In this document: one piece after another, positions 1 through 64,000 of the stretch | Numbering within the stretch: the stretch's first letter is position 1 | Layout: each line of letters begins with the position of its first letter | NCBI RefSeq assembly: GCF_015207375.1 | Contig: NZ_JADEWY010000017.1 | Span: 1 to 64,000, forward strand | Origin: Coleofasciculus sp. LEGE 07092 | Lineage (GTDB): Bacteria > Cyanobacteriota > Cyanobacteriia > Cyanobacteriales > Coleofasciculaceae | Length of the DNA stretch: 64,000 bases | Reading direction: 5' to 3' | The notes under the pieces: generated by a model | The model's input: only the letters and a program-made list of their open reading frames with translations | What the model was told of the DNA's origin: nothing | The model's database searches: none | Translations under genes and position numbers: made by a program

Positions 1-8
1 CCCCTAAT

Positions 9-28
9 CCCCCCTTGGGTTCGGGGGG
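9..28. repeat. G/C hairpin near window edge
   Basis: Six C are followed by an 8-base loop and six G. It is one of two such hairpins in the first 120 bases. Nothing coding is visible in 1-167. Confidence 0.4.
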
Positions 29-97
29 ACGTTAGAAACGAGGGGGAGAATCCAGTCAAAGTCCGCCGTGATATCCATTGCGCAGCAAGATTTGACT

Positions 98-116
98 CCC
101 CCCTTAAAAAGGGGGG
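98..116 (-). terminator. possible terminator hairpin after atpC
   Basis: Six C, a short A/T loop and six G form a strong hairpin about 50 bases past the atpC stop on the minus strand. No clear U-tract follows, so it may equally be a dispersed intergenic palindrome. Confidence 0.35.
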
Positions 117-167
117 ATAGAACAGGGGGAGCTCCAGGCATTTAGACCTTATGAGAGAAACAGCCTC

Positions 168-578
168 TTAAACCATCCCGCCAGCAGCTTGAAAACGAGC
201 TCTCGCCCTTTTTAAGGCTTGAGTCGCTTGAATTTTCTCTTGACGGTTGTCACTACCTTGTACTTGATTGAGGCGCTCTTGAGCTTGGGAGAAAGCTGCT
301 CGGGCAGCTTCTTTATCGATTTTTTCGCCTTGTTCGGCAGCGTTAACGAGAATCGTCACCTCGTCGTTTTCGACTTCAGCAAATCCTCCCATTAGGGCGA
401 TAGGCACCCATTCTTTGCCAGGACGAACTCGCATCACACCAATATCGAGGGCTGATAACAGAGGAGCGTGACCGCTTAATATACCGAGCTGACCGGTGGT
501 GCTGGGCAGAATAACTTCTTGAGCCTCAGAATCCCAGACCAATTTGTCGGGAGAAACTACGCGAACAGTTAAGGTCAT
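168..578 (-). CDS. atpC: F0F1 ATP synthase epsilon subunit
   Basis: 136 residues, the usual length for the epsilon subunit, which sits on the central stalk of the thylakoid/plasma-membrane ATP synthase and regulates ATP hydrolysis. The N-terminal beta-sandwich (about 1-85) carries the family signature [16 protein letters not shown]. The C-terminal helical part (about 90-136) is rich in Ala, Gln and Arg. It lies 103 bases downstream of the beta-subunit gene on the same strand, the two-gene beta/epsilon unit typical of cyanobacteria (also called atpE there). The rest of the ATP synthase operon is not in the window, which is normal for the phylum. No defects seen. Confidence 0.97.
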
Positions 579-622
579 CAGTTAATGGTTAGTAATTAGG
601 GGTTATAGAGGAGGGAAAGGTG

Positions 623-664
623 AAGGGGAAAAGGTGAGCCGTTTCTCTACACCCTTTTCCCTTT
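623..664. other. hairpin between atpD and atpC
   Basis: A purine-rich arm (AAGGGGAAAAGGTG) and a near-complementary pyrimidine arm (CACCCTTTTCCCTT) flank a short loop in the 103-base spacer. It could tune the beta:epsilon ratio or mRNA stability; this is inference only. Confidence 0.35.
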
Positions 665-681
665 AACCCTTACCCGCATGA

Positions 682-2172
<1,491 letters not shown>

Positions 2173-2310
2173 TTACCGATCCAGTTGGATCGTATTAAAG
2201 CTTAACAATACCGTTCTCTAGCTTATCACCCATAGGGGATCGCAATGGCAGCGTACTTTCACAATGGGGGAGATGGGGAAGGATAAAGTCAGCTTGTAAA
2301 AAATTCGGGT

Positions 2311-3291
2311 TTAAGAGCCAGACTTGTGTTTGCGCTGGAAATGTACCGCTATACTGACAGCGCCGAGTCCCAACAAGCCAAGGATTGAACTCGGTTCTGG
2401 AACATCTTTGGGTTCGACAACAGGCTCAACAACAGGCTCAACAACAGGCTCAACAACAGGTTCGACTACTTTCGGCGGCGGTGGTGCTGTTCCTAGCGAC
2501 TGACCTTTTAGGAATACAACAGAATCAAGTAGACCATCACCCACATCTTGAATCTCAATAGTTAGGCTATTCCTGGCATTTTTGTTAAGCAACCCCTCAA
2601 AGGTCAATTCCTTAGTAAAACCGTCTAACTTGGTGTTGGTGATAGAACCTGTGGGATTGTTGATGTAGTCGGGGTGATAAGACGAAGGGTCTAGAGGGTT
2701 AGGGATTAGATTATTAATAGTAACGCTATTTCCGTCACTTAACAGGGCTAAGTTGACATTATTGAGAAGCAATTGAAACGAGTCATTAAACTCACTGCCT
2801 CCAAACTCAACAAACTCTTCTGAGCCAAAAACATATTGAAAAAACACTTTGTCTGCCGTACTGTCGGCGTCAAAATCGATCTGTAAAATCATGTCGTCCC
2901 CTGGCACTCCTGCAATTCCCATGCCTTGGATGCCAAAATCTTTGCTGAGATCATTGAGGGGATTGATTGCACCGTTTTCGTCAATGTGGGGGACTAGTCC
3001 TCCATCTTCAGTGTTTGTAGCTGGTATTTCTCCCACTTCACCTGTACTGAGAACTATGCCTGAACCCAAACCAAATGGGTCATCATTGAACAGACCAAAT
3101 GCTTCAGCATCTCCTGTGGTTGAGAGCGAGAAGTTGCTCAGTCCTGTCGTATAACCGAGAAGGGCGTTGAGCAAATCTCCCTCTTGGTTATTTGGGGTAA
3201 TCGTAAATGCCATTGTCGGTGTTCCGAGCAAGCTGAAAGTCGCAGTCGCAGCTAAAGTAACGGTTGTAGCTACTTGGTTTAAAATACCCAT
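2311..3291 (-). CDS. choice-of-anchor L domain PEP-CTERM protein
   Basis: 326 residues. An N-terminal hydrophobic signal peptide (about 1-28, ending near TPTMAF) is followed by a choice-of-anchor L type domain (about 50-270) with the diagnostic VFGSEEFVEFG motif. Next comes a proline/valine linker of tandem EPVV units (about 276-293). The C-terminus is a PEP-CTERM sorting signal: VPEPSS, a hydrophobic helix and a basic tail. PEP-CTERM proteins are recognised by an exosortase and exported to the surface or extracellular matrix; no exosortase is in the window. The ligand and exact role are unknown. It stands alone between the atp genes and a plus-strand gene. Confidence 0.85.
   Translation of the reverse strand: MGILNQVATTVTLAATATFSLLGTPTMAFTITPNNQEGDLLNALLGYTTGLSNFSLSTTGDAEAFGLFNDDPFGLGSGIVLSTGEVGEIPATNTEDGGLVPHIDENGAINPLNDLSKDFGIQGMGIAGVPGDDMILQIDFDADSTADKVFFQYVFGSEEFVEFGGSEFNDSFQLLLNNVNLALLSDGNSVTINNLIPNPLDPSSYHPDYINNPTGSITNTKLDGFTKELTFEGLLNKNARNSLTIEIQDVGDGLLDSVVFLKGQSLGTAPPPPKVVEPVVEPVVEPVVEPVVEPKDVPEPSSILGLLGLGAVSIAVHFQRKHKSGS
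2411..2461. repeat. 12-bp tandem repeat coding EPVV units
   Basis: A 12-bp unit (GGCTCAACAACA on the plus strand) is repeated about four to five times inside the linker of the PEP-CTERM protein. Copies are almost identical in DNA, which suggests recent slippage and length polymorphism. Confidence 0.8.
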
Positions 3292-3603
3292 GATTTTTTG
3301 CCTTTCACAATTTATAGACAGGGACTATCCTGATTTTATTGTCTGGCAGGGCACGCGGCTATGTACCTCTACAGGAGACGTAAATAAACGGAATTATGTT
3401 GCCAAACGTCAGTAATGGGTTACTGTTGTTGAACCTATCTAAAAAAAGAATATAAAAACTAGCGGCTAACTATTGCGTCCATCTAGGGTTCTAAATTATA
3501 GGGAAAAGAGAAAAATTCTGTTACGTGCTCAAGCGAATTGAATTTTGGAAGTGAAGAGGCAATGTTGGTGTGGTTGAATGAGGTTAGCAATTCATAAACC
3601 CCC
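3292..3603. other. intergenic region, no gene seen
   Basis: 312 A/T-rich bases between two divergent genes. It must hold promoters for the PEP-CTERM gene (minus) and the nuclease-like gene (plus). I see no clear -35/-10 pair, RNA or repeat. Confidence 0.5.
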
Positions 3604-4212
3604 ATGTCTAAGTTAAAAATCTTACAAGAGGGAGTCAGTTATACGTTTCGTTCGTACTTCGAGTTACCGAATGACACGGATGAAGTACTAGCAGAGTTTG
3701 GCTATCGGTTTGAACGTCAGCGCCTCCAGTTACCAACAACGACTCGTCAAATTGACGGATTGCCAGAATTGCAGCAACAGTTAGAAGAAACGATTCCCTA
3801 TGTCACCCTCAGCAGCGAGACGGCGAAGCGGGAAATTTTGATTGCGCCTGTGTTGACGCGAGTGGCGGTGATGTGTCGCCGTCTGTTGCGAATTGAATAT
3901 CCGTTGAAGGTGAATGAGCAACTTCAGGGAAATTTGGATTATTTTATCCAGTCGGAACGAGGATTAATCGTTATTGAAGCAAAACGGGATGATGTGACGC
4001 GGGGATTTACACAATTAGCGGTGGAGTTGATTGCCCTGGCGATGGTGGAGGAATCGCCGGAAGTGTTGTATGGGGTGGTAAGTATTGGAGAGTTGTGGAT
4101 TTTTGGTAAGTTGGAGCGCAGTAACTATATTATTACAAGGGATATTGGGTCGTATACATTGCCAGATGATTTGGCAGAGTTGGTAAGGATTTTAGTGGGG
4201 ATTTTGGAGTAA
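3604..4212 (+). CDS. hypothetical protein, PD-(D/E)XK nuclease-like
   Basis: 202 residues, not recognised as a named family. The centre (about 115-135) reads LDYFIQSERGLIVIEAKRDD. An acidic residue about 14 positions before an E-A-K on a hydrophobic strand is the layout of the PD-(D/E)XK nuclease fold. A hydrophobic helix with Q at about 137-150 would fit the following alpha helix of that fold. Single-gene unit, with no methylase or restriction partner nearby. Many cyanobacterial proteins of this type are orphan, restriction-endonuclease-like and uncharacterised. Function remains open. Confidence 0.6.
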   Translation: MSKLKILQEGVSYTFRSYFELPNDTDEVLAEFGYRFERQRLQLPTTTRQIDGLPELQQQLEETIPYVTLSSETAKREILIAPVLTRVAVMCRRLLRIEYPLKVNEQLQGNLDYFIQSERGLIVIEAKRDDVTRGFTQLAVELIALAMVEESPEVLYGVVSIGELWIFGKLERSNYIITRDIGSYTLPDDLAELVRILVGILE

Positions 4213-4391
4213 ATGAGGAAATTTTATTAAATCCTGAAGGTTCAATACTCACCACTGACTTGTTTTCTTGACTTTTTAAATCGTGCAATAGTTTAGCACC
4301 GGAGGACGAGGCAGACCGGGCTGTGGGAAAATAGAGGAGAAGGCACCCTAAATCGCTGCATCTACCTACTCAATCCTGACACGTCAAACCT

Positions 4392-5249
4392 ATGTCCACA
4401 GCCCCCAAACTCGTTTCTGAAAATCGATGCTTCGGCGGTAGAGTTGGCTTTTACACCCATCACTCCCAGACGTGCGACAGCAAAATGCGGTTTTCGGTTT
4501 ACCAACCGCCCCTAGGGAAACTGGAACGGGTGCCTGTACTCTACTTTCTCTCTGGTTTAACCTGCACAGAAGAGAATTTCATGGCAAAGGCAGGGGCACA
4601 ACAATTTGCAGCTAAATACGGGTTGATGTTAGTTGCACCAGATACCAGTCCTCGGGATACAGGAATTCCTGGTGAAGATGAAGAATGGGACTTGGGTACG
4701 GGGGCTGGCTTTTACGTGGATGCTACGGTTGAACCGTGGGCAGTGCATTACCAAATGTACAGCTATGTCGTTGAGGAATTACCTGCTATTATTGCCCAGC
4801 ATTTCCCAGCCCAAATCGAGCAACAGGGCATTTTCGGTCATTCCATGGGGGGACACGGAGCACTCGTCTGCGCCATGAGAAACCCCGCACAATACAAATC
4901 TGTTTCGGCGTTAGCACCGATTGCCGCACCGATGCGCTGTCCGTGGGGGCAAAAGGCATTTACTCATTACCTGGGTTCTGATTCAGAGAAGTGGCGTATC
5001 TATGATGCTAGTGAACTAGTGCTGAAAGTGGGCTACAAGCGTCCTATTTTAATCGACCAAGGCACAGCCGACCCCTTTTTAGAAAAAGAGCAGTTGTTAC
5101 CAGGTGCGTTTGCCCAAGCGTGTGAAAAAGCTGGTGTTCCTTTAACGCTGCGGTTTCAAGAAGGGTACAACCACAGTTACTATTTCATTTCCACCTTTAT
5201 TGAAGACCACATCCGCCATCACGCTGCTGCTTTAGTGGAAAATGCTTAG
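4392..5249 (+). CDS. fghA: S-formylglutathione hydrolase
   Basis: 285 residues, full family length (esterase D type alpha/beta hydrolase). It hydrolyses S-formylglutathione to formate and glutathione in formaldehyde detoxification. The nucleophile elbow GHSMGGHGAL places Ser near 151. A DQGTADPFL segment supplies the acid near 226 and GYNHSYYF the His near 262. The N-terminal SGLTCTEENFM oxyanion-loop motif is also characteristic. The partner glutathione-dependent formaldehyde dehydrogenase is not adjacent. ATG start. Confidence 0.95.
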   Translation: MSTAPKLVSENRCFGGRVGFYTHHSQTCDSKMRFSVYQPPLGKLERVPVLYFLSGLTCTEENFMAKAGAQQFAAKYGLMLVAPDTSPRDTGIPGEDEEWDLGTGAGFYVDATVEPWAVHYQMYSYVVEELPAIIAQHFPAQIEQQGIFGHSMGGHGALVCAMRNPAQYKSVSALAPIAAPMRCPWGQKAFTHYLGSDSEKWRIYDASELVLKVGYKRPILIDQGTADPFLEKEQLLPGAFAQACEKAGVPLTLRFQEGYNHSYYFISTFIEDHIRHHAAALVENA

Positions 5250-5311
5250 GGTTTATCCCACATTTGGCACTCTCAAGTGCCACAGTGGGAAGTAGGGAAG
5301 TTTCGGTACAG

Positions 5312-5344
5312 AGATCCCCGACTTCTTAGAGCAGTCGGGGATCT
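5312..5344. repeat. dispersed palindrome, copy 1
   Basis: An 11-bp arm AGATCCCCGAC and its exact complement lie around a short loop between the convergent fghA and pentapeptide genes. A second copy with nearly the same core is at 52640-52696. It may act as a bidirectional terminator here. Confidence 0.7.
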
Positions 5345-5390
5345 TGCCTGGAGTGCAGATGCTGTTCTGTTATAGCAGTCGCAACAATCC

Positions 5391-5414
5391 GCCAGGGAAT
5401 AAAGTCCCTGGCAG
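5391..5414. terminator. hairpin after pentapeptide gene
   Basis: GCCAGGGA and TCCCTGGC form an 8-bp stem 40 bases beyond the stop of the minus-strand pentapeptide gene. No U-run, so this is a weak terminator candidate. Confidence 0.35.
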
Positions 5415-5451
5415 ATTATCAGGTTAATTAAGAATGGTGCAAGATCTCTGT

Positions 5452-6384
5452 TCAAACCGCAGTCGAGTACAAAGAGCGGTTCGTCAATTCTGGCACCCTA
5501 GAGTTGCTGACTTGGACATCATTAAAGTCAATCCCATAAAGCTTTGTCCCTCTCAAATCTGCGTCACTCAAATCTACTTTTTTCAAAATTGCCCACGTCA
5601 AGTTAGCATCCTCTAGAGATGCTCCTGCTAGATTCGCTCCTGTGAGGTCGGCTCCTTGCAGATTCACCCGATCCAGTTTAGCGTCGGTTAAATTAGCGGC
5701 TGTCAAGTTAGCTCCTTCTAAATTAGCACCACTCAATCTGGCTTCTCTAAAGTTAACTGCCTCTAAATCAGCACCACCTAGATCTAAGCCCTTTAACCAA
5801 GCTGCCCTACAGTTAATAAAACTTAAAGACGCTCCATACAGGCTCGCCCCAATTAGTCTTGCCTCGGATAAATTAGCCCATTTAAAATTGACACCATTAA
5901 GATTTGCATCTCGCAAATTGACCCGTTCTAACTGTGCCCCGCAGAGATTGGCACCCCACAAGTTTGCCCGTCTTAAGTTGGCACCACTGAGGTCAGCGCC
6001 ACTTAGTTTGGCTCCTGGTAGTTTCGATTTCACCATAAAAGCACCGCTAATAGTGGCTTTGGTCAGATCTGTGTCTACGAGTTTGGCATCGCTCAATTTA
6101 ACATATGTTAAATTTGCCCAGTTCATCTGAGCACCACTTAGGTCTGATTTGATTAAAAAGGCTCTAGTCAAATCAGCACCAACCAGATTAGCGCCTCTAA
6201 GGTTGACTCCGAGGAGAGTCACTCCTCTTAAATCGGCTCCACAGAGGTCAGCGCCTTCAAAATTTCTGTTTCCCTGTTCGTAAAGTCTGAGAAGTTGTCT
6301 GACTTTCATTGGGGACGTTTTCCCTTCACTATGTGTTGAACTGAAGTTTGGCAAGACTTTAAGAAATGACTTAGTGTGTTTCAT
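5452..6384 (-). CDS. pentapeptide repeat protein
   Basis: 310 residues. After a 35-40 residue lead the protein is an almost uninterrupted run of A(D/N)LXX pentapeptides from about residue 40 to 290, for example ADLCGADLRGVTLLG. Such repeats fold into a right-handed quadrilateral beta-helix. Cyanobacteria encode many of these and most have no known function; DNA-gyrase protection is known only for MfpA/Qnr-like members and is not implied here. No transmembrane segment or fused domain is visible. ATG start preceded by an A/T-rich leader. Confidence 0.9.
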   Translation of the reverse strand: MKHTKSFLKVLPNFSSTHSEGKTSPMKVRQLLRLYEQGNRNFEGADLCGADLRGVTLLGVNLRGANLVGADLTRAFLIKSDLSGAQMNWANLTYVKLSDAKLVDTDLTKATISGAFMVKSKLPGAKLSGADLSGANLRRANLWGANLCGAQLERVNLRDANLNGVNFKWANLSEARLIGASLYGASLSFINCRAAWLKGLDLGGADLEAVNFREARLSGANLEGANLTAANLTDAKLDRVNLQGADLTGANLAGASLEDANLTWAILKKVDLSDADLRGTKLYGIDFNDVQVSNSRVPELTNRSLYSTAV

Positions 6385-6750
6385 TGGTAAATATATTTGT
6401 GAAGATTAGTAAGACTCTTCTGAAAGCCATTTTTCAAATTTTCATTTGTATAACAGTTTTTGCTTGGGCGTAATACGCTTTTATAAGGAGTAATACAAGT
6501 AATAATGAAAACGAACTGCTTAAAAAGCAGACTGAAATCATCAGCTAACTAGACCTATTATAAATGAAACTTGCTAGTAAAGTTATAAGGCTGTAGTCTG
6601 TAGATCTTGTGAAGTTAATTCAGTTTTGTTAAGAAGATTGAATAAATATTGATAAACTTAAACTAAGCCATATTAAACACACAATGCAGCGTTCCTTACC
6701 ATCATGAAGACCAAAGCAATAGCTTCCCTCTCATTAATTTTGCTTAATAC
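6385..6750. other. A/T-rich intergenic region
   Basis: 366 bases upstream of the pentapeptide gene and downstream of the membrane-protein gene. There are short palindromes such as GCGTAATACGC but no convincing gene, RNA or terminator. Confidence 0.5.
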
Positions 6751-7374
6751 TTACCGCTGTTGATTAACCATTGCCGTCTCCCAGAGTAAACCCATCAGGG
6801 TGATTCCTGTCAGGACACCGACTGCCAACCACGTCACCGCCAACCCCACAACTTCACTAAGGAACAGGTGCGTGAACAAGCGTAAAGCTCCACCAATTGT
6901 CCAACCCAGTGCTAGGGCTATAGACCAGCATAGGGGACTTGCCAAGATCCACAGCCAAGCGCTAGAAACTTGCTGCCTCAAGACTATCCATTGCCCAACC
7001 CCCAGTAAAAATCCAATCTTTGCTCCGTCCAAAACTCCGTAGAGTACCCTAGGAAAAAGATACAGAGTTCGAGGGGCAAACCAGCCTAAAGCCCCTAGTC
7101 CACTGAACCCAATTAACCCCCAACTCAGGAGACTGACTAGCACCCACCAGCCAGCCCGAGAGATGTGCTGCCTTAAAACAAGTAACTGAGCTAACCCAAT
7201 CAGACTACCGCCGATTATTCCCTCGACAGCCCCAACATCCGGTCTTTCACCAATTTCAATCCAAAACAAACTGGTCAAAAAACCTAAAAACGTCATTAAC
7301 GTCCACTGCAACCAAAGGTTACAGCCAATATCTGTGGGTTTTGCTTCGGAGTGATTATTGGTTGTTACTGACAT
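6751..7374 (-). CDS. polytopic membrane protein with internal repeat
   Basis: 207 residues from the ATG at 7374; a TTG at 7446 would add 24 residues that look less natural. Six or so hydrophobic segments. Two halves resemble each other: IGLAQLLVLRQHISRAGWW (first half) and LLGVGQWIVLRQQVSSAWLW (second half). Each has the same G-Q-x-x-VLRQ core, which suggests an internal duplication. I do not recognise a named function; similar repeat-bearing membrane proteins are common unannotated proteins in cyanobacteria. Isolated gene. Confidence 0.7.
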   Translation of the reverse strand: MSVTTNNHSEAKPTDIGCNLWLQWTLMTFLGFLTSLFWIEIGERPDVGAVEGIIGGSLIGLAQLLVLRQHISRAGWWVLVSLLSWGLIGFSGLGALGWFAPRTLYLFPRVLYGVLDGAKIGFLLGVGQWIVLRQQVSSAWLWILASPLCWSIALALGWTIGGALRLFTHLFLSEVVGLAVTWLAVGVLTGITLMGLLWETAMVNQQR

Positions 7375-7548
7375 TTGGAAGCGGCGGGACAGGAGTAGAA
7401 GAGCCAAATAAAACAATCTATCATTTTGGCTGAACGAGTGGCTCAACAGAAAAAACCGAAATTAACCTTCTTTCCTCTCTCTGCTTTGCCGCTCTCCTAC
7501 AGTATTAGCTGGTTGACACTCAGCACTATAATAGGTAATTCGCTTACA

Positions 7549-7575
7549 TCCCCTCCTTAAAAGACAGGGGCTTTC
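7549..7575 (-). terminator. hairpin downstream of GHL10 gene
   Basis: CCCCT and AGGGG pair across an A/T-rich loop about 20 bases after the GHL10 stop on the minus strand. It also resembles the ends of IS200/IS605 elements seen in cyanobacteria, so origin is uncertain. Confidence 0.35.
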
Positions 7576-7592
7576 CGCGTCCTAGGTTTCAT

Positions 7593-8798
7593 TTACTCGT
7601 AAGGAAAGAGTTCTCGGAACCCTTTGCGGCGTTGCTGTGGGGACTCTGGAGTAATGTAACTCCACAGGGTTTCCCAGTAAAAGAAGGATACGCCGTCGAA
7701 GCCGCGATCGCGAACTGCCTGCACCTGCTCTTGAATTTGCTTCATGGCAACCGGACGCAGTCGTGTCCCCGTTGTAATACCGATACTGACAGGAATTTGC
7801 CGACGCGCTAGCTGTACCCCTGGTTGTACCAATTCAGATTGAAAGCTTTTCAAATCATTTCGATAAACCTGTAAAACCAATTCGTCTATCCAACCCCGCT
7901 TGACCCAGGTTGACCAGTCTTGGAGGTAATATTTGTAGGCGAAGGATTCTGGATTAGGAGATAGGGATACTAGGCAATTGGGTTTGATTGATTTTACTGC
8001 CTCGAAGATCCGTTGCATAAACGCGCTAATCTTATTGGCTCGCCAGCGCATCCACTCGGAGTCAAGGGGGTAGCTGGGGGGACTTTTTCCGCCATGTTCT
8101 TGTTGGTACAGCTCAACAGTGAAGGGGTCGTAACCCAATTCCACTGGCATCCCAAAATGATCGTCAAGCTGAATGCCATCCACATCATACTGGGTGACAA
8201 CCTCAACAATTAAGTCGAAAATGAGCTGCTGTACTTCTGGATGTAGGGGATTGAGCCAGACTTGTACCCGCTCATTAAGAATATCTGCTGAAGCGATCGC
8301 AGGTTTCCCCAACTTGGGAGTCTCACCAATCCAATTGGGGTGGCGTTGCACCAGTTCAGAATTGGGAGGAGCCATAAAACCATATTCAAACCAAGGAATA
8401 ACCCTCAAACCTTGGCGATGTCCTTGCTCAACAATTTCTGCCAACACATCCCCTCCCAGTCGCATCATATCTAGCAGTGCGTCTTGCTTCCGAGTGGTGA
8501 CTGATTCAGCAACAGCACTCGGATAAAAGGTATGTCCTCGGTTCCAAACCACCGGATAAACTGTATTGAAGTTGAGTTGAGACAGTTGATACAGAGCTCG
8601 ATTGATTCCCCACGGCGAAAAAAGTACACCACTCGCCACGTTGGTAAGCCATACACCCCGAATCTCCGTTAGAGCTGGCAGCGTCTGGGGACTTCCTAAA
8701 GACTTTATGGGAAAAATTGCTGGATGGGAGAGGATTGCCAAACCAAGCGCCAGTCCCAGACACAGCACATAATTCAACCAAGCCTGGTATTTTTTCAT
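7593..8798 (-). CDS. GHL10-type glycoside hydrolase-like protein
   Basis: 401 residues. The N-terminal hydrophobic segment (about 9-28) is a signal peptide or anchor. From about residue 45 the sequence matches the GHL10 (DUF187-like) TIM-barrel family: EIRGVWLTNV, then a VYPVVWNRGHTFYPS block, then DVDGIQLDDHFG near 205, where the acidic residues expected at the active site sit. Members act on cell-wall or extracellular polysaccharides; the substrate is not known. It follows recF by 11 bases on the same strand, so the two are probably co-transcribed. This arrangement says nothing obvious about function. Confidence 0.87.
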   Translation of the reverse strand: MKKYQAWLNYVLCLGLALGLAILSHPAIFPIKSLGSPQTLPALTEIRGVWLTNVASGVLFSPWGINRALYQLSQLNFNTVYPVVWNRGHTFYPSAVAESVTTRKQDALLDMMRLGGDVLAEIVEQGHRQGLRVIPWFEYGFMAPPNSELVQRHPNWIGETPKLGKPAIASADILNERVQVWLNPLHPEVQQLIFDLIVEVVTQYDVDGIQLDDHFGMPVELGYDPFTVELYQQEHGGKSPPSYPLDSEWMRWRANKISAFMQRIFEAVKSIKPNCLVSLSPNPESFAYKYYLQDWSTWVKRGWIDELVLQVYRNDLKSFQSELVQPGVQLARRQIPVSIGITTGTRLRPVAMKQIQEQVQAVRDRGFDGVSFFYWETLWSYITPESPQQRRKGFRELFPYE

Positions 8799-8809
8799 TT
8801 AGAGAGTCC

Positions 8810-9958
8810 TTAACCAACTGCCTTAATTTGCCCTGCCTGAACCGAAAGAATTTGGGATGAGTTCAACCACTGAGAATCAAACGCCCCTAAGTGGGTGGTG
8901 GTAATCAGGGTCTGAAAACGGTCTTGAATCGCCTCCAGGAGTTGATTTTGACGGTTGAGGTCGAGTTCAGCTAACACGTCATCTAGCAATAGCAGGGGTG
9001 GTTCTCCTACCACTTCTTCAATTAGTTTTAATTCTGCTAGCTTCAGCGCTAATACTAGCGTCCGTTGCTGACCTTGAGAACCATAGGAGCGGGCAGGGGT
9101 TTGGTTAATGGTAAACTCTACTTCATCCCGGTGAGGACCAACGAGGGTTGTTCCCTGACGCTGTTCGGGGATGCGACGCCGCTCAATCTTTTCTAAAAAT
9201 GCCTGCTGTACCCTTTCTGGGTCATCGTTCTCAATAATGACATTAGGGGCATACCTCACTTCTAGCACCTCTGTCTCTCCGCTGATACTGGCGTGCCATA
9301 CTTGCGCTAAGGGTGCCAGTCTATCGAGCATTCTGGCACGCCGCCGCGTCACTCGCGAACCTGCCGTTGCTAATTGGGCATCCCACAACGCTAGTTCTGC
9401 CTGATAATCTCTGGATGAAAATTCATCGGTTTTAGCTTCGATTTCCTGCTTACGGAAGGCTTTAAGGAGAGCGTTGCGCTGTCGCAGGATTTGGTTGTAC
9501 TGCTGCAAGATATAGGCATAAATAGGTTCCAACTGAGTCAAGATAGAATCGAGCCAACTACGCCGCCGTTCTGGACTGCCCCGCACCAGTTCTAAATCTA
9601 GACTGGAAAACTGTACGGCATTGAGGATGCCCAAAAAGTCAAGCTGACGCCGTAAGGCTTCTTGATTGAGGGCAACAGTACGCCGTCCCTGACTGCGGAG
9701 AGTCAGCCCTAGTTCCGTCGAACCATAGGCACGTTCCAAAATAGCCCGAATTTGGGCAATTGAGGTATCTTCCAAGACTAATTCGCGATCGCGCACTGAC
9801 CGATGGCTTCTGAGCGTTGATAGCAATTCCACCGCCTCTAGCAGATTTGATTTTCCCTGAGCGTTATTCCCAAGCAAAATTGTCTTGGGGGCGTCAAAAT
9901 TGACCAGACAATCTCGATAGTTACGAAACTGACGGAGTTGTAGGCTTTTCAGGTACAT
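8810..9958 (-). CDS. recF: DNA replication and repair protein RecF
   Basis: 382 residues, normal length. It is an SMC-like ATPase that loads RecA with RecO/RecR at single-strand gaps. Walker A LGNNAQGKSNLLEA lies near 30-43, the ABC signature region SQGQQRTLVLALKLAE near 293 and Walker B/D-loop LLLLDDVLAELD near 325. ATG start at 9958. It is not beside dnaA/dnaN as in many bacteria, which is usual for cyanobacteria. It leads a two-gene unit with the GHL10 gene. Confidence 0.96.
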   Translation of the reverse strand: MYLKSLQLRQFRNYRDCLVNFDAPKTILLGNNAQGKSNLLEAVELLSTLRSHRSVRDRELVLEDTSIAQIRAILERAYGSTELGLTLRSQGRRTVALNQEALRRQLDFLGILNAVQFSSLDLELVRGSPERRRSWLDSILTQLEPIYAYILQQYNQILRQRNALLKAFRKQEIEAKTDEFSSRDYQAELALWDAQLATAGSRVTRRRARMLDRLAPLAQVWHASISGETEVLEVRYAPNVIIENDDPERVQQAFLEKIERRRIPEQRQGTTLVGPHRDEVEFTINQTPARSYGSQGQQRTLVLALKLAELKLIEEVVGEPPLLLLDDVLAELDLNRQNQLLEAIQDRFQTLITTTHLGAFDSQWLNSSQILSVQAGQIKAVG

Positions 9959-10038
9959 TGGTCATTGACCACCACTAAAACATCCGTTATCAAATTTGTG
10001 ATCACATTAGTCATTGCTTGTTTACAAATGACAAATGA

Positions 10039-12912
10039 CTAACGACTTCTGTACCAGCGGATAAACAATTTCTCTAACTCAACCCAAACAAATAATGAGG
10101 TACTGAAACCGAGACAGATGAGTAATTCCGTCCAAGTTAGCGGTTGAGTGCCGAAGAAATCTTGCAGGAATGGCACGTAGACTAAGGCTAGCTGGAGGGC
10201 TGTAGTTACTAGTACTGCCCAGAGTAAATAGGGGTTAGAAAATAGATTGACTTCTATCGTCAAGCGATTATTAGAGCGCACGGCTATGGCATGACCCATT
10301 TGAGCAATGCAGAGAGTCGTGAATACCATTGTCCGCCAATGGTCGGGGAAGTATTCGTAAGCCACTGCCATTAACGCAATGGAGACGATCGCAAAAACAA
10401 TGCCAATGCGAACCATATACAACCCTAGTCCTCTGGCAAAAATGCTCTCGCGGGGACTAAAGGGGGGACGCTTCATGACATCGGGTTCTGCGGGTTCCAC
10501 TGCCAGAGCCAAGGCTGGCAATCCATCCGTCACCAAGTTCATCCAAAGAATTTGCAACGGCGAGAGGGGAACTGCATTGAGTCCCATAATCGGCGCAGCC
10601 GCAATGGTCAACACTTCCCCAATATTACTGCCTAGGATGTAGCGAATAAATCGGCGAATATTATCGTAGACGGTTCGACCTTCTTCAGTCGCTGCAACGA
10701 TCGTGGTAAAGTTGTCATCAAGCAGCACCATGTCGCTGGCTTCCTTACTGACATCGGTACCAGTGATACCCATGGCAATGCCGATATCTGCTTGCTTGAG
10801 AGCGGGGGCGTCGTTGACACCATCCCCAGTCATAGCAACAAATCGACCCTGGCGCTGGAGTGCTTGAACGATTCGCAGTTTGTGTTCAGGAGAGACGCGA
10901 GCATAGACGCTAACCTGCTCTACCTGTTGGTCTAAATCATCTTGAGAAAGCCTTTGTAACTCTTGACCGGTGAGGACGCGATCATGTTCATTGGCAATGC
11001 CCAAGGCATGAGCGATCGCTTTTGCCGTAAGCTGATGGTCGCCAGTAATCATCACAGGTCGAATTCCCGCATCCCGACACCGCCGTACTGCATCAAGCAC
11101 CTCTGGTCTTGGGGCATCTAGCATCCCTATCAAACCCAACCACACTAATTCTTGCTCTGCGGTTTCACTCTTATCGTCTATACTTTCATCCGGTAGACTA
11201 TCCACAGCCTTGTAAGCAAAACCCAGCACCCGCAACCCCGCACCTGCCATCTGGTTATTCTGCTTCAGAATCTGTTCTCGCCGTTCATCCGTTAGCAATT
11301 CTGTACCACTCTGATACTGAAATCTGTGGCAGCGCTCCAAAACAAACTCGGGCGAACCCTTGGTAAACATAATGTAATGGGTTATTTGTCCTGAGTCATT
11401 GGTTCTTTGTGTTGCGGATAACCAATGAGCAATCCCTGATGAATTCTGACAAATAACACTCATCCGCTTGCGTTCGGAAGAAAAGGGAATTTCTCCCACA
11501 CGGGGCATCTGGCGGTTGAGGGGTTCCTTATCAACACCTCCCTTACCCGCTACGGCAATGAGTGCTCCTTCTGTGGGGTCGCCTAAAATTCGCCAATCTC
11601 CCTCTTCGTGTTGAAGAACGGCATCGTTGCAAAGAGCGCAAGCTTGAAGTATGGGTTCGAGTTCTGGATACTGATCTGGGGAAATTGCCTGGTTGTCGAG
11701 TTGAAACTCACCGACTGGGGCATACCCTTCACCTGTGATTTGAAATGTCTGGCTAGGGGTAGCCACCCATTGCACCACCATTTTGTTTTGGGTAAGGGTG
11801 CCGGTTTTATCGGAGCAGATAGTGGTGACGCTCCCTAAGGTTTCTACCGCAGGCAGTTTGCGAATGAGGGCATGGCGGCGCACCATCCGTTGGGTTCCTA
11901 GTGCCAAGGTAACGGTGATTACGGCAGGTAAGCCTTCGGGGACAACAGCAACTGCCATTGATAGCGAAACTTCCACGAGTTCTTGCAAAACGGCTAAATT
12001 GCCACCGCTTTGGATCAAGCCGCCAATAATGACCAAGGCTACCAGTATTAGGGAACCGCTGACCAACACATTACCGAGCTGAGTCATGCGCTGTTGTAGA
12101 GGCGTTGGTTCGCTTTCTACCCCTTGCAGCATCTCAGCAATGCGCCCTAGTTCCGTCTTCATGCCCGTGCCGGTAACTAAGACGGTTCCTCTACCTTGGA
12201 CGACTTCAGTACCCTGAAAGACTAAGTTAATGCGATCGCCTAAGGACGTATCTTCTGCCAGTTCCACCTCGGCTTCTTTGTTCACCGCCAGGGCTTCCCC
12301 TGTCAAAGCCGATTCCCGCACCTGCAAGTTCGATACCTCAATCAGCCGTCCATCTGCTGAAACTTGTACCCCAGCTTCTAGGAGCATGATGTCTCCTGGT
12401 ACGAGATTCTTACTATCCACCTCCATTGGTTTTTCGTCACGGAGAACTCGCACTTTGGGGGAAGCAAGATTTTTTAGGGCAGCGAGGGCTTTCTCGGCAC
12501 GGCTTTCTTGGAGATAGCCTAGTACACCGTTGAGAACCACGATTGATAAAATAGCGATCGTATCCTTAAACGGAACTTCACCAGCTTTTAACGCCCCTTG
12601 CCGCCAATCTACAAAATCGATTACCCCTGAGATAATCGCGACCACAATCAGCATCAGTAACATGATGTTGGTGAACTGATCGAGGAGAATTGCCCAAGTA
12701 CTACGACCAGCAGTTTCTTCTAGTTCATTTAAACCGTAGTGCTGCAATCGTTCGGCTGCCTGTTGGGATGTCAAGCCTGTTTGAGCATTACTGTCAAGAT
12801 CAGAAAGTGCTTTGTTTGCCGATTGGGTATGCCACGCTCCTAGAGGGTTAGGCAACGAATGGGAACGACTAGATAGAGTCACGGGGAAGGATTGCTTAAA
12901 GACCATACCCAA
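10039..12912 (-). CDS. pacL: P-type (type IIA, calcium-like) cation ATPase
   Basis: 957 residues. Order: N-terminal cytoplasmic cation-ATPase domain with [18 protein letters not shown]; transmembrane pair; actuator domain; M4 with PEGLPAV (near 323); phosphorylation motif [10 protein letters not shown] (Asp near 369); nucleotide domain; hinge [18 protein letters not shown] near 700; M5-M10. The M4 PEGL acid and M6 NLVTDG Asn/Asp are the Ca2+-coordinating pattern of SERCA-like pumps, as in cyanobacterial PacL. Probably a plasma-membrane Ca2+ exporter; Mn2+ or Na+ cannot be excluded from sequence. Isolated gene, ATG start. Confidence 0.92.
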
Positions 12913-13167
12913 TCAATCATAGTCTTAAAGACCAGAGCCTGACGGGGAGTAAATGCGGCTGGATTAAGAATGGCAAATTCTCAGCAACTGCGATCGCTGG
13001 CTCATGCTACTGGTTATTGGATTGATGTTGTTGTAATAAGTTTTACAAAATTTTTTAGCTAACGGCGGGTTTGGGGGTAAATAAATCCCGTGCTCACTCA
13101 TGACAAGTTATGCGTGAGGTGGGAAGCCTGCGCTGTACCCGGAGGGTCAGCCTCTGGAGGATATCTA

Positions 13168-14532
13168 TTATTTCTGAAGGAATCGTTGGTACGTCGTCAC
13201 CAAGGCATCAGTATCTCCCACATTCCCAGGAAATAGCACCACGGGCAAATCGGGAAACAGTGGATGATCACAGGGAGTACGCACGACTGAACATCCAGGA
13301 ATAATTTGACCCAATAGCCGTGCTGCTCTCAACTCCAAACCTGTACTCAACACATCATTGGAGGTAATACCGCCTTTACTAATTAAAAATCCAATATCTC
13401 CGGGCAATCCCCGCACGATATCCATTAATAAAGCCGAAACCGCCACCCCAAATTTTAGCCGTGTTTGCACATCTTTAAATACCAGTTCCTCTCGAGAGGT
13501 ATAAACCACAGGTGTCTTATTTGCCCGATGCACCTCCTCAACAGATGCCAAAATTTCGGCTAGCAGGGCAGAGTGCTGCAATTGTGACTCCTCCAGCAAA
13601 TGGGTGACATCGACTTCAACCCCCACAATATCGGGAACTTGCAGCAGACGTTCTAGTTGTTGAGTTGTCTTTTTAACATGGGAACCCACAATCACCGCTC
13701 CCGGTTTCCCCTCTCGCACGTATTGAGCCATATCTGCTGGGGCGACTGGCTGAGGTGCGAGATTAGCAAGGGACGTTAACAGGCTAGCCGCAGAGCGAAA
13801 TAGAAAGCGCTTGCCTTGAGCAGCCGCTTTGAGGACATCTGCCGCAAACTTGTCTAAATCGGTTTGAGTTTCGGCGTCAACGGCGACACACTGGTTATCT
13901 GTAAAATTCAGCAGGCGCTCTAATGTCCCTTGACGAATATCTTCCAGCAAGAATCGCTCCACTGCATCCGCCTGAATGCGTCTTTTGGTCTTCTCTTCTA
14001 CATAGTCGGGCAAATAGCTATGGTGATAACCAAAAACCGAGTCGCGGGCAAATTCAGTTTCATGGACAGGGGTTGGAACACCATCAATTATCAGATAATG
14101 CACACTTTCGCGGGTGATTCGTCCTCCTTCAAAGAACGCGGGAACGAGAAAATGGGCGTCAAAAGGTCCAACTTCTTCAGCAATGACATCGGTTTCAATA
14201 GGATAATGCCCTCGTAGCGTGGAGTCAGAGCGACTAACCACCAGAAAATCTTCAATCCCTTCAGTTTTAAGCGCAATTTTGAGGTTGTGGCAGACTTCCC
14301 TTGTCACCGTGACGGCTTGCTCAGGTGTCAGCGCTCTGGTATTAGTCAGAACAAAGAAGATCGGCGAACTATCTGCCAGTCCCAAACAGAGTGTCTGTAC
14401 GTCCCAACTGGTCAACAACAGGCAACTGTGAACGGTTTGGGAACCGGTGGGGTCATCATCCAAAACGATAATTTTGGGTTTTGTCGTCATCTTCATAGTG
14501 CTGCGAGAGGGTAACAATCGATCCTCAGACAT
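13168..14532 (-). CDS. four-carbon acid sugar kinase family protein (DUF1537)
   Basis: 454 residues; the ATG at 14496 (MKMTTKPKIIVLDDDPTG) is an equally good start. The N-terminal domain begins with the diagnostic IIVLDDDPTGSQTVH and contains SRSDSTLRGHYP near 105. The C-terminal nucleotide-binding domain has ISKGGITSNDVLS near 385 and ends with VLFPGNVGDTDALV. The family phosphorylates acid sugars such as erythronate or threonate at C4. No catabolic partner genes are nearby, so the substrate here is unknown. It is divergent from the SulP transporter gene 250 bases away. Confidence 0.9.
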   Translation of the reverse strand: MSEDRLLPSRSTMKMTTKPKIIVLDDDPTGSQTVHSCLLLTSWDVQTLCLGLADSSPIFFVLTNTRALTPEQAVTVTREVCHNLKIALKTEGIEDFLVVSRSDSTLRGHYPIETDVIAEEVGPFDAHFLVPAFFEGGRITRESVHYLIIDGVPTPVHETEFARDSVFGYHHSYLPDYVEEKTKRRIQADAVERFLLEDIRQGTLERLLNFTDNQCVAVDAETQTDLDKFAADVLKAAAQGKRFLFRSAASLLTSLANLAPQPVAPADMAQYVREGKPGAVIVGSHVKKTTQQLERLLQVPDIVGVEVDVTHLLEESQLQHSALLAEILASVEEVHRANKTPVVYTSREELVFKDVQTRLKFGVAVSALLMDIVRGLPGDIGFLISKGGITSNDVLSTGLELRAARLLGQIIPGCSVVRTPCDHPLFPDLPVVLFPGNVGDTDALVTTYQRFLQK

Positions 14533-14782
14533 CAGAGTATCGCAAAATTCCCCTCATTAAACGGGTGATTAAGTCTTGTAACTGCATACAATCGACTCAT
14601 ACCTTTCAGATGCAGACCTTTGCTGCCTAGGGTGATTACGGAGCAATTTTGAAGCAGGAGTGGTGTTCTAACACTCGGCAAGATATTATGGCAGGAGCTG
14701 TAATTGTTTATTTCTGCATTGCTATTGCGTTAACTCAATTTATATGAATTCAGCTTGATTCTTTAATAGAGGAAAACTTTTC

Positions 14783-16489
14783 GTGAACATAACCAACCAA
14801 ATCCATTTCCGTAACGTAAAAGGAGATATTCTTGGGGGGTTAACTGCGGCGGTTGTTGCTTTACCGATGGCATTAGCTTTTGGTATTGCTTCTGGAGCGG
14901 GTGCTTCTGCTGGTTTATGGGGGGCAATATTAGTCGGATTTTTTGCTGCTTTATTTGGCGGTACACCGAGTCTAATTTCTGAACCAACAGGCCCGATGAC
15001 AGTAATTATCACCGCAGTCATTGCCGGACTAACAGCTAATAATCATGAAACGGGTCTGGCAATGGCATTTACTGTTGTGATGATGGCAGGAGTATTTCAA
15101 ATTCTCTTTGGAGTATTGCGATTAGGGCGATATATTACGATGTTGCCTTATAATGTGATTTCCGGATTTATGACGGGAATTGGTGTCATTCTAATTTTTC
15201 TGCAAATCGCTCCTTTTATAGGACAAGAAACACCTAAAGGGGGTGTTTTTGGCGTCATTCAGAATCTACCGAGCTTAATCGCTAATATCAATCTTTGGGA
15301 AACTATTTTAGGGGTAATAACCCTAGCCATTCTTTTCTTTTACCCTTCCCAACTTAAAAAGGTTGTGCCGCCGCAACTGATTGCTTTAGTCATTGGTACG
15401 GCAATTTCTCTGACTTTATTGAGTGGTGTTGAGATTCGCACGATTGCCACGATTGGAGAAATTACTCCCGGTTTGCCTCAACTACAGATGCCCACTTTTA
15501 CCCCTGGAAACTTGCAGTTAATGTTTGTTAATGCCGTAGTCTTGGGCATGGTGGGTTCAATTGATTGTTTGTTGACTTGTCTCGTCTCTGACAGTCTCAC
15601 TCGTACCGAACATAAATCCAACAAAGAATTAATTGGGCAAGGTGTTGCTAATGTGATTACTGGCTTATGTGGTGGGATTGCTGGTTCTGGAGCGACAACA
15701 GCTACTGTGGTTAATATCCAAGCTGGTGGACGCACTGCATTATCTGGGATTAGCCGTGCTATAGTTCTTTTGATCGTAGTTTTGTGGGCAGCTCCCTTAA
15801 CGTCTGTTATTCCCCTGGCTGTCTTAGCGGGGATTGTCTTAAAAGTAGGAATTGATATTATTGATTGGGGCTTTCTGAAACGGGTTCACAAAATTTCTTG
15901 GAAGGCAGCCGGAATTGTCTACAGTGTTGTACTGTTAACGGTGTTTGTCGATTTGATGGTAGCCGTAGCTGTAGGGGTATTTATCGCTAATATCTTGACT
16001 ATTGATCGTCTTTCACAACTACAATCTGATTCTGTTAAAGCGATTACGGATGCTGACGATCAAATTGTCCTTACTGCCGAAGAAAAGCAACTTTTAGATT
16101 TAGCTAATGGACGAGTTTTACTGTTCCATCTGAGTGGTCCGATGATTTTTGGTGTTGCCAAAGCCATTTCCAGAGAACATAGTGCCATTGCTAATTATGA
16201 TGTTTTGATTGTTGATTTAAGTGAAGTTCCTATCCTGGGTGTAACCTCTTCTTTGGCAATCGAAAATGCCATCCGAGAGGCTATTGATGAAGGGCGGGGA
16301 GTGATAGTTGTTGGCGCAACAGGGAAGGTAAAAGGTCGCTTAGAAAAGTTGGGTATTGCTGGTTTAATCCCTGGACACCACTGGATGAACGATCGCCTTA
16401 CTGCACTCCAGGAAGGTTTAGCTCTAGTTCGTGAAAAGCAAGGCTATAGCCATGATGAAGCTGACAAACATTTTCCTTCTCTTTCTTAA
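14783..16489 (+). CDS. SulP-family anion transporter with STAS domain (BicA-like)
   Basis: 568 residues. Ten or more transmembrane segments (about 12-420) include the SulP signature region GLTAAVVALPMALAFGIASG at 15-35 and the GGIAGSGATTATVVN block near 300. A cytosolic STAS domain follows (about 440-555: VLLFHLSGPMIFG, then VLIVDLSEVPILGVTSSLA). The close overall layout matches cyanobacterial BicA, the low-affinity Na+-dependent bicarbonate transporter of the carbon-concentrating mechanism. Sulfate or another anion is possible because SulP specificity cannot be read reliably. Single gene with a 250-base upstream region shared with the DUF1537 gene. Confidence 0.88.
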   Translation: MNITNQIHFRNVKGDILGGLTAAVVALPMALAFGIASGAGASAGLWGAILVGFFAALFGGTPSLISEPTGPMTVIITAVIAGLTANNHETGLAMAFTVVMMAGVFQILFGVLRLGRYITMLPYNVISGFMTGIGVILIFLQIAPFIGQETPKGGVFGVIQNLPSLIANINLWETILGVITLAILFFYPSQLKKVVPPQLIALVIGTAISLTLLSGVEIRTIATIGEITPGLPQLQMPTFTPGNLQLMFVNAVVLGMVGSIDCLLTCLVSDSLTRTEHKSNKELIGQGVANVITGLCGGIAGSGATTATVVNIQAGGRTALSGISRAIVLLIVVLWAAPLTSVIPLAVLAGIVLKVGIDIIDWGFLKRVHKISWKAAGIVYSVVLLTVFVDLMVAVAVGVFIANILTIDRLSQLQSDSVKAITDADDQIVLTAEEKQLLDLANGRVLLFHLSGPMIFGVAKAISREHSAIANYDVLIVDLSEVPILGVTSSLAIENAIREAIDEGRGVIVVGATGKVKGRLEKLGIAGLIPGHHWMNDRLTALQEGLALVREKQGYSHDEADKHFPSLS

Positions 16490-16572
16490 GAGGAAATTAG
16501 AGCAGGTTCTTAGTAGTATTAACTACAGCTCTTTATCAACCGTCCAGAGAATATCTAAATCTCTAAGAAGCG

Positions 16573-18117
16573 TTAAGACAACTTCGTAAGCAATCCCAAG
16601 ATTTTTTTCGAGGTCGGTGTAAGAAGTGTGCGGCGATAAGCATCTGCTGCTTTCTTAATCCCTTCGGCTTGAGTTGGATAGGGATGAATTACACTCGATA
16701 AGCCGTTCAAACCAACCTTGTTAACAATCGCTGTAGTCACTTCACTAATTATTTCTCCAGCATGGCGAGCAACAATGGTTGCTCCCAGAATTGTATCAGA
16801 ACCTTTCGTGTGGTGAATCTTGACAAATCCTTCTTCTTCACCATCTGCGATCGCTCGATCTACACTACTAAACGGAATCTTAATGGTACTAATATCAATT
16901 CCCGCCTTTTGTGCTTCATGTTCGTACATTCCCACATGGGCAATTTCTGGATCAGTATACGTTACCCAAGGCATGACTAAGTTGCTGAGTTTAGAACGTC
17001 CCAAGCCAAAGGGAGAAAAGAGAGTATTCTTAATTACAATTCGGGCAGCGGCATCGGCGGCATGAGTAAACTTCCAGTTCATGCAGATGTCACCAGCCGC
17101 ATAAATCTTAGGGTTTGCTGTCTGGAGATAATCATTCACCTTAACTCCTTTGCGATCGTATTCTACGCCAACTGCTTCTAGATTTAGACCTTCAACATTA
17201 GGCGCACGTCCTGCACCGACTAATATTTCATCAACGGTGACTGATTCTGGCTTTCCATTACAGGTATAATAAAGTGTTCTGCCTTCAGGAGTCTTTTCTA
17301 CACGCTGTAGCTGAGAATCTAGCACTAAATCAATTCCTTCCCGGATAAAGGTGTTCTGAACAATTTCTGCGGCATCAGTATCCTCTTTATTTAAGAGGTG
17401 AGAATGTCGGTGAAATAGAATTACTTTACATCCTAAGCGGTGGAAAGCTTGAGCTAATTCACAACCAATGGGACCACCACCAATTACAGCAAGGCGTTCA
17501 GGAGGTTGAGTGAGGGAAAAAACTGTTTCATTGGTGAGAAATCCCGCCTCTTCAATCCCTTCAATTGAGGGATGTACGGCTCTAGCTCCCGTCGCAATAA
17601 CGGCTTTTTTATATCGCAGAATCTTATCACCAATTTCAATACTATTATTTCGTAGGAAATGACCTTCTCCTAAGAAAACATCAATGCCGATTTTTTGAAA
17701 ACGTTGAGCTGAATCGTGATGACTAATTCCGGCACGTAGCTTCCGCATTCGTTCCATTACTGCCGGAAAATCAACCTCTATCTTTTCTGGAGAATGAATG
17801 CCAAAAGCGCGAGCATCCTTCATCTCAGCAACTACACGAGAGGAGCGAATAATGCACTTGGAAGGGACGCAGCCGACATTTAAGCAGTCTCCTCCCATAA
17901 GATGCTTTTCAACTAAGGCAACTTTTAATCCTACATCGAAACCTGCTGCACCTGCGGCTACAACTAATCCAGCCGTGCCAGCTCCAATCACAACTAGGTC
18001 GTAACAATCGGCGGGTTGAGGATTAGTCCAATCAGGGGGATGAACATAGGACACTAGTTTTTGGTTATGTTCATCCATTGGTATAATATCTACTTTTTTT
18101 AAGGTTGAATTTGACAT
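16573..18117 (-). CDS. mercuric-reductase-like flavoprotein disulfide oxidoreductase
   Basis: 514 residues. The FAD motif VVIGAGTAGLVVAAGAAG (about 43-60) is followed by the redox-active pair GGDCLNVGCVPSKC (near 76-86). The NAD(P) motif LAVIGGGPIGCELAQAF lies near 210, and the C-terminal dimerisation domain carries HPYPTQAEG, the catalytic His-Glu of the lipoamide-dehydrogenase/mercuric-reductase family. It lacks an N-terminal HMA domain and the C-terminal vicinal Cys pair of true MerA, so mercury reduction is not supported. It lies downstream of the TVP38 gene, and TVP38-flavoprotein fusions exist in other bacteria, so a membrane-linked redox role is likely. Confidence 0.88.
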   Translation of the reverse strand: MSNSTLKKVDIIPMDEHNQKLVSYVHPPDWTNPQPADCYDLVVIGAGTAGLVVAAGAAGFDVGLKVALVEKHLMGGDCLNVGCVPSKCIIRSSRVVAEMKDARAFGIHSPEKIEVDFPAVMERMRKLRAGISHHDSAQRFQKIGIDVFLGEGHFLRNNSIEIGDKILRYKKAVIATGARAVHPSIEGIEEAGFLTNETVFSLTQPPERLAVIGGGPIGCELAQAFHRLGCKVILFHRHSHLLNKEDTDAAEIVQNTFIREGIDLVLDSQLQRVEKTPEGRTLYYTCNGKPESVTVDEILVGAGRAPNVEGLNLEAVGVEYDRKGVKVNDYLQTANPKIYAAGDICMNWKFTHAADAAARIVIKNTLFSPFGLGRSKLSNLVMPWVTYTDPEIAHVGMYEHEAQKAGIDISTIKIPFSSVDRAIADGEEEGFVKIHHTKGSDTILGATIVARHAGEIISEVTTAIVNKVGLNGLSSVIHPYPTQAEGIKKAADAYRRTLLTPTSKKILGLLTKLS

Positions 18118-18152
18118 GGTTGGCTCCTTTAAAGGTAAAAGTTAATAATTTT

Positions 18153-18202
18153 AACGCAGAGGTTCACAGAGGTTTTCGCAGAGGTACGCAGAGGTTTTGG
18201 AG
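18153..18202. repeat. GCAGAGGT tandem repeats
   Basis: Four imperfect copies of an (C)GCAGAGGT(T) unit lie in the 115-base spacer between the TVP38 and flavoprotein genes. Similar simple repeats are common between cyanobacterial genes. Confidence 0.6.
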
Positions 18203-18232
18203 TAGGGTAAAAGGTTCTGTTCGGGTTGTTGG

Positions 18233-19021
18233 CTAATTCGGGTTGATGGGTTCAGTTTGATTGTCTTTAGACTCTAAAACTTCTTCTTCTAAAGCTTTTC
18301 GAGCCACTTTAGTCACATAAAGTGTGACAGCGACGGTGGCGATAAAACCAATAATCCGAATCGCCCATTGCACCGTGGGGTTAGCGGGTTGAGCCTCAGT
18401 GCCAACGGTGGCAAGACTACCTGCTAGGGAGCCGATGTAAACGTACATAATTGTTCCGGGAATCATGCCCACAGAACCGATAATGTAGTCCTTGAGAGAG
18501 ACTCCTGTGATGCCATAGGCGTAGTTTAATAGGTTAAAGGGGAATATGGGAGAGAGTCGCGTTAAGAGAACGATTTTGAGTCCTTCTCTGCCCACCGCTT
18601 CGTCAATCGCTCGAAATTTTTTGTTGCCTTCGATTTTTTTGGCAACCCAACCTCGTGCTAAATAGCGCCCAACGAGGAAAGCAGCAGTGGCTCCTATCGT
18701 GGCACCGATGAAGACGTAGAGTGAACCTAAAATGACACCAAAGACAACACCAGCTCCGAGGGTGAGGATGGAACCTGGTAAAAATGCAACGGTGGCGATG
18801 ATGTAGAGTAGAATAAATGCGATCGCACCTACTGCACCCAGGCTATCAATCCACTCCAAGGCATTTCGCAACCATTCTTGAGGATTAAACCCTCCACCAT
18901 TGGCAGATTCTTGTGCTAAAGCGGGGTTCGCTGAAATTGCTAGGACAAAGCCAGCCGTGAGTAATGTTAAAAAAGCTAGTCTGAAACACTTTTGCGAGTT
19001 TCTGGTATTAATATTAATCAT
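18233..19021 (-). CDS. TVP38/TMEM64 (VTT/DedA-like) membrane protein
   Basis: 262 residues. An N-terminal signal-like segment (about 12-36) precedes four or more hydrophobic helices. The VTT-domain core is clear: LPGSILTLGAGVVFG near 80-95, ATAAFLVGRYLARG near 112-125 and the motif LTRLSPIFPFNLLNYAYG near 152-170. DedA/VTT proteins act in membrane lipid or proton homeostasis. The ATG overlaps the end of a broken second copy of the same family just upstream. Pit, this gene and the flavoprotein all read the same way and probably form one transcription unit. Confidence 0.9.
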   Translation of the reverse strand: MININTRNSQKCFRLAFLTLLTAGFVLAISANPALAQESANGGGFNPQEWLRNALEWIDSLGAVGAIAFILLYIIATVAFLPGSILTLGAGVVFGVILGSLYVFIGATIGATAAFLVGRYLARGWVAKKIEGNKKFRAIDEAVGREGLKIVLLTRLSPIFPFNLLNYAYGITGVSLKDYIIGSVGMIPGTIMYVYIGSLAGSLATVGTEAQPANPTVQWAIRIIGFIATVAVTLYVTKVARKALEEEVLESKDNQTEPINPN

Positions 19022-19184
19022 CGTTGTCTTTTAGGGAAACCTGAGTAACACCAAAGGCGTAATTGAGTAAGTTAAACGGGAATATTGGCGATAGGCGAGT
19101 GAGTAGAACAATTTTCCATCCTTCTTTCTTAACTGCTTGATTAATTGCTTTGAATTTGGGATTACTTTTTCTGAGTTCTTTTTA
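19014..19184 (-). pseudogene. TVP38/TMEM64 fragment (relic of a second copy)
   Basis: On the minus strand one frame reads KELRKSNPKFKAINQAVKKE, then GWKIVLLTRLSPIFPFNLLN, then YAFGVTQVSLKD and a stop. This is closely similar to the middle of the intact TVP38 protein (KKFRAIDEAVGREGLKIVLLTRLSP). The fragment starts directly after the pit stop codon and ends in the start codon of the intact gene. About 55 codons remain of about 260, with no start codon. It is a duplicate that has lost both ends, or the footprint of recombination between two tandem copies. Confidence 0.85.
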
Positions 19185-19185
19185 G

Positions 19186-20310
19186 TTAACGATGTAATAT
19201 CCAGTAAACCATCCCACTTATTATTCCGGCTATTGGTAAAGTCAGAACCCATGAAAGAAGAATCTGATAGAACACCGTTGGCTTGGCTTTTCGGGAAATC
19301 AGCCCAACTCCAAAAATTGAACCAACAGAAACATGAGTTGTAGAAACTGGAAAACCATATTGACTAGCAGCGATGACTAGAATTCCCGTTACTAAGTTTG
19401 ACGAAAAGCCTTGCCCGTGATTCATCATTGTAATTTTTTTGCTCATTGTTTCTGCCACTTTCCGAGCATTCAGAAGACCGCCAGCCGCCATTCTTAGTGC
19501 GATTGCTAACATCCCCCCCTGAATAGAAATAGCCTGTAGCATCAGAATCAGGGATACAATTTTGGGCGTATCATTCAAACCCCTCGCAAAACTGACAATA
19601 CCGGCACTAAGAAAATGGCAAGAATCAACAAGTTGCTGACTGTTGATGCCTAAAAATCTACCTTTATAACGTTCCGTACAATTCTCTGTTGTGTTGACTG
19701 TAACATCAGGCATCGTATTCCACTCCAACAGATTAGGAGAATCAGCTTGTGGAATTGGAATTAGCTGTCGGATATTACCAGTACAAACGCACCATTCTTT
19801 GTTGATTCCCAGATAAACTCGCAGGAAATGAAATACCCCATACATCAAAGTTCCTAAAATAATAGCAAGAATGGGGCTGAGTAACAGAGGAAGAAAAAAA
19901 GAGCTACCCAATGCTAAAAAGTTTACTTGGGTTCCAATAGCAATCAATCCAGCCCCAACCAAGGCACCTGTTAATCCGTGAGTTGTGGAAATGGGAAATC
20001 CAGTTTGCGTTGCCAGAATGATGGTTAACCCAGCACCAATCGCTACAGCTAAATGAAAATCAGTGTCATTTGCGATCGCATCTGGAACAAATCCTTTACC
20101 GGAAAAAATTTTTAGCAGTGTTCCAGCTAGAAAAATAGAACAGAATGACCCTAAAAATGTTGTAATCGTTGCCCAGAAAATTGCGACTTTATAGTTAGTA
20201 GTTTGGCTACCAAAAAGCGTTGCTACTCCTTTAAAGTTATCATTTGCACCATTGGAGTAAGCTAAAAATACAGTCGCAATAAAAAGAACGAAGCCCATCA
20301 TTATAACCAA
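19186..20310 (-). CDS. Pit-family inorganic phosphate transporter
   Basis: 374 residues with about ten hydrophobic segments. Both inverted-repeat signatures of the PiT family are present: SNGANDNFKGVATLFGS near 19-35 and SFARGLNDTPKIVSL near 240. QTGFPISTTHG and QYGFPVSTTHVSVG are the paired transport motifs in the two halves. It imports phosphate with H+ or Na+. TTG at 20310 is the longest start, but ATG at 20301 or 20298 is more natural. A 27-bp element matching the ECF-sigma-type promoter ends 28 bases upstream, which points to regulation by the adjacent sigma factor. Confidence 0.92.
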   Translation of the reverse strand: MVIMMGFVLFIATVFLAYSNGANDNFKGVATLFGSQTTNYKVAIFWATITTFLGSFCSIFLAGTLLKIFSGKGFVPDAIANDTDFHLAVAIGAGLTIILATQTGFPISTTHGLTGALVGAGLIAIGTQVNFLALGSSFFLPLLLSPILAIILGTLMYGVFHFLRVYLGINKEWCVCTGNIRQLIPIPQADSPNLLEWNTMPDVTVNTTENCTERYKGRFLGINSQQLVDSCHFLSAGIVSFARGLNDTPKIVSLILMLQAISIQGGMLAIALRMAAGGLLNARKVAETMSKKITMMNHGQGFSSNLVTGILVIAASQYGFPVSTTHVSVGSIFGVGLISRKAKPTVFYQILLSWVLTLPIAGIISGMVYWILHR

Positions 20311-20337
20311 TTCATCTATAGTAGGTATTCATTAGAG

Positions 20338-20364
20338 GATACGAAGTTGACGTCAAAACGGATT
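20338..20364 (-). promoter_or_regulatory. candidate ECF-sigma promoter upstream of pit
   Basis: On the minus strand: AATCC, 16 bases, CGTATC. The spacer also shares TTTTGA and a terminal AACTT/AGCTT with the two other copies at 21822 and 27754. Its distance to the pit ATG fits a short leader of about 20-30 bases. Confidence 0.65.
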
Positions 20365-20395
20365 TGCCAGCCGAGATGTCATCATTAGGAAATTC

Positions 20396-21157
20396 TCACA
20401 GTGATGTTCCCCCGGTCATCACCGTTTCCCCAGTCGGCTGCAAAAGTCCTTGTGATGGTTCAACGGTAACTACAACTGAAGAATTCCCTGACATAATATT
20501 GTCCAATGGGAGTTCTACGAACACTTTTCCTTGAGAATCAGGCTTAAATTCACCACAGTAGATTGTTTGCCCATCAGCAACCGCCCACAATCGATAAATT
20601 TGGTCTTTGGGTAGGGGCGCTAGATTTTGGAGCGTTAATACTGCAACCTCAGAGCTTGGCACAACCACCATACTTCCAGAGGCTTGAGGGATTGCATTCG
20701 TTCCTTTGAGGGATACCAAGCGATTACTAGGCTGACGAAGTAAAGCGATCGCTTCCTCGTATTGCGATAATTCAGCACGAATGGTGACAAGTTCTTGATG
20801 GAGGCGATAACTGTATAAGCCAAGTCCAACGATAACAGAAGCAGCAACACTTCCTGCAACACCAAGCCAAGCTTTTGGTCTTCTCCACACTCGGTTTGAT
20901 ACTCTTCTTGTCGAACTAGTATCGCTATCTCTAGCCGCTTGCAAAATCTGAGAACCTAGTGTTGCAGGGGGTGAACTTTCCGGTAAACTTAAAGGAATCA
21001 GTGTCAAAGTTTTCTGCAAGTAGCTTACTTCAGTGGCTAATTCGGGATTAGAGTCCAATAACTGATTAACCGAAGCCACTTCTTCTGGAGTCAAATCCCC
21101 AAGGACGTAGCTTGCTAAAAGTTCATTTAATTCTTCGGAGTCTTGAAAGTCTACCAT
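20396..21157 (-). CDS. RskA-like anti-sigma factor
   Basis: 253 residues. The N-terminal cytosolic anti-sigma part (about 1-90) contains LNELLASYVLGDLTPEEVAS. One transmembrane helix (about 105-125, AWLGVAGSVAASVIVGLGLY) follows, then a short coiled coil. The C-terminal extracytoplasmic RskA domain (about 165-253) contains LPKDQIYRLWAVADG. RskA-type proteins bind their ECF sigma partner until a signal triggers proteolysis. Its ATG overlaps the last codons of the sigma gene by 7 bases, the classic coupled arrangement. The N-terminus lacks an obvious HxxxCxxC zinc motif. Confidence 0.92.
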   Translation of the reverse strand: MVDFQDSEELNELLASYVLGDLTPEEVASVNQLLDSNPELATEVSYLQKTLTLIPLSLPESSPPATLGSQILQAARDSDTSSTRRVSNRVWRRPKAWLGVAGSVAASVIVGLGLYSYRLHQELVTIRAELSQYEEAIALLRQPSNRLVSLKGTNAIPQASGSMVVVPSSEVAVLTLQNLAPLPKDQIYRLWAVADGQTIYCGEFKPDSQGKVFVELPLDNIMSGNSSVVVTVEPSQGLLQPTGETVMTGGTSL

Positions 21158-21717
21158 CGCTGTTCTACCAAATCTTGCAATAGTTGTCTGAGCTTTAACA
21201 GACCCTTGCGCTTGTAAGTTTTTACGGTTCCTATCGGCATATTCAAGTCTTGGGCAATCTCCGATTGACTTAAGCCGTCATAGTACGCCATTTCCAGAAC
21301 CTGTCGATGATTAGTAGGCAGTTCAGAAAGTGCTTCGCACACACGGCTCGACATTTCTTCTAAGGAAGCCTTATCCATCAACGTACTCCAACTTTCAGGC
21401 GGAAGGCTGCGAGTCCATCGTTGAAGACGCTGCCACTGTGCTTGCATCTGACGGTGGCGGTCGATTGCTTTTGAGCGGGTTAAAGTTAATAGAAAGACGA
21501 GCATAGAACCTCGCTTTGAGTCATAAGTACCTCTACTCCTAAGGGTGAGAAAGACTTCTTGGGTTAGGTCTTCGGCTTCTTGTTGGTTGCCTAACATCCG
21601 CAAAGATGTGCGGTAAACGACCTCTCCATAGCGCTCATAAAGGATGCCCAAGGCTAATAGGTTGCCCGATCGCAACGCTTGAAATACCTCGGCATCCGTC
21701 TGGTTGGATAACATCAT
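21151..21717 (-). CDS. ECF-type RNA polymerase sigma factor
   Basis: 188 residues: only regions sigma-2 and sigma-4, as in ECF sigma factors. Region 2 (about 25-95) contains EAEDLTQEVFLTLRSRGTYD, and region 4 (about 125-185) the helix-turn-helix with YYDGLSQSEIAQDLNMPIG and VKTYKRKGLLKLRQLL. The downstream overlapping gene is an RskA-like anti-sigma factor. A 27-bp AATCC-N16-CGTATC element about 105 bases upstream suggests autoregulation. Sigma factors with RskA partners (SigK type) are known to use ATCC-type -35 elements, which agrees with this motif. Confidence 0.95.
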   Translation of the reverse strand: MMLSNQTDAEVFQALRSGNLLALGILYERYGEVVYRTSLRMLGNQQEAEDLTQEVFLTLRSRGTYDSKRGSMLVFLLTLTRSKAIDRHRQMQAQWQRLQRWTRSLPPESWSTLMDKASLEEMSSRVCEALSELPTNHRQVLEMAYYDGLSQSEIAQDLNMPIGTVKTYKRKGLLKLRQLLQDLVEQRW

Positions 21718-21821
21718 TTATAACCATTTGTCTTGACACAAAAGCCAAAGAATGATAAATTCGCCTATCATCGACTGCCGTTTTTGCTCGATTCCAACCT
21801 ATTGATCTTGGATTTATCAGT

Positions 21822-21848
21822 GATACGAAGCTGACGCTCAAAAGGATT
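21822..21848 (-). promoter_or_regulatory. candidate autoregulatory ECF-sigma promoter
   Basis: Minus-strand AATCC-N16-CGTATC, with the same spacing and partly the same spacer as the copies upstream of pit and thioredoxin. A start about 7 bases downstream would give a leader of about 95-100 bases before the sigma ATG. Confidence 0.65.
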
Positions 21849-21932
21849 TATCCGGTTGGGTCAAAATTCAGTTTCCCTCTGAATGGTGATCCTAAGCGTC
21901 CTTGAATTGTGTAGTAGAGAGTTTGGCAAGAT

Positions 21933-22538
21933 ATGGCAAGTCGAGATTGGTTAGTAACGAATGATGGACAATATGAAGTCTGGGAAGGCTCGGTAAGCGA
22001 CGCGGAATTATCAACGAGTCCCTATCGGCTCTATCGGTTTTTGACGGATCTTGAAGATATTCTGCTGAATTCTACCGACAATCGCCGCCGACTCCAGGCA
22101 ATTTACCCCATCGTGCGTCGGTTGCTGAATAGCTCAGAGTGGTTGCAAGGTGAATATTTAGAACCCGATCCCGAAACAGGGTGGTCGGTTCTCATGCTCT
22201 ATGATGAGCCGGATTTTCCCTTGACGGTGCAGACAGTGGTTTGGCTGCCTAGTAAAGTGTCACCCCTTCACAATCATGCCACTTGGGGGGTTGTAGCACT
22301 GATCAGTGGACAGGAAAAAAACACCTTTTGGAGACGGACTGATAATAACGGACGCATTGAACAAGTTGGTGAGCTTATCCTAAATCCCGGAGAAATTATT
22401 GGTTTGATGCCAGATGCTATTCATAGCGTTGAAGCGCTCGGTGACGAACCGACGGTTAGCTTCAATTTGTATGGTGAAACAAACTATGAGCAGCGATTTG
22501 AGTTTGATGCAGTTAACTGTACTGCTAAGAATTTTTAG
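21933..22538 (+). CDS. cysteine-dioxygenase-family cupin protein
   Basis: 201 residues. The cupin metal site is visible: HNHATWGVVALISGQEKN (about 115-132) gives the His-X-His and Gln/Glu ligands. PDAIHSVEAL (about 168-177) gives the third His. The layout matches type I cysteine dioxygenase-like thiol dioxygenases, which oxidise cysteine or mercaptocarboxylates with O2. Substrate specificity is not readable. It is divergent from the ECF sigma gene and convergent with the phnC remnant. Confidence 0.82.
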   Translation: MASRDWLVTNDGQYEVWEGSVSDAELSTSPYRLYRFLTDLEDILLNSTDNRRRLQAIYPIVRRLLNSSEWLQGEYLEPDPETGWSVLMLYDEPDFPLTVQTVVWLPSKVSPLHNHATWGVVALISGQEKNTFWRRTDNNGRIEQVGELILNPGEIIGLMPDAIHSVEALGDEPTVSFNLYGETNYEQRFEFDAVNCTAKNF

Positions 22539-22554
22539 GTTCGAGGGTATCTTT

Positions 22555-23235
22555 TCATGACCGATAGATACGGTTGATATCCGAGGAACTTAACTGACGG
22601 GTTGGTATATCTAGCACGAGTTCTCCGGCTTGAATACCCAGAATGCGATCGCTATAATGTTTTGCCAGTTCCACTTGATGGAGATTGCACACAACTGTCA
22701 GTCCCTCCTGAGTGCAGAGCGATCGCAACAAACCCAAAACAATGTGAGCCGTTTCTGGGTCAAGACTAGCAATCGGTTCGTCTGCTAGAATTAAACGCGC
22801 CCGTTGCGTTAAAGCCCGAGCGATCGCAACTCGCTGCTGCTGTCCCCCCGACAAGCGATCGGCGCGTTGAAATGCGACATCCAGTAGTTGCACTCGCTCT
22901 AGTGCTGCCATTGCTTCATTTAACAAGCTGATGGGAAAAACTCCCAGGAAACAGCGCCACAAGGGTAACTCCTGCAAGCGTCCCCCAAGGTAATTTTCCA
23001 AAGCACTGCGGCGGCGGACTAAGTTAAATTGCTGGGCGACTGTAGCAATTTGAGTGCGGCTATGACGTAAATCCTTGGCAGAACAATTGGTTAAATCCTG
23101 TCCCTGAAACCATACTTGCCCCCGATCAGGTTTCACCAGTTGGAGAATGCAGCGCAGCAGCGTAGTTTTCCCCGCACCAGAAGGTCCCAAAATGGCGGTA
23201 AAAGTGTGAGGTTCGATACAGAAGCTGATATCTTT
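22555..23235 (-). pseudogene. phnC: phosphonate ABC transporter ATPase PhnC, 5'-truncated by IS
   Basis: The frame opens inside the IS inverted repeat and runs KDISFCIEPHTFTAILG, then the Walker A GPSGAGKTT, ending normally at IYRS. Signature [15 protein letters not shown], Walker [13 protein letters not shown] and H-loop CNLHQVE are intact. Roughly 25-30 N-terminal codons, the start codon and the promoter are missing. The fusion point with the IS end is at about 23235, and an in-frame TAG lies just upstream. No phnD or phnE remains in the window. Likely non-functional unless rescued from the internal TTG near 23190, which would lack the first beta strand. Confidence 0.88.
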
Positions 23236-23251
23236 GGGTCTTCCGTACTTA

Positions 23252-24279
23252 GTGTGCTAAAGGGTTAGGATAATGCCACAAAAGTAAAGCGCGTATAGTA
23301 AAATTCTTAAAATTCCTGAAGCCAAAGCCACACCGTTTTAATAGTTTCAGTTTATTGTTAACGCCTTCAACGACTCCATTAGTTGTTCTCCTTTCAAAGT
23401 ACCCGACGACTTCAGCAAACCATCTTTTTATGGCTGATGCACTTTTTTTATAGTAATTCTGAGCCTTGTTTAACCAATCAATTATTTTTAAAGTTCCCTC
23501 ACCCAGGTTTTTACTTTCTTCAAATATCTGATACAATTCTTCTTTTAATGAATGCATTATTCCAATTAAAGGCGAAGCTTCTTTGACTTGCTTTAATTTT
23601 TTAGTTTGCTTTTGTGATAATTTAATTTCCGATTTGAGGAGAGTATATTTACTTCCCTTTAAGCTACCGAATAGTTTTGCTCTTTCTTTACCGTTCAAGG
23701 CTTCGGCTGCTTTCTTTTGGTCAATTCTTGCCTTATTTAACTCTTCATTAACCATTTTGCTAATATGAAATCTGTCCACGGTTACTACGGCATTCGGGCA
23801 TATTTTATGTACTAACGATTTATAGTTTCCCGTCATATCCATGCTTACTTCTTCTATTTGTAACAGAACCGCTTCTCCCCATTCTTCCATTGTCTCCTTT
23901 AATTTATTGTTTTTGGCTACATTAATAACATCACTGTGAATGACTTGTTTGGTTATAGCATGAGCACATCTATGAGTGAATGGCTTTTTGTTACCAACAA
24001 AATCCAAGTTTTCACTGAAAGGTTTTTGACAATTTTCACACTTAAATCTTCGACGATTTACGTAAAGCATTACTTCTCGGTTACCTATAGGTAACCGAGA
24101 AGTAAATGTCTTTTGTTTTGATGAAGACGACGGCTTGTATGACCACAACGGGGGCATTTAGCTGTTTTCTCTTGTACCCGAACAGAGACAATTAATGTTT
24201 CTTCGGCATCTTGGATATTTTCTACTATAACTCCTGGCAGGTTTATGAGCTTAGTCATTTCTCTTTTTATTCTTGCCAT
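23252..24279 (-). pseudogene. ISL3-family transposase, frameshifted and internally deleted
   Basis: The N-terminal part (24279 down to about 24090) has the zinc-ribbon CPRCGHTSRRLHQNKR. It then runs into a stop, while the next frame continues LPIGNREVMLYVNRRRFKC. One base is missing at the 36-bp palindrome. Downstream, HSDVINVAKNNKL is followed directly by KETMEEWGEAVL. The segment that in ISL3 transposases carries the first catalytic Asp (GIDEI region, about 60-70 residues) is absent. The second Asp (SMDMTGNY) and the Glu (GVVEGVNNKLK) remain. The element is therefore unable to move by itself. Confidence 0.88.
24070..24105. repeat. perfect 36-bp palindrome at the transposase frameshift
   Basis: Each arm is TTACTTCTCGGTTACCTA and its exact complement, with no unpaired loop. 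One arm encodes the conserved GNREV; the other lies exactly where the reading frame is broken. Confidence 0.95.
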
Positions 24280-24338
24280 TTTTGCTTATTATTTTCAGGC
24301 TTACTTTAATAGTTTAGCACACTAAGTACGGAAGACCC

Positions 24339-25872
24339 CCATTCACTTGCAGCCTCACATTCGGGTTAACAAACCAATTGATGCCAGCCGTAAGCGCCCA
24401 GAGGGTATCGCCATCCGAACCCGTGTCAGCATCAAGATGGGCGACTTCTCCTCGCAACAGTGCCTGTACGCCACCGTTGGCATCGCCACTGAGGAAATAC
24501 GCAGGTTGAATGAAGCCACCGTACAAACCCACATCGCTACCTGTGGGAGAATCAAACCAAAACGCCAGTCCTTCAGTCCGAAAACTCCAGCGTCCCTTCT
24601 CCCAAAACAAATCGCTGCTGACTCCGAAACGCTCTCCTTCAATTGGCACAGACACGTAACGGTTAAAGCCCAAATCAACCAAACTCAGTGTCTGCTCTTG
24701 TTCAATGCTGTAGTCAAAACCAAGTCCCAGATTTAATTCATCCGTTGCCTGATAGGTTAGTTTGACCTGAGTCTCTTTGGAATCATTATTGTCTGAGAGG
24801 TTAGCATTGGCACTGCCATTGCCGTTGAACAGTCCGACAAAATATCCCAGCCGTTGCTCCTCCCCTAGCTTGCCGTGAAGCATTGCCCCAAACTGCACGT
24901 CCAGTGCTGGCAGCAAGAACATACTATTGAGTGCCAAGTACCGCTCAACGGTGTCAATGCTGCGGGAACTGCGAAAGTTTTCTGTGCTAAAGGGTGTGGT
25001 AAATTTGCCTGCTCGCAGTTGCAAAGCTTCCTCAGCGATTTCCCAATTAAGACGGGCTTCAACTAGCGCAAAATCTGAGTCAGTCGATTGGGCTGTACCC
25101 GGTGCGCCATCAAACTCGACGAAGATTTGATAATCGTCGAAGAGCGTAGCCAGAAAGTCAATGCGGGCGCGACGGATGGAAAAATCCCCATTCCCATCTT
25201 CTCGTTCCAAGTCACTGTCAAATAAGGAACCCAGAACCTGCACGTACCCAAGGATACGCAACTCGTAGTTTTCGCCTGCGATGAAAAAACCTCCTCCTCC
25301 TGGGCGTAGTCCAACTTGGGGTTGTTTCTGTTCGCGTTCGGTTATGACGTCTTCGACGGTTTGCTGAATCTGTTCCTCAGTCGTGTCTGCGATGTCTTCA
25401 CTGGGCGCTAATTCATTGAGTCGCTGATTTAGGCGTTGTATCTCTTCTCTGAGGCGAGCATTTTCGGCTTCGAGTTGCTCTTGTCGTTCGAGTAACTGCT
25501 GTAGTTGTTGGCGAATTTCCTGTTCTTCTATTTGAGAAAAGGTTTTTTGTGCCAATTCAATGTTTCCATCATCTTTCGGGTTAAGGTTCTCCTGCACCCG
25601 CTCAATAGGTTGTTCGCCCTGGAGTGAGACTTGAATTTCTTCCTCATCACTTTCCTGAGTTAGGGAAATGTTCTCTTTGCCCTCAATTAACGGTTCTGGT
25701 GTTATGGAAGAAAGAAACTCTTGCTCCCCTGCGAGTTTCTGAGAAGCGCTTTCCCCGACGTGGTGCGTCTCTAAACGAGTGTCGATTTCATCATTTTCTT
25801 GAGCAACGGCATAGGAGCATAGGCTTAACCCTTGGGGATGAATAGAACGGTGATTTATATGAATTATCGTTC
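24339..25872 (-). pseudogene. phosphate-selective porin (OprO/OprP type), damaged at both ends
   Basis: The frame is open from about 25870 to the IS. It begins with a signal-peptide-like end (SLCSYAVAQEN), then an acidic stretch, then a coiled coil (LERQEQLEAENARLREE). A porin barrel follows (YELRILGYVQVLG, DFSIRRARIDF, LRAGKFTTPFS, then GFNRYVSV). The C-terminal strands end at NVRLQVN and are replaced by eight codons of IS sequence, so the last barrel strand(s) are lost. No ATG, GTG or TTG is in frame before the GTG at 25597, so the start and most of the signal peptide also appear lost. Confidence 0.8.
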
Positions 25873-26239
25873 ATATCATCGAATCAATAAAGCCCTTAGT
25901 GAGGATTCGCCAGCTCAACAAACCTACTGAGCGCTCCTGAATCGCCCCAGTCCATGAGGTTTATCACCTAAGCTGTTTCGGTATTAAATATCAGCTAAAT
26001 GAGTTTTTGCTGAAAGCCAGATGAATTGTGGCTGAACCTGTGAGACGAATATGTCGTCAGCGCTTCCTTGTACGACTGATATATTGACCGTGAATGTTAA
26101 CGGCGTAAGGAACTAGGTAGGTCGGGAGCATCCCAATTTTGCGCGTTAGCTCTTTTTAGAGGGTTGAAACCATTGAAATATCGTTGCTTTTGGGAATGGT
26201 GTTTCCAAAATGGGATGCTCCCTCTAGCTTCTGCCTTTT
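25873..26239. other. intergenic region holding a MITE-like element
   Basis: 367 bases between the porin remnant and ccdA. Only the inverted-repeat element at 26124-26222 stands out. The porin promoter, if it survives, would be in 25873-26120; none is obvious. Confidence 0.5.
26124..26222. repeat. MITE-like element with 16-17 bp terminal inverted repeats
   Basis: GGGAGCATCCCAATTTT at the left end and AAAATGGGATGCTCCC at the right end form terminal inverted repeats around a 66-bp noncoding core (99 bp in all). No target duplication is obvious. Non-autonomous, and the parent element is not in the window. Confidence 0.65.
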
Positions 26240-27091
26240 TTAGGCTCCCAAGAACCATCGAGTGCCAGTAAACAGGTAGTACGCTCCAGTTAAAATCAGA
26301 GCCACACTGCCAAAGTGAATAATTGCCTCCGAATGTTTTAATAACTGCTTGCTTTGTTTTGCCAGTCCGGTAAACAAACTCGCCAGGAAAATCAGCATGG
26401 TGTAACCCAAAGCGTAGCTAACCATCGTTAGTGTGCCTAAGAGTTGAGAGCCAGTAGCCGCCGCTGCTGCCAGCACCGCAAACAGCACCGGACTGGCACA
26501 GGGAGAACTCACCAAGGCAAAGGTTAACCCTACTCCATAAGGTCCAGCCTGGGGGAGATTCACATTCATCTGCGGTAAGGGTAACTTAACTACCCCCATC
26601 AACCACAAACCCATCACAGCCATAATCACTCCCACGACTACATTGATATAGCCTCGGTACTCCACCATGACGGCTCCAGCAAAGGAGGAGACTAAGCCAA
26701 ACAGACTCAAAATTGTTACAGCCCCCAAAACAAATAAGCCAGCCTTGGTAAAAGCATCCCAACGGGATTTAATGTTCAACGTGCCGATATAACTGAGGTT
26801 AACGGGCAACAGCGCCAGAATGCACGGAGATACACTGGCAAGCAGTCCACCAATAAATGCCAAGGGCAATAGCACTAGGGGATTAGCAGTATCTTGCTGG
26901 TCAAACCACTGCTGATAGCGGTTTTCGACGAGAGATATCGCCCGTTCGATTGGATGGCTGATGACGGGTCCTAGGGTGATAACCAACACTAGGGAGAGCA
27001 ATCCCAATCCCCCGTAAATCAACCATTTTTTTGAAACTTTAAAACGTCGAGAAGCCTTGTGATCAGATGATGACTGAGGTAGTTGTGTCAT
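26240..27091 (-). CDS. ccdA: CcdA/DsbD-like thiol-disulfide transmembrane protein
   Basis: 283 residues. A basic N-terminus and one helix (about 25-45) are followed by a CcdA six-helix core. The paired cysteine regions are SVSPCILALLPVNLSYIG (about 86-103) and SSPCASPVLFAVLAAAA (about 195-211). These are the two redox cysteines that carry electrons across the membrane. It lies 19 bases after the thioredoxin lipoprotein gene on the same strand, so electrons from the cytosol probably reduce that partner. The unit starts at the ECF-type promoter at 27754. Confidence 0.9.
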   Translation of the reverse strand: MTQLPQSSSDHKASRRFKVSKKWLIYGGLGLLSLVLVITLGPVISHPIERAISLVENRYQQWFDQQDTANPLVLLPLAFIGGLLASVSPCILALLPVNLSYIGTLNIKSRWDAFTKAGLFVLGAVTILSLFGLVSSFAGAVMVEYRGYINVVVGVIMAVMGLWLMGVVKLPLPQMNVNLPQAGPYGVGLTFALVSSPCASPVLFAVLAAAAATGSQLLGTLTMVSYALGYTMLIFLASLFTGLAKQSKQLLKHSEAIIHFGSVALILTGAYYLFTGTRWFLGA

Positions 27092-27110
27092 GAAATTCTC
27101 CTTACCTCAG

Positions 27111-27722
27111 CTAATTTTTTGCTAGAGCAGTGTCGAGAATCTGGGTGTAGTCATCCTGATTGGGATTATTTTTGAACATCGCTAAAATGTTGCCAGTCGC
27201 TGGGTCAACAATTGCCACGGTGCTAGTTTTACTCTTAGTATCTTCTAGGAATTTCCCCAAACCTAATTTTTCCGCCTTGGCTTGTGTTTCTTCGAGTGTG
27301 GCTTTATCCGTTACATCTAGCACGACAAAGTTAACCTGATCGCTGTATTCCTGTTTCAATTGGGTCAGAGTGGGCGCAATATTCTTGCAGCTAGCACACC
27401 AGGTCGCAAACACATCCACTACCACGGGTTTACCCTGAAGTTCTGTAGCTAGGGGATTTCCTACCGATTGAGCTTTAGCAGCACAAGGGTTGGCTTTAGA
27501 GGCACAGGGATTGGCTTTAGAGGCGCAAGGATTCTCTTTGGCGGCACAGGGATTGGCTTTAGAAGCACAGGGATTTTCTTTGGCAGCACAAGGATTAACT
27601 TGGTTGGTAGTACCCGTGTCTGGAGTGTTAGTCTTGGCGGCGCAAGGGTTAGAGCAAGCAGCAACAAGTCCCAGACTCAGCATTGAAGCAACAGCAAGTG
27701 TAGCCAGATACTTAACTCTCAT
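27111..27722 (-). CDS. thioredoxin-fold lipoprotein with NPCAAK/NPCASK repeats
   Basis: 203 residues from ATG 27722, preceded by AGGA. A longer ATG at 27749 lies only about 5 bases from the promoter -10 box and is unlikely. A lipoprotein signal peptide ends LGLVAAC. A repeat zone (about 23-85) has seven NPCA(A/S)K units, each with one Cys. The thioredoxin domain (about 95-203) carries VDVFATWCASCKNIAP with the CxxC. It is probably a periplasmic or lumenal reductase driven by CcdA. The Cys-rich repeats could bind metal or act as a thiol relay; this is inference. Confidence 0.88.
   Translation of the reverse strand: MRVKYLATLAVASMLSLGLVAACSNPCAAKTNTPDTGTTNQVNPCAAKENPCASKANPCAAKENPCASKANPCASKANPCAAKAQSVGNPLATELQGKPVVVDVFATWCASCKNIAPTLTQLKQEYSDQVNFVVLDVTDKATLEETQAKAEKLGLGKFLEDTKSKTSTVAIVDPATGNILAMFKNNPNQDDYTQILDTALAKN
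27478..27603. repeat. 21-bp tandem repeats coding NPCA(A/S)K
   Basis: About six 21-bp units alternate between two subtypes (AAKE and ASKA codings), which suggests 42-bp higher-order duplication. Copies are nearly identical, so repeat number may vary between strains. Confidence 0.85.
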
Positions 27723-27753
27723 AAAATCCTCATCAGTACGACGGTTCATAGGG

Positions 27754-27780
27754 GATACGAAGCTAAACTCAAAAAGGATT
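27754..27780 (-). promoter_or_regulatory. candidate ECF-sigma promoter upstream of thioredoxin-ccdA
   Basis: Minus-strand AATCC-N16-CGTATC. This is the third copy of the element. The -10 box lies 32 bases from the ATG at 27722 and supports that start over the upstream ATG. Confidence 0.65.
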
Positions 27781-27857
27781 TATCAACTTTTCCTAAAGTG
27801 CTATCGCAATTTAACCAAGCAACTCAAGAGTGGGCACACCAGCCTTAGACACCGTTC

Positions 27858-28234
27858 TCAAGAACCCGTCTGTGGTGGTGGGGGCGGTGTTGGACAAGTC
27901 TTATTATTGAAATCACAGCTATAAATGTAGGGTTTCTGCCAGCTTAAGGGAATTTCCAACACGTCCCGTGGACCTGTCATCCCCTGTCCGATAAACAGTA
28001 GAACCGCGATCGTGTTTAAAAGAACATGAACGGTTCGCCAGCGATTTGAACGGTCTTTGTAAATATCTTGAACAATTGCGAGTGAAAAAACCATCAGTAA
28101 CGCGGCTGTGATGCCAATGTAGTAATGAGCCAATACCACTCATTAGTTCGCCGGAAAACCCCATCTTGGCTGCCGAGAATCACTAAACCCGCACCCGTTA
28201 ACGTCGCAAATATCCCTCGCCACAACGCTTTTCT
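27858..28234 (-). pseudogene. DUF4079-type membrane protein, truncated and frameshifted
   Basis: The downstream part (from GTG 28139) reads AHYYIGITAALLMVFSLAIV, then RWRTVHVLLNTIAVLLFIGQ and GMTGPRDVLEIPLSW, the C-terminal block of cyanobacterial DUF4079 proteins. In another frame just upstream one reads GAGLVILGSQDGVFRRTNEW, which normally precedes it. So one base is missing near 28130. The N-terminal helices are absent: a stop lies at about 28236. The role of intact members is unknown. Alternatively a short 93-residue protein is made from the GTG. Confidence 0.6.
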
Positions 28235-28372
28235 TTATTGGTGACATCTATACTACAATAAATCGTGCGATCGCCCTTTCTCTGGCTTCTTGCAATCAAA
28301 CGCGATCGCACCAGCACTAGCTTACCAATGCAGAACTCTTGGCTCAGGCACGACAGTTAAACCAGACAATAG

Positions 28373-29239
28373 ATGACGAAAAACGGACTTTTCATCGGCA
28401 TGGTTACTTTGGATCTGATTTATCTGAGTCCCAAGCTTCCAGGTAACAATGAAAAAATTTCCGCATCGGATTACACCGTCTCCGCAGGCGGACCTGCAAC
28501 GAATGCGGCTGTCACCTTCAGCTATCTCGGCGATCGCGCTACAATTCTGGGTGCAGTTGGTACTCATGCCATTACACAACTGATTCGAGGGGACTTGGAG
28601 AGTCGGGGAGTAGCGATCGCTGACCTAAATCCTACCCTGAGAGAACCGCCACCCGTTTCTTCGATAATTGTCACCCAATCCACTGGCGAACGTGCTGTCA
28701 TTTCCATCAATGCCGCCAAGATTCAAGCCAGCCGCGACCAACTGCCTGCTACTATCGAGGCTGGGGTTGATTTAGTCATGATTGACGGTCATCAGATGGA
28801 GGTTAGTCGTGCGATCGCCCAATTCGCTAAAGCCAATAACATTCCCGTGGTGATTGACGGTGGGAGTTGGAAAACTGGGTTTGAAACGGTTTTGCCCTTT
28901 GTCGATTATGCCGTTTGTTCGGCTAATTTTTATCCGCCAGATTGCCACAGCCGAGCCAAAGTTTTTGCTTATCTTGAGACTATGGGAATTCCTCACATTG
29001 CCATTACCTGCGGTGAAAAACCCATTGAATACCTCAGTTTAGGAGAATCGGGTTACTTACCCGTGCCAGAAATTAAGGCGGTTGATACATTGGGGGCGGG
29101 GGACGTTTTTCATGGGGCTTTTTGTCATTTTATTCTCCGGCATAATTTTACGGATACTCTGGCAGCCGCCGCAGAGGTTGCGGCTCGTTCCTGTCAGTTT
29201 TTTGGTACTCGTCAGTGGATGCAATTTCAGTCCCTGTAG
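28373..29239 (+). CDS. PfkB-family carbohydrate kinase
   Basis: 288 residues, ribokinase fold. An N-terminal substrate-binding region has SAGGPATNAAVTFSYLGDRA (about 37-56). The C-terminal catalytic/anion-hole motif is DTLGAGDVFHGAFCHF (about 240-255), with Asp near 246 as base. It phosphorylates a sugar or nucleoside at a primary alcohol; the substrate cannot be assigned. ATG start, single gene, convergent with miaA. Confidence 0.9.
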   Translation: MTKNGLFIGMVTLDLIYLSPKLPGNNEKISASDYTVSAGGPATNAAVTFSYLGDRATILGAVGTHAITQLIRGDLESRGVAIADLNPTLREPPPVSSIIVTQSTGERAVISINAAKIQASRDQLPATIEAGVDLVMIDGHQMEVSRAIAQFAKANNIPVVIDGGSWKTGFETVLPFVDYAVCSANFYPPDCHSRAKVFAYLETMGIPHIAITCGEKPIEYLSLGESGYLPVPEIKAVDTLGAGDVFHGAFCHFILRHNFTDTLAAAAEVAARSCQFFGTRQWMQFQSL

Positions 29240-29259
29240 ATACATTTCATGAAACGTCA

Positions 29260-30255
29260 CTACTCTTCTATAAACTCCTGCACCCGCTTCCAAACCTTCT
29301 CTACTAAATCCGGACTATCTGCATCAAACCACTCAATTTCAGGATACGCCCGAAACCAAGTGCGCTGACGCTTGGCAAATTGTCGGGTGTGTAAAATCGT
29401 TAACTCTCTCGCCTCTAATAAAGAAATTTTACTGATCAGATATTGTTTTATTTCTCGATAACCCAGCGTATCGAGTAGCGGTAAATCCCAACCGTATTTT
29501 TTACATAAGGTTTCTACTTCTTCTACTAAACCTGCTACTATCATTTTTTCCGTTCGCTGTGCGATACGGTGAGTCAGCTTATCCAAATCCGTGCATTCCA
29601 AACCAATCTGAAGAATCGGATAGTCAGGAGGATTTTCTCCTTGCTGTTCTGAAATCGGGCATCCGGTGACATAATAGACTTCTAATGCCCGTAAGGTTCT
29701 GACTTCATCATTGGGGTGAATTTTTTCAGCCGCCGTTGGATCGACTTGGTGCAGGAAGGCGTAAAGCTGAGTTTGTCCAAGAGCCGAAAGTTGCGATCGC
29801 AATTCTAGATTAGGTGCCACTCTCGGAATTTTCAACCCCCGTACTACTGCTTTAATATACAAACCCGTACCTCCCACCAATAGAAGAGGCGGAGTAGGAG
29901 AGTGGGGGAGTGGGGGGGAGGTTATTAACGCTTGGGCTTGCTCTTGGTACTCTGCTACTGTTAGTGTTTCTGTCGGAGCGCAACTATCAATGAAGTAATG
30001 GGGCACTAACTGTTGTTCTGCCACGGAAGGCTTGGCAGTACCAATATCAAACTCCCGGTACACTTGACGGGAATCTGCACTTAAAATTATTGAACCCAAT
30101 CGCTGTGCCAATTCTAAAGCTAATCCTGATTTACCTGTAGCCGTGGCACCACAAACTACAATCAGTTTTGGGTTGGTAAGAGGACAGTGAAGCCGTTCCC
30201 TTGTCTCGTTGTCCCCTTCTCTTCCTTTCTTCCCCTCTTCCCCTATCGTTACCAT
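29260..30255 (-). CDS. miaA: tRNA dimethylallyltransferase MiaA
   Basis: 331 residues. The P-loop VVCGATATGKSGLALELAQ (about 33-51) is followed by the DSRQVYREFDIGTAKPS motif (about 60-75). LLLVGGTGLYIKAVVRG is near 123 and the C-terminal RQFAKRQRTWFR is near 305. It adds dimethylallyl to A37 of tRNAs that read UNN codons. The 25-30 residues before the P-loop are low-complexity and charged, so the true start may be internal. A short proline-rich insert (SPPLPHSPTPP) sits just before the LLLVGG strand. It is divergent from gyrB. Confidence 0.94.
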   Translation of the reverse strand: MVTIGEEGKKGREGDNETRERLHCPLTNPKLIVVCGATATGKSGLALELAQRLGSIILSADSRQVYREFDIGTAKPSVAEQQLVPHYFIDSCAPTETLTVAEYQEQAQALITSPPLPHSPTPPLLLVGGTGLYIKAVVRGLKIPRVAPNLELRSQLSALGQTQLYAFLHQVDPTAAEKIHPNDEVRTLRALEVYYVTGCPISEQQGENPPDYPILQIGLECTDLDKLTHRIAQRTEKMIVAGLVEEVETLCKKYGWDLPLLDTLGYREIKQYLISKISLLEARELTILHTRQFAKRQRTWFRAYPEIEWFDADSPDLVEKVWKRVQEFIEE

Positions 30256-30380
30256 TGGATGGGTCTATCCCCTTTACAAACACCCCTTCAGACTGCTCTG
30301 TGGTCGCCTATAAGCCTTTTGTGTTAGAATTTTTGAGTGTTTTGCCATTTTGAGGCATCAAAACGGCTCAAAGCTCATAG

Positions 30381-33974
<3,594 letters not shown>

Positions 33975-33992
33975 GTCTCTTGGTAACACGGC

Positions 33993-34021
33993 GTAAGGGT
34001 TACGATATATCGTACCCTTAC
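33993..34021 (+). terminator. hairpin downstream of gyrB
   Basis: GTAAGGGT and ACCCTTAC arms with an inner ACGAT/ATCGT stem lie 19 bases past the gyrB stop. The stem is strong with one bulged T and only a short A/T tail. It could serve both convergent genes. Confidence 0.5.
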
Positions 34022-34056
34022 AAATCCTGCCGATAAGACCGCTCAATCAATTGACA

Positions 34057-35091
34057 TTATTGCTTCGCATTCTTATGTTTTTTGGACTGTTGCCGTTTAA
34101 AGAAAGCACCAAATCCTAACGCCATACCGGAACCCAGAACGGTTAGCGGTTCTGGAACAGCTTCTGGATCAGGCAAATTTCCGTCAAATACTACCGGAGT
34201 TCCTCCATTATTCGGAGCAACCATATGGTATTCTCCACTTCCCGTAATTGACTTGGCAATCATTTGCCCATTAATATGACCATTTGAGAACTCATTGTAC
34301 TGAGCCAACGGAGCTAAAACGCTGCCTTGCCAAGACAAACCTGTAGAGTTTAGCTGTGTTGCCTCGACAAAGTTGAATAGAACCCGGTTAGCGCCAGCGC
34401 CATTGGGATTACCATTGAGATTCATTTGAAACCCATTCTTGAGATCGAAGAGGTTACCTGTTACGTTAACCAACACCGTCGAGTCCTCAGCAAAATTAAT
34501 ATTCAAACCATTTGCAGAGTCGAAAATGGATGCATCAAGTTCAAAAACGTTTAAGTCTGAACTGGTACCATTTAGGTTGAGCGTACCAAAGTTATTCTGG
34601 GCTGTGCTGTTGGTGGCTATGCCCCCCAATTGGGCTGAATAATTCTTGTAGAATTGCGCAGCTTCCGTGAAGTTAATGGGATTTCCTGATTTTAACGTGC
34701 CATTGGGAATACTAGGTGAGCTAACAACATTACCACCTACCACCACATCACCGACAAATACCTGACCCCCACTATAGTTTAATTCGCCACCAACGACTAG
34801 AGTGTCACCTGCACCGTTAGCTGGTAACTGGCTCGCTGTCCCAAAATTAGTCAGTGTCGCATTTCTACCAACGGCTACCCTACCATGAGCATCCGTATTG
34901 TAAGCGTTCATATCTTCAAAGACGAAGACATTAAAGTTTTGAGCTAGACCTTTCAAACTGCCAGCTTGAGCAGGAATAGACAAGCTAAGTGCTGCGGTGG
35001 CTCCTAAAACTGTGCTAGCACCGACAATGGCAATTTTTTTTAAATTGTTGTTCATTTTTTTAGCAGTGGAGATGATTAACCGATCGAGCAT
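34057..35091 (-). CDS. choice-of-anchor A family PEP-CTERM protein
   Basis: 344 residues. A signal peptide (about 15-43, ending PAQAG) is followed by a choice-of-anchor A domain (about 45-300) with LAQNFNVFVFEDMNAYNTDA and HGRVAVGRNATL. The domain closes with NGHINGQMIAKSITGSGEYH. The C-terminus is PEAVPEPLTVLG, a hydrophobic helix and a basic tail: a PEP-CTERM exosortase signal. Probably a surface or matrix protein. The first residues before MNNNLKKIAIVG may not be translated (alternative ATG near 35055). Second PEP-CTERM protein in the window. Confidence 0.88.
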   Translation of the reverse strand: MLDRLIISTAKKMNNNLKKIAIVGASTVLGATAALSLSIPAQAGSLKGLAQNFNVFVFEDMNAYNTDAHGRVAVGRNATLTNFGTASQLPANGAGDTLVVGGELNYSGGQVFVGDVVVGGNVVSSPSIPNGTLKSGNPINFTEAAQFYKNYSAQLGGIATNSTAQNNFGTLNLNGTSSDLNVFELDASIFDSANGLNINFAEDSTVLVNVTGNLFDLKNGFQMNLNGNPNGAGANRVLFNFVEATQLNSTGLSWQGSVLAPLAQYNEFSNGHINGQMIAKSITGSGEYHMVAPNNGGTPVVFDGNLPDPEAVPEPLTVLGSGMALGFGAFFKRQQSKKHKNAKQ

Positions 35092-35408
35092 TTGTTCTGA
35101 TCATACTTTTTTGTCAATAGAAGTTAGGTAAAGTTTGTATAAAGATTTACCCGATACTTTATGATTTTTTGATAAAAATACTCAACCAGTTACTTTAGTT
35201 ACTTTGATCAGTATTAAGGTTTCACGAAGATTTCCCAAAACTTGATGAAGATTTGATGAAGAAACTCACTTATGCTTTGAGAAGAGTGAGCGCGCTGTAA
35301 CCAACAGCGAGTTCATTGAAACTTTCTGAAAACCCGCACTCGAGAATGAAGTAATAAAGGGAAGAGGCTTGATTGTCTCATTCCCCATTCCCCATTCCTA
35401 ATCCCTTT
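35092..35408. other. intergenic region, no gene seen
   Basis: 317 bases between the divergent PEP-CTERM and kinase genes. Contains direct CCCCATT repeats next to the kinase start. No RNA or clear promoter is recognised. Confidence 0.5.
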
Positions 35409-36838
<1,430 letters not shown>

Positions 36839-36864
36839 GTCACCATAACACCTAGTCATTAATT

Positions 36865-38229
36865 ATGCTCAAAAATTCACAACTTCTCCATGGACGCTAT
36901 CAACTCCAAACCCGACTGGGGCAGAATGCAGGGCGTCAAACCTGGCTAGCACTAGACGTGAGTCAGTCCCCATCCCAACCCGTTATTGTAAAATTACTAG
37001 CATTTAATCCCCAGATGCATTGGGATGAACTGAAACTGTTTGAACGGGAAGCTCAAGTTCTTAAACATCTCAACCATTCCCGAATTCCTCGCTATCTTGA
37101 TTATTTTTCAGTTGATCAGCAAGCGGGTGAGGGTTTACCTTGGTTTGGGTTGGTACAGGAATTTCTTACGGGGGACTCTATACAAACGTTATTGGATCGG
37201 GGTAAACGATTTACAGAAAAGGAAGTTTGTCAAATTGCCACCAGCGTCTTAGACATTCTAATTTACCTCCACGAACTCTCACCACCAGTCTTGCACCGGG
37301 ATATCAAACCCAGTAACCTCATTTTAGATAGTGACGGGCAAGTTTACTTAGTCGATTTTGGCGCAGTCCAAGACCGAGCTACGGCTGAAGGTGTTACGTT
37401 TACAGTTGTTGGGACTAACGGCTATGCCCCACCCGAACAGCTTTGGGGACGGGCAGTACCCGCTTCCGATTTGTATGCGCTGGGTGCTACGTTGATTCAC
37501 TTGTTAACGGGTATTTCGCCAGCCGATTTGCCTCAGCGCCAAATGCGTATTCAATTTAGCGACAAGGTTAGCCTGACGCCCAATTTTGTCCAATGGCTAG
37601 AAATTCTCACAGAACCCGCCCCGGAACGACGATTTAACTCAGCCCGTCAAGCACTTCTTGCTCTGGAAACTTGTAAAAAATCAAACTCGGTTGGCAGGCA
37701 AGCCAGTCAGTCAGCTATAAGTTCAGTTCGGTATGGTCGTCTGTTTTGCTTAGTATCAATGCAGCTCATTATTGTTGGTGCTTTCGTTTGGATACATTTT
37801 AGGATGTTTGGAGGAGCCTATAAAGCTAAACAATCAGAAGCGAAAACCTATATTGGCTCGATGAACCGTGCCCAACAAGCTTACTATTTAGAAAACAATA
37901 CCTTTTCCAATTCCATTCCAGAGCTTGAACTCGGCATTTCCACTCAAACTGCAAACTACAACTATTCAACTCATGCCAAGGCTAAAGCTGTATTCAACTA
38001 TGCTATATCTCAGCGATCTGACGTCAAGAGCTATGTAGGAGGAGTCTTTTTAGTACCTGTGACTGAATTGTATTCTTCAACGGCTGAGAAGGGAATGACA
38101 ACGATTTCCATCCTGTGCGAAGCGAACAAGCGAGGTATAACGACACCTCCACCGCCAACCTATGATAATGGAACACTGAGTTGCAGTCCTGGGACAACGG
38201 ATTATCTCGATAAGCAGGAGATAAATTGA
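36865..38229 (+). CDS. serine/threonine kinase fused to pilin-like domain
   Basis: 454 residues. The kinase domain (about 8-265) with VLHRDIKPSNLILDSDGQ and VDFGAVQ is close to kinase 1. One transmembrane helix (about 291-313) follows. The C-terminal 140 residues resemble the type IV pilin-like GH domain: SEAKTYIGSMNRAQQAYYLE and NTFSNSIPELELGI, with a Cys pair (SILCEAN and LSCSPG). The pilin-like part would sit outside the cytosol and could sense or bind something. No prepilin cleavage site is seen; the kinase-side helix replaces it. Confidence 0.87.
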   Translation: MLKNSQLLHGRYQLQTRLGQNAGRQTWLALDVSQSPSQPVIVKLLAFNPQMHWDELKLFEREAQVLKHLNHSRIPRYLDYFSVDQQAGEGLPWFGLVQEFLTGDSIQTLLDRGKRFTEKEVCQIATSVLDILIYLHELSPPVLHRDIKPSNLILDSDGQVYLVDFGAVQDRATAEGVTFTVVGTNGYAPPEQLWGRAVPASDLYALGATLIHLLTGISPADLPQRQMRIQFSDKVSLTPNFVQWLEILTEPAPERRFNSARQALLALETCKKSNSVGRQASQSAISSVRYGRLFCLVSMQLIIVGAFVWIHFRMFGGAYKAKQSEAKTYIGSMNRAQQAYYLENNTFSNSIPELELGISTQTANYNYSTHAKAKAVFNYAISQRSDVKSYVGGVFLVPVTELYSSTAEKGMTTISILCEANKRGITTPPPPTYDNGTLSCSPGTTDYLDKQEIN

Positions 38230-38357
38230 GACTTTATTCCCTATTCCCCACTCCCGTTCGGCTAAACGCTCACGGCAAAGCCCACTCCCTACTCCCGAAT
38301 ATCTGTGGAAGTTCTAGCTAGATTAGAAGAATGAGTCCCTAAGGAATCTATGCTAAG

Positions 38358-39548
38358 ATGCTGCAACTCGAACAGGTATTACGCGATCGCTACCAGCTCA
38401 AGCAAAAACTAAGTTCCAATCCCCGGCGTCAAACATGGCTGGCAGACGATCTAGCGATGTCACCCCCTCAACCCGTTATTGTTAAACTGCTGGCATTTGG
38501 GGGTGAGGTGCAATGGGAAGATTTGAGATTGTTTGAGCGGGAAGCACAAGTTCTCAAACAGCTCGATCATTGTCGAATTCCCAAGTATTGCGATTATTTC
38601 CACATTGATGAGCGATCGCTCTGGTTTGGCTTAGTCCAAGAATACATTCCCGGTATCTCACTCAAAGAGCTGCTGGTGCAGGGCAAGCGCTTCACCGAAC
38701 CGGAAATTCGCCAAATTGCAGTCGAAATCCTGAATATCCTCCAGTTTCTCCATCAGCTTAATCCGGCAGTACTGCATCGGGATATTAAGCCCAGCAACTT
38801 AATTTGGGGAGAGGATGAATGCATTTACTTAGTGGATTTTGGGGCAGTGCAGGATCGGGCAGCAACGGAAGGTGCAACCTTTACCGTAGTGGGAACTTAC
38901 GGATACGCACCGATGGAACAGTTTGGGGGTAGGGCAGTTCCAGCATCTGATCTTTACGCCTTGGGAGCCACATTGGTTCACTTACTCACCGGTACGGCTC
39001 CGGCTGACTTGCCGCAGCGGAATTTGCGGATTTGCTTTGAAAATCAAGTGAGTCTCAGTCCCAGCTTGGTAAACTGGCTTGGCAAGCTGATCGAACCTGC
39101 CCCAGAGGAACGATTTAAGAGTGCGGCTGAGGCTATTTCAGCATTGGAATACGGCATGGGCATGACACTGAACAGGAGGGTTGTCAGAAGAGAGCTAATC
39201 CCCTTTGAGAATAACTCTGGGCAGGGTAATTTATTCGACCCGGTGGTGTCGGTACCCGATGAAATTAAGGGGTGGAATTGGGGAGCGTTTCTGCTATCTG
39301 GGTTTTGGCCCTTTACCAATCACGTTTGGCTGGGACTGCTATCGTGGGTGCCGCAAGTGGGTTGGTTGATGGCAATCGCAATGGGAGCCAAGGGTAACGA
39401 ATGGGCATGGAAAAGCCGTCGTTGGAACAGTATTGAGCAGTTTAAAGCCCATCAACGGGGTTGGGCGATCGCCGGAATTCTCTTGGGAATACCGATAAGT
39501 CTGATGATGTGGTTACTCGTGTTTTTCTTTATCGCCCATGGTTTTTGA
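38358..39548 (+). CDS. serine/threonine protein kinase 3 of tandem array
   Basis: 396 residues. The kinase domain (about 8-265) has VLHRDIKPSNLIWGEDECIY and VDFGAVQ, and YGYAPMEQFGGRAVPASD ends the activation segment. The C-terminal domain (about 300-396) is a small membrane module: IKGWNWGAFLLSGFWPF, then two hydrophobic segments around GAKGNEWAWKSRRWNS and a final helix. This module is also known attached to other bacterial membrane proteins. All three kinases share the N-terminal RYQL start and degenerate glycine loop but differ after the kinase, so the array grew by duplication followed by tail swapping. Confidence 0.88.
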   Translation: MLQLEQVLRDRYQLKQKLSSNPRRQTWLADDLAMSPPQPVIVKLLAFGGEVQWEDLRLFEREAQVLKQLDHCRIPKYCDYFHIDERSLWFGLVQEYIPGISLKELLVQGKRFTEPEIRQIAVEILNILQFLHQLNPAVLHRDIKPSNLIWGEDECIYLVDFGAVQDRAATEGATFTVVGTYGYAPMEQFGGRAVPASDLYALGATLVHLLTGTAPADLPQRNLRICFENQVSLSPSLVNWLGKLIEPAPEERFKSAAEAISALEYGMGMTLNRRVVRRELIPFENNSGQGNLFDPVVSVPDEIKGWNWGAFLLSGFWPFTNHVWLGLLSWVPQVGWLMAIAMGAKGNEWAWKSRRWNSIEQFKAHQRGWAIAGILLGIPISLMMWLLVFFFIAHGF

Positions 39549-39585
39549 GGCACTTTTGTCCTTCTGTCTTCTTTACAACCCGCTT

Positions 39586-41781
39586 TCAGACTACCTCAGC
39601 CGCCAAATCTACTGAGGCATGAACCAATGTCAACAGTGGACCCGTCTGCTCATTACCATTCACGGCTAAGTCACTGTGACACAAGTATAGCCGTTGTCCA
39701 ACTCGACCGAATAAATCTCGTAAAATCCGCTGCAAGCGCTCCTCATCCGCTTTAATTTTATCCTCCTCCGTTAAAGGGCGTCCTGACCAATCTTTGAGAA
39801 ATAACGGGGCAGCAAACAGGGTGGCAGCACCGCCGATACTCCAGAGATGAGAACCAGCATCGAGCCAAAAATGCCAGGGATGGAAGCTGCGATAGGCGCG
39901 ATATTGAAAGATGGTGGCTAGGGTGACGCCATTATGGGCTACGGCGGGAAGACGACGGACGGGGTAGGGATTGGCCGTAATCGTGCCGCAACGCAGCAGT
40001 TGAATAAATTGGGCAATGGTGGTGTGGGCGGGGGCATTCCTTCTGATGCTTGTAATTGGGGTAATAGTCTCCCCCTCTCTTAAGGAAACTTTTCGTAAGC
40101 GTCCGTCTACCTCCCAGTAATGTTGGGCAGTTTCCATGAGTTCCCGCAGTGCCGCGAGTTGCTCATAGGGCAGGTGGCTGCCATTCCACAAAAATTTCTG
40201 AATGGCTCGGTCGAGAACGGCGACGCAGGAGGGAACTAGACGCTGTTGCTGTTGTTCTCGCTGCACCTCCAGCCATTCCACGATTTCCGTGTAAGCCGTT
40301 GTTGCCCGATGTCCCAACCTATCCCAACGGGCAAAGGTTTCTACAGACAACAAGCGGGGGTGTTCGGGGTCGGGGGAATAGCAGTGATCGACGAGTAAAC
40401 CGGCTCGTACAGGATCAATGTAGGGAGTGGAAAGTGGGGAATTTTCAGGTGTTTCTGTCGATAGTTCGGGTTTTCGACTGAGGATGACTAGCATTTCTGC
40501 GATCGCGTCTCGGTCTACCAAGCGCCCCAAACCCGGATAAACTAGAGCCAGTAAGGTTAATAATGCCCGAATCATTGGGGAGCTAATTAGGGGACGCTGG
40601 TCGTTGAGGGGTTCTACAGGTATGCCTTGGCTGGTGAGAATTTCGGTGAGGGTGTAGCGAGCGATCGCATCTAAACCGGGCGCAATAATAGCAATATCAG
40701 CAGGTTGTACTTGCCCTAACTTCACGGCTTCTACAATTGCCCCAGCCGTTTGCCGCAGCAGTTGGGCGCGGGAGGTGGTTTGAATCGATTGTACGGTTTC
40801 CGGCAAACCGGATAGAACGATGGGGTCGCTAATGAATTCAATCGCCAAACTCGATAACTCTTCTGCCAAAGAGTCATTCCCTGAACCTGTCAGGGTTTCC
40901 ACTTGGCAGCGAGATGCTAATCCTGCCAGATAATTAGGGTCAGCATTTAAACCCAATCGCACTTCACCGTCTTGATTGTAGCTAAAGGCTCCCACTGCAC
41001 CTTGATCTAAGAGAATCTCGAATAAGTCACGAGCGATCGCAGGATAATCATCCACATCATCTGCTAAAACTGCTCGATAGCGCTGGCTCAAGTATTCTAG
41101 GTAGGTTGAGTCAGATAAGAGTTCGTGCCAGTACAGTTCGCAAATAATACCGTAAGTCAGCAATCCCCGCTCCAAGCACCAGTGCCGCCAGTCTAACAGC
41201 AGTTGTCCGATAGACTGCCAGAGTTCTGGTGTCTTTTCCAGTTCTACCACTCCTTCTGCGAGAATACTGGGAATGTCTTCAACTGGTGTCCCACTCACGG
41301 CGGCTAACTGGAATAAGTCCAGGAGGCGGCGCACTCGCACGGATTCGTTCGCACCCGGTAGCTGGAGAAGATCATTATCCAGGTTGTCGCGCCATAATTG
41401 AGTGGCTAACTCCTGCTCAGTTTCTGGGCGCAACCGTACTGGAAATTGCGCCCTCAGATTCAGCCGCTTGATGATCAAGGGCCAAAATAACATCACTTCA
41501 TCCTGAAAAAAACCCAATGGCGTCTTGCAAAGCACCGGATACCGCCCCTGTAGCGCTGCCGTGAGGCGATCGGCAAAACTCCGGCGATTATCGTCATTCG
41601 CAGCCAAAACTAAGATAGCGGGTGCCATTTGGCGATCGCGCCAAGTCCTGCGTGGGGTTGAGCGAGATAGCTGAGGCGATCGTCCCAATCCCGCTTCCAC
41701 CCATTGACAAAACTGAGCAACAAGTCGAGCCGTTTTGCCGCTGCGAGTCGAGCCGACAATCCAGAGCGAAGTGAGAAGCAT
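39586..41781 (-). CDS. UvrD-like helicase/recombinase family protein
   Basis: 731 residues from the ATG at 41781, which begins MLLTSLWIVGSTRSGKTARL; upstream codons to 41904 look spurious. Walker A is GSTRSGKT (about 10-17). VLADDVDDYPAIARDLFE (about 240) is a Walker B-like DExx variant (ADDVD), and a C-terminal RLYLCHSDLAVNG resembles helicase motif VI. This is the cyanobacterial 'recombinase family' related to the RecB/UvrD superfamily 1. A role in DNA repair or recombination is probable but not demonstrated. It is divergent from pxcA. Confidence 0.75.
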   Translation of the reverse strand: MLLTSLWIVGSTRSGKTARLVAQFCQWVEAGLGRSPQLSRSTPRRTWRDRQMAPAILVLAANDDNRRSFADRLTAALQGRYPVLCKTPLGFFQDEVMLFWPLIIKRLNLRAQFPVRLRPETEQELATQLWRDNLDNDLLQLPGANESVRVRRLLDLFQLAAVSGTPVEDIPSILAEGVVELEKTPELWQSIGQLLLDWRHWCLERGLLTYGIICELYWHELLSDSTYLEYLSQRYRAVLADDVDDYPAIARDLFEILLDQGAVGAFSYNQDGEVRLGLNADPNYLAGLASRCQVETLTGSGNDSLAEELSSLAIEFISDPIVLSGLPETVQSIQTTSRAQLLRQTAGAIVEAVKLGQVQPADIAIIAPGLDAIARYTLTEILTSQGIPVEPLNDQRPLISSPMIRALLTLLALVYPGLGRLVDRDAIAEMLVILSRKPELSTETPENSPLSTPYIDPVRAGLLVDHCYSPDPEHPRLLSVETFARWDRLGHRATTAYTEIVEWLEVQREQQQQRLVPSCVAVLDRAIQKFLWNGSHLPYEQLAALRELMETAQHYWEVDGRLRKVSLREGETITPITSIRRNAPAHTTIAQFIQLLRCGTITANPYPVRRLPAVAHNGVTLATIFQYRAYRSFHPWHFWLDAGSHLWSIGGAATLFAAPLFLKDWSGRPLTEEDKIKADEERLQRILRDLFGRVGQRLYLCHSDLAVNGNEQTGPLLTLVHASVDLAAEVV

Positions 41782-41903
41782 GAATTTTCCTTTAGTTAAA
41801 TCTGCTAACATACCACAATAAACAGGAATTAAAGCTTCTGGCAGTCCGACAAGCCAGAACTCGTTGGTAGTGTTTTTTCTTGAATGAGATATTAGCTGTT
41901 TCA

Positions 41904-43271
41904 ATGAAGCTACAAGCTATTTTTCGTCTTGCCAATCAATGGTTCTCTGATACACCGGACAGAGCATTAGATCAAGCATACAGAGCGGCTTTAATGATTA
42001 AAGCCATTGAAGATGAGCATTTTAATGGTCAAAAAATATCGGCTGATTCCAGTAACTATAGTGACAGTGTTTTATCATATTTCGATGCTGACTTAAACAA
42101 ATATTTAAAAACCATTAAGGTCAGACTTACAGAATTTAGAGCGTATCGGTCTGTCTTTAATAATTTGAATTCTCAAGGGGTTGAGACTCTCAATGGAGAG
42201 ACAATGACTAATTTTGGACGATACGAGCCAGTTGATTTAAGTGAAAAACAGTCGATTATTGTTGAAAAATTAGATTTCATCGATAAGATACTCAGAAAAT
42301 ATTCACCTCGTCCCCAATTGAAACGATCAGTTTCACTAATCCCGCTATCGCAAACCGATGTTATTAAATCTAATTCTAAGCAAGTGGCTGGTAATAATTT
42401 TAGAAATGATTCTCGCTCTTGGCAAGACGATAGGAATGTCAACGGAGATCCCCTGGAAAAGATTGAAACCATCTCTGATAAAACTGGAGTAGTTCCTCGC
42501 TCGATTTTAAGGACAGTCAGCAGACTTCAGCGAGAATTAGACCCTAAAGCTGAAGAAGAAGTCGTTAAAAAATTTCGCAGCTCTAGAGATAAAACCTTAA
42601 TTTCTATTAAATTTATCCTGACTTTAATCATTGTTCCTATTTTAACTCAACAGGTGACTAAAACCTTCTTAATTAGTCCACTTGTTGAAAACTTTAGGCG
42701 TGAACCAGAAGCCACCATCTTTTTAAATATAGATATGGAAGAAGAGGCGTTGAGTGAGTTACATAGATTTGAAGAAGAACTACACTTCAAAAGTATGCTA
42801 GGACTCACTCCTAAACTGTCAGAGGAAGCACTGAAAGAACAAGTTAAAGAAAAAGCAGGTGAACTGGCAGAAGAATATCGCAGTCGCAGTTCTAATGCTA
42901 TTAAAAATATTTTTGCAGACCTTTTTTCTTTATTAGCGTTTGCATTAGTAATTGTTAATAGCAAACCAGATTTGGCTATTTTAAAATCCTTTATGGATGA
43001 TATTGTCTACGGCTTGAGCGATAGTGCCAAAGCCTTTATCATTATTTTGTTTACGGATATGTTTGTGGGGTTCCACTCACCCCACGGATGGGAAGTCATT
43101 CTTGAAGCAGTTTCCCGACATCTGGGAATACCTGAAAGTCGGGACTTCATCTTTTTGTTTATTGCCACGTTTCCCGTGATCTTAGATTCCGTGATTAAAT
43201 ATTGGATTTTCCGCTACTTAAATCGGATATCTCCTTCAGCGGTGGCTACTTATCGGAATATGAATGAGTAA
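41904..43271 (+). CDS. pxcA: proton extrusion protein PxcA (CemA family)
   Basis: 455 residues from ATG 41904; a TTG at 41880 is in frame but less likely. A soluble N-terminal region (about 1-230) opens FRLANQWFSDTPDRALDQAY. The CemA-like membrane domain follows (from about 235), with helices around FILTLIIVPILTQQV, NIFADLFSLLAFALVIVNSK, SAKAFIIILFTDMFVGFHSP and FLFIATFPVILDSVIKYWIF. PxcA is needed for light-induced Na+-dependent H+ extrusion and inorganic-carbon uptake in cyanobacteria. The GFHSPHGWE motif is the strongest family mark. Plus-strand single gene. Confidence 0.93.
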   Translation: MKLQAIFRLANQWFSDTPDRALDQAYRAALMIKAIEDEHFNGQKISADSSNYSDSVLSYFDADLNKYLKTIKVRLTEFRAYRSVFNNLNSQGVETLNGETMTNFGRYEPVDLSEKQSIIVEKLDFIDKILRKYSPRPQLKRSVSLIPLSQTDVIKSNSKQVAGNNFRNDSRSWQDDRNVNGDPLEKIETISDKTGVVPRSILRTVSRLQRELDPKAEEEVVKKFRSSRDKTLISIKFILTLIIVPILTQQVTKTFLISPLVENFRREPEATIFLNIDMEEEALSELHRFEEELHFKSMLGLTPKLSEEALKEQVKEKAGELAEEYRSRSSNAIKNIFADLFSLLAFALVIVNSKPDLAILKSFMDDIVYGLSDSAKAFIIILFTDMFVGFHSPHGWEVILEAVSRHLGIPESRDFIFLFIATFPVILDSVIKYWIFRYLNRISPSAVATYRNMNE

Positions 43272-43340
43272 GAAGTTCAGAATTTGATTACTTAATTACC
43301 TACTAATCCACTCTAGCAAATAGCTTAATTGTTGGTTTAG

Positions 43341-45782
43341 TTAAACTCTCCCTCGGCTCCTCGCTCTCTGGGCAACCTGAAGTTTCAAACGATTGTATAA
43401 ATCAACTTTAGGATCGGAATGACTAATGCAAGCAACTAAGGCGTAGCGTTGCATATCAATTTCATCTGGCTTTGCCCATTTGCGATTACAACTTACAACC
43501 AGGTACATGGGATTATTTTCATAGCCCTTTGATTTGATAATTTGGATTTGTCCCCTTTGCAAGGTTCCTTTTTTTCGCAAGTTAGCACCTGGGGATAACT
43601 CGACAACAATGCCAGAGCCATGCTTTTTCTTTAAGTTTTTCATAGAGATTTCTGTAAACTGCTCAGGCGAAGCTGTTTTACCAGCAGCTACATAAGCATT
43701 CACAATACTTTCACGATCAATCCTCTTGAAAAGGTTGAATTCCATTGTGACTCCTAAGTATGAGTCTCCACGAGTCGGTCGAGTCGGTGGGTCAAATGCT
43801 AGAGCAATAGATAAAATTCGGGTGCCTTCGGTCTGAAAAAACTCAGGTGGGAGTAAGGGAATCTCATAAATATGAAAATTACCGACAGGAATCAAGATAT
43901 TGTCTTCTTGCAAAATCACATAGTTTTCAGCAGAATACATTGCACGTTGCAAATCAGCCTGTCCATAGCCATAGATGGCTAGTCGCTGCTTGATTTGTTT
44001 GGGCTGTTTCCCCTGAAACTCAGGAGGAATATTGGGGGGCAGGGCAGCAGAGTTTGCAATAAGTACCCGTATTAGATTCGAGCTAGCATCTGGATATTTT
44101 GTAAAAAGTTGAGCGGCTAAGTTGGCAACACGAGGAGCCGCAAAGCTTGTGCCACTAGACAGTCGAAACAATGAGGTTGCGTAATCTTTTGATAGCGTCA
44201 GAATAGAAACTCCTGCTTGATTATCTTGAACTACCCTGCTGCCATCAAGAACCCAATCTCCTCCTAGATCTACAACTTCAGGCTTAATCATGCCATCAAC
44301 CCCAAAACCTGTTCTTGTAAAAGGAGAGGGGTATCCTGGTAGTTTAGTAACTGCATTGCGCCGAGCATCTAAAGGGTACGTCATGCTGCTGCGACCAAGA
44401 GAGAGAGAACCAACAGTGAGCGAGATTGCAGAAGTTGCAGGATCGATGATTCGAGCGCTCTCATTCGATAGGTAAGTTGGGTAGTGAGTTCGCAGTTGTT
44501 CTATGGAAGTTGCCTCTGGATAATAAGCATTTCCTGCTGAAACCACAAAAACAATGTTCTTATATTGATACTCATAGGCAATTTCATCAATTCTGGCAGC
44601 TAGGCGAAATTGTTTGAGTCCATCTCGGTAAATTTGTTCAGCATTCCCTAGTGAAATATTAATGACTTTACAGTTTGGATACTGCTTAATAAAGGCAAGA
44701 ATAGCTTCACTAAGTTGAGTTTCTACGAGGAGATCTTCGTCATATTGGTTATTTTCGTCTGTCACGCGGGCAGAGAAGAGCCAAGCAGTTGGATCGAATG
44801 AACGCTTTTCAATACATTTCTCGATGTTCCCATAGATAGCAATTCCAGCAACATTGGTGCCATGCCCTCCTTCATCATCAGGTCCACCTTTGATAAATTG
44901 GCGTTGTGCGTCAGGAAAGACGTCAGCTTCACCCAGAACCGGAGCAATTAATGGATGACCACGTTGCACACCAGAGTCAATGACGAGAACGCCACAATGG
45001 TCTTCAGGTGGAGGAATCACTTCCGGAAAACTGGAAATTGGTAGATTATAGTCAGCCGTACTCTCAAATGCAGGTTTGGGACGACGATCAATTTCCTTAA
45101 CAATTTCCTCTTGTAACAAAAGCTCTAAAACGTCGTGGGTAACTTTAATCCGAGCAATACATAGATAGTTGCCAATATAGCGATCGCTCATTCGCATTTG
45201 AGTGGTATCACTAGACAAGCCTTCTAACACTTCGGCGATGGTATCCAGAGATCGTTTCATTTCTTGGCGATCACCAGTGTGCCAAAGTTCCAAGTCTAGA
45301 GGAGCTAGTTCTCCCGGTTGGACTGGCTCTAGTTCCAATAAGCGACCAATGCGATCCTGTGGTTCGAGGGGTACTAGCTCATCAATTGCCCCCAAATATT
45401 CATACTTACAATCAGTTTTAATTCCACTGTAGTTCTCTAACCGCTTCTTGAATTCTGTAAGTTCATTGTCGGATGAGAAAACGACGATTGCTTTATTGAG
45501 ATTTGGTTCACGCGCTAGAAAAGTCAGCCCTGTTTTAGTCAACTCATCTTCTGAAAGATTACCCTTCTTAGCAAGTTTGATCTTGAAAATTAATTTTGGG
45601 TCAAGACGAAAGGGACTAGTCTTTTGCTTGATAGGCTGAATCAGGGTAGAGATTTGATCTAATAGCTGCCTACCGTGGGTGCTGCTATCAGAACGCTTCA
45701 TCCCACCGCCACCGCCCGTAGAGCGCCTTGGAAGTTCGATATTGATTTTTGGCAGTTTCAGGTGTTCAAACTGACTCACCAT
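43341..45782 (-). CDS. subtilisin-like serine protease, IetS-like
   Basis: 813 residues. A long N-terminal region (about 1-255, no known domain) precedes the S8 catalytic domain: Asp in GVLVIDSGVQRGHP (near 269), His in DEGGHGTNVAGIA (near 306), Asn in VVSAGNAYYP and Ser in SSGTSFAAPRVANLAAQ (near 542). A C-terminal region of about 230 residues follows. No signal peptide, so it acts in the cytosol. It overlaps the upstream AAA ATPase gene by 17 bases. The AAA plus subtilase pair is the layout of IetAS, first described as a plasmid-stability toxin-antitoxin system and later as an anti-phage system. Confidence 0.88.
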   Translation of the reverse strand: MVSQFEHLKLPKINIELPRRSTGGGGGMKRSDSSTHGRQLLDQISTLIQPIKQKTSPFRLDPKLIFKIKLAKKGNLSEDELTKTGLTFLAREPNLNKAIVVFSSDNELTEFKKRLENYSGIKTDCKYEYLGAIDELVPLEPQDRIGRLLELEPVQPGELAPLDLELWHTGDRQEMKRSLDTIAEVLEGLSSDTTQMRMSDRYIGNYLCIARIKVTHDVLELLLQEEIVKEIDRRPKPAFESTADYNLPISSFPEVIPPPEDHCGVLVIDSGVQRGHPLIAPVLGEADVFPDAQRQFIKGGPDDEGGHGTNVAGIAIYGNIEKCIEKRSFDPTAWLFSARVTDENNQYDEDLLVETQLSEAILAFIKQYPNCKVINISLGNAEQIYRDGLKQFRLAARIDEIAYEYQYKNIVFVVSAGNAYYPEATSIEQLRTHYPTYLSNESARIIDPATSAISLTVGSLSLGRSSMTYPLDARRNAVTKLPGYPSPFTRTGFGVDGMIKPEVVDLGGDWVLDGSRVVQDNQAGVSILTLSKDYATSLFRLSSGTSFAAPRVANLAAQLFTKYPDASSNLIRVLIANSAALPPNIPPEFQGKQPKQIKQRLAIYGYGQADLQRAMYSAENYVILQEDNILIPVGNFHIYEIPLLPPEFFQTEGTRILSIALAFDPPTRPTRGDSYLGVTMEFNLFKRIDRESIVNAYVAAGKTASPEQFTEISMKNLKKKHGSGIVVELSPGANLRKKGTLQRGQIQIIKSKGYENNPMYLVVSCNRKWAKPDEIDMQRYALVACISHSDPKVDLYNRLKLQVAQRARSRGRV

Positions 45783-46812
45783 TTTGGCTCGGCGTAGAGA
45801 ATTCTGTTGAGTTCGATATTATAAGTTGTCTATCTAGATAGCGCCCAATCGCAACTTCTAAATCATCAGCCGTAAGAATGCGATCGCCCCGCAAAATTAC
45901 TGCTTTAGTTGCATCAGCGCAAATGCGTTCTATGTCGGCTCCAGTAGCATTCTCAATCCGAGCAGCAAAAGCAGATAGATCAATTCCGCTATAACGTATA
46001 GCAGATAGGTAACGACCCAAAAGAGCCGTCCGGAGTTCAACGGATGGGTTATCAAAGAAGAGGACTTCATCAAATCGCCGCCAAATAGCGCTGTCAAGTA
46101 GTTTCTCGTGATTAGTCGCGGCAATAAACAGACCATTATTAGTTGAATTATCGATGAGCTGTAGCAGGCTGTTGACTAGTCGTTTAACTTCTCCATGTTC
46201 ATTTTGCGTGTTGCGATCACGGGCAATGGCATCAAATTCATCAAATAAAACAACCCATTCCCCTTTCTCAATATAGGCGAAAATTTTCTGGAGATTAGTC
46301 GCCGTTTCGCCCAAGTAAGAAGAGAATACAGCCGTCAGATTCACATAAATCAGTGGCAGTCCCAATACGCTGGAAAGGACTTTTGCAGTTTGGGTTTTGC
46401 CACAGCCAGGAGGCCCACAAAAGAGAAGTTTGCTTTTGGGTCTAAGGCTATAGGCTGCGAGGATATCTTGCTTACGATTTTCGAGGACAATTTCTTGCAG
46501 GACATCAAAGATTTTTTCACTGAGGATAATGCGATCCCAAGTGAGATCGAATTGTTTCACCTCAAGCAAAGAGAGTCCAGTTTCTTTGTCTTTGGGCAAT
46601 TCAGGAAACTGGTTCCAGGGGGCAAGGTTAGCGGCTAAGCGCTTGGTGTATCCGTTCCCATTGTGGAGCAGCTTTTCGAGATCTCTAGCAAGCAGGGTAT
46701 GGTTTTTACTTTTTTCTTCTTCGATAAGTTCCATCGCGGCAGCCAAAAACTCTTCTCTCTCGTTGTGAGAGAAGCTCCTGAAGAGTTTTCTGAGGATTTC
46801 GCCACGTGCCAT
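45766..46812 (-). CDS. AAA+ ATPase, IetA-like
   Basis: 348 residues. An N-terminal helical part (about 1-95) is followed by one AAA+ module. Walker A is FCGPPGCGKTQTA (near 130), Walker B WVVLFDEFDAIARDR (near 190), sensor 1 FIAATNH and the arginine-finger region IWRRFDEVLFF. A C-terminal lid contains GADIERICADATKAV. It belongs to the SpoVK/FtsH-like AAA group. The 17-base overlap with the protease gene implies translational coupling. In IetAS pairs the ATPase is thought to control the protease. No transposase borders the pair. Confidence 0.88.
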   Translation of the reverse strand: MARGEILRKLFRSFSHNEREEFLAAAMELIEEEKSKNHTLLARDLEKLLHNGNGYTKRLAANLAPWNQFPELPKDKETGLSLLEVKQFDLTWDRIILSEKIFDVLQEIVLENRKQDILAAYSLRPKSKLLFCGPPGCGKTQTAKVLSSVLGLPLIYVNLTAVFSSYLGETATNLQKIFAYIEKGEWVVLFDEFDAIARDRNTQNEHGEVKRLVNSLLQLIDNSTNNGLFIAATNHEKLLDSAIWRRFDEVLFFDNPSVELRTALLGRYLSAIRYSGIDLSAFAARIENATGADIERICADATKAVILRGDRILTADDLEVAIGRYLDRQLIISNSTEFSTPSQNGESV

Positions 46813-47113
46813 ACATCAGAGTGGAATTAAATCCCTTACATACACTTATCATAGAACGCTTGTACTAATACTTTCAAAAACTTTAATTCACCCTACCCTA
46901 GCACTGAAATATTACACCTAATGGGACAGGACTTACGCACTAAGGCAAATCAGTAACCGTATAATCAGGCTTCCAGCTTCTCCACCAATGCTCAAAACAA
47001 CGAGAATTCGTTCATGCTCGTCAGACTTTTGTCTAAGGTAGTGATAGCCTTTCATCAGCAGTTGAGCTGGGGAAGGGTTTAACTCACAACCGTAGATAAG
47101 CAAACACTGAACA
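46813..47113. other. divergent promoter region of the two subtilase loci
   Basis: 301 bases between the AAA gene (minus) and the hydrolase-subtilase gene (plus). GGACTTACGCA at 46928, a word common in cyanobacterial dispersed repeats, is the only feature noted. No RNA or clear promoter. Confidence 0.5.
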
Positions 47114-49324
47114 ATGGATAATTTGACTGTAGTTTACGTTCATGGTATAGGAGAGCAGCCGGCTCCTGCCGTCCTGAAGCGAAGTTGGGATAAGGCGCTG
47201 TTTGGAATAGATATGGGAGCGCGTACCCGCTTGGCTTATTGGTCGGACATTCAGTATCCACAGCCAATTGCTGCTGCCAAAACCCAAGGATTTGCAATAG
47301 CCGCGTTGGAAACCGAACGTCCTCTATCCGATACGGAAGTGATTGAGGAAAGTCAACAGCTTGTTCCCGAGAGCAACGAAGCGCACGCTTATGCTGAGAA
47401 GTTAGCGCAGGAAATGCTAGCTAATAACGCTCCCAGCCGTGGGGTAAGCACTCAGTTCTTTGGTGGTGATCTCCGTTTGCTGCCTGACTCCATTCGTCGC
47501 AAAATTACCGAATGGCTGACCAAAAGCTTTATTCAAGATACAGCCGCTTATTTTTATAACGAGCAAAAGCGGGAGAAAATTCGCGATCGCTTGCGCCAAA
47601 TTCTCATTCCCGAAAACGGACTGTATCTAGTCATTGGACATAGCATGGGTTCCATTATCGCCTATGACGTGCTGCGTCAGCTAGAGAATTCAGACATTCC
47701 GATTCCCTTATTCCTGACGATTGGTTCCCCTCTGGGTATTGAGGCGGTTAAAGACAATCTCGGACACCCTTGGAAAGTGCCAACAGGAGTGACGAATTGG
47801 CAGAATTTTGCCGACCGCTTCGATCCGGTAGCCTTTGATAAAGGAATCTCCAATGATTTTTCACCCATTGGCAAGATTAAGGATTCGATTGTCCGTAATC
47901 TCAAAAGTGACAGTCTTCTTGACTTTGACCCCCATTCTGGAACTGGCTATTTAGGCACAAAAGAAGTTCAACGGGCGGTACAAGAGGTAGTGGGTTCAAC
48001 CTTTGCCCAACCCATTGCATCCTTTGTGATTGCTAAGGATGTAGCAGAGGAGATGGCAGGACCTGTGGAACGGTTGCCTGTGCTAATTGAACTCAGTGAC
48101 GAGATAACTGGTGCAACGCTTCGAGGGGCCTCAGCGACCACCCTAGACACCAAGCGAGAGACGCTGGTTCAAGAACTTCAGCAACTTACCCATAATCAAG
48201 AAGAGGCGAAAATTGACCCCTTGCAGCGCTACGTGGCAGCAGAGTTAACCCCAGCCGAGATTGAACGGCTAGCAGCCCGTTATAAAAATCTGCCCTTTGC
48301 CCGTATCTGGAAAAACTCCCGGAAGGTTGCCCTGCTGGATCAATCGATTCACAAAGTGCAAGCCTATACTGCCCAGCTCGGCTATGGGGCAACGGGTAAA
48401 GATATTAACTGGGCGATACTAGATACGGGCATTCAACCCAACCATCCCCATTTCCAAACCCATAAAAACATTGCGCAACAGTGGGATTGTACTGGAGTAG
48501 GGCAACCCCGACAGGGTAAAGCCTTAGACGTACACGGACATGGCACCCACGTTGCTGGCGTTATTGCTGGGATGGGTAAGGAAGATAGTCCTTATGCCAA
48601 ATTCCGAGGTATGGCACCCGAAACCCAGTTGCATATCTATAAAGTTTTGGATGATGAGGGCTATGGCAACGATGCTTGGATTATCAAAGCACTCAATCAC
48701 ATTGCCAGTGTCAATGAATCCTCGCCCAATTTAGTAATTCATGGCGTCAATCTGAGTCTGGGAGGTCCTTTTGACCCCACGGTGTACGGTTGCGGTCATT
48801 CTCCCATCTGCCGGGAACTTCGCCGTCTCTGGCGTCAGGGGGTAGTAGTTTGCATTGCTGCTGGGAATGAAGGGCGTCTGATTATTCAAACGGCACAAGG
48901 CATTAGCGAACTCAATCTTGACTTATCTATTGGTGATCCGGCTAATTTAGAAGAAGCGATCGCAGTGGGTTCGGTTCATAAGCAACAACCTCATACTTAC
49001 GGCATTTCTTACTTTTCCTCCCGTGGTCCAACGGCAGACGGACGCGCCAAACCGGATGTGGTAGCACCCGGAGAACAAATTATTTCGTGCAATGCTAATT
49101 TTTCAGAGGAACAAGACCTCTATGTGGGAATGAGTGGTACGAGTATGGCTTGTCCCCATGTTTCCGGTGTTGTTGCCGCCTTCCTCTCAGTGCGTCAGGA
49201 ATTCATTGGCTATCCTGATCGAGTTAAAGAGATTCTTCTGTCCCATTGTACGGATTTGAAACGCGATCGCTACCACCAAGGAGCCGGTATGCCGAATCTG
49301 GTTAAGATGTTGAGCCGGACTTAA
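47114..49324 (+). CDS. alpha/beta-hydrolase fused to subtilisin-like protease
   Basis: 736 residues in one frame. The N-terminal alpha/beta hydrolase (about 1-290) has the oxyanion loop VYVHGIGEQ (5-13) and nucleophile elbow LVIGHSMGSIIAYDVL (Ser near 177). A linker is followed by an S8 protease domain (about 395-736): Asp in NWAILDTGIQPNHP (near 437), His in DVHGHGTHVAGVIAG (near 475), Asn in AAGNEGR (near 584) and Ser in GMSGTSMACPHVSG (near 676). Both catalytic sets look complete. No signal peptide. It may couple lipid/ester hydrolysis to proteolysis; function unknown. Alternative: two-domain housekeeping peptidase. Confidence 0.88.
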   Translation: MDNLTVVYVHGIGEQPAPAVLKRSWDKALFGIDMGARTRLAYWSDIQYPQPIAAAKTQGFAIAALETERPLSDTEVIEESQQLVPESNEAHAYAEKLAQEMLANNAPSRGVSTQFFGGDLRLLPDSIRRKITEWLTKSFIQDTAAYFYNEQKREKIRDRLRQILIPENGLYLVIGHSMGSIIAYDVLRQLENSDIPIPLFLTIGSPLGIEAVKDNLGHPWKVPTGVTNWQNFADRFDPVAFDKGISNDFSPIGKIKDSIVRNLKSDSLLDFDPHSGTGYLGTKEVQRAVQEVVGSTFAQPIASFVIAKDVAEEMAGPVERLPVLIELSDEITGATLRGASATTLDTKRETLVQELQQLTHNQEEAKIDPLQRYVAAELTPAEIERLAARYKNLPFARIWKNSRKVALLDQSIHKVQAYTAQLGYGATGKDINWAILDTGIQPNHPHFQTHKNIAQQWDCTGVGQPRQGKALDVHGHGTHVAGVIAGMGKEDSPYAKFRGMAPETQLHIYKVLDDEGYGNDAWIIKALNHIASVNESSPNLVIHGVNLSLGGPFDPTVYGCGHSPICRELRRLWRQGVVVCIAAGNEGRLIIQTAQGISELNLDLSIGDPANLEEAIAVGSVHKQQPHTYGISYFSSRGPTADGRAKPDVVAPGEQIISCNANFSEEQDLYVGMSGTSMACPHVSGVVAAFLSVRQEFIGYPDRVKEILLSHCTDLKRDRYHQGAGMPNLVKMLSRT

Positions 49325-49407
49325 GTTAAGTAGGGAGTGGGGAATCTGCTGCATTCAGACGCTCTATTCTATTACAATCTGTAAAGAAACTGAAAAGGAA
49401 AGGCTGA

Positions 49408-50877
49408 ATGCGCGTAGCGATTGTTGGGGCGGGACTCGCTGGAATGGCGACGGCTGTTGAATTAGTCGATGCCGGACATGAAGTCGAACTCTTTGAATCC
49501 CGTCCTTTTGTTGGTGGAAAGGTGGGTAGCTGGATTGATGCTGATGGCAATCCTATCGAGATGGGATTGCACGTTTTCTTTGGCTGCTATTACAACGTGT
49601 TTGATTTAATGAAGCAGGTGGGGGCGTTTGAGAATCTGCGCCTGAAAGAGCATTCCCACACCTTTATTAATCAAGGCGGACGCACGGGGGCGCTGGATTT
49701 TCGCTTCATTACGGGTGCGCCTTTCAACGGACTGAAAGCCTTTTTTACCACTTCTCAGCTATCGGTAAAAGATAAGTTGCAAAATGCGATCGCTCTCGGT
49801 ACAAGTCCTTTGATTCGTGGGTTGGTTGACTTTGATGGGGCGATGGAAACCATTCGAGAACTCGACTCGATCAGCTTCGCTGATTGGTTTCGGCGTCATG
49901 GGGGTTCTAATGGCAGTTTGAAGCGGATGTGGAATCCTATCGCCTATGCTCTTGGTTTTATTGATACGGAAAATATCTCTGCCCGTTGTATGCTGACGAT
50001 TTTCCAGTTGTTTGCCGCTAGAACGGAAGCTTCAGTGTTGCGGATGCTGGAAGGTTCTCCCCACGAGTACCTGCACAAACCCATTATTAATTACTTAGAA
50101 GCGCGAGGGGCAAAAATTTATACCAGACGCCGCGTGCGAGAAATCCTCTATACCGAAGCGAGGGAACAAGCTAAAGTCACGGGTTTGATGATTGCTAAAG
50201 GTGACACCGAAGAAACTATCGTCGCTGATGCCTACGTCTGCGCCTCTGATGTCCCTGGTGTACAACGCTTGTTACCCCAAACATGGCGCAAGTGGTCGGA
50301 GTTTGACAATATCTATAAGCTGGATACAGTACCCGTGGCAACGGTGCAACTGCGGTTTGATGGTTGGGTAACGGAACTTGACGATGCCCAGAAACGAAAG
50401 CAACTTGAAAAAGCAGTGGGGATCGATAATCTCCTCTATACCGCTGATGCGGACTTCTCTTGTTTTGCTGACTTAGCCTTAACGAGTCCCGGTGATTATT
50501 ACCGCCAGGGAGAGGGCTCACTCTTGCAATTGGTACTCACTCCCGGTGATCCGTTTATCCGACAGAGTAACGAAGCGATCGCTCAACACGTTCTTCAGCA
50601 AGTCCAGGAGTTGTTCCCTTCCTCTCGTGAACTACACATGACTTGGTACAGTGTAGTTAAGTTGGCTCAGTCTCTCTATCGAGAATCCCCCGGTACAGAT
50701 GCCTACCGTCCCGCTCAAAAAACACCAATCAGCAACTTCTTCCTAGCTGGCAGCTACACCCAGCAAGACTATATCGATAGTATGGAAGGAGCAACCCTAT
50801 CTGGGCGTTGTGCTGCCAAAGCTATTCTAGAAAATGCTCCGAACCTAGTAGAGCGATCGCCTGCGATCAGCGTTTGA
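49408..50877 (+). CDS. crtQ: 9,9'-di-cis-zeta-carotene desaturase
   Basis: 489 residues, plant-type Zds/CrtQ. The N-terminal FAD site is [20 protein letters not shown] (3-22), then [13 protein letters not shown] and the strongly conserved [16 protein letters not shown] near 53. The C-terminal substrate/FAD motif is [18 protein letters not shown] near 447. It converts zeta-carotene to lycopene in carotenoid synthesis, membrane-associated. GAAAAGGAAAGG upstream gives a good ribosome site. It is followed 43 bases later by an SRPBCC gene, a pairing often seen in cyanobacteria. Confidence 0.96.
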
Positions 50878-50920
50878 GTCTATCCATGTCTTTTTCACCT
50901 ATTCCTCACTCCCTATTCCA

Positions 50921-51364
50921 ATGTCCAAATGGTTAGAACACAGCGTACAGGTTGAAGTCGAGGTTCCCATTGATGTGGTGTGGAATCTTTGGTCTGATCT
51001 AGAACAAATGCCCCAGTGGATGAAGTGGATTGACTCGGTACAGATATTAGAAGATAATCCGGAGCTATCCCGCTGGAAACTTGCCAGTGGTGGCTTTGAA
51101 TTTAGTTGGCTCTCTCGCATTCTGAAAGTGGAGCCTCACCAGATCATCCAGTGGGAATCAATTGATGGCTTACCCAATCGGGGTGCTATTCGCTTCTATG
51201 ATCGCTATGGCAGCAGTATTGTTAAGCTGACTGTGGCTTATGATATTCCTGGAATTCTCGGTCAGCTAATGGATAATCTGTTTCTAGGTCGTATTGTTGA
51301 GTCTACTATCGAGGCAGATTTAGAGCGATTTCGACAATATGCCCTTAATGTCATGTCGGGTTAA
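50921..51364 (+). CDS. SRPBCC (polyketide cyclase-like) protein
   Basis: 147 residues. The pattern VEVEVPIDVVWNLWSDLEQM (about 8-27) followed by PQWMKWIDSV matches the START/Bet v1-like SRPBCC fold, which binds hydrophobic ligands. The closing helix ESTIEADLERFRQYALNV is also typical. It lies immediately downstream of crtQ and is probably co-transcribed. A role in handling a carotenoid or other lipid is an inference from this linkage. Confidence 0.85.
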   Translation: MSKWLEHSVQVEVEVPIDVVWNLWSDLEQMPQWMKWIDSVQILEDNPELSRWKLASGGFEFSWLSRILKVEPHQIIQWESIDGLPNRGAIRFYDRYGSSIVKLTVAYDIPGILGQLMDNLFLGRIVESTIEADLERFRQYALNVMSG

Positions 51365-51390
51365 ACTCACATCTTGCACCAGTCTCACTA

Positions 51391-51516
51391 ACCGCCAGTG
51401 GTTTAAACCACTGGCTCATAGCTGGCATTCGTCTGGCATACGACTGGATAAGAGTTTTAGTCCACAAAGCGTGGACTTAAGCTATTAGCCCGGAGTTTTA
51501 ACTCTGGGTGGGTTTT
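51391..51516 (+). repeat. composite palindromic repeat, copy A
   Basis: Built of palindromes: CCAGTGGTTTAAACCACTGG, then TTTAGTCCAC with GTGGACTTAA, then CCCGGAGTTTTAACTCTGGG. It lies between convergent SRPBCC and alcohol dehydrogenase genes. A longer copy in opposite orientation is at 62773-62994. Confidence 0.8.
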
Positions 51517-51545
51517 CGGGTTTAAGGTGTCGCTTGGTGAGGATG

Positions 51546-52550
51546 TCAATAATGCTTCAAAACCAAGCGATAACGGGGCTTACCATTGCGAAGCTTTTCT
51601 ATCGCCTCATTCACCTGCTCAAAGCTGAACGTTTCCGTAATCGGTTCGACACCGTGCCGTGCCGCAAAGTCGATCATCCGAGCAGTTGTTACCGGACTAC
51701 CCAGTGGACTACCCGAAATCGACTTCTGACCTGCAATCATGGGGAAAAGCTGAGTGGATAGCGGATTAGGAACTACCCCAACTAAGTGTAACCGACCCTT
51801 TGGACGCAATGCCGCAATGTAAGCATTCCAGTCTAGGTCAGCATTAACCGTAGAGAGAATTAAGTCAAAGGAATTCTGGACCGATTCCAGCGCTTTAGGA
51901 TCACGAGAGTTGACAAAATGATTGGCTCCCAACTTCCGTGCTTCTGCTTCTTTGTCAGGACTCGTCGAAAAAGCCGTCACGTCACATCCCCAAGCATGGA
52001 GGAAGCCGAGCGCCATGTGACCCAATCCCCCAATGCCAATCACACCCACTCGATCTGTCGGCTTAATATCAAACTGGACAATAGGGTTAAATACAGTGAT
52101 GCCGCCACAGAATAGCGGACCTGCGGTAGCAGAATTAACCCCCTCTGGTAGGGAAACCACCCAACTATGATGAGCGCGAACCTTATCAGCGAATCCACCA
52201 TGACGACCGACAATTGTACCTTCTGCGGTCAAACAGAGGTTGTGATTGCCAGACATACACCATTCGCAAGTCATGCAGGAACGAGAATACCAACCTAATC
52301 CAACTCGTTGTCCCACATTCAGCGTGCTTACTCTATCTCCCAACGCTGCGATTGTACCAACAACCTCATGACCTGGAACAAAGGGATACTTCGTCATCCC
52401 CCACTCATTGTCTAGCATACTCAAGTCACTGTGACAAAGCCCACAGTACTCGACATTAATCTCTACCTCTTCATCGCCAAGAGAACCCGGATCATACTCG
52501 AAGGGCTTTAGTTCTCCACCCGGTTCATGAGCCGCATAAGCTTTGATCAT
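51546..52550 (-). CDS. zinc-dependent NAD(P) alcohol dehydrogenase (cinnamyl-type)
   Basis: 334 residues, medium-chain dehydrogenase. The catalytic zinc site has CGLCHSDLSMLDNE (Cys near 36) and GHEVVGTIAALGDRV (near 60). Structural zinc Cys lie in CMTCEWCMSGNHNLC (about 92-106). The Rossmann motif is VGVIGIGGLGHMALGFLHA (about 168-186). It is close to the YahK/AdhA and cinnamyl alcohol dehydrogenase type, usually NADPH-dependent aldehyde reductases with broad specificity. ATG start; divergent from the formate-dehydrogenase-like pseudogene. Confidence 0.93.
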   Translation of the reverse strand: MIKAYAAHEPGGELKPFEYDPGSLGDEEVEINVEYCGLCHSDLSMLDNEWGMTKYPFVPGHEVVGTIAALGDRVSTLNVGQRVGLGWYSRSCMTCEWCMSGNHNLCLTAEGTIVGRHGGFADKVRAHHSWVVSLPEGVNSATAGPLFCGGITVFNPIVQFDIKPTDRVGVIGIGGLGHMALGFLHAWGCDVTAFSTSPDKEAEARKLGANHFVNSRDPKALESVQNSFDLILSTVNADLDWNAYIAALRPKGRLHLVGVVPNPLSTQLFPMIAGQKSISGSPLGSPVTTARMIDFAARHGVEPITETFSFEQVNEAIEKLRNGKPRYRLVLKHY

Positions 52551-52639
52551 TGTTAGAGCTTTAGTGATTGCTGTAGGTCATTGTAGAGTGGCAATCTCTT
52601 CAAAACGTACTTATTCAGCAAGTCTTTACATGATTTTTT

Positions 52640-52696
52640 AAGGAGAGATAGCGGTTCAGATCCCCTACTTCTTAAAGAAGTCGGGGATCTCTCCTT
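52640..52696. repeat. dispersed palindrome, copy 2
   Basis: The core CAGATCCCCTACTTCTTAAA plus GAAGTCGGGGATC nearly repeats the 5312-5344 element. Outer arms AAGGAGAGAT and ATCTCTCCTT extend the stem. It lies between divergent genes, so it is not just a terminator. Confidence 0.7.
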
Positions 52697-52805
52697 TAAC
52701 TACATTACCGCAACCAACTGCATTTGTTGAGTTGCACGAACCTGTCGATAGGTCGAAAACTCCATGGTAAAGTGAGCCTGACCCGAAGAAAGCGATCGCA
52801 CTGCC

Positions 52806-54330
52806 ATGGAATACCCAGGCATACGTCAACCTAAAAAGCGCTGGACTCCCTCCCATTGGGCTAGCTGGAAACCTTTCGGCATTGGCGAACAATACCCTAA
52901 TAATTACTGGGAAGTGTTTCGTGCCGCCTGGGTAAACCGCGAGCAACTACCCTATGCTTGGGAAATTCTAAACAAGGGAGTTTGTGACGGTTGCGCTTTG
53001 GGAACAAGTGGAATGAAAGACTGGACGCTGTGATCAACACCTACCGGGAACCGGGGATGGAACGCTACTGGGTGCCTTCGATTCTGGAGAGTGCTTTATT
53101 CGGTACTAAATTTGCCGAAGACTTTTTCTTGGTCAATATGGGAGGGGATATTGCCTTTTTAAATGGCACTCTTAAACATCTAATTGCCAATAATTGGGTA
53201 GACTTTTCCTTTATAAAAAACTATACCGGAAATTTTGACGAATTAAAAGCCTCCCTTGATCACCAATCCTGGGAGGAATTAGAACAAATTTCCGGCGCAA
53301 CCCGTGACGAGATGCTGGCTTTTGCCAAGATGGTGGGAGACGCGGAAAAAGCTGTATTTGTTTGGAGTATGGGAATTACTCAGCATGAATGCGGCGAAGA
53401 TAATGTGCGAGCAATTATTAACCTGGCACTGACGAAAGGATTTGTTGGCAGGGAAGGGTGCGGGTTAATGCCAATTCGCGGACACTCTGGCGTGCAAGGG
53501 GGTGCCGAGATGGGATGCTACGCGACGGTATTTCCCGGTGGCAAGGCAATTACCCCAGAAAATGCAGCACAGTTGAGTGAACAATGGGGGTTTGAGGTTC
53601 CTACCTGTCAGGGATTAACCGTTTCAGAAATGATTCATGCTGCTCATACCGGACAGTTGGATGTATTGTTTTCTGTAGGTGGGAATTTCTTAGAAGTTCT
53701 GCCAGAACCTGATTATGTGAAAGCAGCACTGAAGCGCGTCCGGAGTGGGAAGTATTTATGGAATTGGCGCGGCAAGTGCGTCTCGATTTAGCCGATAAGT
53801 TGCAGTTTGATGAAACTGCTGCTATTCGTCAAGAAATTGCCCAAATTATCCCTCAGTATGCGGGAATTCAGCACCTAAAAGAAGCGGGAAACCAATTTCA
53901 GTATGGCGGTTCTCACCTCTGCTTTGGCTGGAATTTTCCGACACCGGATGGTAAAGCCCATTTTTCAGTATTGTCTCCACCCAAGCAAGAATTACCAGAG
54001 GGATACTTCTTGGTTACAACTCGGCGCGGTAAGCAGTTTAACAGTATGGTGCAGGAAAAGAAAGACGCGATTACGGGTGCGGTGCGAGAGGCGGTATTGA
54101 TGAGTCGAGAGGATATTTCTAAGTTGGGATTGAAAGAGGGAGATGGGGTAATTCTCAAGAATGATTTTGGTGAGTTGAAGGGACACGTTTACACTGCACC
54201 CATGAAACCGGGGAATTTGCAGGTGCATTGGCCCGAAGGGAATGTATTGTTAGATACAAATAAGCGATCGCCTGAAGTCGATATTCCTAATTACAACGCT
54301 TTGGTGTGTCTGGAAAAGGTTGAAGGATGA
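52806..54330 (+). pseudogene. FdhF/YdeP-type molybdopterin oxidoreductase, two internal deletions
   Basis: Three pieces in three different frames. Piece 1 (52806-53033) ends CDGCALGTSGMKDW, the N-terminal cluster-region motif. Piece 2 (about 53005-53755) opens RLDAVINTYREPGMERYW and includes GMGITQHECGEDN-like and PIRGHSGVQGGAEMG blocks. Piece 3 (about 53739-54330) resumes at PEWEVFMELARQV and ends in the C-terminal molybdopterin-binding domain (TTRRGKQFNSM). Roughly 250-280 residues are missing at the first join and about 60-70 at the second, judged from the family's typical length near 750. The gene cannot make an active enzyme. Confidence 0.9.
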
Positions 54331-54408
54331 TCGACAAACTTACCCCAGAATCAATGCAATACGCTGGGTGAATTGGGGCATTGATCCAGAGGAATTTCAA
54401 GGGCAAAC

Positions 54409-55266
54409 ATGAAAACGCCAATTAGAAGCAAGACGAAAGCTAGGGTTTGGGTGGTGGAGAATGGCAACGTGCGATCGTATTCTGACTACTTGGCAACAGA
54501 AGAACCTTTAGAAATTCGTTTAGTTTCTCCTCAGCAGACAGTCGCTGTCACCATGCGGACACCAGGGCCTGATTTTGAACTGGCAGCAGGTTTCCTCTAC
54601 AGTGAAGGCGTGGTAAAAAGTCGAGATGATATCCAGCGTATCAGCTACTGTGTCGATCCGGATGTGGATGGAGAACAGCGCTACAACATTGTGAATGTGC
54701 AACTCAAGGAAGGGTTAAGTGTAGATTTGCAACCTTTAGAACGCCACTTTTTTACCACAAGTGCCTGTGGAATTTGTGGTAAGGCTAGTCTGGAGGCTTT
54801 GCGATCGCGGAAATGTTCGGTTATCTCAGACAGCCTAGAGGTACCTGCTGAAGTAATTTACAGCCTGCCAGAAAAATTACGCCAAGCTCAACGAGTCTTC
54901 TCAAGCACCGGAGGATTACACGCTGCCGCTTTATTCGACACTCAAGGACAGTTACTATCAGTACGAGAAGATGTAGGGCGTCACAATGCCTTGGATAAAT
55001 TGATAGGTTCGGCTTTACTCAGTGACCAACTGCCGTTAAACAATCATATTGTCATGGTAAGTGGACGTTCCAGCTTTGAAATTTTGCAGAAATGTCTGAC
55101 AGCAGGAGTGCCAATTGTCTGTGCAGTTTCTGCACCTAGCAGTTTGGCAGTGGAACTGGCGCAAGAGTTTGGCATTACCTTAGTGGGATTTTTACGGGGT
55201 GGACGGTTTAATGTGTATGTCGGAATGGAACGCCTACGCATTGGTATTGAAAGCGGTGAGTACTGA
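54409..55266 (+). CDS. fdhD: formate dehydrogenase accessory sulfurtransferase FdhD
   Basis: 285 residues, complete. The catalytic motif TTSACGICGKASLEAL (about 121-136) has both cysteines. GGLHAAALF and VREDVGRHNALDKLIG are the other family blocks, and LCxxG-like SGRSSFEILQK follows. FdhD passes sulfur from IscS to the bis-MGD cofactor of formate dehydrogenases. It lies 79 bases downstream of the broken FdhF-type gene, its expected client. It is now either an orphan or serves another molybdoenzyme elsewhere in the genome. Confidence 0.94.
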   Translation: MKTPIRSKTKARVWVVENGNVRSYSDYLATEEPLEIRLVSPQQTVAVTMRTPGPDFELAAGFLYSEGVVKSRDDIQRISYCVDPDVDGEQRYNIVNVQLKEGLSVDLQPLERHFFTTSACGICGKASLEALRSRKCSVISDSLEVPAEVIYSLPEKLRQAQRVFSSTGGLHAAALFDTQGQLLSVREDVGRHNALDKLIGSALLSDQLPLNNHIVMVSGRSSFEILQKCLTAGVPIVCAVSAPSSLAVELAQEFGITLVGFLRGGRFNVYVGMERLRIGIESGEY

Positions 55267-55644
55267 CACCCAGTTGCATTGGGGGATGGGTGAAATTTCC
55301 AAAAAAGGTAAAATTATTAAAACAAAGTGTGTGGGAGAATCGCGATGTGGACAGTAAGAATTAATTGCGATCGCTTAATTACAGACTCTGGTTTTTATTC
55401 TTACCCCCCGATTTTTAGCCCTATCATCACAAATCGCAGCACAAAAATACCTGCGAGAATCCACACCGCAATAGAAATTTCATGTGCTTTACCCTGAAAC
55501 GATTTAATTAAGGGATAATTGACATCCTTCCCAGCGTTAACGCACGGGGATTCCATAAATTCCCTTTTGGGCTTCCTCTTTCCGCGACTCGGTTTACACT
55601 GAGGAGTCTCCGTTCGACTGACGCTCACGGCGAAAGCCCCACCA
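55267..55644. other. intergenic region with IS200/IS605-like relic
   Basis: 378 bases. The stretch 55515-55640 (including CCCAGCGTTAACGCACGGGG) resembles the right-end hairpin region of IS200/IS605 elements, but no transposase remains. On the minus strand, 55401-55510 reads IAVWILAGIFVLRFVMIGLK, a hydrophobic helix that may be the tail of a small membrane protein without a clear start. Confidence 0.35.
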
Positions 55645-55662
55645 ATGCAGAGGTTGATGTCT

Positions 55663-57165
55663 ATGTTGCGTCCTATGATTGGCTTCAAGAAGCTGTCTTA
55701 CTCCTCAATTCCTTGGTTTAGCATTGGCTTAACTGCTATTTTTTTAGGCTCAGTCGTCCTGCGATTTTGGGGACTGGGGCGATTTAATGCTCTCGTATTT
55801 GATGAAGTCTATTACGCTAAATTTGCCAACAATTACTTAACCGATACCCATTTTTTTAATGCCCATCCCCCCTTAAGCCAGTACTTCATCGCCATCGGGA
55901 TGTGGATTGGCTCTCACCTGCCTTTCGGTCAAGATAACATCAATGGTTTAACCGGTTCCCTGCATTCCACCTGGAGTTACCGTTGGCTGAACGCCCTAAC
56001 CGGTTCCTTCATTCCCTTGGTAGTTGCCGCTATTGCCTATCAGCTCAATCGGCGTCGTAGCTATGCCTTAATTGCTGCTATTTTCGCAGCCGCAGATGGA
56101 CTGTTTCTAGTGGAATCTCGCTATGCCCTCAATAATGTTTACCTAGTTATTCTGGGACTGTTGGGACAGTTGTACTTGCTCGTGGCACTGAGTCAACCGA
56201 AGGGAGAGCGCTGGCGGAGTCTGGCACTATCGGGTATTTTTTTCGGGAGTAGTGCCTGCATCAAGTGGAATGGTTTGTGGTTCCTTTTGGGTGTTTATCT
56301 GATTTGGGGAGTGGCTTGGGCGCTGCGTTGGCGGCGGTTAAAAGTTAAAAATCAGGAGTCAAGAGGTTGGCTTGTACCCTGGAGTGCGGCGAAGGCACAA
56401 CACTCAAAACTGTTCCAAACGCCTCTGGTAAATTTGACGGAAGTGAAGGTTTTTCCCTTTCTTTTAAATTTTGCCCTTATTCCAGTGCTGACCTATAGCT
56501 TCCTCTGGATTCCTCACCTGATTATGAATCCAAACCCCGGATTCTGGGAAGCGCAGTACAAGATTTTGACCTTTCACGAAAAAATTGGTGACGGTCCTAA
56601 TGTTCATCCGTATTGTTCGCGGTGGTACACTTGGATTCTCATGCTTCGACCTGTGGCTTACTTCTACCAAACAGCTCAGAGTATCAACGAACAAGTCCCA
56701 GCCTACCCGCCGTTACCTTCTGGGACTGGAAAAATTATTTACGATGTCCATGCCATGGGAAATCCTATCCTGTGGTGGCTGTCAACGGCAGCAATTTTAC
56801 TGTTGCTGTTGCTATTGGTTCAGCGTCTTTGGTTGGGTTGGCGTGGGAAATTTCTGCCAACGACGGTGAACTATATGACTCTTTATCTGACATTCAATTG
56901 GTTGGCGAACTTGCTGCCTTGGGTAAAGGTTGGTCGCTGTACCTTTTTATATCACTATATGGGGGCATCGGTGTTTTCGGGGTTGAGTCTTGCTTGGATT
57001 GTAGACCGATGGTTGCATAGCGATCGCTCTCAGCGGCAAAATGCAGCTATAGCCGTTATTGGGTTAATTTTACTAGCATTTGTGTTTTGGTTGCCTATTT
57101 ACTTAGGGTTGCCTTTGTCCTTTGAAAGTTACCACTTGCGGATGTGGTTCCGTTCTTGGATTTAG
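55663..57165 (+). CDS. PMT-type phospholipid carrier-dependent glycosyltransferase
   Basis: About 500 residues; the start is uncertain (ATG at 55645, 55663 or 55672). Multi-spanning protein of the protein O-mannosyltransferase family. The first loop has FDEVYYAKFANNYL and NAHPPLSQYFIAIGMWIG, the DE and HPP motifs that bind sugar phosphate and acceptor. The C-terminal four-helix PMT module has FLYHYMGASVFSGLSLAWI. It transfers a sugar from a polyprenyl-phosphate donor to a protein or glycan outside the membrane. Its stop overlaps that of convergent trmB by 4 bases. Confidence 0.9.
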   Translation: MLRPMIGFKKLSYSSIPWFSIGLTAIFLGSVVLRFWGLGRFNALVFDEVYYAKFANNYLTDTHFFNAHPPLSQYFIAIGMWIGSHLPFGQDNINGLTGSLHSTWSYRWLNALTGSFIPLVVAAIAYQLNRRRSYALIAAIFAAADGLFLVESRYALNNVYLVILGLLGQLYLLVALSQPKGERWRSLALSGIFFGSSACIKWNGLWFLLGVYLIWGVAWALRWRRLKVKNQESRGWLVPWSAAKAQHSKLFQTPLVNLTEVKVFPFLLNFALIPVLTYSFLWIPHLIMNPNPGFWEAQYKILTFHEKIGDGPNVHPYCSRWYTWILMLRPVAYFYQTAQSINEQVPAYPPLPSGTGKIIYDVHAMGNPILWWLSTAAILLLLLLLVQRLWLGWRGKFLPTTVNYMTLYLTFNWLANLLPWVKVGRCTFLYHYMGASVFSGLSLAWIVDRWLHSDRSQRQNAAIAVIGLILLAFVFWLPIYLGLPLSFESYHLRMWFRSWI

Positions 57166-57806
57166 GGGAGTGGGGAGTTTTTCCCAAACAAAGCCCGATA
57201 AACCGGTTCGCCACGAGCAAGAGTGCCTGTTTCTCGTTCGGTGGGAACGGGTAAGGGATTGGTATCCAGCCAATCGTTACCTTGCCGTTGGAAGGCTGAA
57301 TGTTCATCAAAGCGCTCGCACATTTCCTGGGCTACGTCTTTCACATCAGACTGAAGAAAAATTGTTCCTGCGGCTAGCAAATAGGTAGCTAAATCATCAA
57401 CTAATTTTGGCTGCACTAAGCGGCGTTTCGCGTGTCGCTTTTTGAACCAAGGATCGGGAAATTGAATAGTCACGCGCTGCAAGGTTTCCTGGGGGAGAGA
57501 CTCTAAAAGAGGACGTAAGGAGTTGTTGACGTTGCAAAATAGGTAGTGAAGATTCGTCAACCCTAACTCTGCAACGAAAGCATTTGCCTGTTTGACTAAA
57601 GGTTCCCGAATTTCCAAACCCAGAAAATTCCAGTCCGGTTGTAGAGTTGCCATCCGCAATAAAAACTCCCCCCTAGCACAACCAATATCCAAATGCAGGG
57701 GTTGAGTGGGTTGGGTATAAATTTTCTCCCAGTTCGGAGGCTCGACTGGGTTAAGATATTTCTTACTGAGGGGATTGACGTGTTGGCGGACTCGGACTTT
57801 TGGCAA
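57162..57806 (-). CDS. trmB: tRNA (guanine-N7-)-methyltransferase
   Basis: 214 residues from TTG 57806 (MPKVRVRQHVNPLSKKY), with AGGAAG upstream. The frame stays open to 57920, but those residues are not family-like. The SAM site LHLDIGCARGEFLLRMA (about 40-56) is followed by LEIREPLVKQANAFV. The substrate motif is TIQFPDPWFKKRHAKRRLVQ near 130. It methylates G46 in tRNA variable loops. Convergent with the PMT gene, divergent from the EamA gene. Confidence 0.93.
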   Translation of the reverse strand: MPKVRVRQHVNPLSKKYLNPVEPPNWEKIYTQPTQPLHLDIGCARGEFLLRMATLQPDWNFLGLEIREPLVKQANAFVAELGLTNLHYLFCNVNNSLRPLLESLPQETLQRVTIQFPDPWFKKRHAKRRLVQPKLVDDLATYLLAAGTIFLQSDVKDVAQEMCERFDEHSAFQRQGNDWLDTNPLPVPTERETGTLARGEPVYRALFGKNSPLP

Positions 57807-57931
57807 CGTTCTGACTTCCTTCTTCAAACAACAAGCGGTTATGCGATCGCACTGCCTCTTCTTCCATCTTGCACGAAACTTGGTAGAGACGCGATGTATA
57901 GCTAGGGACAAGGGAGACAAGGAGAAAATGA

Positions 57932-58861
57932 ATGAGAATTTTCAAGCAGCCCCTGCCATGGCAAGTTGGATTGGTTTTAGTCGTCGGTGTCTTGTCCATT
58001 TCGAGTACGGCAATTCTGATTCGTTTAGCGATCGCTTCTGCTAACGTCAGTGGTGTAGGATTTAGCCTCTTCTTGTCTGCGTCTCGCCTGACGGTTGCAT
58101 CCCTGTTACTACTACCCGCTTGGCGGCATCTACAGGCAACTCAACTCAGTCCGGGAGCGCTGGGTTACGCTGTCGGGGCTGGAGTTTGTCTCGCTCTGCA
58201 CATTGCCGCTTGGATTACGTCTTTATCCTTTACTTCAATTGCCGCCTCTACAACGTTGATCACTACTAACCCGATTTGGGTTGCAATTATTACCTGGTTG
58301 TGGTATAGAGAGAAACCAACCCGACTGACGGTGCTAGGAATTGGTATAGCTTTTGCGGGTGGTATTTTAATTGCGACGGGGGATGCAGGAACAGGCAGTG
58401 CTGGCAGCAATCCATCCTTGGGGAATTTGTTGGCACTTGTCGGTGCTTGGATGGTGAGTTTGTACCTGCTGTTAGGACGAGAAGCACAGCGACGGGGTTT
58501 GGGTATTGGCAGTTATGTTGCCGTTGCCTACACGACAGGAGCCTTGGTTCTGTTGCCCCTACCTTTACTGGTAGGTACGAGCTATCTCGATTATCCCATT
58601 CCTGTTTACCTCTATATTTTACTAATCGCGATCGCATCACAATTAATAGGACATACCAGCCTTAATTGGGCGGTGCGCTGGATTTCTCCCACTCTCGTTA
58701 CCCTCGCTATTTTGCTAGAACCCATTAGCTCTAGTTTTCTAGGCTATTTGATTTTTCAGGAAGTACCGGGACTATGGATACTGGTGGGGGCAGTTATTGT
58801 GTTGGTTGGGGTAGCACTAGCAGTTTGTGGAGCTACTATAGCAACCCTAAATAGGATGTAA
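57932..58861 (+). CDS. EamA/DMT-family transporter
   Basis: 309 residues, ten hydrophobic helices in two EamA repeats. The first half has SISSTAILIRLAIASANVSG and LTTNPIW-like TLITTNPIWVAIITWLWYRE; the second half ends WISPTLVTLAILLEPISSSF and LGYLIFQEVPGLWILVGAV. These paired PIW/EPI segments are the family mark. It probably exports a metabolite or amino acid; the substrate is unknown. ATG start, 11-126 bases from the trmB start depending on which trmB start is used. Confidence 0.9.
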   Translation: MRIFKQPLPWQVGLVLVVGVLSISSTAILIRLAIASANVSGVGFSLFLSASRLTVASLLLLPAWRHLQATQLSPGALGYAVGAGVCLALHIAAWITSLSFTSIAASTTLITTNPIWVAIITWLWYREKPTRLTVLGIGIAFAGGILIATGDAGTGSAGSNPSLGNLLALVGAWMVSLYLLLGREAQRRGLGIGSYVAVAYTTGALVLLPLPLLVGTSYLDYPIPVYLYILLIAIASQLIGHTSLNWAVRWISPTLVTLAILLEPISSSFLGYLIFQEVPGLWILVGAVIVLVGVALAVCGATIATLNRM

Positions 58862-58961
58862 CAAGTGATAGGCTTGAAACCCAGGTATAGCAAGGATCTC
58901 GTTTCGGAAAATTGCCACAACCTATTTAGGACTGCTATACTTACCTCTCCCCTCTCGAACT

Positions 58962-59831
58962 ATGCCAGATACCAGCACCTTCACACCCCAGCCAACCGCT
59001 GACGGTTCCTATACCTTCTTTTCCCAAGAGTTTGGCGAATACTTCCACAGTACTCAAGGCGCAAAAACCGAAGCACTGCTAAAATTTGTAGAACCCTGCC
59101 AGTTAGCACGGAAAGCCCAACAGCCATTAGTACGACTGCTAGATGTCTGCTACGGTTTAAGCTACAATACGGCGGCTGCCCTAGAAACTATTTGGGCAGT
59201 TAATCCCAACTGTCGGGTTGAACTGATGGCACTAGAATTAAACCCAGAAGTGCCAAGAACTGCGATCGCTCATAATTTACATAAGATTTGGACTCAGCCG
59301 ATTCCCGAACTCTTGGAAATGTTGGCAACCTCATTGGAAGTCCAAACGGACGGCTTCCACGCTCAACTCCATTTAGGAGATGCTCGAGTCACAATGGGGC
59401 AATTGCACCAGTCCGACTTTTTAGCAGATGCCATTTTTCTCGACCCCTTTTCACCGCGCCGCTGCCCTCAGTTGTGGACGGTGGAATTTTTTCAGCAGTT
59501 AGCCAACTGCTGCGCCGCAACTGCTATAGTGGCTACCTACTCCTGTGCTGCGGCTGTACGCAGTGCAATGATCGCTGCTGGTTTTAAAATTAGTTTTACC
59601 CCGCCAGTTGGGGGTCGGCAACCGGGAACTATTGCTACCTTGAATGAAGACGATTTGCACTCTCTTTCAGAGCGATCGCTCGAACATTTGCAAACCCGCG
59701 CTGCCGTTCCTTACCGCGACCCACAACTACGCGATTCAATCCCTATTATCTTGCAGAGGCGGCAAGCCGAGCAACAAGCCTCACCCCTTGAACCAACATC
59801 CCATTGGCAAAGGCGCTGGTCAAGGTCTTGA
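58962..59831 (+). CDS. mnmD: tRNA mnm5s2U34 methyltransferase (MnmD/MnmC1-like)
   Basis: 289 residues, stand-alone methyltransferase without the FAD domain of MnmC. The N-terminal motif TADGSYTFFSQEFGEYFHST (about 11-30) is the MnmC hallmark. RLLDVCYGLSYNTAAAL (about 59-75) is the SAM site, and AIFLDPFSPRRCPQLWTVEF (about 160-179) is the family's conserved catalytic block. It completes the methyl transfer to 5-aminomethyl-2-thiouridine at the tRNA wobble base. Single gene. Confidence 0.9.
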   Translation: MPDTSTFTPQPTADGSYTFFSQEFGEYFHSTQGAKTEALLKFVEPCQLARKAQQPLVRLLDVCYGLSYNTAAALETIWAVNPNCRVELMALELNPEVPRTAIAHNLHKIWTQPIPELLEMLATSLEVQTDGFHAQLHLGDARVTMGQLHQSDFLADAIFLDPFSPRRCPQLWTVEFFQQLANCCAATAIVATYSCAAAVRSAMIAAGFKISFTPPVGGRQPGTIATLNEDDLHSLSERSLEHLQTRAAVPYRDPQLRDSIPIILQRRQAEQQASPLEPTSHWQRRWSRS

Positions 59832-60049
59832 GATCAAGGAGTATACACTTGTCAAAGTTTCCCATCACGACAAATTACCCCCTTGCCTATTGAAATCTTT
59901 CATCCCACCCCTAACACCCTTTGTGTATTGCGGGGCACTTCCCAGCGGAATGTCAACTTGAGAGGGAATTGTTGGGATATTGAGTTCGGTAAAAATAGCA
60001 ACAAATACGGGTTGTAAACCGATGGTTTTGTGTTAAGATTGCCTTTATG
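59832..60049. other. intergenic, nothing definite
   Basis: 218 bases between mnmD and the TnpB relic. TGTTAAGAT near 60031 could be an extended -10 but has no good -35. No gene seen. Confidence 0.4.
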
Positions 60050-60645
60050 AGCTTAATCGGGAACTCTATTGTTTAGATTATTGCTCGTTGGTATCGGAAT
60101 AGATCATTCTGGCTGACAAACCATTTCCCCCGTACACCATCCAGCAAAACGCATTTACTAACGTGAAGAAAGAGTTTCTAAGGCTTGGCGAAGTTTCTTC
60201 CCGAGTTCTGTAAACTAATATTCGCATACTGGATAATGCCTGGAAGTATTTCCAGCCAAAAGAATTTGGGTTTCCGTACTTCAAAAAGTTCGGACGGTTC
60301 AAGTGTATTTTGTTTTCCCAGTTCAAGACCAACCTAATTCAGGGGTGGTAAATAAGCTTGCCAAAACTGGAAAAGATACCTCTCAATTTACACCAACCTA
60401 TGCCAGATGGGTTTGCCATCAAGGGGTAAGGGTGCTGTAGAAAAGGGTATCGAGATGGTGTTTGTTGTTAGCGAAGCGGTGTAAAGCCTGGACTTGATCC
60501 TAAATGGTGATGGGAAGAGGAATGCTATGAAAGCATACCCTTGAGGCTGCTTTTAGTCAGTTTCTCAATTTGTTGGAGTGGGTGGGTAAAAAGCATCTAG
60601 TTTACTTTGTCCGTGTCAACCCTGATGACACGTCTCTACAATCGA
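60050..60645 (+). pseudogene. TnpB (IS200/IS605 OrfB) relic
   Basis: No open frame survives, but fragments in several frames read in the right order for TnpB: PPYTIQQNAFTNVKKEFLRL, then RILDNAWKYFQPKEFGFPYF and KKFGRFK, then LPKLEKIPLNLHQPMPDG, and near the end FLNLLEWVGKKHLVYFVRVN followed by PDDTSLQ. The last is the block that precedes the zinc finger, which is missing. Multiple stops and frameshifts show long decay. No hairpin ends were found. Confidence 0.75.
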
Positions 60646-60882
60646 GATGAGAGGTAGATTTTCCTCCTATGAGGAAAATTGATAGGAATGCCCAAAAGTG
60701 ATTTTGGTAAGCCTACGGCATAATCTTTAGATTTACCGTAGGATTATTTCAGATGAAACTTTTACATTGAGCATACTACGACATAGAATATAGGTTTTTA
60801 AACAGCTCCGCCTGAAGACGTTGCAGGGATTCTGACGGCAGAATTAATTCTCTGAGCCTAAGGCAAGCCTATGACGAAATAG
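60646..60882. other. upstream region of HD-GYP gene
   Basis: 237 bases with no gene. It holds the promoter of the response regulator but no consensus was found. An inverted pair CCTACGGCATAATC / TTTACCGTAGGATTA near 60712-60750 could form a hairpin. Confidence 0.4.
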
Positions 60883-61923
60883 ATGATGTTGGATTTAAAA
60901 GAGACTTCTTCATTCCCCAAATCTCAAACAAATTCATCCGATGCCGTTGGCTTGGATGGCGATCAACCCAAAATCCTTGTTGTTGACGATCATTCCTCTA
61001 GTCGGATGACAGCAGCAGCACTGCTCTCGGTAGAGGGATACGAGGTATTAGAAGCAGAAAGTGGCACGGTAGCACTCGATCTTGTTGTTAAAGCCAATCC
61101 CGATTTGATTCTTTTGGACGTGATGATGCCGGGAATGGATGGGTTTGAAGTTTGTCGGCGTCTCAAGGCAGACGAACAAACTCGCCTAATTCCGGTAGTA
61201 TTTATCACGGCACTCAGCGACAGGCGATCGCGAATTGCAGGGATTGAAGTCGGGGGAGATGATTTTTTAAGCAAACCCTTCGACCGTCTGGAGCTTTCAG
61301 CACGGGTAAAGTCCCTAGTTCGTCAAAAGCGGCTTAATGAAGATTTAGACCACGCTGAACAGGTGCTTTTTTCAATTGCTAGGGCAGTTGAAAGCCGCGA
61401 TCCAGTGACGGGCGACCATTGCGAACGACTGGTTGCTTTGGGAAAGGCTTTTGGCGAATACATTAATCTATCCCGTTCCCAAATTCGGGATTTACTTTGG
61501 GGTAGCTATCTTCATGATATCGGTAAAGTAGGAATTCCCGACGCAGTATTACTGAAAAAAGGGAAACTCACACCCGAAGAATGGCAGATCATGAACCAAC
61601 ACGTCATAATTGGCGAAAAAATCTGTAAACCCCTGCGCACGATGCGAGGAGTCATCCCGATTATCCGACATCACCATGAACGTTGGGATGGTAGTGGTTA
61701 TCCCGATAGTTTGGTTACTGACAATATTCCCTATCTGGCTCAAGTTTTTCAACTTATTGATATTTACGACGCTCTGACCAATGAACGCCCTTACAAACAA
61801 GCATTTACTCCAGAGGAAGCATTAGCAATCATTACTGAAGAAACCCACAAAGGTTGGCGCAATCCCGAACTGGTGCGAAAGTTTACGGAATTTATTCAAA
61901 ACAAATTGGTACACTTTCAATAG
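60883..61923 (+). CDS. response regulator with HD-GYP c-di-GMP phosphodiesterase domain
   Basis: 346 residues. The receiver domain (about 30-145) has ILVVDDHSSSRMT with the acidic pocket, LILLDVMMPGMDGFEVCRR with phospho-acceptor Asp near 79, and the Lys in DDFLSKPFDRLELSARV. The HD-GYP domain (about 165-345) has SYLHDIGKVGIPDAVLLKKG and IIRHHHERWDGSGYPDSL; HD and GYP residues are complete, so it should hydrolyse cyclic-di-GMP. No histidine kinase is adjacent. Probably followed by the phytochelatin-synthase-like gene after 55 bases. Confidence 0.94.
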   Translation: MMLDLKETSSFPKSQTNSSDAVGLDGDQPKILVVDDHSSSRMTAAALLSVEGYEVLEAESGTVALDLVVKANPDLILLDVMMPGMDGFEVCRRLKADEQTRLIPVVFITALSDRRSRIAGIEVGGDDFLSKPFDRLELSARVKSLVRQKRLNEDLDHAEQVLFSIARAVESRDPVTGDHCERLVALGKAFGEYINLSRSQIRDLLWGSYLHDIGKVGIPDAVLLKKGKLTPEEWQIMNQHVIIGEKICKPLRTMRGVIPIIRHHHERWDGSGYPDSLVTDNIPYLAQVFQLIDIYDALTNERPYKQAFTPEEALAIITEETHKGWRNPELVRKFTEFIQNKLVHFQ

Positions 61924-61978
61924 TCATTAAGTGGGTCAGCTCAATTCAAGTTAACGGGTGAGGGTAGGGTGTTTCGTC

Positions 61979-62731
61979 ATGAACTCTAGAACGTATCACA
62001 TTGGTTTATTGAAGGCAATTCGCATTCCTTTGGGTGCCGTAGTCCTAGGCTTTTGCCTTGCCACGGGTAGAGTTCTACCGCAGACTCTACCCCTTTCCGA
62101 AACCCTGATTGACCTTAACTCCACTGAAGGCGAAACGCTACTGATAGAAAGTCAAGCTCGAAACGATTATTTGCCTCTCAGTATTCATTTCGTGACTCAG
62201 GATAACCTTGCCTATTGTGGGGTAGCGAGTATTGTCATGGTACTGAATGCCCTCTCTATTCCGGCACCCGAAGCATCTGAATTTGGAACTTACCGCATTT
62301 TCACCCAAGAAAACTTTTTTAGCAATGCCCAAACTAAACAGGTGCTACCCGCAGAAGTAGTAAGTCGTCAAGGTATGACGCTAGAACAATTGAGTCAACT
62401 TTTAGAAAGTTATCCTGTGCAAACTAAAGTGTTTCACGGTGGTGACGTAACCCTAGAGGAATTCCGCAACTTAGCCGTCAAAAATTTGCAAGAACCCGAT
62501 AATTTTGTTCTGGTTAATTATTTGCGAAAAGCGATCGGTCAAGAAAGCGGCGGACATATTTCTCCGTTAGCCGCTTACAACGAGCAAACGGATCGCTTTC
62601 TGATTTTAGATGTTTCCCGCTATAAATATCCCCCTATTTGGATACAAGCTGAAGACCTGTGGCAGGCAATGGCAACAGTGGATTCTGCTTCTGGCAAGAC
62701 GCGGGGATTTGTGATGGTCAGTCCTCGATGA
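61979..62731 (+). CDS. phytochelatin-synthase-like cysteine peptidase
   Basis: 250 residues from ATG 61979; a GTG at 61958 is in frame. An N-terminal hydrophobic signal (about 8-32) suggests export or membrane anchoring. The phytochelatin-synthase N-domain follows: catalytic Cys in NLAYCGVASIVMVLNAL (near 80), His in SGGHISPLAAYNEQTD (near 189) and Asp in FLILDVSRYKYPPIWI (near 207). Bacterial members, such as the Nostoc one, cleave glutathione to gamma-Glu-Cys and make little phytochelatin. The usual C-terminal Cys-rich domain is absent, as in those. Same strand as the HD-GYP gene. Confidence 0.9.
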   Translation: MNSRTYHIGLLKAIRIPLGAVVLGFCLATGRVLPQTLPLSETLIDLNSTEGETLLIESQARNDYLPLSIHFVTQDNLAYCGVASIVMVLNALSIPAPEASEFGTYRIFTQENFFSNAQTKQVLPAEVVSRQGMTLEQLSQLLESYPVQTKVFHGGDVTLEEFRNLAVKNLQEPDNFVLVNYLRKAIGQESGGHISPLAAYNEQTDRFLILDVSRYKYPPIWIQAEDLWQAMATVDSASGKTRGFVMVSPR

Positions 62732-62772
62732 ACTATTGCTCAGATCTTGCAGCACTTATTCAGCAAGCTACA

Positions 62773-62994
62773 CAACCCGCCCAGAGTTAAAACTCCGGGC
62801 TAATAGCCCAAGTCCACTGAAGTGGACTAAAATTCTTGCCTAGTACCGCACGGCGTAAGTACGCCCACCATTTCTCAGGAACATCAATAGTCAATCTGCT
62901 CACAGCCTAATGGTAGGTTAACTTCCGCCGAAGTCTACTAGTCGTCTAAAGACGACTTTAGCTATAAGACAGTGGTTTCAACCACTGGCGGGTT
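62773..62994 (-). repeat. composite palindromic repeat, copy B
   Basis: Reads on the minus strand like copy A at 51391: CCGCCAGTGGTTGAAACCAC, TTTTAGTCCAC/GTGGACTT and GCCCGGAGTTTTAACTCTGG, but with about 100 extra bases in the middle. Ends carry ACAACCCGCC inverted repeats. It also sits between convergent genes. Confidence 0.8.
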
Positions 62995-63001
62995 GTTGCC
63001 A

Positions 63002-64000
63002 CTACTCCAATTCAACATATTCAACTAAATCTTCAATTTTAGGGTCTGGAAACTGCTCGATCAGACGCCACAGAACAGTATAACTGCCATCTAAACGTCG
63101 ATGGACGGGGCGAAAGGCAACAATTACATCACTGCTAGGTGTCTTTAAAATTTCTGGAAGATAGCGGCGCTGTTCCCTAGAAATCGGTTCCCCCTTCAGC
63201 ACTGCTTCGGGTAGCTGAAACTGGATCAATCTGACTAAATAGGTGGTGTTGAGTTCAACTGGAACTTGAGTAGAGACGGGTGGACTGATAGGGGGAACAA
63301 AACCCACTCCGGCTTTGCCTGTAAGGAAGCGCCGCTGGTCTATTTGCAAGGCATCTACTTGATTGGGAGGAATGTAGTTGAAGAACAAATCTCGTTCTTG
63401 TGGCGAGAACCTAGCAATATTTTTTAAGGTGGGGTCGAGGTTTTCTAAGGCAACGTCTCCTAAATTCACTATAAAGCCATAATCTAGACCCGACATAGGA
63501 ATTTGAATGTTACCGTCTTCAATCTCAAGCGCCAAACGGGGAATCATACCACTGGCACTTTCTGCTAGAGACGCAAAGGGAAATTCTTCTAAAACAGGGG
63601 GTTCTAGGCGGTTGCGCAGCCGATTGGGGTCGGGGTGGTAACTTTCGGCGAGTAATAGACGGGCAATACCGGTATTGGGTTGGGCTAGGAATTCGGCATA
63701 CTGCTGGGGTTCTAAGGGTAAAAGACCATAGGTGCCGCGAGCGATAATTTCAGGGTTTGGACCTGGGTCGATAATTCGAGCTGATTCGGGAAACGCGGGT
63801 AATATTGAGAGAAGCTGCTGTCGTGCTGCTAAAAGCGTTGTGATCGCTTGTTGAGGGGGAGCGATCGCAGGTTGAAAAGGTGGCTCATCATAGTCAACGA
63901 TGGGTCGCTTGGTCGGTACGCCGATTGTGGGGGGTTCGGGTTCTGGAAAATTGGGTACTGGTGAATATCGAGGTCGCACCGGCAGTTGAACGTTGTAGCG
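63002..64000 (-). CDS. hypothetical protein, partial at right edge
   Basis: 333 codons visible; the frame is open to the window edge, so the N-terminus lies outside. The GTG at 63979 is probably internal. The first part is proline-rich (NFPEPEPPTIGVP), then a segment with IIARGTYGLLPLEPQQYAEF and a long region with no motif I recognise (DYGFIVNLGDVALENLDPTL, FFNYIPPNQVDAL). No transmembrane helix is seen in the visible part. It looks like a cyanobacterial protein of unknown function. Confidence 0.7.
   Translation of the reverse strand, partial: RYNVQLPVRPRYSPVPNFPEPEPPTIGVPTKRPIVDYDEPPFQPAIAPPQQAITTLLAARQQLLSILPAFPESARIIDPGPNPEIIARGTYGLLPLEPQQYAEFLAQPNTGIARLLLAESYHPDPNRLRNRLEPPVLEEFPFASLAESASGMIPRLALEIEDGNIQIPMSGLDYGFIVNLGDVALENLDPTLKNIARFSPQERDLFFNYIPPNQVDALQIDQRRFLTGKAGVGFVPPISPPVSTQVPVELNTTYLVRLIQFQLPEAVLKGEPISREQRRYLPEILKTPSSDVIVAFRPVHRRLDGSYTVLWRLIEQFPDPKIEDLVEYVELE

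Follow-up and report, generated by a model that had tools for sequence, protein, structure and literature searches.

A probable ECF-type promoter box shared by a sigma/RskA operon, a Pit gene row and a thioredoxin-CcdA pair in Coleofasciculus, and its possible link to arsenic and thiol stress

The window, that is, the whole stretch of 64,000 nucleotides that was analysed, contains three gene groups on the minus strand, each of which is preceded by the motif AATCC-N16-CGTATC. The genes and motif copies are as follows.

16573..18117, minus strand: MerA-like FAD oxidoreductase of the PRK06370 subfamily, third in the row behind the pit box (NF004991, 869.5 bits)
18233..19021, minus strand: membrane protein with a VTT domain (TVP38/DedA-like), second in the row behind the pit box (PF09335, 105.2 bits)
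19186..20310, minus strand: Pit-family (PHO4) transporter (PF01384, 211.8 bits); likely start ATG 20301 or 20298, not TTG 20310
20338..20364, minus strand: predicted promoter box of pit (then vtt and the MerA-like gene), exact match, in the gap 3' of rskA; 27-39 nt to the candidate pit starts
20396..21157, minus strand: RskA-type anti-sigma factor, 253 aa (PF10099, 86.4 bits; NF052375, 134.2 bits, cut-off 100)
21151..21717, minus strand: ECF sigma factor, 188 aa, PRK12519 subfamily (Pfam Sigma70_r2/r4; NF009172, 238.5 bits, cut-off 222)
21822..21848, minus strand: predicted promoter box of sigma-rskA, exact match; 104 nt from box end to sigma start codon
21933..22538, plus strand: cupin-like protein (named by eye), divergent from sigma; no Pfam or NCBIfam match
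26240..27091, minus strand: CcdA/DsbD-type transmembrane thiol-electron carrier, immediately behind thioredoxin (PF02683, 44 bits; PF13386, 37.7 bits)
27111..27722, minus strand: thioredoxin-like lipoprotein in which NPCA(A/S)K occurs seven times ahead of a WCASC thioredoxin domain (PF00085, 50.8 bits)
27754..27780, minus strand: predicted promoter box of thioredoxin-ccdA, exact match; the thioredoxin ORF from 27749 starts 4 nt after the box, and the likelier start, ATG 27722, lies 31 nt after it

The initial annotation had reported the motif at these three places with a constant spacing of 16, and both statements are correct for every copy. The TTTTGA that it saw in the spacers is indeed present in all three, at offsets that differ between copies. 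Each box is oriented toward the gene behind it, and all three lie upstream of genes. The claim that the window holds no fourth copy extends to the draft genome (6,709,720 bases, 296 contigs), where a search with AATCCNTTTNRRSNTNARCTTCGTATC at up to 3 mismatches returns only the three window boxes and the reversed-pattern control returns none. A mobile repeat, for which many random copies in the genome had been named as the sign, is rejected on this count of three. The bare AATCC-N16-CGTATC has four exact copies genome-wide, the three boxes and one on contig C122 whose spacer, judged by eye, resembles a CRISPR repeat. A looser pattern at up to 2 mismatches gives three perfect matches, one with 1 mismatch and 54 with 2, and since this total of 58 compares with 63 in the control, no further regulon member can be claimed in the genome. 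Within the window, the short pattern with 2 mismatches occurs 17 times against 12.6 expected, and 12 of 100 shuffles reach 17; at this stringency it shows neither a clear excess nor a clear deficit over chance, so that significance comes from the exact matches, their clustering and the spacer. Chance similarity of three short motifs has next to nothing to recommend it: taken by themselves, the 11 fixed bases should turn up a few times in a genome, and an unrelated exact copy does exist, but three copies within 7.4 kb have a chance probability of ~7e-6 with all windows allowed for (uniform-base model), and relatives show conservation of the box.

The box pattern has 36 matches in 23 of the 388 genomes searched within the order, compared with 9 matches in 7 genomes for the reversed control and 7 in 5 for a control with an 18-base spacer, which has none in the own genome. 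The consensus from 33 boxes is TAaATCCtTTTT-N3-tT-N-aGCTTCGTATca; it leaves out five duplicate loci on contigs already represented (L006, L007, L008, L009, L012) and six off-theme matches (G167, G180, G127 twice, G353, G188), the latter being counted in the 36. Across the relatives the fixed spacer features are the T-tract that follows ATCC, the T in column 13 and the aGCTT that precedes CGTAT. When the best candidates, at most 8 per genome, were scored in the sigma search, the box was found in 12 of the 14 genomes that have a sigma orthologue of at least 61% identity and in 11 of the 374 others (p 5.7e-15, a value that overstates the association because related loci are not independent). Genome scans, conservation and consensus together support an ECF-type promoter, and the search in related cyanobacteria proposed by the initial annotation is positive in general. 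The box stands 5' of sigma in 9 of the 14 orthologue genomes, window included and one CGTAA and one CGTAG variant counted, and in seven loci besides the window within the 33-box set, which supports a probable autoregulatory place before sigma/RskA. In the remaining five (G244, G297, G015, G055, G367), one of them carrying the nearest orthologue at 85%, ATCC-N16-CGTA is absent from the 400 nt before sigma.

These five genomes speak for a different reading, in which the box is no sigma promoter but either an operator bound by some ordinary DNA-binding regulator or a small mobile repeat. The strong conservation of spacer positions would suit this reading, as would the box before ArsR in G111 and G381, where the sigma search turned up no more than a 45% relative. 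We consider this reading very improbable, given the fixed 16-nt spacing, the CGTAT at the -10 position, the facing of each window box toward its gene, the restriction of the own genome to three copies, all 5' of genes, and a distribution that tracks the sigma orthologue.

The sigma factor contains regions 2 and 4 only and is followed by the RskA-domain membrane protein, the two ORFs overlapping by 7 nt. Its earlier designation as SigK-type is only partly right: the protein passes the PRK12519 model, while it scores 116.5 bits with NF007228 (cut-off 226) and lacks the SigK cysteine pair, so that a SigK-like redox pair in sigma is ruled out. The single Cys127 is not conserved, and 23 of 53 aligned sigmas have no Cys. 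M. tuberculosis SigK promoters have an ATCC-type -35 element, as does the window box. The M. tuberculosis SigK-RskA regulon (mpt83, mpt70, dipZ, sigK-rskA) further resembles the window in pairing an ECF sigma with an RskA-type membrane anti-sigma factor and, as far as the available parts of the reports go, in its CcdA-family target dipZ (PMC9861118) and its redox link, which acts through the Cys133-Cys183 pair of SigK itself (PMC7509140). Unlike in that system, the conserved cysteine of the window pair sits in RskA, the targets include arsenic genes, and no mpt83/mpt70-type domain is found; the 10 window proteins scanned gave no fasciclin-type Pfam match that would indicate an mpt83-sigK-rskA cassette.

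Thioredoxin is preceded by the box in two relatives (L113 in G015, L172 in G155). In six genomes, thioredoxin-CcdA lies directly 5' of sigma-RskA (L010, L177, L171, L174, L180, L172); no box precedes thioredoxin in four of these six operons (L010, L171, L177, L180), and L174 has just 34 nt of sequence before thioredoxin. Gene order and motif thus back the thioredoxin link in mostly different genomes. The proposal of a small regulon that holds pit and thioredoxin-ccdA is supported by these sequence comparisons, and pit, vtt and the MerA-like gene form a putative transcription unit.

The genes behind the box in relatives shift the theme of this candidate regulon toward arsenic. In 26 of the 36 cases the box is followed by sigma, thioredoxin/Cys-repeat lipoprotein, Pit, ArsM, ArsR-Pst or a secreted-protein/VTT group, 25 of these targets lying within 320 nt of the box and one VTT gene at 544 nt. 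The recurrent targets are sigma, thioredoxin-CcdA, ArsM-ArsS arsenosugar genes, VTT/MerA-like rows and ArsR-PstSCAB; family scans identify ArsM (573/400 bits), ArsS (410/300), an arsenosugar glycosyltransferase (264/182) and ArsR (77.5/55), and give no match for the 188-aa secreted target. The box is directly 5' of arsenosugar ArsM/ArsS genes in five loci (L114, L117, L122, L126, L129), and in G036 (L132) it lies 3' of rskA and leads a row of secreted-protein, VTT, ArsM, ArsS, VTT and MerA-like genes. VTT homologues sit inside box-led arsenosugar gene rows. MerA typically carries a C-terminal Cys pair; this pair is absent from the window oxidoreductase, and a true MerA is ruled out (TIGR02053, 403.6 bits, cut-off 454). 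In the own genome, no box was found upstream of ArsM (C64) or in the ArsS region (C32). Off-theme matches make up 6 of the 36, and DUF547/DUF3179 genes among the targets are unexplained and count against the arsenic and envelope-thiol reading preferred below. The presence of the same box before genes for arsenic detoxification and for the reduction of exported proteins hints at a switch for arsenic metabolism.

The initial annotation had connected phosphate uptake with the redox relay, and a phosphate-supply regulon, in which sigma would raise uptake by Pit (PstSCAB in relatives) together with that relay, draws on the box-led Pit of the window and the box-led PstSCAB of four relatives. In all four, however, the Pst genes come after ArsR, with ArsM next in two (L125, L129), and 9 of the 11 Pit orthologue loci that were read have ArsM, ArsS or ArsJ nearby (contexts from 11 of 28 non-own genomes). 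The targets as a whole centre on arsenic (ArsM, ArsS, arsenosugar glycosyltransferase, ArsR, VTT, MerA-like), and the remaining ones have no known phosphate role. A phosphate theme is therefore unlikely. Pit carriers are usually thought poor at discriminating against arsenate, so the induction of Pit would be odd for an arsenic switch unless this clade is selective. Most cyanobacteria are said, in the part of PMC4010505 available, to have Pst and no low-affinity phosphate system.

The predicted structure of RskA comprises a helical N-terminal part, a long membrane-region helix and an outer beta domain with a single cysteine, Cys201 (mean pLDDT 72.8; beta part about 80-92). The best PDB fold match of the outer domain is a Cu,Zn-SOD-type beta sandwich; with an E of 0.005, and none at E <= 0.001, it is not used as evidence. 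The cysteine is present in 31 of 47 loci (53 rows less the five duplicates named above and the RskA remnant L127), and arsenic or thioredoxin-CcdA neighbours occur in 22 of these 31 compared with none of the 16 without it. In a sister ECF/RskA clade the cysteine is replaced by Ser or Trp in ten rows; the neighbours there are MsrP-like, cytochrome b561, MsrA and redoxin-DsbD genes, with no recognised arsenic genes, and point to methionine-sulfoxide repair. The sister clade shares with the window system the RskA partner and, in several loci, a promoter-like ATCC-N16-CGTA before sigma and neighbours; it differs in the -35 side, which is mostly ATCCAA and not ATCCTTTT. In Brucella and Haemophilus, for example, ECF sigma systems are tied to hypochlorite or envelope oxidative stress in titles and abstract openings (PMC8315932, PMC7907618). 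Hypochlorite-response ECF systems belong to other ECF groups and use other anti-sigma types than the window system. Their likeness to the sister clade is greater than to the window.

Taken together, the locus is probably an ECF sigma/RskA switch that regulates itself and answers to arsenic and envelope-thiol stress, the three boxes being promoters of the adjacent sigma. RskA would keep the sigma factor bound at the membrane, and envelope stress would free it, the likeliest trigger being arsenic or some other thiol-reactive challenge perceived outside the cytoplasm. The free sigma would then transcribe its own operon, the pit-vtt-MerA-like row and the thioredoxin-CcdA pair, which would move electrons outward so that exported thiols are kept or repaired. 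Against this reading stand the five orthologue genomes without a box before sigma, the four thioredoxin-CcdA-sigma operons that lack one before thioredoxin, and the own genome, where no box was found at ArsM or ArsS. It is also quite possible, at somewhat short of an even chance, that sigma/RskA senses thiol or oxidative stress outside the cytoplasm in general and that some lineages secondarily recruited arsenic genes to the regulon, arsenite attacking thiols. This differs in the signal only, so the likelihoods of the two readings overlap. It agrees with thioredoxin or CcdA near sigma in the close clade and in 7 of 8 members of a 44% clade, with the neighbours of the sister clade and with the control of dipZ by SigK-RskA. 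On the other side are the box on arsenic genes in many genomes, more arsenic than thioredoxin targets, and the lack of an obvious role for Pit and VTT-MerA-like genes in plain oxidative stress.

Within the preferred arsenic and envelope-thiol reading, Cys201 is the candidate sensor. In a more speculative and rather doubtful version, As(III) or arsenic-induced thiol chemistry at Cys201 would free an ECF sigma, which would coordinate the synthesis of arsenosugars with arsenate/phosphate transport and an outward thioredoxin-CcdA relay; the sister clade would have replaced the cysteine by Ser/Trp and moved to methionine-sulfoxide repair. One sigma family would then have two chemically distinct envelope sensors, each with a matching repair regulon. 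The comparison with the sister clade offers a natural experiment on an anti-sigma factor changing its signal.

In aquatic food webs, arsenosugars make up a major class of organoarsenicals. Among the literature matches listed for ECF sigma factors and arsenosugar genes, no title or abstract opening links the two. In Synechocystis (arsBHC, arsI, arsM), arsenite induces thioredoxin and glutaredoxin genes and arsM is not induced, a response that resembles the window in joining arsenic detoxification with thiol stress and differs in that the available part of the report makes no mention of ECF control (PMC4010505). With a precisely defined promoter of 25 bp, few genes and a single candidate residue for sensing, cyanobacterial arsenic control becomes directly testable. 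We also note that a homologue of the cupin-like protein is found near sigma in 10 of the 31 loci with the RskA cysteine and in none of the 16 others; this recurrent neighbour may be a candidate member of the regulon.

The pattern AATCC-N16-CGTATC, a putative ECF promoter, had been placed by the initial annotation at three sites, all on the minus strand, and the positions are exact:

21822-21848, minus strand, sigma box, ending 104 nt 5' of the sigma start
20338-20364, minus strand, pit box, ending 27-39 nt 5' of candidate pit starts
27754-27780, minus strand, thioredoxin box, ending 31 nt 5' of the likely thioredoxin start at 27722

In the ORF listing, thioredoxin starts at 27749, just 4 nt past the box. 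The frame from ATG 27722 begins with a lipoprotein-type signal sequence, and the same kind of beginning is observed in a box-preceded Cys-repeat homologue from L098 (L, G and C numbers denote loci, genomes among 388 of the order and own-genome contigs, respectively). The window thioredoxin contains seven NPCA(A/S)K repeats and ten cysteines in total.

Four exact copies of the pattern occur in the 6.71 Mb draft genome, the fourth being on another contig with a spacer judged by eye to be CRISPR-like. A genome scan with the 27-base degenerate consensus, allowing up to 3 mismatches, returned only the three boxes (control, 0), in agreement with the claim that no fourth copy lies upstream of any other window gene. 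A looser pattern with 2 mismatches gave 58 matches vs 63 in the control, and the three boxes stand alone at zero mismatches. Under a uniform-base model, three exact copies within 7.4 kb are expected ~7e-6 times anywhere in such a genome.

A search with the sigma protein yielded 70 loci. The box is situated 5' of sigma in L007, L008 and L009, three of the four closest loci (76-85% identity); in the closest, L006, it is absent from this position. Boxes are present before neighbour genes in L006, L007 and L009. Across 388 genomes from the order, the pattern ATCC-N-TTT-N8-RY-TTCGTAT has 36 matches in 23 genomes, vs 9 in 7 genomes for the reversed-pattern control. Looking for the box in related cyanobacteria, as had been proposed, reveals its co-occurrence with the sigma orthologue (at least 61% identity; 14 of 388 genomes in the sigma search): it is present in 12 of these 14 genomes vs 11 of the 374 others (Fisher p 5.7e-15; 8e-14 with the own genome left out). 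Nine of the 14 have the box within 400 nt 5' of sigma, seven with CGTAT, one with CGTAA (G155) and one with CGTAG (G036), and no ATCC-N16-CGTA site was found in the 400 nt searched in the other five (G244, G297, G015, G055, G367). The loci of these five orthologues are L129, L126, L173, L171 and L174.

The consensus of 33 distinct boxes, which come from related genomes and are not 33 independent events, is TAaATCCtTTTT-N3-tT-N-aGCTTCGTATca. Numbering the A of ATCC as column 0, columns left free by both search patterns are conserved too, namely A at -2 (31/33), T at 13 (33/33) and T at 8 (30/33). Downstream of these boxes, at a distance of up to 320 nt, the nearest gene is sigma in 8 cases, a ~188-aa secreted protein or VTT in 6, ArsM in 5, ArsR followed by PstSCAB in 4, thioredoxin in 3, DUF547 in 2 (by eye), Pit and DUF3179 in 1 each, and none recognised in 3. 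All 36 matches divide into 26 on-theme, including a VTT gene at 544 nt (G119) and a Cys-repeat lipoprotein (G367), four DUF547, DUF3179 or unassigned, and six off-theme (by eye, HhoA-like protease 3, CheW-like 1 and PEP-CTERM-like 1; no gene 1). The HhoA-like protease genes (by eye; L091, L092 and L108 of G167, G180 and G127) follow a near-identical box-like site, ATCCTTTTATNTAGACGCTTCGTAT, whose upstream context is unlike that of sigma boxes. We also note that in L127 (G111; 5595-5900) a box-like site precedes a 62-aa RskA remnant with no space for a sigma gene; sigma has apparently been lost and the promoter left behind.

The Gloeocapsopsis locus L114 carries ArsM, radical-SAM ArsS and TIGR04283 arsenosugar glycosyltransferase above family-model cut-offs (ArsM also in L132), and the VTT and MerA-like proteins of the window share 81% and 83% identity with their counterparts in this box-led arsenosugar row. 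The order in G036 (L132) is sigma, RskA, box, secreted protein, VTT, ArsM, ArsS, VTT and MerA-like, the box position being that of the window's pit box. In the box-led row of L121, MerF and a CopZ-type metallochaperone gene (2456-3140) lie between VTT and a peroxiredoxin/MerA-like pair, hinting at mercury besides arsenic.

Pit orthologues (E <= 1e-70) are present in 29 of 388 genomes, including the own. In 8 of the 11 contexts examined, from 28 non-own loci, ArsM (at least 75%) or ArsS lies within about five genes of Pit, and in a ninth ArsJ and its GAPDH adjoin it; L245 additionally carries consecutive genes for ArsR, a MIP channel, ArsC and ArsH, and L246 and L252 have no confirmed arsenic gene nearby. 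These neighbours favour reading the window Pit as a putative carrier associated with arsenic, rather than with phosphate supply in general. According to a Synechocystis arsenic study, most cyanobacteria have Pst and lack a low-affinity phosphate system, and arsM was not induced there (PMC4010505).

Gene order provides evidence that is independent of the motif: six genomes (L010; L177, with the same genes as L012; L171; L174; L180; L172) have thioredoxin and CcdA immediately 5' of sigma-RskA and co-oriented with them. Among these six, only L172 has a box before thioredoxin, and there a box also lies between thioredoxin-CcdA and sigma-RskA; four have none in the preceding 400 nt, and the L174 sequence ends 34 nt upstream. 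Besides the window, thioredoxin has a box ahead of it in L113 and L172.

A tree built from 53 sigma rows (48 different) places the window sigma in a clade of 26 with support 100/99. The single cysteine of the window RskA, Cys201, is situated on a strand of the outer beta domain in the predicted structure (residue 200 of the model; mean pLDDT 72.8, pTM 0.46). The RskA partners keep it throughout this 26-row clade and also in an 8-row 44% clade, where 7 of 8 members have thioredoxin or CcdA close to sigma. A sister clade (L013, L015, L016, L017, L019, L023, L178, L179) has Ser or Trp at this position in ten rows, and looks like an envelope methionine-repair regulon from its neighbours: cytochrome b561, MsrA, redoxin-DsbD and an MsrP-like molybdoenzyme that scores under the MsrP cut-off, several of them behind ATCCAA-type sites. 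A Met-rich repeat lipoprotein is found in L017 and L021 as well. With duplicates removed, and with counts that follow clades, arsenic or thioredoxin-CcdA neighbours occur in 22/31 Cys loci vs 0/16 others, and methionine-repair neighbours in 0/31 vs 8/16. L018 and L020 have the Cys and no recognised neighbours; one 4-row clade has neither.

RskA-type proteins bind and restrain their cognate ECF sigma. Envelope arsenic or thiol stress may act on RskA, possibly via Cys201, and the freed sigma would raise its own sigma-RskA operon, Pit-VTT-MerA-like, and the thioredoxin-CcdA relay, which would pass electrons to exported thiols. Several observations count against this mechanism: box occurrence before sigma and before thioredoxin is incomplete, the own-genome ArsM has no box before its gene, ArsS lies on a different contig with no box found nearby, and Pit induction under arsenate would be counter-intuitive if Pit does not discriminate. 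Genome comparison demonstrates a conserved, predicted ECF-type promoter, its three own-genome copies, their downstream genes and its co-occurrence with the sigma clade. The regulon proposed in the initial annotation is retained in these respects, while its phosphate theme is redirected to arsenic and envelope thiols.

The initial annotation had also likened the sigma to SigK-type factors. In Mycobacterium tuberculosis, SigK is freed from RskA once its own Cys pair is reduced (PMC7509140). The window pair is similar in plan; however, its sigma is not SigK, since it falls under the SigK model cut-off and lacks that Cys pair. No ECF or sigma factor tied to arsenic, arsenite or arsenosugar in cyanobacteria was found in the portions of open-licence literature searched, which is weak evidence; passages of a thermophilic-cyanobacteria transcription-factor paper deal with ECF families and with arsenic, but not together (PMC10775510). 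The putative ECF/RskA regulon has a target set not encountered in those searches, to which a candidate sensor residue is added.

A second own-genome ECF paralogue, L176 (C18, 9565-10203; 51-53% identity), has no RskA recognised beside it by BLAST. Other window features are:

21933-22538, cupin-like protein (by eye), zero Pfam or NCBIfam matches
23244-24330, insertion element with a 302-aa transposase-like ORF (23249-24157, by eye) and ends CGTACTTAGTGTGCTAA / TTTAGCACACTAAGTACG
24314-25597, OprO/OprP-type porin between the sigma and thioredoxin operons
30396-33974, GyrB-like ORF, 1192 aa, with a long internal insert, intein-like by eye

The porin lacks its own box and shows weak similarity to ExtI, a selenite/tellurite porin (25.8 bits vs a cut-off of 150). 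A truncated phnC-like ABC ATPase gene (22555-23190) has the insertion element at its 5' end, and cupin-like homologues are found near sigma in 10 of the 31 Cys-type loci.
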